This document shows positions 1-34,563 of a stretch of 34,563 nt of DNA, one piece after another. The stretch lies in NCBI GenBank assembly GCA_021828295.1, contig JAKASF010000010.1:1-34563 (forward strand). The letters are read 5' to 3'. Under the pieces are notes generated by a model. That model did no database searches. It worked only from the letters and a program-made list of their open reading frames with translations, and was not told the DNA's origin. Made by a program: the position numbers and the translations under genes. Within the stretch, counting starts at the first letter, position 1. The number at the start of each line of letters is the position of its first letter. Origin of the DNA: Microcaldota archaeon. Its GTDB lineage: Archaea > Micrarchaeota > Micrarchaeia > Micrarchaeales > CABMGC01.

Positions 1-304
1 CTAATATAAGGCAGTCGACGTAATCACTAAGCTCCCTAGACAATTTATCGGCCACCTCTATGACCTCAGGATTATAAAACGGCTCAATTTTTAGGCTGCT
101 GTTTATTATGTTCACCGCATCAACTGCCAATTTCGGAGGCAATTTATATTTTGCAACTCTCGCCTGTAGCTCGAAAAGCGATATCATGCTTACTCTCACG
201 TCGTCCATTGAGATTCTAATTTTGCCCTCATCTATCAGGGTTAGCAGATCCGTATCAATGCCTATCTTGGCAAGCGGCAAGATATATGTGGTATCGAGTA
301 TCAA
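1..304 (-). CDS. vapC: VapC-like PIN-domain toxin, 3' end cut by the window
   Basis: I read this frame by translating the minus strand from a TTG start at 302-304; about 101 residues lie in the window and the stop is outside it. The protein opens with LDTTYILPLAK, has an inner acidic residue in SLFELQAR, and reaches DYVDCLI at the edge. These match the first Asp, the Glu and the later Asp of PIN ribonuclease domains. PIN toxins of this kind cleave RNA and are held in check by a partner antitoxin. The TTG overlaps the TGA stop of the upstream antitoxin (TTGA), as expected for translationally coupled VapBC. The TTG start is inferred: no ATG or GTG lies nearer the first conserved Asp. Confidence 0.75.
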   Translation of the reverse strand, partial: MILDTTYILPLAKIGIDTDLLTLIDEGKIRISMDDVRVSMISLFELQARVAKYKLPPKLAVDAVNIINSSLKIEPFYNPEVIEVADKLSRELSDYVDCLIL

Positions 305-540
305 GACTGCACCGATTTAGACAGTTCGTGCCTGAACTTCTCGAATTCTCTAGCTGTGGTCTTTGCCGCCTTTTTGGAATGCAAGATCTCGCTAAGCCTG
401 TTCTTGTTCATCAAGGCTTTCTTCAAGATTTTGTTCAGGACCTTGGATATGGATTTTGAGCTATTGTACTCCTCAACGCTCTCTTTTACAAGTGCGTCAT
501 AGACTCCTTTCTCGAGCAAGACTGTCGTCCGCCTTTCCAT
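301..540 (-). CDS. vapB: VapB-like antitoxin, probable ribbon-helix-helix
   Basis: This 79-residue protein begins MERRTTVLLEKGVYDALVKE, a short strand followed by two helices, as in ribbon-helix-helix antitoxins. The C-terminal half is rich in Lys, Arg and Glu and probably wraps the PIN toxin. It would neutralise the downstream toxin and repress its own promoter. The frame is open further upstream, but I chose the ATG at 538-540 because a TATA-like box inside a dyad lies about 30 bp before it, so a longer protein would not be on the transcript. It overlaps the toxin start by 4 nt. The RHH assignment is by eye. Confidence 0.75.
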   Translation of the reverse strand: MERRTTVLLEKGVYDALVKESVEEYNSSKSISKVLNKILKKALMNKNRLSEILHSKKAAKTTAREFEKFRHELSKSVQS

Positions 541-549
541 TTTATCACA

Positions 550-573
550 ATATGTTTGTATGCCTAAACATAT
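550..573. promoter_or_regulatory. Probable VapB operator overlapping the TATA box
   Basis: Two perfect 8-bp inverted arms, ATATGTTT at 550-557 and AAACATAT at 566-573, are separated by 8 bp. The outer arm overlaps the minus-strand TATA-like element (TTTATATG) that sits about 30 bp before the antitoxin ATG. A dyad in this place fits autoregulation by the VapB dimer. The dyad is directly visible; its function is inferred. Confidence 0.55.
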
Positions 574-625
574 AAATAGGTTTCTCCAAGAGAACCGAAC
601 CCGCTTCACCCGTAAACCGCAGGTG

Positions 626-647
626 CAAGCGCCGATAATGGCGCTTG
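626..647. other. Perfect 8-bp hairpin between genes
   Basis: CAAGCGCC at 626-633 and GGCGCTTG at 640-647 form a perfect stem with a 6-nt loop, between the end of the membrane-protein gene at 700 and the vapB promoter. No T-tract follows on either strand, so it is not a typical terminator. A second imperfect hairpin (GGTTTCTC/GAGAACC, 579-596) is adjacent. It may be a processing or termination signal for the membrane-protein transcript, or part of a small RNA. Confidence 0.4.
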
Positions 648-699
648 GAATAACAATCTCTGCCTAGATGCCTTTGTAAGCGTACAAAATCATGAATAT

Positions 700-1122
700 T
701 TATGTCAGTATCATAACAGTTGGCACTACAAACAACAATATTAGCGAAGACAGTACCCATAGTCCAAGCAGTGATAATACGTATGCGCCGTTAGATTTGC
801 CTTTGCAGATGTTGATAACTCTTTCACAAATTAAACCTACAAGTAACCACGAATACCCTATCAGGAAATTTTTACCATATGTTTTTAGAGGACTATCCTC
901 TTTTCTGAGTATATACCCCAAGGAAAAAACACACGTGCCAGCATACACAACAATCAGAAGTAAAAGAAGTGATGCACTGGCCGGTTCAAGAGGATTTTGT
1001 ACTGCGGTTTCCATGCCGAGTCCAATAACATATGCAACCACCAATCCCCATAAAAATGCGGTGATAGAAAAATGAGCTTGGTAGGGAAGCCGATTCTTTG
1101 ACTTTCCGGTTTCTTCGTCCAT
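700..1122 (-). CDS. Small membrane protein with four predicted helices
   Basis: This 140-residue protein has a charged N-terminus (MDEETGKSKNR) and four hydrophobic stretches near residues 17-38, 49-70, 84-104 and 112-137, so it should be integral to the cytoplasmic membrane. I do not recognise a family and see no catalytic motif. A TATA-like TATTAAGA element lies about 38 bp upstream of the ATG, giving a leader of roughly 10 nt. The codons are more AT-rich than those of the genes to the right, like the neighbouring VapBC pair, so this left edge may be an accessory segment. Function unknown. Confidence 0.6.
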   Translation of the reverse strand: MDEETGKSKNRLPYQAHFSITAFLWGLVVAYVIGLGMETAVQNPLEPASASLLLLLIVVYAGTCVFSLGYILRKEDSPLKTYGKNFLIGYSWLLVGLICERVINICKGKSNGAYVLSLLGLWVLSSLILLFVVPTVMILT

Positions 1123-1207
1123 AGTAGTGATTTGTATCTAAACATCAGAAGGCTCTTAATAGTTACGAGAATGACTCGCCCGTCTGGGATTAGCACTTAA
1201 AGCACAG

Positions 1208-1281
1208 TGCGAGCGCCGGGATTTGAACCCGGGTCTCTGCCTTGGAGGGGCAGAGTCCTAACCAGGCTAGACTACACTCGC
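1208..1281 (-). tRNA. tRNA-Gly (anticodon UCC)
   Basis: A full cloverleaf can be drawn on the minus strand: acceptor GCGAGTG with CGCTCGC (one T-G wobble), D arm GTCT/GGAC with GG in the loop, anticodon stem CTGCC/GGCAG, T arm CCGGG-TTCAAAT-CCCGG, discriminator A. The 7-nt anticodon loop is CCTCCAA, giving UCC (Gly). Position 33 is C rather than the nearly universal U. CCA is not encoded. A TATA-like box lies about 29 bp upstream. The body is nearly identical to the tRNA-Gly(GCC) at 2374-2446. Confidence 0.93.
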
Positions 1282-1303
1282 ACGCCTACATCTATCTCAC
1301 AGA

Positions 1304-1316
1304 AGCTTTTAATTTC
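1304..1316. promoter_or_regulatory. AT-rich box shared by tRNA-Gly(UCC) and the Nudix gene
   Basis: AGCTTTTAATTTC is centred about 29 bp from the 5' end of the tRNA on the minus strand and about 28 bp from the Nudix ATG on the plus strand. Both distances fit an archaeal TATA box, so one element may serve two divergent transcripts. Spacing is visible; bidirectional use is inferred. Confidence 0.45.
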
Positions 1317-1337
1317 TGCGTTGGCAAGGAGAGCTGT

Positions 1338-1811
1338 ATGCGCATGGCAGGCAATGACGAAATAAGGTGCTCCGTGACCGTTATGCCAGTCTTATTCTCC
1401 AGCGGCAAGTACAGAATAGGTTTCGTAAGGAGGCACGGGAACGATTCCTACCTGCCCGGAACGCTCGTGGCTCCGGGAGGCAAGCTTGAGCGAAAAGATG
1501 GGAAACCGGTGCATGGCGTGATGTACTTCTCACCAGAGGACGGCGCCGCGAGGGAGATGCTCGAGGAGTGCAACCTCAAGATATCCAAAGAAAAGCTGCA
1601 GTATTTCTGCGGCCTTACGCTTCCAAACGGAAAGGTCGTGCTAAGCTTCTACTATCTGTTCGACAGGGAGCCGAAGGGCAAACGCCTGATCTATCTCAGT
1701 GAAGCCGAGACTAGAAAGAGAAAGGATTTCGCTCCGGGCATGGAGTTCGAAGCGTTGATGCTATTCAAAAAGCTCAGGGCCAGAGGCAAAAGCACGCACT
1801 CTAGGGATTAA
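1338..1811 (+). CDS. Nudix hydrolase with an expanded Nudix box
   Basis: The 157-residue protein should hydrolyse a nucleoside diphosphate linked to another group, using a metal held by the Nudix box. The Gly-rich start of the box is APGGKL (residues 45-50) and the catalytic helix is AAREMLEECNL (70-80), with R72, E73, E76 and E77 in place. The spacing from Gly to RE is about 10 residues longer than the classical GX5EX7RE pattern, and the usual Gly near its end is Asn79. The frame is open back into the tRNA gene, but I chose the ATG at 1338 because AAGGAGAG precedes it by 5 nt and a TATA-like box lies about 28 bp upstream. It converges on the HPP gene with an 11-nt overlap. Substrate unknown. 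Confidence 0.8.
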   Translation: MRMAGNDEIRCSVTVMPVLFSSGKYRIGFVRRHGNDSYLPGTLVAPGGKLERKDGKPVHGVMYFSPEDGAAREMLEECNLKISKEKLQYFCGLTLPNGKVVLSFYYLFDREPKGKRLIYLSEAETRKRKDFAPGMEFEALMLFKKLRARGKSTHSRD

Positions 1812-2355
1812 TCCCAAGCTTCTCGAGAACGAGTTTGATGCCCGTAAAGACCGCAACCCCGAGCACCACTATCAAGAACCCGGCGTAGTCTATCTGGAAT
1901 ATTATGAACGCAAAGGCGATTCCCATGGCGGGCGGGTGCGTGCTGTCGGTCTCGAAGAGCAGTAGCGCCACAACGAAGAGCGTTATCGCGGCCGCCGGAT
2001 AGAAGCCTATTATTCCTGTCAGCAGGTAGCCGATCTCACCCAAAACGCTGGCTATAGCGTAGCTCTTCACGAACCTCTTGACGCTGGACGACCTCGAGTA
2101 GGGTGTCATGAAAAGTATGAAGGCGCTGCCCGCGAACGCGGTGAACACGACCAGCGAGTAGCCGATGTTGCTTCTGAGGTCGAGGTTGACCATCTCGAAG
2201 AGATAGATGAGAAGAACGAGCGCGGTCGTGGTGATGAGCGTGGGTATGAGTATGTGCTTCCTGTCTGGTTGGTGCCTCATTTGCTTGTAGATTGCGTGGT
2301 CGAACTCCCCTATCTTGTTTATGAATGCGCCATCAATCTTCTTTCCCTTCTTCAT
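1801..2355 (-). CDS. HPP-family integral membrane protein
   Basis: The 184-residue protein has about five hydrophobic segments and the family signature THPPAMGIAFAF at residues 139-150. The HPP family (Pfam HPP) is small and poorly characterised; some plant and cyanobacterial members have been linked to nitrite transport. The N-terminal 35 residues are charged and probably cytoplasmic. The gene overlaps the 3' end of the Nudix gene by 11 nt and starts 18 bp before the 3' end of tRNA-Gly(GCC) on the same strand, so it may be co-transcribed with that tRNA. The family call is firm; substrate and role are not known. Confidence 0.8.
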   Translation of the reverse strand: MKKGKKIDGAFINKIGEFDHAIYKQMRHQPDRKHILIPTLITTTALVLLIYLFEMVNLDLRSNIGYSLVVFTAFAGSAFILFMTPYSRSSSVKRFVKSYAIASVLGEIGYLLTGIIGFYPAAAITLFVVALLLFETDSTHPPAMGIAFAFIIFQIDYAGFLIVVLGVAVFTGIKLVLEKLGINP

Positions 2356-2373
2356 ACAATCTCCAGATACGGA

Positions 2374-2446
2374 TGCGAGCGCCGGGATTTGAACCCGGGT
2401 TATAGCCTTGGCAAGGCTACGTCCTACCAGGCTAGACTACGCTCGC
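2374..2446 (-). tRNA. tRNA-Gly (anticodon GCC)
   Basis: Minus-strand cloverleaf: perfect acceptor GCGAGCG/CGCTCGC, D arm GTCT/GGAC, anticodon stem TAGCC/GGCTA with loop TTGCCAA (GCC, Gly; normal U33), T arm CCGGG-TTCAAAT-CCCGG, discriminator A and no encoded CCA. A TATA-like CTTTTAATC lies about 27 bp upstream. Acceptor, D and T arms almost match tRNA-Gly(UCC) about 1.1 kb away, which suggests duplication of one gene followed by change of the anticodon arm. Confidence 0.95.
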
Positions 2447-2488
2447 CCGCATTAGCTACTCCATTCAGGATTAAAAGTATATGCCTGT

Positions 2489-3649
2489 CTAGAAATCCGT
2501 TTTTCTGAAGGCGACGTGCAGGTACGCAAAATAGAGCAGCGCCATCGCCGCGAAGACGAAGGCGAAGACCCATAGGCCGTACTGGGCCACGGTCGCGCCA
2601 GTCAGCACCGAGGAGATCGCGCCGCCGAAACCTCCGAATACCGAAGAGATTGCGCCTATCTCTCCCGCGTCCCGCTTGTCGTTGCTCACCAGCGCGCTGA
2701 ACATGCCTGTCTGCGAGAGCGTGACCAGCAAACCGGTCACGAAGAGTATGATCAGCGAGTAGTAACTCACACCAAGGAGGAGGGTCACAACGAACACAGA
2801 CACAGCAGCGAAGAGCACCGAATAGCCAACAAAACTTTTCTTGTTGGCATGCTTGTACAGCCTACCGCCAAGAGCGTCGCCGAAGAAGTACGGCACCTCT
2901 AGCACTCCTATGAGCACTCCTCCGATAAGCACATCCACATCGTTTATGTGTGTTATAAGCGGCACAGCGAGCCAGATCGCGTACGTGAGGAACGAGAGCA
3001 GGAAGGAGAGGAAGAAGAGCGGCAATGCAGATCTCGGTATGCGGCTAAGGAGCCCATCCTTGGCGGAGACGAGCTTTGAGAACTTTGGAGTCTTCCTCTG
3101 CGCCACATCGCTCGCGTACCTCATGGTCTTCAGGAAGAGGAACGAGGAGATGGCAAGGAGGAGCATCTCGACCGCTGTGAGAGGCACGGTGCCATAGCTT
3201 CCGTACAGGAATCCGCCGAGCATCGGTCCCGTTATCCATCCGACGGCCATCACGGCGAACTCGTAGCCTATGAACCTCACGTTCTTTCCCATCGTGTTGG
3301 CCATGTGCACAGTTACCGCTATCCACAGCCCCATCCCGCCCACGCCGAGCAGGAAGGCGCCTAGCGCAACAAGCAGGTCGACGTTTGTCGCAAACAGAAA
3401 TGGAACGACAAGGATGGCGAGCATGCTGTCGAACGCTATCATCTTCAGCCTGCCGAGGTCTGCGAAGAAACCGAACGGCACCGCGCTCAGCACCTCGACC
3501 AGGGGTATGAGCGCTATCAGCAGTCCCACGGCGAAGTAATCGTTGGAGAGCGCATGCGAAAGTATGAAGGGCATCGTGTACCAGATGGAGCCCTGCACGA
3601 TGTACGCTATGAGCACCGCGAGCATAAACGTGACGTTGCTGGCCTTCAT
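2489..3649 (-). CDS. MFS transporter
   Basis: The 386-residue protein has about twelve hydrophobic segments in two halves, with a central charged loop near residues 180-205. The short basic loop after the second helix (GFFADLGRLK, about residues 60-69) matches the position of the MFS loop 2-3 signature. It would be a secondary transporter in the cytoplasmic membrane; the substrate cannot be told. The ATG at 3649 sits about 34 bp from a TATA-like element (TTAATATCTTAA, 3680-3691) that also fits the divergent CysRS gene. The C-terminus ends with a short cytoplasmic tail (HVAFRKTDF). Confidence 0.8.
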   Translation of the reverse strand: MKASNVTFMLAVLIAYIVQGSIWYTMPFILSHALSNDYFAVGLLIALIPLVEVLSAVPFGFFADLGRLKMIAFDSMLAILVVPFLFATNVDLLVALGAFLLGVGGMGLWIAVTVHMANTMGKNVRFIGYEFAVMAVGWITGPMLGGFLYGSYGTVPLTAVEMLLLAISSFLFLKTMRYASDVAQRKTPKFSKLVSAKDGLLSRIPRSALPLFFLSFLLSFLTYAIWLAVPLITHINDVDVLIGGVLIGVLEVPYFFGDALGGRLYKHANKKSFVGYSVLFAAVSVFVVTLLLGVSYYSLIILFVTGLLVTLSQTGMFSALVSNDKRDAGEIGAISSVFGGFGGAISSVLTGATVAQYGLWVFAFVFAAMALLYFAYLHVAFRKTDF

Positions 3650-3679
3650 CGAATCGACACGATTCTTAACGCAGCAACC

Positions 3680-3691
3680 TTAATATCTTAA
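3680..3691. promoter_or_regulatory. Nearly palindromic TATA element between MFS and CysRS genes
   Basis: TTAATATCTTAA reads almost the same on both strands. It is about 25 bp before GTG 3709 (CysRS) and about 34 bp before the MFS ATG at 3649. It is too close to GTG 3694 for that codon to be on the transcript, and so decides the CysRS start. Function is inferred from spacing. Confidence 0.45.
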
Positions 3692-3708
3692 CTGTGAAAG
3701 TATCAGCG

Positions 3709-5181
3709 GTGTACTTCTTGCAGCTCCACAACACGCTGACCCACAAGGAAGAGAAGTTTGTGCCGATCGAAAAGGGCGCGGTGCGGATGTACGCCTGCGG
3801 GCCCACGGTCTACTTCTACGCGCACATAGGAAACCTGCGCACCTACATCTCCCAGGACGTGCTCAGGCGTTCGCTGGAGCACGAGGGCTACAAGGTAAAG
3901 CACGTGATGAACCTCACCGATGTGGGGCATCTGGCGAGCGACGCCGATACGGGAGACGACAAGATACGCAGCGAGTCGCAGAAGGAGCACAAGGGCATGC
4001 GCGAGCTTACGGATTTCTACTCAAAGAAGTTCCTGGAGGACATAGGACAACTCAATGTGCTGGCTCCCTCGGCAACACCCAAACCGTCAGAGCACATAAA
4101 CGACATACTCGCGCTGATAAAGAGACTGGAGGAGAAGGGCTACCTTTACAGAGTGGAGGGTGCTGCCGGAGGCATGTACTACGACACCTCGAAGTTCAGT
4201 GGCTACGGCGTGCTCACAAAGATGAGCTTCGAGCAGCTGCAGACCACGATCGTTTCGGGCTACAGAGTAGAGCGGCCCGAGGGCATAAAGCACCCCACAG
4301 ATTTCTCGGTCTGGAGGTTCTCCGATTCGAGCATGAAGGAGTTCGTGTGGGATTCCGAATACGGGAAGGGCTTCCCCGGATGGCACATCGAGTGCAGCGC
4401 GATGAGCATGAGCTATCTGGGCGAGCACTTCGACATACACTGCGGTGGCGTCGACCACATAGCCATACATCACACCAACGAGATCGCGCAGAGCGAGGCG
4501 GCAACCGGGCAGAAGTTCGTAAACTACTGGGTGCACATGGAGTTCATGCGAGTGGACAACAGGAAGATGAGCAAGTCGCTGCGCAACATCTACACGCTCG
4601 AAGACCTGGTCAAGAAGGGCTACAGCCCCATAGGCTACCGCTACCTGATGCTCGGCGTGCACTACCGCAAGATACTCAACTTCACGTTCGACAACCTGAA
4701 GCGCGCGGAGGAGAGCCTGCGCTCAGTCTATGCTTTACTGCAGAAGGTCGCTGAGGTCTCAGAGTCTGCAGCAAAGGGGGCGAACGACCAGCTGAAGAAG
4801 GAAGTTGAGCTGGAAAGAACCGCGTTCTTCAATGCAGTAGCAGACGACCTCAACGTGCCGGTGGCCATGGCAGCGATGCACCTTCTGGTGAACAAGGCGT
4901 CAGGATCTCTGGAAGCGGGGAAGCTAAGCGCAGCCGATGCGAGGCTGCTTCTCGATACGTTCGTCGAGTTCGACAGCATTCTGGGTCTCGACTTCAAGAG
5001 CTACGTCTCGAGGTCGGCGCTGGATGAGAGCGTTGAGAAGCTTGTCGCTCAGCGAGAGGAGGCAAGAAAGAATCAGGATTTCAGGCTGGCCGATGAGATA
5101 CGGGCCAGGCTGACCGACGAATACGGCATAAGCCTGGAAGACACCCCAAAAGGGGTCAGATGGTACCGCAAGAAAAAATGA
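3709..5181 (+). CDS. cysS: Cysteinyl-tRNA synthetase
   Basis: This class I synthetase charges tRNA-Cys with cysteine in the cytoplasm. Counting from GTG 3709 (490 residues), the HIGH motif is HIGN (39-42) after the family hallmark CGPTVY (from C30), and KMSKS is exact at 286-290. The zinc ligands expected for CysRS are present: C30, C229 (WHIECSAM), H254 and E258. The helical anticodon-binding region follows, ending in a basic tail. Length is normal. An in-frame GTG at 3694 would add five residues but lies only about 10 bp from the TATA-like box, so the leaderless GTG at 3709 is preferred. The histidine phosphatase gene converges 8 bp downstream. Confidence 0.96.
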   Translation: MYFLQLHNTLTHKEEKFVPIEKGAVRMYACGPTVYFYAHIGNLRTYISQDVLRRSLEHEGYKVKHVMNLTDVGHLASDADTGDDKIRSESQKEHKGMRELTDFYSKKFLEDIGQLNVLAPSATPKPSEHINDILALIKRLEEKGYLYRVEGAAGGMYYDTSKFSGYGVLTKMSFEQLQTTIVSGYRVERPEGIKHPTDFSVWRFSDSSMKEFVWDSEYGKGFPGWHIECSAMSMSYLGEHFDIHCGGVDHIAIHHTNEIAQSEAATGQKFVNYWVHMEFMRVDNRKMSKSLRNIYTLEDLVKKGYSPIGYRYLMLGVHYRKILNFTFDNLKRAEESLRSVYALLQKVAEVSESAAKGANDQLKKEVELERTAFFNAVADDLNVPVAMAAMHLLVNKASGSLEAGKLSAADARLLLDTFVEFDSILGLDFKSYVSRSALDESVEKLVAQREEARKNQDFRLADEIRARLTDEYGISLEDTPKGVRWYRKKK

Positions 5182-5189
5182 TGCGAAAC

Positions 5190-5738
5190 CTAATCCTGCT
5201 TCAAACACGACACGAGAGATCCGCTTCCGGTTTCAAAGCCTGTCAGGTAGTTGGTGAACCTGCCGTCGCTTTTGAGCTCATCGATCTGCGTCCCATATAG
5301 TTTTTCAAAGAATCTTCGCATTACGAAGCCATGTGACACGAAGATGGCATTCTCAACAAGCATCTTTCCATCAATGTCAACCGCCGCCTTCTTGCTTTCC
5401 TCAAGGAGAAATTCCCTCATGGCCTCCTTTCCCCTCTCATACACTTCTCTGGGCAGCATCTCGAACTTTATCTCCGAAAGCCAACCCGCCACACCGGTTC
5501 CTACTCCGAGACTGTCCGCTATGATCTTGGCAGTCTGCTTTGCCCTTTTTGCGGGCGATGAATAAACCTTCTCGATCTTCAGATCCGAAAGCATTGCAGG
5601 ATCAAAATGCGAGCTGAGGTAGTCCTCGTCTACGCCGATGTCGTACTCACCGTTCAGCAGTTTAAGAAGATCTGTGTAACTGAGCGTGAACCACTCCTTT
5701 TCCGTCTTGGAGTGCCTAATTATAATCGATCTTGACAT
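5190..5738 (-). CDS. Histidine phosphatase superfamily protein
   Basis: The 182-residue protein carries the superfamily catalytic set: R8-H9 in IIIRHSKTEKEW (RHS in place of the usual RHG), R65 in SSPAKRAKQTA, E89, and H136 in FVSHGFVMRRFF. Such enzymes form a phosphohistidine at the first His and act on small phosphorylated metabolites or on protein phosphohistidine. Its start overlaps the end of the upstream dikinase-like gene by 23 nt, so the two are translated from one transcript. That pairing suggests it may act on the product, or on the phosphohistidine, of its neighbour; this is inference. It resembles SixA-type and phosphoglycerate-mutase-like phosphatases about equally. Confidence 0.8.
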   Translation of the reverse strand: MSRSIIIRHSKTEKEWFTLSYTDLLKLLNGEYDIGVDEDYLSSHFDPAMLSDLKIEKVYSSPAKRAKQTAKIIADSLGVGTGVAGWLSEIKFEMLPREVYERGKEAMREFLLEESKKAAVDIDGKMLVENAIFVSHGFVMRRFFEKLYGTQIDELKSDGRFTNYLTGFETGSGSLVSCLKQD

Positions 5739-7839
5739 TGCCTCCTTCTGCTGAGATCCTGATCCTTTCGCTACCTGCTACCCTGTCGAGATCGTCCCTC
5801 GGCACTGCGATCACAGGCAGCTGATAGTCTGACAGGAGAGTGAAAAGATGTGATCCGGGTCTTATGTTATCAGAAACTATGACCACCTTCGTTCCTTCAG
5901 GAATTGAGACAGTCTGGTCCACGGCGCTGACAAGCCTGGCTCCGTCCCCAGGCGCCACGCTGATCGCCTCCCTAAGAGACCCGAAAATCAACCGCGGCTG
6001 GCTGCGGCGCGCAATTCCCTTCGCTCCGCTTCTCAGATCGTTCTCGAATATAGGGTCCCCGAACAGGTTCTGGCCGCGCATGCTGCCCCTGAGCTCTATC
6101 CGGTAGCCGGCAAGCAGCGGCTCGTCTGTCGCGATCTTCAGCTCACTGAGTGTGAGCCTGTAAATACTGTTGCCAAATCCGGTAAGCTGCCCAAACTGGT
6201 CCACAAGCTGCTTGAGGTGGTCGAAGTCCCTGAATAAGAAGAACTTCATCTTCTCCCTGTACTCGAGCATGCGTCTCGTATTGTCAGAAGACGCCTCCAC
6301 AGCCAGGTTACCGAGCTCCTTTCCAGTGTTGAGCTTTCGCGCCTGAGCCCAGCCTCTCGGCTGGGACAGCTCGAAGCCTCCTTGATACCTGTACTCCTCG
6401 GTCTCAGGCGGCTCAAACGAGCCTATGCTCCCATTGTATGCAACAGCGTCCCTCAACCCTTCCACGCTCGAGCTTCCAAAAAGTTTGGATAGCCTGGAGA
6501 ACTCCTTAGGGCTTTCTGCTCTGAGCTTCTCTAGATCGTTGCGCAGCGCCTCCAGGGCGAAGAACGCAAGCCTCGCAGCCTTGCAGTACTCCTTGGCGCT
6601 CCCCTTCCTGATCTCGTCTGCAGCCAGAGCGATGGCGTCCAGGCAGTCTCCGCTGTTTGCATATTCTCTGGCGGCCCTCTTTACAGGAGGGCGATCCGGC
6701 ATCGAGATGCTCAACGATGCGCCCCCCGCTTTCTCTGCCAGCACAGAGAACGGTTCGCTCTTTAGCCCTGCCTGCTTGGCTTGCTCTGGAAACTGTATGT
6801 AAAAACCGAGCTCTGGGTAGTTGAGCAGCTCCGGGTTTTCCCTGATTCTGGGCACGTAAAGGCCGTTTATCACCTTCAGCATGTCCTTTACCGAAACCCC
6901 TTTCGGCCTGAACTGCAGCGCGTCTGCTGCGAAATTATAGTACACCTTGCCCCCGAGCATAAGCACCCATGGCTGTATCTCGGTCCCATTCTCATATCCG
7001 AGCTCGTTCCTTCCAAGCTGCATTCCCCCCAGCGTGTCCCCCTCTCCCGAGAATATGTAGTTGAAGAGCGAAGTGCTGAGTTCTGTAGCCTTGTCGTCTC
7101 CCAGTATCTCCCTGTAGTTTCCGATCCCGAGCACCGCTTCCTTGAGCCCTGCTTCCTTAAGCGGAGCAATGAGCTCTTCAAACCTCCTTATCTCCGATTC
7201 TCGCAGCGCATTGGAAGTGGGATTGGGCAGAGGCCTCGCCTGCAGCAGGACAAGCTTCCCATCATTAAGATAAGCAAACTCTATATCCGTAGGGATGCCG
7301 AAGAGGCTCTCGACCTTTTTGGCTTCAGAAACCAGAAGCTCAACCACATTTGGGTTCACCAGTTCCTGCCCACGCATGCTGTAGCCATTGCTTCCTGCTA
7401 TCACTGTTATCTCGCCTTCGCCTCCCGCGACTATCTCGTGCACCTTGCTCCCTGCTCCCATTGATATATGCACCTTGCCGTCGAGATTTGTGTAGATGAC
7501 CCCCGAATACCTCATCTGCGCGCTCAGGTCGGGCTGCACTATGACATTCCCGTCCCCGTACCTGTTCGCGACCTGCTCTATGGCAGCGCCCACCTGGTCG
7601 GCCCCGACATTCACTACAGAGTCGTACTTTCCGGCTGCTGTGTGGCTCATGGTGTCCTCGCCGACCGCGCTGCTCCTTACCACGTATCTGGTGCCCTTGT
7701 CCAGCGAGCCGACATCAAGCCCCTTGCCGAACAAGGTTTCCGGTATGCTGAAACCGGCCCTCTCGAGGATTCTAAGATGGGCGCCCTTGCCCCCATATCT
7801 CAACGACTCATCTTTGCTCTTGGATTCGCTCTTCCCCAT
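5716..7839 (-). CDS. Dikinase-like protein with PEP synthase/PPDK-type ATP-binding domain
   Basis: Counting from ATG 7839 (707 residues), residues 15-40 (YGGKGAHLRILERAGF) and R55 in VRSSAVGED begin a PPDK/PEP-synthase-type ATP-grasp domain. It ends with IEFAYLNDGKLVLLQARPL at 186-204, a hallmark of the family. About 420 residues of unrecognised, largely helical sequence follow. The C-terminus (about 640-707) looks like a phosphohistidine swivelling domain, with H664 in RPGSHLFTLLSDYQLPVIAV. There is no PEP-binding TIM barrel. This order (ATP, middle, His) resembles rifampin phosphotransferase rather than PEP synthase, so the phosphate acceptor may be a small molecule bound by the middle domain. 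GGGGAGAG precedes ATG 7839 by 4 nt, and a TATA-like CTATTTAAG at 7895-7903 lies inside the longer open frame, which argues against the upstream ATG at 7911. Confidence 0.72.
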   Translation of the reverse strand: MGKSESKSKDESLRYGGKGAHLRILERAGFSIPETLFGKGLDVGSLDKGTRYVVRSSAVGEDTMSHTAAGKYDSVVNVGADQVGAAIEQVANRYGDGNVIVQPDLSAQMRYSGVIYTNLDGKVHISMGAGSKVHEIVAGGEGEITVIAGSNGYSMRGQELVNPNVVELLVSEAKKVESLFGIPTDIEFAYLNDGKLVLLQARPLPNPTSNALRESEIRRFEELIAPLKEAGLKEAVLGIGNYREILGDDKATELSTSLFNYIFSGEGDTLGGMQLGRNELGYENGTEIQPWVLMLGGKVYYNFAADALQFRPKGVSVKDMLKVINGLYVPRIRENPELLNYPELGFYIQFPEQAKQAGLKSEPFSVLAEKAGGASLSISMPDRPPVKRAAREYANSGDCLDAIALAADEIRKGSAKEYCKAARLAFFALEALRNDLEKLRAESPKEFSRLSKLFGSSSVEGLRDAVAYNGSIGSFEPPETEEYRYQGGFELSQPRGWAQARKLNTGKELGNLAVEASSDNTRRMLEYREKMKFFLFRDFDHLKQLVDQFGQLTGFGNSIYRLTLSELKIATDEPLLAGYRIELRGSMRGQNLFGDPIFENDLRSGAKGIARRSQPRLIFGSLREAISVAPGDGARLVSAVDQTVSIPEGTKVVIVSDNIRPGSHLFTLLSDYQLPVIAVPRDDLDRVAGSERIRISAEGGNVKIDYN

Positions 7840-8019
7840 TAGCTCTCCCCAAAGTCCCCCGTCTGCGCCATCACTAACACCTCTGGCTTTCCTTCTATTT
7901 AAGCGTTTCATTAGGTTTCGTACTGCTGCGATACAATGTGCGGTCTCTTACTTTGACTTCCTGCCTTTTCTTTAAGCTTTTGTCCAGCAAAACAGCGCCT
8001 AAACGGATAGCGGGATTAT

Positions 8020-8029
8020 GCTTATATAG
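8020..8029 (+). promoter_or_regulatory. TATA box of the TrpRS cluster
   Basis: GCTTATATAG lies about 54 bp before the TrpRS ATG, predicting a leader of about 28 nt that includes a GGGGA stretch at 8066-8070. Four genes downstream on the same strand, with gaps of -8 to 80 bp, could be read from here. Confidence 0.5.
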
Positions 8030-8077
8030 GGAGAAACAGATCATCTAGTGTCTTTATCAAGTAATGGGGATAATTAA

Positions 8078-9289
8078 ATGTCAGCAGAAGCATTAAGGGC
8101 GCAGAAGGAAGAAGAAGAAGGAACAGCACAGAAGCTGGGCAGCGTGTTCAGAGGGGGAGAGGTCTCAATCAGGGGTAACGTGGCAGCACTCGACGAAGCA
8201 AATGTCAAGCTGATCAAGACTTTCGGAGCTTCAAGCATAAGCGAGCTGGTCAAGGTTCCTGATTTCTACACGTTCAAAAACGAGCTTATTGTGTCGCACA
8301 GGGACTTCGACAAATACTACTCGAGGCTGCTTTCCGGGGAGAAAAGCGCGATAGTTTCTGGATTGAACCCCAGCGCCACGATACACATTGGCCACATTCC
8401 CGTTTTCGACACAAACCTGTTCTTCCAGCAGAAGCACGGGGTCGAGGTCTTCATTCCCTTCTCTGACGACGAGAGCTACGTTTCGCTGAAGATAAAGACG
8501 CAGGAAGAGGGGCTCAGGTACGCGCTCCAGCTTACAAGGAGCATGCTTGCCTACGGTTTTGACGTCAAGAAGACGCACGTTATAATAGACCAGATATACA
8601 CGGACATATACAACCTGGCGATAAAGCTGTCCCGCAGCATAACGATGTCCGAGGTCAAGTCTGTTTACAGCTACACCAACGATCAGAACACGGGCCTGCA
8701 CTTCTACCCCGCGATACAGTCTGCGCATGTCGTCCTTCCCAACCAGTTCGGGATGAGCAACGTTCTGGTTCCCATAGGGCCCGATGAGGACGCGCACCTG
8801 AGAATCTGCAGGGACATAGCCAACAGGTTCAAGTACGATAAGCCCGCAGTTCTCCATTCGAGGTTCCTGCCAGGGGTGGATGGAGAGAAGATGTCAAAGT
8901 CAAGGGGGAATGCGGTCTTCTTCCTCGACCCTGCAAAAGAGGTAAAGAGAAAGATAATGTCCGCGTTTAGCGGGGGGAGGGAGACGGTTGAGGAGCACAG
9001 GAGACTGGGCGGAAACCCTGACGTAGATGTTGCGTACATGTACCTAAAGAGCTACTTCCTTACGTCCGAGGACGCAAAGCAGCTTAACGCCGATTACAGG
9101 AAAGGCAAGATACTGAGCGGAGAGATGAAGAAGATGCTCCTGGATAAGGTGCAGGAGCGCATCGACGATTTCCAGCATAAATATGAGAAGGTTACGGAGG
9201 GCGACATCGAGAAGGTAATCATGAGGAACGAGGATGTCGATCTCAAGTCGCTGATCGAGAAGTCTGGCGCCTTTTCTACCAGGAAGTGA
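8078..9289 (+). CDS. trpS: Tryptophanyl-tRNA synthetase, archaeal/eukaryal type
   Basis: This class I synthetase of 403 residues charges tRNA-Trp. HIGH is exact (HIGH, residues 103-106) and KMSKS is exact (271-275). The archaeal/eukaryal TrpRS C-terminal block is very clear: an AFSGGRETVEEHRRLGGN stretch (about residues 291-308) followed by DVDVAYMYLKSYFL. The N-terminal 45 residues are charged and not typical of the core. Part of the active-site region (GLNPSATIHIGH) differs from the usual GRGPS pattern. It starts a same-strand run with a degenerate paralogue 15 bp downstream. Confidence in family is high; tryptophan specificity is inferred from the C-terminal block. Confidence 0.9.
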   Translation: MSAEALRAQKEEEEGTAQKLGSVFRGGEVSIRGNVAALDEANVKLIKTFGASSISELVKVPDFYTFKNELIVSHRDFDKYYSRLLSGEKSAIVSGLNPSATIHIGHIPVFDTNLFFQQKHGVEVFIPFSDDESYVSLKIKTQEEGLRYALQLTRSMLAYGFDVKKTHVIIDQIYTDIYNLAIKLSRSITMSEVKSVYSYTNDQNTGLHFYPAIQSAHVVLPNQFGMSNVLVPIGPDEDAHLRICRDIANRFKYDKPAVLHSRFLPGVDGEKMSKSRGNAVFFLDPAKEVKRKIMSAFSGGRETVEEHRRLGGNPDVDVAYMYLKSYFLTSEDAKQLNADYRKGKILSGEMKKMLLDKVQERIDDFQHKYEKVTEGDIEKVIMRNEDVDLKSLIEKSGAFSTRK

Positions 9290-9304
9290 GCGCTCGGTGG
9301 GCGC

Positions 9305-10396
9305 ATGAAAGCCGAAAAGAGAATGCCGGCCTCCGCTTTTGGCGAGCTGCTGAAGCCCAGCGATGACAACATCAAATTGGTTGAACTATTTGGCGCCAGC
9401 AGGATAACCCCAAAGGACACGTTTCCAGGCATTCAGGCTTTCAGGGCCGGGCTCGCCTACTCCCACAGGGGCGCAGACGAGTTCTGCTCAAGATTGCTGA
9501 AGAACGAGCGGAGCGCCATAATCTCGGGGTTCAATTCCAGGGTAAAGCTCCATCTGGGCCACGCCGCAATACTCGGCATGGACCTTGAGTTTCAAAGGAA
9601 ATACGGGACAGAGGTCTTCATACCGATTTCTGACGACGAAAGCTACCTCCTGTCCAAGGCGCAGAACCCGCAGGAGAGCCTCAGTTCTGCATTCAAGCTA
9701 GTGAGATCCCTCCTCGCTTTCGGCTTCAACCCGGATAAGACCAGGGTGCTGGTCAACCAGCTGCACAGCGAGACCTACAGCCTCGCAATAAAGATGTCAA
9801 GGGGCCTGACACTCTCTGAAATAAAAGCGATATACGGCTTTGGCGAGGAGCAGAATATAGGCATGTACTTTTATCCCACGATACAAGCGGCGCAGCTGGT
9901 CACCCCTCAGCTTTTTGGAATAAGAAATACGCTTGCTCCAATAGGCCCCAACGAGGACGTATACCTGCGAGCGTGCAGGGATGTTACGTCTCGTTTCGGC
10001 TACGCGAAACCGGCCGTGCTCCACTTCAAGTTCATGCCTGGGATAGACGGACGCACCATGTCTTCCTCAAAGGGCAACGCGATACCGCTTCTCGAGGAAG
10101 AAGACGCGCTGAAAGACAGGCTGGCCGCGAGCGCAGGAGGCGACAGTGTTGCCTACTTATATCTCAAGTGCTACTTTTCTGATAGCAAATCCGCAACTCA
10201 AGCATGCTCAGATTTCATGGAGGGAAAGGTGAAGAGCGAAGAACTCAGAAGCGTACTGCTCGAACACCTGTTGCATTTCACAAAGGAATTCAGGGCGAGG
10301 TACGACAGGATTGGCGAAAAGGAGATGGGAAAGGTCTTGCTCACAAACGAGAATCGCGACCTTAAGGACGTACTTCGCGGGCTTGCCTATGGTTGA
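9305..10396 (+). CDS. TrpRS paralogue with degenerate catalytic motifs
   Basis: The 363-residue protein aligns along its length with the TrpRS just upstream (for example SAIISGFN, EVFIPISDDESYL, FYPTIQAAQ, GPNEDVYLRACRD), so it arose by tandem duplication. Its HIGH motif is HLGH (83-86), but the KMSKS position reads TMSSS (251-255): the first Lys is Thr and the second is Ser. The conserved TrpRS block with GGRETVEEHRR and GGNPDVDV is shortened to ASAGGDSVAYLYL, accounting for much of the length difference. It may be an inactive partner or regulator, a synthetase with altered specificity, or an enzyme adenylating another amino acid. Its stop overlaps the start of the SAM-hydrolase-like gene by 8 nt. 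Confidence 0.85.
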   Translation: MKAEKRMPASAFGELLKPSDDNIKLVELFGASRITPKDTFPGIQAFRAGLAYSHRGADEFCSRLLKNERSAIISGFNSRVKLHLGHAAILGMDLEFQRKYGTEVFIPISDDESYLLSKAQNPQESLSSAFKLVRSLLAFGFNPDKTRVLVNQLHSETYSLAIKMSRGLTLSEIKAIYGFGEEQNIGMYFYPTIQAAQLVTPQLFGIRNTLAPIGPNEDVYLRACRDVTSRFGYAKPAVLHFKFMPGIDGRTMSSSKGNAIPLLEEEDALKDRLAASAGGDSVAYLYLKCYFSDSKSATQACSDFMEGKVKSEELRSVLLEHLLHFTKEFRARYDRIGEKEMGKVLLTNENRDLKDVLRGLAYG

Positions 10397-11174
10397 TCTG
10401 ATGAAGAGCTATATAGTGATAGTAAGCGACTGCAGCGACGTCGCATACAACGAGATGCGCGAAGTGATAGCCGGCGAGTTAGACAGGCTGGGAAGCTCTG
10501 ACGAAGTCGTCGTTGAGCCACTTGTAAGTGCCGCGCCCTTTTCAATAGTAAACGGGGCATTCTTAGTAAGGCTGATGGCCGAGATATACCCGCCGGGGCG
10601 CACCACCGTCCTTGTGGTGCTTAACCCGAGCAAGCAGAGGCCAGAACGCATCGCCGGGGAAACAAACAACGGATTCAAATTCGTAGGCGCGAACACCGGT
10701 ACACTGAACTGGTTGATAAGCGATTTCGGGCTCAAAAATCTCTACGAGCTCAACGACCCCGGTTTCCTGCCTTTTGGCGGCAAGTTCGTGCATTCTCCTG
10801 CAGCGGCGAATATAGCTTCTGGATTGGGGTTCGAGAAGATCGGAAAACCCATAGACCTGGGCATACTGAACAAATTCATGATCAAAGATGGCACAGTTGT
10901 GCACATTGACAATTTTGGGCTTGCAAAGATAAAAGGAGAGCCTCCCACGTTCAATGAAGGCCAGCGCCTGAAAGTTTCCGTGAACGGCACCAGACATTTC
11001 GAAGCCATTTACGCGAAAAGAATGATGAGTCTGGACGATGGCGCCATCGCTTTGTATAGAGGTAGCTCGCTCGGAGGAATGCCCGAGATAGGGATGGTGC
11101 GGAAGACGGATGGGGCGAGGCTGCTCGGCCTTGCGATTGGGGATTCGGTGAAGTGGGACGCAATTTCTGCCTAG
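10389..11174 (+). CDS. Divergent SAM hydroxide adenosyltransferase (DUF62) family protein
   Basis: The 261-residue protein has the fold signature of the SAM hydrolase/chlorinase/fluorinase family: IVIVSDCSD at the N-terminus, FSIVNGAFLV, YPPGRTTVLVVLNP, KFVGANTGTL, FVHSPAAANIASG and VVHIDNFG. Family members split S-adenosylmethionine with hydroxide or halide. In active hydroxide enzymes a DPGVG..R segment supplies an Asp-Arg pair; here it reads NPSKQRPER, with Asn79 in place of Asp. The FHGRDIFGPAGA segment is shortened to FVHSPAAA, keeping a His (H135). It may therefore bind a nucleoside ligand without normal hydrolysis. The start at ATG 10389 overlaps the TrpRS paralogue by 8 nt; ATG 10401 is an alternative. 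The coupling suggests a shared task. Confidence 0.72.
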   Translation: MVDLMKSYIVIVSDCSDVAYNEMREVIAGELDRLGSSDEVVVEPLVSAAPFSIVNGAFLVRLMAEIYPPGRTTVLVVLNPSKQRPERIAGETNNGFKFVGANTGTLNWLISDFGLKNLYELNDPGFLPFGGKFVHSPAAANIASGLGFEKIGKPIDLGILNKFMIKDGTVVHIDNFGLAKIKGEPPTFNEGQRLKVSVNGTRHFEAIYAKRMMSLDDGAIALYRGSSLGGMPEIGMVRKTDGARLLGLAIGDSVKWDAISA

Positions 11175-11222
11175 CCGTGAGCGAGTTAAAGAGCTCCATT
11201 CCCTTTTAAAGTTTGCCACCTA

Positions 11223-11231
11223 CTATAAAAG
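11223..11231 (+). promoter_or_regulatory. TATA box of the EamA transporter gene
   Basis: CTATAAAAG is centred about 27 bp before the TTG at 11255, which places the transcript start at the start codon. It decides the start of the transporter and shows that it can be transcribed apart from the genes upstream. Confidence 0.5.
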
Positions 11232-11254
11232 CGTGTTACCATGAGGCGTTCGTC

Positions 11255-12145
11255 TTGGAAAGGAGCTATCCGTACGTACTGCTGGCGATATTGATCTGGT
11301 CTACGCAGGCGTTTGTCACGAAACTGCTCGTGACATCGCTTAGTCCTGTTCTTGTATATTTCTTCGCGTCCCTGCTCGCAGGGGCGACGCTCCTGGTCCT
11401 CTATTTCCTGCTCAACGGAAATGCCTCACTGAGGGGGGTTTTCAAAAAACCAGGGAAGATACTCATAGTATCGGTTCTCCTTGGAGCGTCGAACCTCCTT
11501 CTCTTCACGTCCTTCACCCTGCTTCAGGCGTCAAGCGTGGTTATCACGCTCTACGTGTACCCAATACTTATGGCTATATTCAATTCACTGCTCTTTACCA
11601 AGAGGTTCGAGTCTCGGGAGCTGATCGGCGCGCTTTTCGGCTTTATCGGGATACTCATATTCGCCACGGGCGGCTCGCTCACCACGCTGCACATAGAGAG
11701 CTCGTACGGCTATCTTCTGGTCTTGGGAGGCGCTGTGGCGTGGGCCCTGTACCTCATAGTGCAGAAACATTTCGGGCTTGAGGTGGTAAGCTCCAATGGC
11801 GTTGCTTTCCTTGTTTCCGCGCTATTTGCCCTTCCGCTCTTTGTTCTGGTAAGCCCGAACAGCGTCGTCAACCTGGCCAGCCCTCAAATCCTTATTATGC
11901 TAGTATACTTCAGCGTGATGACCTTCGGGATAGCAAACATACTCTATCTCAAAGGCCTACGCAAGGTCAGGGTCATAAACGCTGCGGTGCTCAGTTATCT
12001 GACCCCGCTCATCGCTGTCATTCTCAACTATCTGGTCCTCAGCGAACCGATCTTCTGGTACGACCTTATCCCCATACTGCTCATATTCGTTGGGTTCATG
12101 ATCATCAACTGGAGATCCGCGAAAGCCTTGCTGCCGAAGCCGTAG
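11255..12145 (+). CDS. EamA/DMT-family transporter
   Basis: Starting at TTG 11255, the 296-residue protein has ten hydrophobic segments in two similar halves, the usual drug/metabolite transporter build. Typical features are AILIWSTQAFVTKLL in the first helix, an ALFGFIGILIFA segment at the end of half one, and YLTPLIAVILNYLVLSEPI in half two. DMT proteins usually export metabolites such as amino acids or nucleosides. The TTG start is chosen because a TATA box lies 27 bp upstream; a TTG at 11213 would precede that box. It follows the SAM-hydrolase-like gene by 80 bp on the same strand and may move a related metabolite; that link is inference. Confidence 0.82.
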   Translation: MERSYPYVLLAILIWSTQAFVTKLLVTSLSPVLVYFFASLLAGATLLVLYFLLNGNASLRGVFKKPGKILIVSVLLGASNLLLFTSFTLLQASSVVITLYVYPILMAIFNSLLFTKRFESRELIGALFGFIGILIFATGGSLTTLHIESSYGYLLVLGGAVAWALYLIVQKHFGLEVVSSNGVAFLVSALFALPLFVLVSPNSVVNLASPQILIMLVYFSVMTFGIANILYLKGLRKVRVINAAVLSYLTPLIAVILNYLVLSEPIFWYDLIPILLIFVGFMIINWRSAKALLPKP

Positions 12146-12213
12146 AGCGGGCACGAAATAAACCTATCTATAGAAAGCCCTGAACGCCAGAGGATGCGCT
12201 CCCAAAGGACTTT

Positions 12214-12846
12214 TTGGTCAGATTCACCTATAACTCAAACGCGATAGAAGGTAACAGGCTTACACTAAGGCAGACCGCACTTGTGCTTGCTGAAGGCATC
12301 GCCCCTGAGGGAACGCGAGCAAACGACATAATAGAGGCATTTAACTCCAAAGATGCGTGGGAATACGTAAAAGCGCGCCACGGAGGTCTTACAGATAAGT
12401 TTATCCGCAAACTGCAGTATGAGGTAACTAAGAACACACAAATGCGTTTGCAAGGAAAATACAGGGACGGTCGGGTGCGAATAAGTGGTTCAGGTTGGAT
12501 TCCGCCAGAAGCCGACAAAGTGCCGGTCCTGATTAAAGGAACACTAGCGAAATACAAAAGCGAAAAGACAGCCTCCCACCCCGTGGAGCTCGCTTCATGG
12601 TTGCACAACAAATTTGTGCAGATACATCCTTTCACAGATGGAAATGGCAGAACAGCAAGATTTTTGATGAACTGGATACTACTTAGAAACAAGTTCCCGC
12701 CAGTTGTCATCGAAGTGAGCAACAAGGAAAAGTACTACAAAATGATAGAAGAGGCGGACAAAGGAAACGAAAAGTTATTTGCAGAATTCCTGGCTGAGGA
12801 ACTGCTGAAGCAGTATACTTCAGAAATCACGCCAGAACCAAAATGA
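12214..12846 (+). CDS. Fic-domain protein, N-terminally short
   Basis: Fic enzymes usually transfer AMP from ATP to protein hydroxyls. The active-site loop is exact: HPFTDGNGRTAR at residues 138-149. The N-terminal inhibitory motif is SNAIEGN at 8-14, with E12 as the expected blocking Glu, so the protein should be self-inhibited. Archaeal relatives that share the FTYNSNAIEG region normally carry about 100 more residues before it. Here the frame is closed by TGA at 12181, has no ATG or GTG, and the only start is TTG 12214 (AAAGGA 4 nt before). The open frame upstream of the TTG still reads ALPKDF, which continues the family pattern. The gene is therefore either 5'-truncated or a minimal form. 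It lies in an AT-rich island. Confidence 0.75.
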   Translation: MVRFTYNSNAIEGNRLTLRQTALVLAEGIAPEGTRANDIIEAFNSKDAWEYVKARHGGLTDKFIRKLQYEVTKNTQMRLQGKYRDGRVRISGSGWIPPEADKVPVLIKGTLAKYKSEKTASHPVELASWLHNKFVQIHPFTDGNGRTARFLMNWILLRNKFPPVVIEVSNKEKYYKMIEEADKGNEKLFAEFLAEELLKQYTSEITPEPK

Positions 12847-13005
12847 TGCTTTGAGGATAGATGCCGCAGGCCTACGTCGAGAAATCTTATTCTCAAAGGC
12901 GTTTGTGCACACAACGATACACAACGATACACATAGGTGTATGATTAAGGCAATTTCTTCTCATTCAAAAGGTCGAATGCGCTCCCGTTCCCAATACCGA
13001 GGTTT
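12847..13005. other. AT-rich gap with a short tandem repeat
   Basis: This 159-bp gap between the Fic gene and vapC holds ACAACGATAC twice in tandem (12911-12930), followed by a partial imperfect copy. I see no gene, no RNA and no clear terminator in it. Confidence 0.5.
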
Positions 13006-13428
13006 TCAGTAATCTAATGGGTCTGTTCTTGCAACCCACTTGATTTTGTCAAGATCATCACTATCAGCGGAAATTACCTCATTTATCTGGTTTAGCTCCA
13101 TCGTGGCGAGATGCACATAGTCAGTTGGGTTAATGGGATACTCGTACTGCGCCGCCCTCTCTATTATAACGAGGTTCAGATCCAGCCACTTTATCGGAAG
13201 TGATTCTATGGCAGCCACATTCATGCTTATGTCGATTGTCTTTTTCCCTTCGTTTCTAAGTTCTTTGTTTAACCTATTCAACACATTTATAGCCTCAACC
13301 AGCACGAGAATCGATGCGCTTACTTTGATCTTGCCGCTTTCCACATCTTTGAGTATCTTCTTGCAGGAAGCACCATATTTTGGATGGTTTTCTATGGCAT
13401 AGATGAAGATATTCGTGTCTATGTACAT
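13006..13428 (-). CDS. vapC: VapC PIN-domain toxin
   Basis: The 140-residue protein is a complete PIN ribonuclease: D4 in MYIDTNIFIYA, E45 in LVLVEAINV, D103 in NPTDYVHLATM, and D122/D124 in SADSDDLDKI supply the acidic metal site. It would cleave a specific RNA when released from its antitoxin. Its ATG (13426-13428) overlaps the vapB TGA by one nucleotide (TGATG), the usual coupling. An in-frame TTG just before would add one residue. Length and motif spacing are normal. Confidence 0.9.
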   Translation of the reverse strand: MYIDTNIFIYAIENHPKYGASCKKILKDVESGKIKVSASILVLVEAINVLNRLNKELRNEGKKTIDISMNVAAIESLPIKWLDLNLVIIERAAQYEYPINPTDYVHLATMELNQINEVISADSDDLDKIKWVARTDPLDY

Positions 13429-13664
13429 CAAGCCATCTCAGACCTGGCTTCGTGGACCAGCTTTACCGCGTCTAGATTCATCTTTATCTGCGATGTTAGG
13501 AACTCGACAGGGTTATTTACCTTCTTGTGCGTGTCAACCACAACAAACTCCTTTACTATGTGCCAGAAAACCTCCCCGCCGCTCTTCACGCCGAGCCTTT
13601 TGCGTATCCTCTTCGGTATGGTAGTCTGAAATTTCTGCGTAACCTTTGTTTCCTCAATTTCCAT
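13428..13664 (-). CDS. vapB: VapB antitoxin, AbrB/MazE type
   Basis: The 78-residue protein starts with a swapped-hairpin DNA-binding domain of the AbrB/MazE kind: KVTQKFQTTIPKRIRKRLGV, then GGEVFWHIVKEFVVVD. The C-terminal 30 residues should bind the PIN toxin. It would repress its own promoter through the perfect palindrome at 13667-13686, which starts 3 bp before the ATG. This pair differs in antitoxin fold from the one at the left edge, so the window carries two unrelated VapB types. Confidence 0.9.
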   Translation of the reverse strand: MEIEETKVTQKFQTTIPKRIRKRLGVKSGGEVFWHIVKEFVVVDTHKKVNNPVEFLTSQIKMNLDAVKLVHEARSEMA

Positions 13665-13666
13665 AA

Positions 13667-13686
13667 AAGTATTACGCGTAATACTT
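13667..13686. promoter_or_regulatory. Perfect 20-bp palindrome, probable VapB operator
   Basis: AAGTATTACG followed by its exact reverse complement, with no spacer, lies between the TATA-like TTTAAATA (13686-13693, minus strand) and the vapB ATG. The TATA centre is about 27 bp from the ATG, so the palindrome covers the transcription start of a leaderless message. Binding here would block transcription directly. Confidence 0.75.
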
Positions 13687-13746
13687 ATTTAAATCTTTGC
13701 GTTAGAGAGACACAGATTGTCGCCCGGCCATCTTCAAGCTTCAGGA

Positions 13747-13820
13747 TGCCGCAGGCCGGATTTGAACCAGCAACGTATCGCTCTTCAGGCGATCGTTCTC
13801 CCGGGTTGAACTACTGCGGC
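13747..13820 (-). tRNA. tRNA-Phe (anticodon GAA)
   Basis: Minus-strand cloverleaf: acceptor GCCGCAG/CTGCGGC, D arm GTTC/GAAC with GG in the loop, anticodon stem ATCGC/GCGAT with loop CTGAAGA (GAA, Phe), 5-nt variable loop, T arm GCTGG-TTCAAAT-CCGGC with one T-G pair, discriminator A. CCA is not encoded and there is no intron. The short variable loop rules out tRNA-Ser(UGA). Confidence 0.94.
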
Positions 13821-13837
13821 ATAAAGAAACATTAAAC

Positions 13838-14505
13838 TCAATTCATATATAGTCTTTTGTACGCTTCGACCTTTGCAAGATGTTTTCTATTCGAAAAGCC
13901 AACCTCATGCATCCATTTAAGTAGCATCTTTTTGCCATATATGGCAACGCGGTATCCGTTTTTTGTCGCCGCGCTACCTCTTCTATGCGCCCTAAATTCT
14001 TCTGAATTTAGCAACTTCTCAAGTTGCATTGCTAAATTTTCACTCATTGTGGTCAATTCAAGTGTCGGATAAGATTTTGTTTTGTAAGTTTTTTGCTAAA
14101 GAATACAGTCCCATCAGTGTCCCAAAGACCCCTGATTGTACATTTTGAATATTTCCAACCTTTTTTGATGATGGCAGACGGAATTCGTATCGCCCTAGCC
14201 TTTCCCGCTCCGTGTGGAATTCCAAGTTTAGTTAAAGTGTTAAATGCCTCCTTTGATTGCAATCGCAACACTATCCAATTGTGACCATCGAAATGTCTTG
14301 ATTTTATTTGATATGGTTCCTTATCAAATAAATCCGCCATTTTACTGCGTAAGTACAGGAAATAGGTTTTATCATTCTTGAAATTCCCAGTCATATCAAT
14401 TCTGTATCTGGAACCGTCTGTCCAAAGATTTCCATCGCCCATTACCGCGCCGATAATCTCGCACAGGTCCTGCGTTATTTTCGTCGCCAGACAATCACAA
14501 TAGTC
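13838..14505 (-). pseudogene. LAGLIDADG homing endonuclease broken by a frameshift
   Basis: Two adjacent minus-strand frames together make one two-motif LAGLIDADG enzyme. The first holds LCEIIGAVMGDGNLW and IRGLWDTDGTVFFSK, the two signature helices with their catalytic acidic residues, and stops at 14053-14055 after RHLN. The second continues in another frame with TTMSENLAMQLEKLL, then YRVAIYGKKMLLKWM and GFSNRKHL, typical of the end of the family. The break is at AATTGACC near 14055; one extra T would restore the frame (L-N-L-T-T-M). The open frame upstream of the first motif reaches a stop at 14506-14508 without ATG, GTG or TTG, so the start is also lost or cut. It lies beside tRNA-Phe in an AT-rich island. 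Confidence 0.8.
13844..13852 (-). promoter_or_regulatory. TATA box of tRNA-Phe inside the endonuclease 3' end
   Basis: CTATATATG on the minus strand is centred about 28 bp before the tRNA 5' end. It lies within the last codons of the broken endonuclease, so that frame's end may have been kept by selection on the tRNA promoter. Confidence 0.55.
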
Positions 14506-14530
14506 TTAGTTTTTAAGCACGTAGAGCTTT

Positions 14531-16090
14531 ATGATACTAATGGCTGTCGATGAGAGATGGCAGAAACTAGGATCCGTAGCGGAGCTGCTGAACCTCGACG
14601 GCGTCGAATTCCGCGAGTACCAGTTCAACATAATCAACTCGGTGCTCAAACACGGCAGCACGCTGGTGGTGCTGCCGACAGGTCTGGGAAAGACGCTCAT
14701 AGGCCTCGCCGTCATCTCTAGCGAAATATCTCAGGGCAGGCGTGCACTACTTCTGGCACCCACACGGCCTCTGTCAGAGCAGCACTACGCAACGGTGATC
14801 AACACGATGAGGCTGCCCGAGGAGAGCGTCGCACTCCTTCTCGGATCCGTAGGCAAGAAGCAGCGCAAGGAACTTGAGCAGAGCGCCAAGCTGCTCATCG
14901 CCACGCCGCAGACGATCGCCAACGACCTAAAGTCGGGCAACTTCTCATTAGAGGACTTCGGCGTGGCGGTCTTTGACGAGTGCCACAGGGCGGTGGGCAA
15001 GTACGCATACACCTATATCGCCAACGAGCTCGCGGTGAGGAACTCTCTCGTCCTTGGGCTCACAGCGTCTCCGGGGAGCAGGAAGGAGAAGATAGAGCAG
15101 CTTGTGGGCACGCTGAACATAAAGCACATAGAGGCGCGCATCTCCACCGATCCGGATGTCGTCTCCTACGTGATGCCGAAGTACATGCACATAGTCAGCG
15201 TGCCGCAGAGCGAGACGATAAAGAGCATAGCCGCTCTTGTGAAGCCGCTTGCTGAGGAGAGCCTAGCCAGCCTGAACAAGATGGGGCTCATGAACGCGAA
15301 GAACTTCGAGCGCATACCCAAGGGCGTGCTCATCGCACTCGGCAACGAGATAAGGAAGATAAGCGCTCCCGGATTCAGGTTCGGCGCCTTCTTCAGCTAC
15401 ATAAAACTGCTCAACGCAACCCACGCCTACGACCTTCTTCTCGCAGAGGGCATCTACCCGTTCAGCGCCTATCTCGATTCGCTCGAGGCCAGGGAGGAGA
15501 AGAGCCGTGCCGTTGAGAATGTGCTTGCGAACAAGAGCATACAGCATGCGAGGGTGCTCGCCAAAGAGGCGATCAAGCGCGGCGAGGAACACGAGAAGGT
15601 GAAGCACGCCATCTCCATACTCAACGAGCACAGGGGCAAAAGCGCAATAGTGTTTGCGCAGTTCAGATCAACAATAAAGATGCTTGTCGACAAGTTTCAG
15701 AAGAACGGCATAATGGCTGTGGCCTTTGTGGGCAAGAAGGAGGGCGTGACGCAGGAGAAGCAGAAGGAGGCGATCGAGAACTTCCGCGGCGGGAAGTTCA
15801 GCGTACTTGTTGCAAGCTCGATCGGGGAAGAGGGACTTGACATACCCAGCGTCGACCTCGTTCTCTTCTACGAGCCAATTCCAAACGAGATACGCAACAT
15901 ACAGCGCAAGGGAAGAACCGCGAGGTTCAGGGCCGGCGATGTCTACATACTCGCCGCCAGGGGCACGAAGGACGAGATCTACCTACGCGTATCTGCAGCG
16001 CGGGAGAAGAAGATGCTCTACCTGATAAACGAGATAAACAGGGGCCTGGCCAGGCGCATGCTGCAGAACGAGGGCCAGAAACGACTGTAA
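14531..16090 (+). CDS. Hef/FANCM-type superfamily 2 helicase without nuclease domain
   Basis: The 519-residue protein has the SF2 motifs in order: FREYQFNII (Q-like motif, about 27-35), PTGLGKT (49-55), APTRPL (76-81), DECH (149-152), LTASPG (177-182), a helical insert of about 180 residues, then GEEGLDIP and IQRKGRTARF. The insert and motif set match the helicase half of archaeal Hef, which remodels stalled replication forks. Full-length euryarchaeal Hef adds an XPF-like nuclease and HhH domain; this protein ends soon after motif VI, so it is helicase only. A TATA-like TTTTTAAG at 14510-14517 would make ATG 14540 (MAVDERW) the leaderless start; ATG 14531 is the first in frame. Confidence 0.88.
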   Translation: MILMAVDERWQKLGSVAELLNLDGVEFREYQFNIINSVLKHGSTLVVLPTGLGKTLIGLAVISSEISQGRRALLLAPTRPLSEQHYATVINTMRLPEESVALLLGSVGKKQRKELEQSAKLLIATPQTIANDLKSGNFSLEDFGVAVFDECHRAVGKYAYTYIANELAVRNSLVLGLTASPGSRKEKIEQLVGTLNIKHIEARISTDPDVVSYVMPKYMHIVSVPQSETIKSIAALVKPLAEESLASLNKMGLMNAKNFERIPKGVLIALGNEIRKISAPGFRFGAFFSYIKLLNATHAYDLLLAEGIYPFSAYLDSLEAREEKSRAVENVLANKSIQHARVLAKEAIKRGEEHEKVKHAISILNEHRGKSAIVFAQFRSTIKMLVDKFQKNGIMAVAFVGKKEGVTQEKQKEAIENFRGGKFSVLVASSIGEEGLDIPSVDLVLFYEPIPNEIRNIQRKGRTARFRAGDVYILAARGTKDEIYLRVSAAREKKMLYLINEINRGLARRMLQNEGQKRL

Positions 16091-16181
16091 AGATAACTCT
16101 GTTGTGGCCTTCATCGCCCATCGTCTAATGTCATAACGTCTTTTAAATAACAGCCAATGCCACTGGAAACCAGAAATCACT

Positions 16182-17762
16182 ATGGTCAGTTTGCAAAGAC
16201 AGAGATTCGACTTCAGCGAGAAGGTAGGTCTTGATTACCTGCGTACCCTCTCACCTACTGCTTACATTCCGATAGGCGTGGTGAGCGGGGCTTTTGGGGA
16301 TTCCGAACAGGATATAGCAAGGCTCGGGGGTAGGGGATTCAGGTGGCCGACGTTTTCCGAGAGCAACACCACAACTGCTGCCAACCTTACCTACAGGTTC
16401 ATCAAGGACCTGGAGAAGGAGGGCAACAGCGAGAAGCTGAAGAAGTATCCGATAAAGAGGTGGGCCTTCCTTACCGAGACCGGCAGCGACGGCGGCATAC
16501 CCGACCTCGAGTACGCGTTCAGCGTGGTCTCTTCGAGGCTCCTGAACGAGGACGAGCGGAAGTACAAGCCCATAGTGGAATCGTCGCTGCGGTACACGTG
16601 GATGCTGCCCATAATATTCAACTGCGGAAGCGGGGGCCCGATGCTCGACGTCTATCTTCCGGCGCTGGCTCTCGAGATGGACAGTTCTGCAGCATTCATC
16701 TCCGTCGACACGTCGGCATACGACAAGGACTACAGCGGAAAGAATGCGCACTGGACCGTCGGCAGCGGCGGGACTCTCGGCTGGATCACGCCCGAGGCAA
16801 GGGTGATGTACTTCGACAGGAAGGCGAGTGCAAGCTACAACATGAACGAGTTCGGCTTCACCAAGTATTGGAGCAAGCACGTCCCGAAGACCCACGGGAT
16901 GGCCTCGCTGATAGCCTATGACTACATGGGGATAAAGGCCTATGAGCAGCTCGAAATGCGATATGAGCTGCAGCGCGCCGAGTACTTCATTTGGCACGTC
17001 CCATTCGTCGAGCAGCCAAAGGTCTTCTACACGCTGCCATACGTGCACAACCTCAGGCACTACGATCCCGACGCGTACGCCAGGCTGATAGCCGACCCGA
17101 GCATCGGCCCGGAGAAGCTCAACGGCTTCAAGAGTTTCAGCGACATGCTCGATGAGAAGTTCACCTCGTTCAACAGGAATGGGGAGGGGCTATCAGATGC
17201 TGAGATACTCGCAATGCTTGAGAAGGACCAGCAGATCCGTGATCATCTCGGCTGGCTGAAGGGCGTGAGGAGGAGCCCGGGGTTCGAGCGGGAGCTCGAG
17301 ACCAAGCAGGTGACCCCCGCACTAAGGAACAACGAGGAGAGGGGAAACATGTATGCGAACGGAACCTTCGGGATGGTCGGCGGCCTGCTCGAGCACGGCC
17401 AGGTGTACGAAGGCATGCCCGGACTCGTGGGCTTCTTCGGCAGCGGCGGGATAGCGTCGCTCTTCGGCAGCGCGATAGCAGGCGAGCAGAAGACGATAAA
17501 GCAGGAGCGCATATTCATCGACAAGAATAGCAAGGTGCAACTGGACAAGAGCCAGTACCTTCAGCTCTACTACGCGCTGCTTCAGGAAGAATCGAAGAGA
17601 ACTACAACGGGCGAGGACCTTGTGGAGAAGGACCTGAAGTTCCTCGGGCGCGACACGCTGACTCCCGGGTTCCACATGCGCAGGAGGTACCAAGACGGCA
17701 CAGGCGACTGGGTCTTCGTTGACGACGACGGAATGATGAGCGAGGTCCACAGGAGATACTGA
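16182..17762 (+). CDS. Divergent hydroxymethylglutaryl-CoA synthase homologue
   Basis: HMG-CoA synthase condenses acetyl-CoA and acetoacetyl-CoA in the mevalonate route to archaeal lipids. This 526-residue protein shows the thiolase-fold landmarks: LTETGSDGG with E99 at the general base position, FNCGSGG with C148 as acyl nucleophile, AFISVDTSAY (172-180), a GSGGTLGWI stretch (194-202), and WHVPF with H272. The surrounding sequence is far from well-known HMGS proteins, and it is longer than archaeal enzymes (about 350 residues), closer to the eukaryotic length. TTTTAAATA at 16141-16149 predicts a 10-nt leader. I am confident of the superfamily and fairly confident of the function; another acyl-condensing enzyme is possible. 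Confidence 0.7.
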   Translation: MVSLQRQRFDFSEKVGLDYLRTLSPTAYIPIGVVSGAFGDSEQDIARLGGRGFRWPTFSESNTTTAANLTYRFIKDLEKEGNSEKLKKYPIKRWAFLTETGSDGGIPDLEYAFSVVSSRLLNEDERKYKPIVESSLRYTWMLPIIFNCGSGGPMLDVYLPALALEMDSSAAFISVDTSAYDKDYSGKNAHWTVGSGGTLGWITPEARVMYFDRKASASYNMNEFGFTKYWSKHVPKTHGMASLIAYDYMGIKAYEQLEMRYELQRAEYFIWHVPFVEQPKVFYTLPYVHNLRHYDPDAYARLIADPSIGPEKLNGFKSFSDMLDEKFTSFNRNGEGLSDAEILAMLEKDQQIRDHLGWLKGVRRSPGFERELETKQVTPALRNNEERGNMYANGTFGMVGGLLEHGQVYEGMPGLVGFFGSGGIASLFGSAIAGEQKTIKQERIFIDKNSKVQLDKSQYLQLYYALLQEESKRTTTGEDLVEKDLKFLGRDTLTPGFHMRRRYQDGTGDWVFVDDDGMMSEVHRRY

Positions 17763-17837
17763 TAGCAGATCGCGGCAGGCATTTTGTATACGACAATTGG
17801 CTTTTCACATCTATGATACACGTTTCTAAAGGGTATG

Positions 17838-17845
17838 TTTAAATA
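17838..17845 (+). promoter_or_regulatory. TATA box of the 87-residue gene
   Basis: TTTAAATA lies about 45 bp before the ATG at 17886, predicting a leader near 17 nt that carries a purine-rich GGAGGGTGGGG. A clear ribosome-binding sequence is unusual in this window, where most starts look leaderless, and suggests strong translation. Confidence 0.5.
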
Positions 17846-17885
17846 GGAGGAAAGGCATAATACAGATACAGGAGGGTGGGGAAAA

Positions 17886-18149
17886 ATGGGAGAAAAAGCA
17901 AGCATTAGCGTACAGCAAATAGCCGACGCTGGCCTGCAGATAACCGGGAGAACCACCAGCACAAGCACGAGGCGGATAGCCCAGCTGAAGAGCGAGGCGA
18001 TGGAAACGCCGGACAAGAGGGCAGGTATCATAGAGGCCCTCGAGGGGTACATCGCTGAGCAGGGAGACAGGAGAGCGGCTGGCGCAGCGAGCAAGGCAGT
18101 AACCACGATAATGACAGTAAGCATGCTGGAGATCTTGCAAGGCGACTGA
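17886..18149 (+). CDS. Small helical protein of unknown function
   Basis: The 87-residue protein has no Cys, Trp, Phe or Pro-rich stretch and looks entirely helical. It has a Ser/Thr-rich turn (TGRTTSTSTRR, about residues 20-30) and charged helices on either side (RIAQLKSEAMETPDKR, GYIAEQGDRR). The C-terminus is an amphipathic Ala-rich helix. I do not recognise it. It has its own TATA box, a strong ribosome-binding sequence and a hairpin terminator 10 bp downstream, so it is a single-gene transcript that may be abundant. A small nucleoid or adaptor protein would fit, but nothing in the sequence shows it. Confidence 0.6.
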   Translation: MGEKASISVQQIADAGLQITGRTTSTSTRRIAQLKSEAMETPDKRAGIIEALEGYIAEQGDRRAAGAASKAVTTIMTVSMLEILQGD

Positions 18150-18159
18150 AACTACGGCG

Positions 18160-18180
18160 GCAGGCCCAAGACGGGCCTGC
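18160..18180 (+). terminator. Hairpin after the 87-residue gene
   Basis: GCAGGCCC (18160-18167) and GGGCCTGC (18173-18180) form a perfect 8-bp GC-rich stem with a 5-nt loop, starting 10 bp after the stop codon. A T-run follows at 18197-18203, after the next gene's TATA box (TTTAAATA). Confidence 0.5.
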
Positions 18181-18216
18181 TACTCGCTTTAAATACTTTT
18201 TTTGCATCGTATACGC

Positions 18217-19119
18217 ATGGAGGAAGCGCAACAGCAGCAGCCGCAGCGGCAGCCGCAGCAGCCAGCAGCAAAGAAGCCATCGCTCTTCTCCAACAGAAGA
18301 TTCCTCTATCTCGCCATTCTTGTTGTGATCATTGCGGTCATAGCTGTGTTGCTGTTCGGCGGCACCGGGGGCTCATCGGGAGCGCAGCTCTCGCAGTTCG
18401 ACGGCCAGCCGGTATCGCAGGGGGTCATGGCGCAACTCGCGATACCAAATAGCGTCAGCGCCTCAGTGGGGGGCGGTTTCGCGACCAACTTCCCAAAGGC
18501 GACATCCGGCGCGCCGGCGCTAACGCTCAACGGCAAGCCCGAAGTACTCTACATAGGCGCCGACTACTGCCCGTTCTGCGCGGTGCAGCGATGGGCGCTG
18601 GTGATGGCGCTGATGCGATTCGGAAGCTTCACGGGTCTCGAGTACATGACGAGCAGCGCCACCGACTCGTACTCGAACACGCCCACGTTCACATTCGCAA
18701 ATGCCACATACACCAGCCAGTACATCTCGTTCGTTGGGAGGGAGACGACCACAAACGTTTACAACTCCACCCTGGGCGGCTACCCCGAGCTGCAGAAGCT
18801 CAACGCCAGCGAGAACGCGATACTCGCAAAGTACAACGTGCCTTCGCCCAGCTGCCCCACCGGTGGCTGCATACCATTCGTAGACTACGCCAACGTCTCC
18901 TATGACGTGGGCGGCAACTACGGCAACCCGAACATACTGGCAAACATGAACTGGAGCGCGATTGCAAGCAACCTCAACAACGCCAACACTACGCAGGCGC
19001 AGGCGCTTGTGGGCGCGGCCAACCTGGTCACCGCGCAGATCTGCATGCTGACCAACAACACGCCGGGCAGCGTATGCGGCCAGGCGTACGTGAAGAGCCT
19101 GGAGAGCGAACTCGGCTGA
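18217..19119 (+). CDS. Membrane-anchored thioredoxin-fold protein (DUF929 family)
   Basis: The 300-residue protein has a short Gln/Pro-rich cytoplasmic start, one membrane helix (residues 29-47) and an extracytoplasmic thioredoxin-like domain. The active site is CPFC (118-121) in [18 protein letters not shown], and GGCIPF (217-222) supplies the cis-Pro position of the fold. Two more Cys pairs lie at C213/C218 and near the C-terminus. It should act as a DsbA-like oxidase or isomerase of secreted proteins. The VKOR gene starts 4 bp after its stop, the expected partner that reoxidises it. A TATA-like TTTAAATAC about 25 bp upstream makes ATG 18217 the leaderless start rather than 18202. Confidence 0.85.
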
Positions 19120-19123
19120 GCCA

Positions 19124-19534
19124 ATGCCGGCAAGAAAGCTAAGCAATCGTCTCTCGCTTGCGAGGATAGCAATAGTAGTAGTGGGCCTGCTCTCTTCCGT
19201 GTACCTGGCCTACTCCGCGACATTCAACGTTCCGGTGGCCTGCCCAACCACGCAGCTGATAAACTGCGACGCAGTACTGGGCAGCGCGTACGCCAACACG
19301 TTCGGGGTGCCGAACGGCTACCTTGGAATAGCATTCTTTCTTGCGGTCCTAGCGCTCATCTACCTGAAGAAGCCGGAGCCGCTGGCGCTGCTCAACGCCG
19401 CTGGCATAGCGTTCGTCGCCTACTTCATCTACGCCGAGTACAGAATAGGGAGCATCTGCCTCTACTGCACGCTTGTGCACGTATGCACGCTCGCACTGCT
19501 GGCCATCTCGCTCTATGAGATATCTGGAAGCTAG
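19124..19534 (+). CDS. Vitamin K epoxide reductase (VKOR) family protein
   Basis: The 136-residue protein has four membrane helices and the VKOR residues: C40 and C48 in the first loop (VACPTTQLINCDAV) and the CXXC C112-C115 (ICLYCT) at the start of the last helix. VKOR passes electrons from a thioredoxin-like partner to a quinone and so drives disulfide formation outside the membrane. It follows the thioredoxin-fold gene by 4 bp and must be co-transcribed. The 3' end overlaps the convergent glycosyltransferase by 4 nt. The pair is the natural source of disulfides for the Cys-containing surface proteins at 29-31 kb. Confidence 0.9.
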   Translation: MPARKLSNRLSLARIAIVVVGLLSSVYLAYSATFNVPVACPTTQLINCDAVLGSAYANTFGVPNGYLGIAFFLAVLALIYLKKPEPLALLNAAGIAFVAYFIYAEYRIGSICLYCTLVHVCTLALLAISLYEISGS

Positions 19535-20193
19535 AGGAACTTGAAGTCGATAAGGAGCAGCTTGATCCCGTCAACTAGCTTCATCTGCTTCGACTCCCCG
19601 ACGCGCACGCCATACCCGATAGGCGTCTCCTCTATCCTCATGCCCGCCTTCCTGGCCTTTATGTTCAGCTCGCTCTCTATCCCGAAGCCGTCCTCGCGAA
19701 GGCTCAGCCTCCTTAGCGAGCTTACGCGTATGGCGCGCAGCCCGGTCTGCGAATCGCTTAGGCTCATGCCGTAGAGCGCGTTTGCTGCAAGCGTTATGAT
19801 CTTGTTGCCAGCCTCTATGAAGAACGGCATCGCCTCCCTGTCCAGATGCGCGAACCTATCCCCAAGGGCCATGTCTGCTCCTTTCCTCACCATCCCTATG
19901 ACCTTCTTCAAATCGTCTACCGCGTATGTCGCATCTCCGTCTATCAGGCAGACTATCCTGGTATGCACCAGCCCGAACGCCTCCCGCACCCCCGCGCCCT
20001 TGCCCCCGCTGGCCTTCTGCTCCACGACGCGCATGCGCGCGTTGCCGAAGTCTAGCCCGAGTGTCTTCCTGTCGCCCTTGTAGACCACGAGCACCATGGC
20101 TCCGGGCAGCTTCGCCAGCACGCCCTTCGCAACCTTCCCCGCCGCTGGCTCGTCCTTTACTGGTATCATCACCGTTGTGTCAGAGTAGTCCAT
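19531..20193 (-). CDS. Family 2 glycosyltransferase, dolichol-phosphate-sugar synthase type
   Basis: The 220-residue protein is a soluble GT-A enzyme without a membrane tail. Key sites are TTVMIPVKDE at the start, the metal-binding DGD (85-87) in CLIDGDATYAVDDL, DSQTGLRA (147-154), and DGFGIESELNIKARKAG (168-184), typical of enzymes that move a sugar from a nucleotide to a polyprenyl phosphate. It probably makes a lipid-linked sugar for N-glycosylation of surface proteins; the surface proteins to the right are rich in N-X-S/T sites. TTAAATAG on the minus strand lies about 48 bp before the ATG. Confidence 0.85.
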   Translation of the reverse strand: MDYSDTTVMIPVKDEPAAGKVAKGVLAKLPGAMVLVVYKGDRKTLGLDFGNARMRVVEQKASGGKGAGVREAFGLVHTRIVCLIDGDATYAVDDLKKVIGMVRKGADMALGDRFAHLDREAMPFFIEAGNKIITLAANALYGMSLSDSQTGLRAIRVSSLRRLSLREDGFGIESELNIKARKAGMRIEETPIGYGVRVGESKQMKLVDGIKLLLIDFKFL

Positions 20194-20269
20194 GAGGATT
20201 CCAGAAACGGGAGCAGATGGGATATGGGGTTAAGGCTATTTAATCGTTGCATGCAGACCGCACCGCACG

Positions 20270-20279
20270 TTTATATTTC
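20270..20279 (+). promoter_or_regulatory. TATA box of the aldo/keto reductase gene
   Basis: TTTATATTTC, ahead of the ATG at 20299 by about 25 bp (centre to start), predicts a leaderless transcript. Confidence 0.5.
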
Positions 20280-20298
20280 TTTAAAGAGAAATTGACTC

Positions 20299-21213
20299 AT
20301 GCAGATGGCAGAGCTGGGCAAGACTGGCGAGAGGATTAGCGAGGTGGGGCTGGGAACCTGGATGCTCAGCACCAACGAGGCCAAGGAGGTTGAGGCGCTG
20401 CGCACGGGCCTCGACGCGGGGATAAACTTCGTAGACACGGCAGAGATGTACGGAACCGAGAGGATCGTAGGCAGGGCCGTGTCGGGAAGGGAGAACATCT
20501 TCGTCGCGACAAAGGTGTCGCCGACGCACTTCCATTACGACGACGTGATACGGGCATGCGATGCCAGCCTCGCCAGGCTGGGGGTCAAGAGCATAGACCT
20601 GTACCAGCTCCACTGGCCGAACAGGAACGTGCCGATCTCGGAGACGATGCGCGCGATGGAGAAGCTGGTTGACGATGGCAAGATAAGGCACATCGGAGTC
20701 AGCAACTTCTCCCTGGAGGAGCTGAAGGAGGCGCAGGATGCTCTCAAGAAGAACGAGATAGTCTCGAACCAGGTCGAGTACAGCCTGGTGGTGCGCGATG
20801 CTGAGCGCGACCTTCTCGCCTATTGCAGGGAGCAGCATATGAGCATAATAGCGTACAGCCCGCTGGCGCACGGCGGCCTCTTCGAACCCAGGTATGCAAA
20901 ACTTGTAGAGCTGCTTTCTAGGATAGGGAAGAGGCACGGGAAGACGCCGGCGCAGGTCGCCATAAACTGGCTGATCTGCAAGGGCATAGTCGTACCCATA
21001 CCAAAGGCCAGCAAGAAGGAGCACGTCGCAGAGATAGCCGGCGCAGCCGGCTGGAGGCTTGGCGGCGATGAGCTAAAAACGATAAACGATTTTTTATCCG
21101 GGTATAGGAAGAGACCGATCTCCAAGCTGGTCAAGCCAGCGCTGAACATGCACCCGGCGATAACCGGAATGCTCACATGGCTGGGCGGTCTGCGCAACAG
21201 GAAGAAGGACTAG
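20299..21213 (+). CDS. Aldo/keto reductase
   Basis: The 304-residue protein is a (beta/alpha)8 NADPH-dependent carbonyl reductase. The catalytic tetrad is complete: D46 and Y51 in FVDTAEMYG, K72 in ATKVSP, and H105 in LYQLHWP. The family signature GKIRHIGVSNFS follows in the middle, and IPKASKKEHVAE near residue 240 matches the phosphate-binding part of the NADPH site. The C-terminal 30 residues are basic and extend a little beyond the barrel. Substrate cannot be told. The 3' end overlaps the convergent spermidine-synthase-fold gene by 4 nt. Confidence 0.9.
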   Translation: MQMAELGKTGERISEVGLGTWMLSTNEAKEVEALRTGLDAGINFVDTAEMYGTERIVGRAVSGRENIFVATKVSPTHFHYDDVIRACDASLARLGVKSIDLYQLHWPNRNVPISETMRAMEKLVDDGKIRHIGVSNFSLEELKEAQDALKKNEIVSNQVEYSLVVRDAERDLLAYCREQHMSIIAYSPLAHGGLFEPRYAKLVELLSRIGKRHGKTPAQVAINWLICKGIVVPIPKASKKEHVAEIAGAAGWRLGGDELKTINDFLSGYRKRPISKLVKPALNMHPAITGMLTWLGGLRNRKKD

Positions 21214-21956
21214 AGCCTGTCCATAGCCCTGTAGTTCCTTATCAGGAGCTCGTTCTCCTTCGTCTGCAGCATGTTCTTCGCTATGCGGCCTACAAGTTCC
21301 TCTTTGCCCATCCTCTTGGAGCAGAGCAGTATGACGTTGCCCTCGAAGATCGCGGTGTTGACCCTGAACACAGTGAACCTCTCCTTCAGCTTGTGCACGT
21401 AATCGCGGTACGCTAGCGCACCCATGAAGTTCATCGCGTAGTTGACAGCGAGAACGCCCTCTTCAGAAAGCGCCCTGTGCGCGTTGTCTACGAACCTCCT
21501 CTGCAGGAACTGGTCTGGTATCTTAGACGACACATACGCGTCGAGCAGTATGGCGTCGTACCTCCTGTTCGTTGTCTCGACGTACGCGGATCCCTCGCCC
21601 AGGCTTATGTTTGCCTTTATCTCCGGGGCGAAGGTCTGCGCCAGCTCCACGGCGCGTTTGTTTAGTTCCACAACATCCAGGCTTACGCTGTCGTGCATCA
21701 GCTGCGTGAGCTGAAACGCTACGGTTCCGCCCCCGAGCCCTATGAGCAGCACCCTCGGGCTCTTGAAAGCGTACGCCGCAGGTATGAAGTAGTCCCAGTA
21801 CTCGCCGGTGTACACGCCAGAAGCCTTCTTCTTTGAGTAGGTGATGCCCCCGTACTTGAGCACCTTCTCGTAGCCCCTGTCCTCCACGCTGAACTCGTCG
21901 TCGCGCACGTCCTGCACGCGCCTCTTTCTCAAACCCAGCGTGTCTAGTATGGACAT
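21210..21956 (-). CDS. Spermidine-synthase-fold protein
   Basis: The 248-residue protein has the Rossmann motifs of the SpeE family: VLLIGLGGGTVAFQL (69-83), E97 in LDVVELNKRAVE, and LLDAYVSSKIPDQF (137-150) where SpeE has its catalytic Asp loop. The N-terminal beta part (EKVLKYGGITYSKKK) is shorter than in full spermidine synthases. The DAY loop departs from the usual DxxDP, so it may be a methyltransferase-like or aminopropyl transferase of other specificity. A TATA-like TTTAAAG on the minus strand predicts a leader of about 7 nt. Polyamine synthesis is possible but not shown. Confidence 0.75.
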   Translation of the reverse strand: MSILDTLGLRKRRVQDVRDDEFSVEDRGYEKVLKYGGITYSKKKASGVYTGEYWDYFIPAAYAFKSPRVLLIGLGGGTVAFQLTQLMHDSVSLDVVELNKRAVELAQTFAPEIKANISLGEGSAYVETTNRRYDAILLDAYVSSKIPDQFLQRRFVDNAHRALSEEGVLAVNYAMNFMGALAYRDYVHKLKERFTVFRVNTAIFEGNVILLCSKRMGKEELVGRIAKNMLQTKENELLIRNYRAMDRL

Positions 21957-22068
21957 GCGCTCCCAATTCCTTTGGCTTCCAATGCTTTAAATGATATCTG
22001 GGCCGGGTGCCGTTTCCCTCAGGAAGTAATAAATAGCACAGGAAGAGAGTAGACCATCGGGGAGAGCA

Positions 22069-22917
22069 ATGTCTACTCTTTCGAAGACAGGAAGACGCAA
22101 CCATAACCAGGCAGACGCCGAGATGCCGACAAACGTAGGCGTCTATTCAAGCAGGCTTGGCAGGGTGCTCAGCCACGAGGCCAAACCCTTCATACACGAC
22201 CGAATAGCCTCGGCGGCAAAGGCGCTTGGAGGAGACGCTGGGGAGAGGCTGGAGCACGAGGAGGCATACGTGAGGGTGCGCGTAGAAGACGGCACTACGT
22301 CTACCACGTCGAAGAACTATGTGAAGGTAAGAATAGTGTACGGGGCCGACGAGAGCACCATACGCATACCGACAAGCAGCAACAACGGAATGGTGAGAGT
22401 CGTCGCTGACAAGTACATGCCTGTGGTGGGGTTCGTTGATGGACCCAAGGCCGCGATGGCCGGGCTGCTGAAGACCTGCGCCGCAGATCTCGCTGAATCG
22501 GTGCTGTCCAGCAGCAGGACGAGGATCGCGCCAGAGGACTACGGCAACGCGGTTGTGTTCATGGTCCCGGTGCCGCGGCTGGTGCGCCTTCCCGGGGTCC
22601 AGTTCGATGCCGATGTTGCGCTGGCCGAGATTGCCGATAGAACGGGCTTCCCGAGATACCGCATCCAGGAAGTCAGAGACGCTCTGGCGGTAGCAAGGGA
22701 GGGAGCGGCTTTCAAGTACGTCTCGAAGAGCGAAGAGAGGATTCTTGCAGCTGCTATCCTCTACGTCGAACGCAATCTGATCAAGAACTACTCAGATCCA
22801 CGCGGAGAGCTGAACCGATACACGGCGTTGCTCGCAAAGCGGCTTGACATCAAGCCGGCACAAGCGGAGAGCGCGCTTGAGGAGCTTACCATACTGATGA
22901 ACTCCAAAAGGGCATGA
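22069..22917 (+). CDS. Hypothetical protein, 282 residues
   Basis: I do not recognise this soluble protein. The N-terminal 20 residues are polar and probably disordered. Residues 60-125 look like a beta-rich domain (EEAYVRVRVEDG, NYVKVRIVYGADESTIRIP, GMVRVVADKYMPVVGFVDG). Residues 180-280 look helical, with a possible helix-turn-helix (LAEIADRTGFPRYRIQEVRD) and a stretch recalling cyclin-like repeats (EERILAAAILYVERNL). That would suit a transcription-related protein, but it is only an impression. TAATAAATAG at 22025-22034 and GGGGAGA just before the ATG give a normal promoter and ribosome-binding site. It converges with the Gar1-like gene, 1 bp apart. Confidence 0.6.
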   Translation: MSTLSKTGRRNHNQADAEMPTNVGVYSSRLGRVLSHEAKPFIHDRIASAAKALGGDAGERLEHEEAYVRVRVEDGTTSTTSKNYVKVRIVYGADESTIRIPTSSNNGMVRVVADKYMPVVGFVDGPKAAMAGLLKTCAADLAESVLSSSRTRIAPEDYGNAVVFMVPVPRLVRLPGVQFDADVALAEIADRTGFPRYRIQEVRDALAVAREGAAFKYVSKSEERILAAAILYVERNLIKNYSDPRGELNRYTALLAKRLDIKPAQAESALEELTILMNSKRA

Positions 22918-22918
22918 G

Positions 22919-23170
22919 CTACTCCGCGTCCTCCTTCTCCCCTTCCTCGAGTATCTGCAGTATCTGGCCCTGGCCCAGGCCCGTAGGGAAGGCGTCGAAC
23001 TTGACTGTGGCGTAGGGCTCCTCAGCGGCAACGACCCTGCCCGTCCAGATCCTGTCGCTGTTATCCCTGTACCTCACACGCTTGCCGACAAGCGCGGCGA
23101 AGTCCACGTTGCCGTTGGGCGTGACTATCAGGTTGTCCCTGTCAAGCGAGGTTACTATGGCGTCTATCAT
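22919..23170 (-). CDS. Gar1-like small protein, possible H/ACA RNP component
   Basis: From ATG 23170 this is 83 residues. The pattern NLIVTPNG, then VGKRVRYRDNSDRIWTGRV, EEPYATVKF and GQGQILQI, with an acidic tail, follows the small beta-barrel of archaeal Gar1 (a strand before IGSKVYD, then GKVYDVFGPVKSPYVAVK). Gar1 is part of the RNP that guides pseudouridine formation in rRNA. The match is by pattern only, and key positions such as the GPV segment differ. A longer frame begins at 23245, but a TATA-like TTTTTTATA near 23203 lies inside it and about 30 bp before ATG 23170, so the shorter start is preferred. Confidence 0.55.
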   Translation of the reverse strand: MIDAIVTSLDRDNLIVTPNGNVDFAALVGKRVRYRDNSDRIWTGRVVAAEEPYATVKFDAFPTGLGQGQILQILEEGEKEDAE

Positions 23171-23252
23171 CAAAATCAAAGAAGTTGTGCCGCTTGCAAT
23201 ATAAAAAACCAGCGCAATAGCCGCCGAACTGGCAATCTGCAGCATAAGGGGT

Positions 23253-23262
23253 GTTTTTAAGC
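23253..23262 (+). promoter_or_regulatory. TATA box of the surface-protein/MinD operon
   Basis: GTTTTTAAGC is centred about 26 bp before ATG 23283, predicting a leaderless message for the 772-residue surface protein and the ATPase behind it. Confidence 0.5.
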
Positions 23263-23282
23263 ATTAGGCTCAAAGAAAGAGC

Positions 23283-25601
23283 ATGCGATTCGGTCCGCAT
23301 CTAGCATTATTACTTATAGTGTTCTCCCTATTCGGGATTGTGAACTCAAGCTCCAACACCATAGGCGCAAATGTAGTCGTTGTCGGCGCGAACGTTTTCA
23401 TAAGCGGATTCACTGTCTCTGCATCCTCTGTGACTCCGGGCTCTCCGCTCACGTTCAACGCGCAGCTCACCAACGACGGGCCGCTCGCTACAGGCAACAT
23501 AATCATAAACCTGTCCGTATCGGGGCCCTCTCCCTTTACTTACATATACACCAACACGCCGCTCGCGAGCGGCGGATCTACCGCGTTCGCATACACGACA
23601 AGCAACGCTGCGCTCAGCTCCGGCGACTATACCGCAAGCCTCAGCGCCAACTACATAACGGCTGGCGGCACCGTGGTGCAGGGGACTAACACACAGAAGG
23701 CTACATACACAGTCACCGGAGGCGGAGGGGGAGGCGGCGGTGGTGGAGGCGGTGGCGGCGGCGGTGCCGGAGGCGGAGGCACGCCATCGTCTCCGCTCAA
23801 CGTCAAGATCGGCCTGGCGCCCGCGGCGAGCTACACGATAAACTACGCTGGAACGCAGATGGCCATAGTGGTCTCAAATCCTGGTTCCGTATACATCAAC
23901 GGCTCGGTCAAGCTGCTCAACTGGACCTGCTGCTCCCTTCCCCCTCTCGTGGGCTACAAGAAGCTGCAGGCTACAAACATTAGCGTCAACGCAACAGGAG
24001 TGGTGCTGCTCAACATAACGGCCAAGTACCCGTGCACGCTGCCATCCAGCGCAGTCGCCCCTTACAAGCTCGTGAACCTCACGTGGCAGCCGATAACGCC
24101 GTTCACAGTCGACGCCGCGTCGTGCAGCGTAAGCTTCTCGCTCTACAGCAACGACCCGATGGTTGCCATACTGAGCACGCTGGCGCCGCCTCCGGTGATC
24201 ACACCGGTGCAGCAGATCTCAATAACATCCATACCGCTCTTCGTCTCGCTCTACGAGGGCGGGACCTCGCTCTCCAGCATAGGGCTCAAGAACACTGGCG
24301 GCGCGCCGACGACGCTTAGGCTTACCATACCTGCAGCTTATGCAGCATATGCAACGGTATCTAGCACAAACGTCACGATAAACCCAGGCCAGGCAATCAA
24401 CGTGAACATGGTATTCAACGCGCCCAAGAACGCGACGCTCGGCACCTACATCATACCAGTGATCCTCTCGGTCATGAACAGCGGCGGCACCACCAACCAG
24501 ACGGAGTACATCTCCTCAACAATCTACGCCAGGAACGCGGACCAGCCGCAGGTCGTGGACCAGATCAGCATAGTCAACAACACGCAGCAGGTGAGCGGCA
24601 TACTCCAGATAGGCGCGCCGCAGAACCAGAACCTCACCAACGTCAACGTAAAGACGATACTGCCGCCGGGCATAGTCAACAGCACCTCGCAGATCACGAC
24701 ATTCGGAGTGGCTAACAACGTGAGCATAAGCAACGGCACCGTGGTGATAGCATGGAACGTGGGTTTCATACCGGCCGACCAGTCCGTATACGGCTACTAC
24801 ACGATAAACAGGCCGATCAGCCAGTTCCCCCTCAAGTACATACAGACAGTGCTAGTGGCCCCGTCGCAGATAACCGCTGAGCAGGTACTCAGGATAGTAA
24901 GCCTGGACCTGCCGAGCCCCTACGCGGGAACAGCCTCGACAGCTGGAGTCAGCATACTCTACACCGACTCCGTGCCAACGCAGATGACTGTGTCGCTCAC
25001 GGGACCGAGCACCGCTCACGTAAACGTACCGGCGCGGACGTTCAACGTCACGCCAAACGAGCTCGTCGCCACCAACTTCACAATAGAGGACAACAACCCT
25101 GGCACGGATCTCTTCACGCTGCGCATCTCGGCCGGCAACCTGAACGTGACGCAGCAGGTGCCCATAGTAATACTGCCGGCGCAGGTGGCCTTCGGGGCGC
25201 TTGGTACCTATGCCGTGCTCGCCGTCCTCGCGCTCGCATTTATAATAATTATCTTCTTTATAATCACGAGATTGGCTCCGTCGCTGCGCAACCTGCCGAA
25301 GAGCGGTGCAGAGGAGCTGGAGCGCATAGGAGGCGCTCTTGAGAAAGGCGTAGGGGGAGGAGCCGCACAGGAAGAGGCGCGGCGCGAGGGCGTTGAAGAG
25401 AGACGCGCTGGCTCGCTCTCGAGGATAAAGGAGCTCATCGGAAAAGAGTACAAGGAAAGAAAGGAGAAGCGCAAAGCAAAGAAGAGAGAGGAGACGGAGA
25501 GGAAGGAACGCGAGAGGCCAAGGAAGCCGGAAGAAGGACCGCTTCCAGACAGGCGCTCGCGGCTCAGCAAGATCCGGGACAGGCTCAAGGGAGCGAGATA
25601 G
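23283..25601 (+). CDS. Large surface protein with glycine linker, anchor and charged cytoplasmic tail
   Basis: The 772-residue protein starts with a signal peptide (about 1-22). Residues 35-143 look like a CARDB/Ig-like beta domain (SASSVTPGSPLTFNAQLTND). A 21-residue glycine linker follows (146-166, one Ala), coded by mixed Gly codons and so not a simple DNA repeat. Residues 170-630 are further beta-rich domains with many N-X-S/T sites. One membrane helix (about 635-663) is followed by a 105-residue cytoplasmic tail dominated by Lys, Arg and Glu, probably a helical stalk. Exported domain outside, long charged tail inside, and a MinD/ParA ATPase gene 15 bp downstream suggest that the tail meets the ATPase. 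No family is recognised for the whole. Confidence 0.8.
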   Translation: MRFGPHLALLLIVFSLFGIVNSSSNTIGANVVVVGANVFISGFTVSASSVTPGSPLTFNAQLTNDGPLATGNIIINLSVSGPSPFTYIYTNTPLASGGSTAFAYTTSNAALSSGDYTASLSANYITAGGTVVQGTNTQKATYTVTGGGGGGGGGGGGGGGGAGGGGTPSSPLNVKIGLAPAASYTINYAGTQMAIVVSNPGSVYINGSVKLLNWTCCSLPPLVGYKKLQATNISVNATGVVLLNITAKYPCTLPSSAVAPYKLVNLTWQPITPFTVDAASCSVSFSLYSNDPMVAILSTLAPPPVITPVQQISITSIPLFVSLYEGGTSLSSIGLKNTGGAPTTLRLTIPAAYAAYATVSSTNVTINPGQAINVNMVFNAPKNATLGTYIIPVILSVMNSGGTTNQTEYISSTIYARNADQPQVVDQISIVNNTQQVSGILQIGAPQNQNLTNVNVKTILPPGIVNSTSQITTFGVANNVSISNGTVVIAWNVGFIPADQSVYGYYTINRPISQFPLKYIQTVLVAPSQITAEQVLRIVSLDLPSPYAGTASTAGVSILYTDSVPTQMTVSLTGPSTAHVNVPARTFNVTPNELVATNFTIEDNNPGTDLFTLRISAGNLNVTQQVPIVILPAQVAFGALGTYAVLAVLALAFIIIIFFIITRLAPSLRNLPKSGAEELERIGGALEKGVGGGAAQEEARREGVEERRAGSLSRIKELIGKEYKERKEKRKAKKREETERKERERPRKPEEGPLPDRRSRLSKIRDRLKGAR

Positions 25602-25616
25602 GAAGAAGAGGAGAAG

Positions 25617-26354
25617 ATGGGAAAGCCGCTGATCATAGGAGTGATAAGCCAGAAAGGAGGAGTAGGGAAGACGACAGTGGCGGTCAACCTGGCAGTCGCG
25701 CTGCGCATGCGCGACTACAAAGTCTTGCTCATAGACGGCGACACCAGCAATCCCAGCATAGGGATAGACCTCGGCATGGAGGACGAGAACAGGGGCTACA
25801 AGGAGCTTGTGGCGACGAACGCTCCTCTCGACAAGCTCGCTTCGATACACGGGGCCAGCGGGCTGCACGTGATAACGGGCACGCTCCACACGCGGCCTTT
25901 CATACCGCTGAGGTCGCAGGTCAGCAGGCTGGAGAAGAAGCTGAGGAAGAGCTCCTACGACTTCATAGTCATAGACTCGCCGCCCGGATATCACAACGAC
26001 GACGAGTTCGGATTCTGGGACGAGGCCGTGATTGTATCGACGCCTGACATGCCGGCTATAACCGCGTGCCTGAGGCTGGAGCAGACGCTGAGCAAGGCCA
26101 AGGTGAAGCACAGCCTAGTGCTGAACATGGTGCGCGGCAGGAGGTACGAGCTGAGGCAGGACGAGATACAGGACGCGTTCAGCTGCAAGATCGCGGGCGT
26201 GCTGCCTGCTGACGACGCGGTCAACTCCGCGCTCGCCGAGCGCATACCTGTCTTCCTCTCCAACAAGGGCGCGTCGTTCTCCAAGGCGATGGGCAGGCTG
26301 AGCAGCAGGTACGGAAAGGGCACCGGCATAAGCAGGATATTCAGGGTAAAGTAA
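25617..26354 (+). CDS. MinD/ParA-type P-loop ATPase
   Basis: The 245-residue protein has the deviant Walker A motif KGGVGKTT (13-20) with both Lys13 and Lys18, the switch region LLIDGDTSNPS (38-47) and DFIVIDSPPG around residue 118. These place it in the MinD/ParA/ArsA group, which dimerises on ATP and positions proteins, plasmids or surface machines. No clear membrane-targeting helix is seen at the C-terminus, which is basic (GISRIFRVK). It follows the large surface protein by 15 bp with AGGAG before its ATG, so the two are one operon. It could position the surface protein or regulate its assembly; that is inference. Confidence 0.88.
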   Translation: MGKPLIIGVISQKGGVGKTTVAVNLAVALRMRDYKVLLIDGDTSNPSIGIDLGMEDENRGYKELVATNAPLDKLASIHGASGLHVITGTLHTRPFIPLRSQVSRLEKKLRKSSYDFIVIDSPPGYHNDDEFGFWDEAVIVSTPDMPAITACLRLEQTLSKAKVKHSLVLNMVRGRRYELRQDEIQDAFSCKIAGVLPADDAVNSALAERIPVFLSNKGASFSKAMGRLSSRYGKGTGISRIFRVK

Positions 26355-26377
26355 CCGAGCGCGAGGCTCCCAACCGA

Positions 26378-26387
26378 GTTTTAATAG
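26378..26387 (+). promoter_or_regulatory. TATA box of the 1038-residue surface protein gene
   Basis: GTTTTAATAG is centred about 26 bp before ATG 26409, which decides that ATG over the in-frame GTG at 26394, and predicts a leaderless transcript. Confidence 0.5.
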
Positions 26388-26408
26388 CTTTTCGTGCAAA
26401 AAGAAAGC

Positions 26409-29400
26409 ATGCAAAGGCAGGAACAGCTAGCACTACTCATAGCCATGACGCTCTCGCTTCTCTTCTCGGTATCTTTCGCGAGCGGCAGCACGTCGCTCTC
26501 ATCTTCATCCACCACCTCGGTCCCGATCTCTAACTCCACATCCCTCTCAACCTCCATCTCATCTTCTTCATCGCTCTCAACAACCAGCGTGGCTCCGCTC
26601 TCCCTGGTCTCTGTTTACGTCTCGAACTCGCAGCCCATGCAGGGGCAGAGCGAAACGCTGACGGCCACGATATCCGGAGGCGTACCCCCGTATCTTTATG
26701 CCTTTATCGCAAGGAACTCGCTGAATAGCGGCCGCGTTGCTGCCGGCAACGCCTCCAGCGCCCTGGATAACTACTCCTTCCCGTTCCTGCTGCCTGTTTC
26801 GGCCAACGACACCGGCATGATACGCATAAACGTAAGCATCGCCGACTCTGCCAACTCTGTTGTTAACGGGTGGAACAGCATAACAGTCTCGCCGCAGCAG
26901 GTGTCCAGCTCCACCAGCACTGTGTCGCAGTCGTCGTCCACCACTGCAGCAGCTACATCTTACTCAACAACTGTCTCTACGACGCTCAGCACGAGCGTCA
27001 CCACAACGGTCGCGCAGGCATTCAACGACAGCGAAGTGTACTCGCTGGTGTCGAGCTACGGCTCCAACGTGATAACAAACGCAAGCTCGGCGCAGTTCAA
27101 TTCAACGACAGCGCTAAACCTAGGGCAGCTCAACCAGATAACGCCGAAGCTGCTGGCAATCGGGGCGAACATCAACCACCTGCAGGCGAACGTGAGCTAT
27201 GGATCGCTGGCGCAGGGGGGCAGGGTAATCGGCGCTGGCAAGACCTTCTACTACATAGCTTATAACGGAAACGGCAGCGTCGCAGAGTACACAGTCAACG
27301 TGAACAAGAAGGTTCCGGACCTGCACGTGCGAATAGGCAACTTCACAAGCAACTCGACCATGGGCAACGTAACGCTGCTGCAATCCTCATACAGCAGGAT
27401 AGGCAACAAGCTCTACCCGCAGAGCACATATTCGATAAACCCGCAGCTCTTCAGCGCTGTGCAGGGCAACAACACGCTCAACTATACATACTCTATATAC
27501 GTGGGCGGAAACCTCAAGGCTTTCGGCTCATCTTCCGGCAGCTCGATCAGCAAGGGGTTCAGCTTCGGCAGCATACCCATAAACCAGCCTACGAAGATAG
27601 TGTTCGACGCGCAGGGCAACAGCAACTATTCGTCCATCGACCCTACAGTGTACGTGTTCTTCTCATCTGGCAACGCCGCGGTAACCATATCAACAGCGAC
27701 GACGCTCACCGGAGACCTTGTGTGCGGCACCCTGACAGTGAACAGCGGCCAGACGCTCACCACAGCAGGATACAGCATACTCTGCAACAGCACGATAACC
27801 AACAGCGGCACGATATCCTCAGGAGGGACTACAAACAACCCCGCCAATGGCGGCCCAACCGGCACAGTAGGAGGCAGCGCATCAAGCTCATACGGAGGCT
27901 CTGGAGGGGGAGGGGGCGGATATAACAACGTAGGAGGCAACGGAGGCACGCCGACATCACCAACGGTCAACAACGCGAACATACAGACGTGGTATGGCAC
28001 AGGAGGCCTAGCAATTCAGACATATTTCGAGGGCGCTGGGGGGGGCGGCTCAGCTGACGTGGCCGGGGGCAGCGGAAGCTATGGCGTTTACATGCAAGCA
28101 AGCAAGGTGGTTGAGGGAACAGTCACCGCCACAGGGGTGGCTGGAACCGTTGACACCAGAACCACAAAGACAGCAGGCCAGAATGGCGGAAGCACCTCTG
28201 GAACTGCGGGAGGCACCGGAGGCGCGGCGAGCGGCCACGGAGCCGGGACCAGCGCATGTGGCGGTGGGGGAGGCGGAGCGATAATACTTGCGGCGTACGG
28301 CTCTGGCGGCTTCACTACAGGCACCACGACAGTGACAGGGGGCAGCGGCACCGGATGCACCGAGACTGGAGGCACAGGAGGCTCGGGGAGGCCGCTGAGC
28401 TTCAGCTACGGCACCAGCGCGCCGATAGTGGTCCTGGCGCAGCTCAAGATCTCGCCTGCGACAATAGGCAGCGCCATACTCGACGTGGGCCAGAGCTACA
28501 CGTTCAGCACAACTGCGAGCAACGGGCTGGCGCCGTATACCGGCAACTGGCAGTGGATAGCCCCGAATACCGTCTCGCCCACTAACACGATAAACGCGGC
28601 TCTGCCTACAGCTACGAACGCGCTCGCGCTTACGATAAACCCCAAATCCAATACCGATCTGGGCTATACGTGGAGCAGCGTCAACTACGACCTTGTCCCG
28701 TCTGGAGGCGCTGACATAGAGGGCGTGTGGGCTTTCAACGGCTTCGTGGTGGACAACGGCCTTGACCAGTCAGCGGCAAACACTGTCAACACCGCCAACA
28801 CGCCAGTGATAAGCATAAACTCCATGCCCGCGGCCACGCTCAGCCCAAGCTCTGGGACAATAGCCAGCGGACAGGTTGAGACGTACACAATAACAGTGAA
28901 CGGCGGCACCGGGAAGTACACGGCAGAGCTCTACAACGTAACGGGGGCCAAGCAGGCGTGCGCCGACGGCCAGAGCGCGCCGTGCAACGTGATCATCTTC
29001 ACGCCTGGCGGCACTAACACGATAGCTTTCACTGCAGGAACATCGGCTGGCTCGTTCACTTACAACACAATAGTGACAGACCAGGGCACCACCAACCCAT
29101 TCACTTTCAATTCTGTGTCGAGCACGATAACTGTCTCAACGGCCACATGCCAGCCCATAGTCTCGAACAGCCTTGTCAACTTCGGCACTGTCGTGCCTGG
29201 CAGCTTCGCGCCTACGGCCAACGCTGTCAACATAAAGGACTCTGGGACTAGCGCAGCTAATGTTGTGCTCTACTCCGTAAGCACAACGACAGGAAACTGG
29301 GTCTACCTCTCGAACAGCTTCCTCACCTCTAACACTGTATGGGACGGGAGCCTCCACGCGAGCTCCATATCAGGAAATCAGCTCACCAACTCGATAACCA

Positions 29401-29525
29401 CAGACACGAAGATAAACGTGGCCACGAGCGGCTCTGGAAACACGCTCTACTTCGGGGTAAACGTGCCCAAGGGGCAGCAGCCAGGAACGTATACGCAGGG
29501 CGTGACCGTCACCTTCAGCTGCTGA
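26409..29525 (+). CDS. Giant Ser/Thr- and Gly-rich secreted protein with C-terminal Cys-capped domain
   Basis: The 1038-residue protein has a signal peptide (about 1-25), two Ser/Thr-rich stretches (about 25-65 and 162-204, likely O-glycosylated), and Ig/PKD-like repeats starting GGVPPYLYAF. A Gly-rich region (about 472-664) recalls adhesin or beta-solenoid repeats. Another Ig-like block follows (NGLAPYTGNWQW, then GGTGKYTAELYNV). The last domain runs from C914 to C1038, the final residue. The same domain ends both small proteins downstream, the second with long DNA identity. No membrane anchor or sortase signal follows. It is probably a surface layer or adhesion component held by the small anchored partners. 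The ATG at 26409 fits the TATA spacing. Confidence 0.8.
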   Translation: MQRQEQLALLIAMTLSLLFSVSFASGSTSLSSSSTTSVPISNSTSLSTSISSSSSLSTTSVAPLSLVSVYVSNSQPMQGQSETLTATISGGVPPYLYAFIARNSLNSGRVAAGNASSALDNYSFPFLLPVSANDTGMIRINVSIADSANSVVNGWNSITVSPQQVSSSTSTVSQSSSTTAAATSYSTTVSTTLSTSVTTTVAQAFNDSEVYSLVSSYGSNVITNASSAQFNSTTALNLGQLNQITPKLLAIGANINHLQANVSYGSLAQGGRVIGAGKTFYYIAYNGNGSVAEYTVNVNKKVPDLHVRIGNFTSNSTMGNVTLLQSSYSRIGNKLYPQSTYSINPQLFSAVQGNNTLNYTYSIYVGGNLKAFGSSSGSSISKGFSFGSIPINQPTKIVFDAQGNSNYSSIDPTVYVFFSSGNAAVTISTATTLTGDLVCGTLTVNSGQTLTTAGYSILCNSTITNSGTISSGGTTNNPANGGPTGTVGGSASSSYGGSGGGGGGYNNVGGNGGTPTSPTVNNANIQTWYGTGGLAIQTYFEGAGGGGSADVAGGSGSYGVYMQASKVVEGTVTATGVAGTVDTRTTKTAGQNGGSTSGTAGGTGGAASGHGAGTSACGGGGGGAIILAAYGSGGFTTGTTTVTGGSGTGCTETGGTGGSGRPLSFSYGTSAPIVVLAQLKISPATIGSAILDVGQSYTFSTTASNGLAPYTGNWQWIAPNTVSPTNTINAALPTATNALALTINPKSNTDLGYTWSSVNYDLVPSGGADIEGVWAFNGFVVDNGLDQSAANTVNTANTPVISINSMPAATLSPSSGTIASGQVETYTITVNGGTGKYTAELYNVTGAKQACADGQSAPCNVIIFTPGGTNTIAFTAGTSAGSFTYNTIVTDQGTTNPFTFNSVSSTITVSTATCQPIVSNSLVNFGTVVPGSFAPTANAVNIKDSGTSAANVVLYSVSTTTGNWVYLSNSFLTSNTVWDGSLHASSISGNQLTNSITTDTKINVATSGSGNTLYFGVNVPKGQQPGTYTQGVTVTFSC

Positions 29526-29586
29526 CGGATGCGGAGCGTGCGCAAGCATATGGTTGCATACGGCGCTATGCCGCTAATGGCATTGG

Positions 29587-29594
29587 TTTAAATA
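29587..29594 (+). promoter_or_regulatory. TATA box of the small Cys-capped protein operon
   Basis: TTTAAATA lies about 47 bp before ATG 29637 and would drive the three overlapping or closely spaced genes to 31407. The predicted leader of about 20 nt contains an out-of-frame ATG at 29626 with a 10-codon frame. Confidence 0.5.
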
Positions 29595-29636
29595 CCTTGG
29601 TGTGCACATCTAAACCAGAAACCAGATGGCGACGAC

Positions 29637-30158
29637 ATGGGAAATAACTGGGGAGTAGTGTACTCTTCGCTGGCCTTCGCTGCAGTTGCTCTACTCGTAG
29701 TCATGGCCGCTTCGTTCATGCTCTCGCAGGTCAGCGTCATCTACGCAAGCTCGAACAACATAGGCGAGAACGTAGTCGTACCACTAACGTGCATACCGCT
29801 CGCAAGCAACACAGCCATATACATGCCTTCAATACCTGCGGGCAGCTCACAGGCCACATCCAACGTAGTCACAGTGACCAACTACGGCAACGAGCCCAGC
29901 AACATCTTCGTAGACGGAGGCAACCCGACCTATCTCTCGAATGTGATATGGGTATCGAACATAGTGTGGAATGACGCTTATCAGGCATCCGGAGCCCCTG
30001 TAGGCAATCAGCTCGCCAACTCCATCACAGGCGCAGACACGCAGCTCACCGCGTCCTCTAACGGAGGCACGGCCACGGTGTACTTTGGAACCAACGTTCC
30101 TGCCACGTCGCAGCCTGGAACTTATACTTCTACAATAAACGTGATGCTATCATGTTGA
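29637..30158 (+). CDS. Small anchored Cys-capped domain protein
   Basis: The 173-residue protein has one N-terminal hydrophobic helix (about 9-31), preceded by only a few uncharged residues, and then a beta-rich domain from C52 to C173, the last residue. It shares with the two neighbours the pattern Cys, a VTNYG/VNIKDSG turn, a YLSN..W stretch, NQL.NSIT, a TVYFG.N strand and PGTYT near the end. The N-terminal helix may be an uncleaved anchor or a pilin-like assembly helix; I see no clear class III cleavage site. Its stop overlaps the next gene by 7 nt. It is the most divergent of the three. Confidence 0.75.
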   Translation: MGNNWGVVYSSLAFAAVALLVVMAASFMLSQVSVIYASSNNIGENVVVPLTCIPLASNTAIYMPSIPAGSSQATSNVVTVTNYGNEPSNIFVDGGNPTYLSNVIWVSNIVWNDAYQASGAPVGNQLANSITGADTQLTASSNGGTATVYFGTNVPATSQPGTYTSTINVMLSC

Positions 30159-30712
30159 GCACAACCAACAACAAGGCCTCGCGGGCACGCGCCGCAAAGT
30201 CAGCCTTTGCGTTCGCGCTCGTTGTTGCCTCGATGGTTGTCGCGATGCTAGCTTTGTTCACACAGATAGGGCTCGTGACAGCGGTAACAAACACAGTCAA
30301 CGGCATAGCGCTCAGCATCCAGGTGCAGGGAGTGTGCAACCCCATACTGTCCAACACGCTGGTCAACTTCGGAAGCGTACAGCCCGGAAGCTTCGCACCA
30401 ACGGCCAACGCTGTCAACATCCAGGATTCCGGATCCGTAGCTTCAAACATAGTACTCTACTCGACAAGCACAACGACAGGAAACTGGGTCTACCTCTCGA
30501 ACAGCTTCCTCGTGTCTAACACAGTCTGGGATGTAAGGTACCACTCTGGTGCCATAGTAGGCAACCAGCTAACGAACTCGATAACCACAGACACGAAGAT
30601 AAACGTGGCCACGAGCGGCTCTGGAAACACGCTCTACTTCGGGGTCAACATACCCGCAGGTCAGGCACCAGGAACATACACTCAGGGCATAACCGTAGAG
30701 TTTAGCTGCTAA
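30152..30712 (+). CDS. Small anchored Cys-capped domain protein, near copy of the giant protein's C-terminus
   Basis: The 186-residue protein has a basic N-terminus (NKASRARAAK), a hydrophobic helix (about 18-40) and a domain from C62 to C186, the last residue. That domain is 125 residues Cys to Cys, exactly as in the giant protein, and is nearly identical to it; two DNA blocks of 46 and 71 bp are the same in both genes. The basic residues before a hydrophobic helix resemble pilin-type leaders. It starts 7 nt inside the previous gene, and the next gene begins 6 bp after its stop, so three genes are coupled. A structural role in a surface fibre or layer is inferred. Confidence 0.78.
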   Translation: MLSTTNNKASRARAAKSAFAFALVVASMVVAMLALFTQIGLVTAVTNTVNGIALSIQVQGVCNPILSNTLVNFGSVQPGSFAPTANAVNIQDSGSVASNIVLYSTSTTTGNWVYLSNSFLVSNTVWDVRYHSGAIVGNQLTNSITTDTKINVATSGSGNTLYFGVNIPAGQAPGTYTQGITVEFSC

Positions 30713-30717
30713 GGCGA

Positions 30718-31407
30718 GTGGGCATACTGGGTTTGGTTTACGTGGAACACACGCGTCTAGGTTTCATTCTGCTCTCATTCTTAATCGCAGTCTCGATGGC
30801 CAGCGTGGCGCAGGCCTGCATCGGGGAGGTAGCCGGAAAGATCGGCTTCAACGTAAGCGCGGGATCCAGCGAGACGCTCCAGATGCAGATATTCAACAGC
30901 TGCGCGAACCAGACCATACAGTTTGCGACGATAAGCCAGGTCAACCCTGTAGTCAACGCCACCAGCCCGACAATAGTGATGTCGCCAAAGAACGGGACCT
31001 TGGATCCCAGGGTGAACACTTACATAAACATAACTGTCACGATGCCGGCCAACGCCGTGGTGGGCACGGTGTGGAGCGCGGGCGCCGCAGCTGATGAGGT
31101 CGTGAGCAACAACACCAACGGCCAGGGAGGCGCTATACTCAACGTTGGCGTGATCAAGCTGTTCAACATAACCGCGCTACCGGCCAAGCCGATACCTCTC
31201 ATTGACATAATAATCGGAGCCGCTGCAGTTGTCGCCGCCGGTGCTGCAGGCGGCAGCCTCTACTACTTCAGGGTTATGAAGAAGGGAGCCAAGAAGCCTG
31301 CGAGGGCGGCAAAGAAGGCGCCGAGGAAGAGGGCGACCAGAAAGAGGCCGGCCAAGAGGACTTCGCGCAGCGCCAAGAAGAGAACGACGAGGCGCAGGAG
31401 AAGGTAG
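30718..31407 (+). CDS. Membrane protein with histone-H1-like basic cytoplasmic tail
   Basis: The 229-residue protein has a signal peptide ending near AQAC (C34), an Ig-like outer domain with a second Cys at 62 and several N-X-S/T sites, a membrane helix (160-183), and a 45-residue tail (185-229). The tail has 25 Lys or Arg, no acidic residue, and Ala/Pro-rich repeats like histone H1 or archaeal DNA-binding tails, ending in five Arg. With the N-terminus outside, the tail is cytoplasmic and could bind DNA, RNA or acidic proteins. The start is GTG 30718, 6 bp after the previous stop; GTG 30739 would leave a tighter signal peptide. Function unknown. Confidence 0.75.
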   Translation: MGILGLVYVEHTRLGFILLSFLIAVSMASVAQACIGEVAGKIGFNVSAGSSETLQMQIFNSCANQTIQFATISQVNPVVNATSPTIVMSPKNGTLDPRVNTYINITVTMPANAVVGTVWSAGAAADEVVSNNTNGQGGAILNVGVIKLFNITALPAKPIPLIDIIIGAAAVVAAGAAGGSLYYFRVMKKGAKKPARAAKKAPRKRATRKRPAKRTSRSAKKRTTRRRRR

Positions 31408-31456
31408 CGGTAACAGATTCTACAATAATCCTGCTACTTTTGCAAATTTTGCCAAT

Positions 31457-31519
31457 GCTTAAATACCCCTCAAGACAGAGGTTACAGCATAGAGCCGAGA
31501 TAGGGAGAACGCTTAATAG
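31457..31519 (+). promoter_or_regulatory. Two TATA-like boxes before the 310-residue gene
   Basis: GCTTAAATA (31457-31465) and GCTTAATAG (31511-31519) precede ATG 31561. The nearer one predicts a leader of about 18 nt; the farther one predicts a longer leader of about 70 nt. No gene is seen between 31408 and 31560. Confidence 0.4.
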
Positions 31520-31560
31520 CATACGTCTCTCATTCTATCGAACGCTCGGCTGGTATCGGG

Positions 31561-32493
31561 ATGGACCTATTGGAAGAGCTGGAGACGCCCAGGGCAAAGC
31601 ACTGGTCACGGCAGGCAATCAGAGCCGAGGCCGGGGAGATAAGGAGAGAGGAGCAGAAGCAGGCCAGCGAGTACAAAGTGATACAGCCGCACGTGATGTA
31701 TTTTGTGCAGGAGACGCTGAGAGAAGGTACTGGCGATGAGACACTGGCTCTCAGAGGCTACGCGGGGCTGCTTGCTAGGATGGCCTCAAACCTGCAGGCG
31801 CGGGGCGAGACACCCAAGTCGATAAGCAAGCTGGTAAGGCCGATGCGCGATCTCGACTTCCTGTCGTCAAAGGGGCTCACCAAGGGCAGGCTGGAGGAGA
31901 ATGCGGCGGTGAGCGGCGTAAACCTGCTCGCGAGCGTGCACCTGTTGCAGCTTGACGTCGGCGGGGTGCCTGTCCAGATAGGCGACAAGAAGTACTATTC
32001 AAGGTACATGGTGCCGATGAGCATCGTTACCGGCGAGGCTACCGAGGTGCGCCTCGGCAGACTGGCGAAGGGCAAGAAGCTCAGGGTCGTCTCCACCGAG
32101 GACATAGTGCTCGGGAAGCTCTCCACGTCGTCCCTCGAAGACGGGAAGACGCTATTCAAGCACGGCTGCAACATAGTGCAGCCGCCTGTGCACGTGAAGG
32201 ACCTGGTCACGCTAGCATACAGCGAAAAGAAGACGATGTACGAGTTCATAGCGTCGAAGAGATACGGGTTTGAGCAGAGGGCGCGCGCCTGCCACAGGAT
32301 AGCCGAGAGGAAGATAGAGAGCGTATGGGAGGACACGCTCAAGGCGAGCAAGAGGCTGATTGGCTGGGAGAGCGGCATACAGTCGAGGGTGCTCAAGTCT
32401 ATCTCCAGAGATGACTCGATGCCTGCAGAACTACGACGCTCTGTAGACATGGAGCTCGACCAGAGGCCCAAGGCAGCAAGAACGATTAAATAG
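31561..32493 (+). CDS. Hypothetical soluble protein, 310 residues
   Basis: I do not recognise this protein. The N-terminal 130 residues are helical and charged. The middle has a beta-rich part (KKYYSRYMVPMSIVTGEATEV, then KLRVVSTEDIVLGKL) that faintly recalls nucleotidyltransferase-like proteins of the AbiEii type, but the catalytic GS...D motif is not seen. The C-terminal 90 residues are helical and basic. There is no signal peptide or membrane helix. It is followed 29 bp later by a metallophosphoesterase gene and probably shares its transcript. Confidence 0.6.
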   Translation: MDLLEELETPRAKHWSRQAIRAEAGEIRREEQKQASEYKVIQPHVMYFVQETLREGTGDETLALRGYAGLLARMASNLQARGETPKSISKLVRPMRDLDFLSSKGLTKGRLEENAAVSGVNLLASVHLLQLDVGGVPVQIGDKKYYSRYMVPMSIVTGEATEVRLGRLAKGKKLRVVSTEDIVLGKLSTSSLEDGKTLFKHGCNIVQPPVHVKDLVTLAYSEKKTMYEFIASKRYGFEQRARACHRIAERKIESVWEDTLKASKRLIGWESGIQSRVLKSISRDDSMPAELRRSVDMELDQRPKAARTIK

Positions 32494-32522
32494 CTGGAAA
32501 CACACAATAAGAGAGGGATGCG

Positions 32523-33359
32523 GTGCTAGTTCAGATACACAGCGATATTCATTTCGAGGAGTCCTACTACCACGGCACCTACGAGGGCACAGCCAAGGAC
32601 AGGCTCCTGAAGATGCTCAAGGCGCACGGGCCGCAGGAGCTCATCGTGACCGGAGACTCGGGACACAAGTGGACGGTAGCGGACTGGGAGGACATCACCA
32701 AGATAGTGCAGCTCACGCTCCTTTACGGCAACCACGACGACCTGAAAACGCTCGTGCGGGTGAGGAATGCAGACGGAACCAGGGCGCTGGTCGATGATGG
32801 AGAGGTGCGTAGTATAGGCGGCCTGCGCTTCGGATTCATAAACGGCATAATAGGCAGCAGGCCGAAGGAGGGAATACCGAGAAAGACGCCGAGAGAGTTC
32901 ATGCTTGTTGCCCGGGAGCTGAAGAGCCAGGGCGTAGACGTGCTGTGCATGCACGACAGCCCCATCACAGACGCGCGCATGAGCCCCACGGCGCACACGA
33001 GGAACGTCATATACAGCGCCGTGATGGAGATGCAGCCGTACTACTCGATCGCGGGGCATGTGCATGGAGGCACATCAATCGGATACATAGGAAGGACGCT
33101 TCATGCCAACATAGACAGCAGCCAGAAGTGGGAGACGTACGCCACGCTCGATACCAGCAAGATGAAGCTGTCCATCTGGCAGGCCATGAACCGCAAGCCT
33201 TCGATCGAGTACATAAGAACAGACGCCCCGCAAAGAGAGCTTGCTGACGTGGCCAGAGACAGGAAGCTGTCTCAGAAGGTCGCAGACCTGTTTGGAAGGA
33301 GGCACGATTCCAATAGAGCGGGAGAGCGCCAGAAACCTGTGCCGTTGACCGCAGCGTGA
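32523..33359 (+). CDS. Calcineurin-like metallophosphoesterase
   Basis: The 278-residue protein has the five metal-binding blocks of the family: D8 and H10 in SDIHFE, D45 in VTGDSG, N70-H71-D72 in YGNHDD, H144 in CMHDSP, and H179 and H181 in AGHVHGG. It should hydrolyse a phosphodiester or phosphomonoester with two metal ions. The C-terminal 50 residues are basic and polar and lie outside the core. The start is GTG 32523; an ATG at 32519 is in another frame and stops at once. It is probably co-transcribed with the unknown gene 29 bp upstream. Substrate cannot be told. Confidence 0.88.
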   Translation: MLVQIHSDIHFEESYYHGTYEGTAKDRLLKMLKAHGPQELIVTGDSGHKWTVADWEDITKIVQLTLLYGNHDDLKTLVRVRNADGTRALVDDGEVRSIGGLRFGFINGIIGSRPKEGIPRKTPREFMLVARELKSQGVDVLCMHDSPITDARMSPTAHTRNVIYSAVMEMQPYYSIAGHVHGGTSIGYIGRTLHANIDSSQKWETYATLDTSKMKLSIWQAMNRKPSIEYIRTDAPQRELADVARDRKLSQKVADLFGRRHDSNRAGERQKPVPLTAA

Positions 33360-33414
33360 GACTGACCGAACCAACTTCATCTTAGCAAATCTCACACTAT
33401 CTTGGCCTACCCTG

Positions 33415-33495
33415 ATGAAGATGGACGCGGAGCTTGTAAAGGATTTTGTCAGGCACAGCAAGAAGCTTCTGAAGTATTATTCAAGAACATCCTAG
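33415..33495 (+). CDS. Possible 26-residue open frame
   Basis: In the 231-bp gap after the phosphoesterase gene, an ATG opens a short frame (MKMDAELVKDFVRHSKKLL) rich in Lys and charged residues, as a short helix would be. There is no clear promoter or ribosome-binding site. The frame is bracketed by two copies of CTTCATCTTAG (33376-33386 and 33505-33515). It may be chance. Confidence 0.2.
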   Translation: MKMDAELVKDFVRHSKKLLKYYSRTS

Positions 33496-33590
33496 TTTTT
33501 CTAGCTTCATCTTAGATGAGAAGCGTGCCCCTTATGAAAATCTCGCAAAGGTTAATATTGCACCCCGCGCATAATATGGTTGTGGGTGAA

Positions 33591-33851
33591 ATGAGTAGAC
33601 GAATAGCTACAGCGGCGGGAATTGGCGCGTTGCTCTTCGCAACGCTGGCCATGACAGTAGGTGCGACGCAGAACCAGTACGGCAGCGGCTTCCCGATAAG
33701 CTGCAACGGCCACATACACGGGGCCTTTGCAAACATAAACGGGAACTTCAGCTGGATAGCCGGTTATGCGGTGCATGGAGGCGTGGGTCATGCGACGGGT
33801 CCTTCCAACTCAAACGCCGCTGACTACTGCAACGACCTTGCAGGCCATTAG
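33591..33851 (+). CDS. Small secreted protein with two cysteines
   Basis: The 86-residue protein starts MSRRIATAAGIGALLFATLA, a good signal peptide, with a likely cleavage after GATQ near residue 25. The mature part of about 60 residues is rich in Gly, Asn and His, with two Cys (PISCNGHIHGAF and DYCNDLAGH) that could form one disulfide. I do not recognise the family. ATG 33576 lies upstream in frame, but TTAATATT at 33552-33559 places the transcript start near 33582, so ATG 33591 with GGGTGA just before it is preferred. A hairpin with T-tract follows the stop. Confidence 0.6.
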   Translation: MSRRIATAAGIGALLFATLAMTVGATQNQYGSGFPISCNGHIHGAFANINGNFSWIAGYAVHGGVGHATGPSNSNAADYCNDLAGH

Positions 33852-33856
33852 TCTTG

Positions 33857-33893
33857 TGCCGGCTCTTGCCGGCAACATCTTTTTGGTTTTTCC
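33857..33893 (+). terminator. Hairpin and T-tract after the small secreted protein
   Basis: TGCCGGC (33857-33863) and GCCGGCA (33868-33874) form a perfect 7-bp stem with a 4-nt loop, followed by two T-runs up to about 33892. It starts 5 bp after the stop codon. Confidence 0.6.
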
Positions 33894-33927
33894 AACTATA
33901 TCTTGGCAAAACGGGTATCAGGATAAT

Positions 33928-33937
33928 GCTTATAAAG
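33928..33937 (+). promoter_or_regulatory. TATA box of the 137-residue gene
   Basis: TGCTTATAAA-type element centred about 33 bp before ATG 33966, predicting a leader of only a few nucleotides. Confidence 0.5.
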
Positions 33938-33965
33938 CCGCGAAACAAAAGCGAAATGTGATTTT

Positions 33966-34379
33966 ATGTCTAGCTCAGAGAGCATGTATGACCCGAGACG
34001 CGAAAGAATGATGGAAGCGACCGCTGTGCTGGAAGTGCCTTTAAACAAGGTCCCGAAGGTCATAGATGGTGTAAGGGAACTTCAGAGCGGCGATGAGTAT
34101 GCGTTTCTAAATTTCGAAATGCCAGTGGGGAGGGGAGAGAAAGGCGAGAGTGTTGTGCTTCATATCACCCCAAGCAGCATCAATGACATGAGCTCAGGAA
34201 TGCCTGAACCTGTCAGAAAAGCAGCTCTGGAACTGCAAACGAAATTCGGACTTGCATCTTTGGTAGGGGATCTGACCAAATCAAGAGAGAGGAATGTGGG
34301 AAAATTATACTCATTGCTGGATAAGGCGCGGAGAACCGAAACTGGTGCAGATGCAGGTCCAGGCAAACGTAAAAGCTAG
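33966..34379 (+). CDS. Hypothetical soluble protein, 137 residues
   Basis: I do not recognise this protein. It has a polar N-terminus, a beta strand-rich middle (EATAVLEVPLNKVPKVIDGV, then EYAFLNFEMPVG and SVVLHITPSSIND) and a helical, basic C-terminal third (KAALELQTKFGLASLVGDL, ending GPGKRKS). There is no signal peptide or membrane helix. Its codons are more AT-rich than those of the surface locus, like the other edge segments. It has its own promoter and is followed by a further TATA-like element at 34404-34412. Confidence 0.55.
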   Translation: MSSSESMYDPRRERMMEATAVLEVPLNKVPKVIDGVRELQSGDEYAFLNFEMPVGRGEKGESVVLHITPSSINDMSSGMPEPVRKAALELQTKFGLASLVGDLTKSRERNVGKLYSLLDKARRTETGADAGPGKRKS

Positions 34380-34399
34380 GAAGTTTTAAGCAAAACTAA

Positions 34400-34563
34400 A
34401 AACCTCTTAAACGCGTCGCTGCCGAGCGTTATCTGCTTGCTGATAATCTGTCAAAGAGAAGGAAATCTGCTCGCCTAGCCCAACTGTGTGCAACTTTTTA
34501 CGACGACAGCCCACTTGTTGACCATTTTCTTGCCAAAAGAATTACGTTTCATCATTATGAATA
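34400..34563 (+). CDS. Possible partial gene running off the right edge
   Basis: After a TAA at 34397-34399 the frame stays open to the edge and reads like protein: AAERYLLADNLSKRR, then SARLAQLCATFYDDSPLVDH and FLAKRITFHHYE. There is no ATG, GTG or TTG in it before the edge, so it is a gene with an unusual start, a 5'-truncated remnant, or chance. A TATA-like CTCTTAAAC lies at 34404-34412. A competing minus-strand frame (34475-34561, ending KSCTQLG) is also open. Confidence 0.25.

Follow-up and report, generated by a model that had tools for sequence, protein, structure and literature searches.

A stretch of 34,563 nt from a Microcaldota archaeon (contig JAKASF010000010.1; hereafter, the window) encodes a giant secreted protein (A) followed by two small proteins (B and C). 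This locus raises the question of why proteins of such different sizes end in the same domain and what they might build together. All three close with one Cys-bounded domain, as a preliminary description of this DNA had reported: it extends from C919 to C1043 in A, from C52 to C173 in B and from C62 to C186 in C. The Cys-to-Cys lengths given there (125, 122 and 125 residues, respectively) were recovered, and the last residue is Cys in each protein (the Cys of the giant correspond to C914 and C1038 when translation starts five codons later). The domain of A presents 75% identity to protein C (E = 5e-66) and 40% identity to protein B (E = 8e-21), which excludes a chance likeness. These three copies are the only ones found in their own genome. 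We consider it rather probable that the cluster encodes a surface fiber or adhesin, which would be held together by donor-strand complementation of this domain, an incomplete Ig-like domain of the pilin type.

The genes of A, B and C are preceded by those of proteins D and P and followed by that of protein E (Table 1). The spacings are 15 bases between D and P, 39 between P and A, 111 between A and B and 5 between C and E, and the reading frames of B and C overlap by 7 bases at the end of B. The usual order in relatives is D, P and A, then one to three small proteins or one two-domain protein, and then E. In Ca. Micrarchaeum A_DKE, we identified two clusters of the D/P/giant/small/E type, and one operon of this genome carries a giant without an adjoining small protein, which indicates that a long fiber is not obligatory. 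The segment that follows the cluster in A_DKE (a helicase-like gene and the next genes) was duplicated together with it (858658-863196 and 872922-877782). The window also encodes a Fic/DOC family protein (12214-12846).

Table 1. Features of the cluster and of the candidate accessory gene in the window, with proposed roles.
Feature	Description and proposed role	Position	Strand	Basis or remark
D	772 aa, secreted/membrane protein; signal peptide and donor-strand-like N-terminus; proposed donor-only cell anchor	23283..25601	+	
D, further parts	CARDB/NEW3-like Ig domains, C-terminal TM, basic tail			Family alignment
Donor-strand-like segment of D	SSSNTIGANVVVV	23346..23384	+	Motif-matrix score
P	MinD/ParA-type ATPase; proposed positioning factor	25617..26354	+	Pfam CbiA/ParA/AAA_31 and gene order
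A	1043 aa, giant and secreted; proposed tip or adhesin that only accepts a strand	26394..29525	+	
Pilin-like domain of A	C-terminus of A, C919 to C1043	29148..29522	+	Family profile
B	173 aa; signal peptide, donor segment, domain C52-C173	29637..30158	+	
Predicted donor strand of mature B	SSNNIGENVVVPLT	29748..29789	+	
C	186 aa; signal peptide, donor segment, domain C62-C186	30152..30712	+	
Predicted donor strand of mature C	VTNTVNGIALSIQVQGV	30284..30334	+	Monomer model: no strand there
E	Signal peptide followed by a single Ig domain (ASH/PapD/WxLIP-like), a TM and a tail rich in Lys/Arg; candidate membrane partner or assembly chaperone	30718..31407	+	
VKOR-family membrane protein	Candidate disulfide-forming enzyme (function and cluster membership putative)	19124..19534	+	E 3e-21; CLYC and upstream Cys pair

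We searched for the domain in related genomes. Within the family, one of the small proteins is matched in 34 of 79 genomes, and the domain profile is matched in 89 of the 295 Micrarchaeota genomes; across this phylum, the matches are strong in two families, both belonging to a single order, and weak in others. The named records all belong to Candidatus Micrarchaeota (some of them labelled Marsarchaeota) and include one complete genome, that of Ca. Micrarchaeum A_DKE. A single-sequence scan of genome contigs gave no match, and a closer subset of homologues was used for the contig scan of relatives. Profile searches with the domain against Pfam and PDB returned no family, no sequence-level match was obtained to any known pilin family and the giant A presented no Pfam hit. 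The complete giants range from 667 to 2188 aa. The arrangement of one giant with small proteins recurs in dozens of genomes, which agrees with the preliminary view of these proteins as a surface assembly.

Several variations of this arrangement were observed. In the tree, the domains of the giant and of a small protein of one genome (29148-29522 and 30335-30709 in the window) are often mutual closest relatives, as if they had been repeatedly duplicated or homogenized inside the locus. One giant (L034:12100-16443) is the sole one found with an internal domain: about 340 residues follow it, and the chain stops at the motif normally found ahead of the domain. Finally, A_DKE encodes a 5127-aa protein (256225-271608) whose N-terminus is pilin-like but of a different type, and which ends in a divergent copy of the domain (...DCA). 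The gene immediately downstream encodes a secreted protein of 992 aa, and a further member of the D family is encoded nearby (253546-255552).

We then analyzed the N-termini of the small proteins, using simple hydropathy and site patterns to assess signal cleavage and membrane segments. The N-terminal hydrophobic stretch ends with a signal-peptidase-type site (Ala at position -1 in 60 of 67 proteins), and no second membrane segment was found in 78 of the 80 proteins. The small proteins had been described as membrane anchors; judged from their sequences, they look signal-peptide-cleaved rather than anchored. Most present 14-18 residues between the cleavage site and the first Cys, and the pattern S-x-N-V-x-A-x-V-x-V-x-x-x-C is conserved ahead of this Cys. 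At the sequence level, the predicted cleavage would leave a free N-terminal donor strand. To score this segment, we used a 13-column matrix trained on the small proteins, with A_DKE left out of the training. The median scores were 16.9 for small proteins (leave-out), 9.0 for the linkers of tandem domains and -15.5 for the giants (P = 2e-17), whose linkers are devoid of the donor motif. Among the 545 ORFs of A_DKE with a hydrophobic N-terminus, the small pilin ranked 1st and the three D proteins ranked 2nd, 4th and 6th. The N-terminus of D in the window scores 25.8, and the 99th percentile of these A_DKE ORFs is 9.7. The presence or absence of the motif defines three classes of proteins: acceptor-only (the giant), donor/acceptor (the small proteins) and donor-only (D). 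From these classes, we propose the order giant, small protein(s), D and membrane.

The two flanking proteins are both predicted to be membrane-bound in relatives: a TM was found in D in 38 of 39 and in E in 56 of 56. D presents weak matches to CARDB and NPCBM_assoc, and the likeness of E to PapD and ASH is at the level of the fold only.

Structure prediction is consistent with an incomplete domain. The AlphaFold2 (AF2) model of protein C reached a pLDDT of 87, and the segment before C62 is not a strand in this model. When this monomer was compared to PDB with Foldseek, the top matches were mostly donor-strand pilins, none of them with E below 0.001: Csu (7zl4, E = 1.5e-3), TLP-1 (9ikk), type 1 (5oh0) and TasA (8aur), with the bundling pilus of P. 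calidifontis (7ueg) lower in the list. A natural two-domain relative (L091:8438-9418) was modeled with a pLDDT of 89. The strand before its second domain (192-198) is beta with a pLDDT of about 95, the equivalent segment before its first domain (about 38-53) is not beta, and the last strand counts 13 residues in domain 1 versus 6 in domain 2. This behavior, read from DSSP and pLDDT, is the signature expected if domain 1 were complemented in cis in the model. The tandem model yielded 69 Foldseek matches below 0.001 (best 5e-6), which include the CfaE-CfaB and CfaB-CfaB donor-strand fusions and self-complemented CsuA/B, as well as GH123, sialidase, RbmA and WxLIP (9i1y/9i25). The E-values of the Foldseek matches are modest, their TM-scores are low (0.3-0.5), in part because of the signal helix, and Ig-like proteins of other kinds match too. 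Together, the AlphaFold2 and Foldseek results point to an incomplete Ig fold resembling that of donor-strand pilins.

Computation yielded a conserved domain, a conserved gene order, a donor motif present or absent by class and a predicted fold, from which we propose the following assembly. The small proteins would be exported by Sec and their signal peptide cleaved, leaving a free N-terminal strand. Each mature small protein would give this strand to the groove of a neighbor and accept one itself, and the small proteins would be the links of a fiber of inferred length, each domain being clamped by a disulfide between its first and last strands. The giant would occupy the distal end since it accepts a strand but lacks one to donate. 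D would stand at the cell-side end since it possesses a donor-like strand and a C-terminal membrane helix but no pilin domain. The membrane-tethered Ig-domain protein E might be a partner in assembly or else a second anchor, and P may position the assembly. Strand insertion between proteins and the polarity of the fiber are both parts of this model, and adhesion to a host is suggested by the size of the giant, the surface location and the lifestyle.

The terminal Cys of the domain calls for an explanation of its own. In relatives, both Cys are kept in 130 of 139 full-length domains, neither is present in 8 and the terminal one alone is present in 1. Searching homologues by profile, as the preliminary description had proposed, showed that the last residue is Cys in 123 of the 124 proteins with a closed 3' end, relative to 156 of 3181 ORFs for the background. 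Of the eight domains that lack both Cys, seven occupy the first position of a tandem pair. The tree is compatible with a single loss, so the paired loss constitutes one piece of covariation rather than eight, and we dropped the idea of several independent losses. Antiparallel Ig topology places the beginning of the first strand at the same end of the fold as the terminus of the last one, beside the groove, and the two Cys are predicted to flank the acceptor groove. Because of this position and because a VKOR-family gene is found in the window, a staple joining the first and last strands is plausible. An intradomain disulfide is probably the best reading of the pair, and it would keep the incomplete fold rigid. 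The preliminary description had also considered that these Cys might join subunits, so that small and giant proteins would be linked covalently. Such links would agree with the near-invariance of the terminal Cys and with one protein (L055) that retains it in the absence of a partner in the domain. However, the pair is kept or lost within one domain (possibly in a single event), as expected for an in-domain pair, and the Ig topology brings both residues to the same end. The proposal of joined subunits was not borne out, and we regard inter-subunit disulfides as quite improbable.

Two other explanations concern the assembly as a whole. The domain might be a surface-binding module, complemented or held by E, on a platform where the giant bears binding domains and no polymer is formed. 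The WxL clusters of Firmicutes provide a precedent: according to PMC10599100, they combine a membrane protein bearing Ig domains with two proteins that share a domain, one small and made of this domain alone, the other large and carrying it at its C-terminus, and AF2 predicts strand insertion of a WxLIP into WxL. The initial statement that no described system has this layout was therefore wrong at the level of layout. E weakly resembles WxLIP: WxLIP_PGBD is matched by 4 of 26 E homologues (best 2.5e-5), and WxLIP structures are among the matches of the tandem model. We did not retain E as a WxLIP (PGBD+HBD+TM), since it is short with one Ig domain and few of its homologues match PGBD. Membership of the domain in WxL was rejected at the sequence level: the WxL Pfam model (PF13731) has 0 matches in the own genome at E <= 10, and WxL is absent from the families among the matches listed for domain members. 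WxL domains bind peptidoglycan which, to our knowledge, is not expected in archaea. A WxL-like platform also leaves unexplained the donor motifs of the small proteins and of D, and their absence from the giants. Overall, we find this explanation unlikely. Alternatively, the giant could be an S-layer protein or a part of the lattice, with the small proteins as its stalk or anchor. The giants are large and secreted, and Ca. Micrarchaeum harzensis possesses an S-layer whose anchoring is unknown (PMC8975820). However, no S-layer Pfam domain was found in the five giants that we scanned, a separate partial S_layer_C match is located on another contig of the own genome, the domain family is missing from many genomes of the phylum and the complete giants vary widely in length. 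These results led us to reject an S-layer identity of the MJ type (S_layer_N/C), and we consider an S-layer role very unlikely.

The donor-strand assembly that we favor can be compared to known systems. Like chaperone-usher pili (Csu, type 1 and CFA/I), it would combine a predicted incomplete Ig fold, an N-terminal donor strand on small subunits, an acceptor-only large tip protein and an inferred disulfide in the pilin domain. In contrast to these pili, the archaeal cell has a single membrane, and so no outer membrane for an usher; the archaeal Cys would join the start of the first strand to the last residue; and the cluster encodes a proposed donor-only TM base and a MinD/ParA protein. No sequence similarity to these pili was found. 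TasA and TasA-like filaments are also built of donor-strand Ig-like subunits, and two of them are among the top monomer matches, but their gene neighborhood differs and no TasA-type family was matched by sequence. The archaeal threads (Saci_0406/0405) and the bundling pili of P. calidifontis are likewise made of Sec-secreted subunits joined by a donor strand; the threads differ by proposed isopeptide bonds, and the available part of the source mentions no giant tip or TM donor base (PMC9715654). Similarly, a MinD protein and a donor-motif protein such as D are undescribed for WxL clusters in the available part of PMC10599100. A literature search of partial coverage returned no paper on donor strands in DPANN.

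We put forward a fuller scheme more tentatively, as possible rather than probable: a DPANN donor-strand adhesin system without usher for holding a host, with the giant as tip adhesin, small donor/acceptor links whose terminal Cys clamps the groove, a last donor strand provided from the membrane by D, a tethered Ig-domain chaperone and a MinD-type positioning ATPase. Donor-strand assembly is known from bacteria and some thermophilic archaea. If our reading is correct, it would also operate in a DPANN phylum, where the donor would be embedded in the membrane, and a C-terminal Cys would gain a clear role. The cluster is present in two copies in Ca. Micrarchaeum harzensis, which is cultivated, so that its predicted logic of tip, link and anchor designates concrete proteins for tests there and bears on the way in which DPANN archaea that depend on a host hold on to it.
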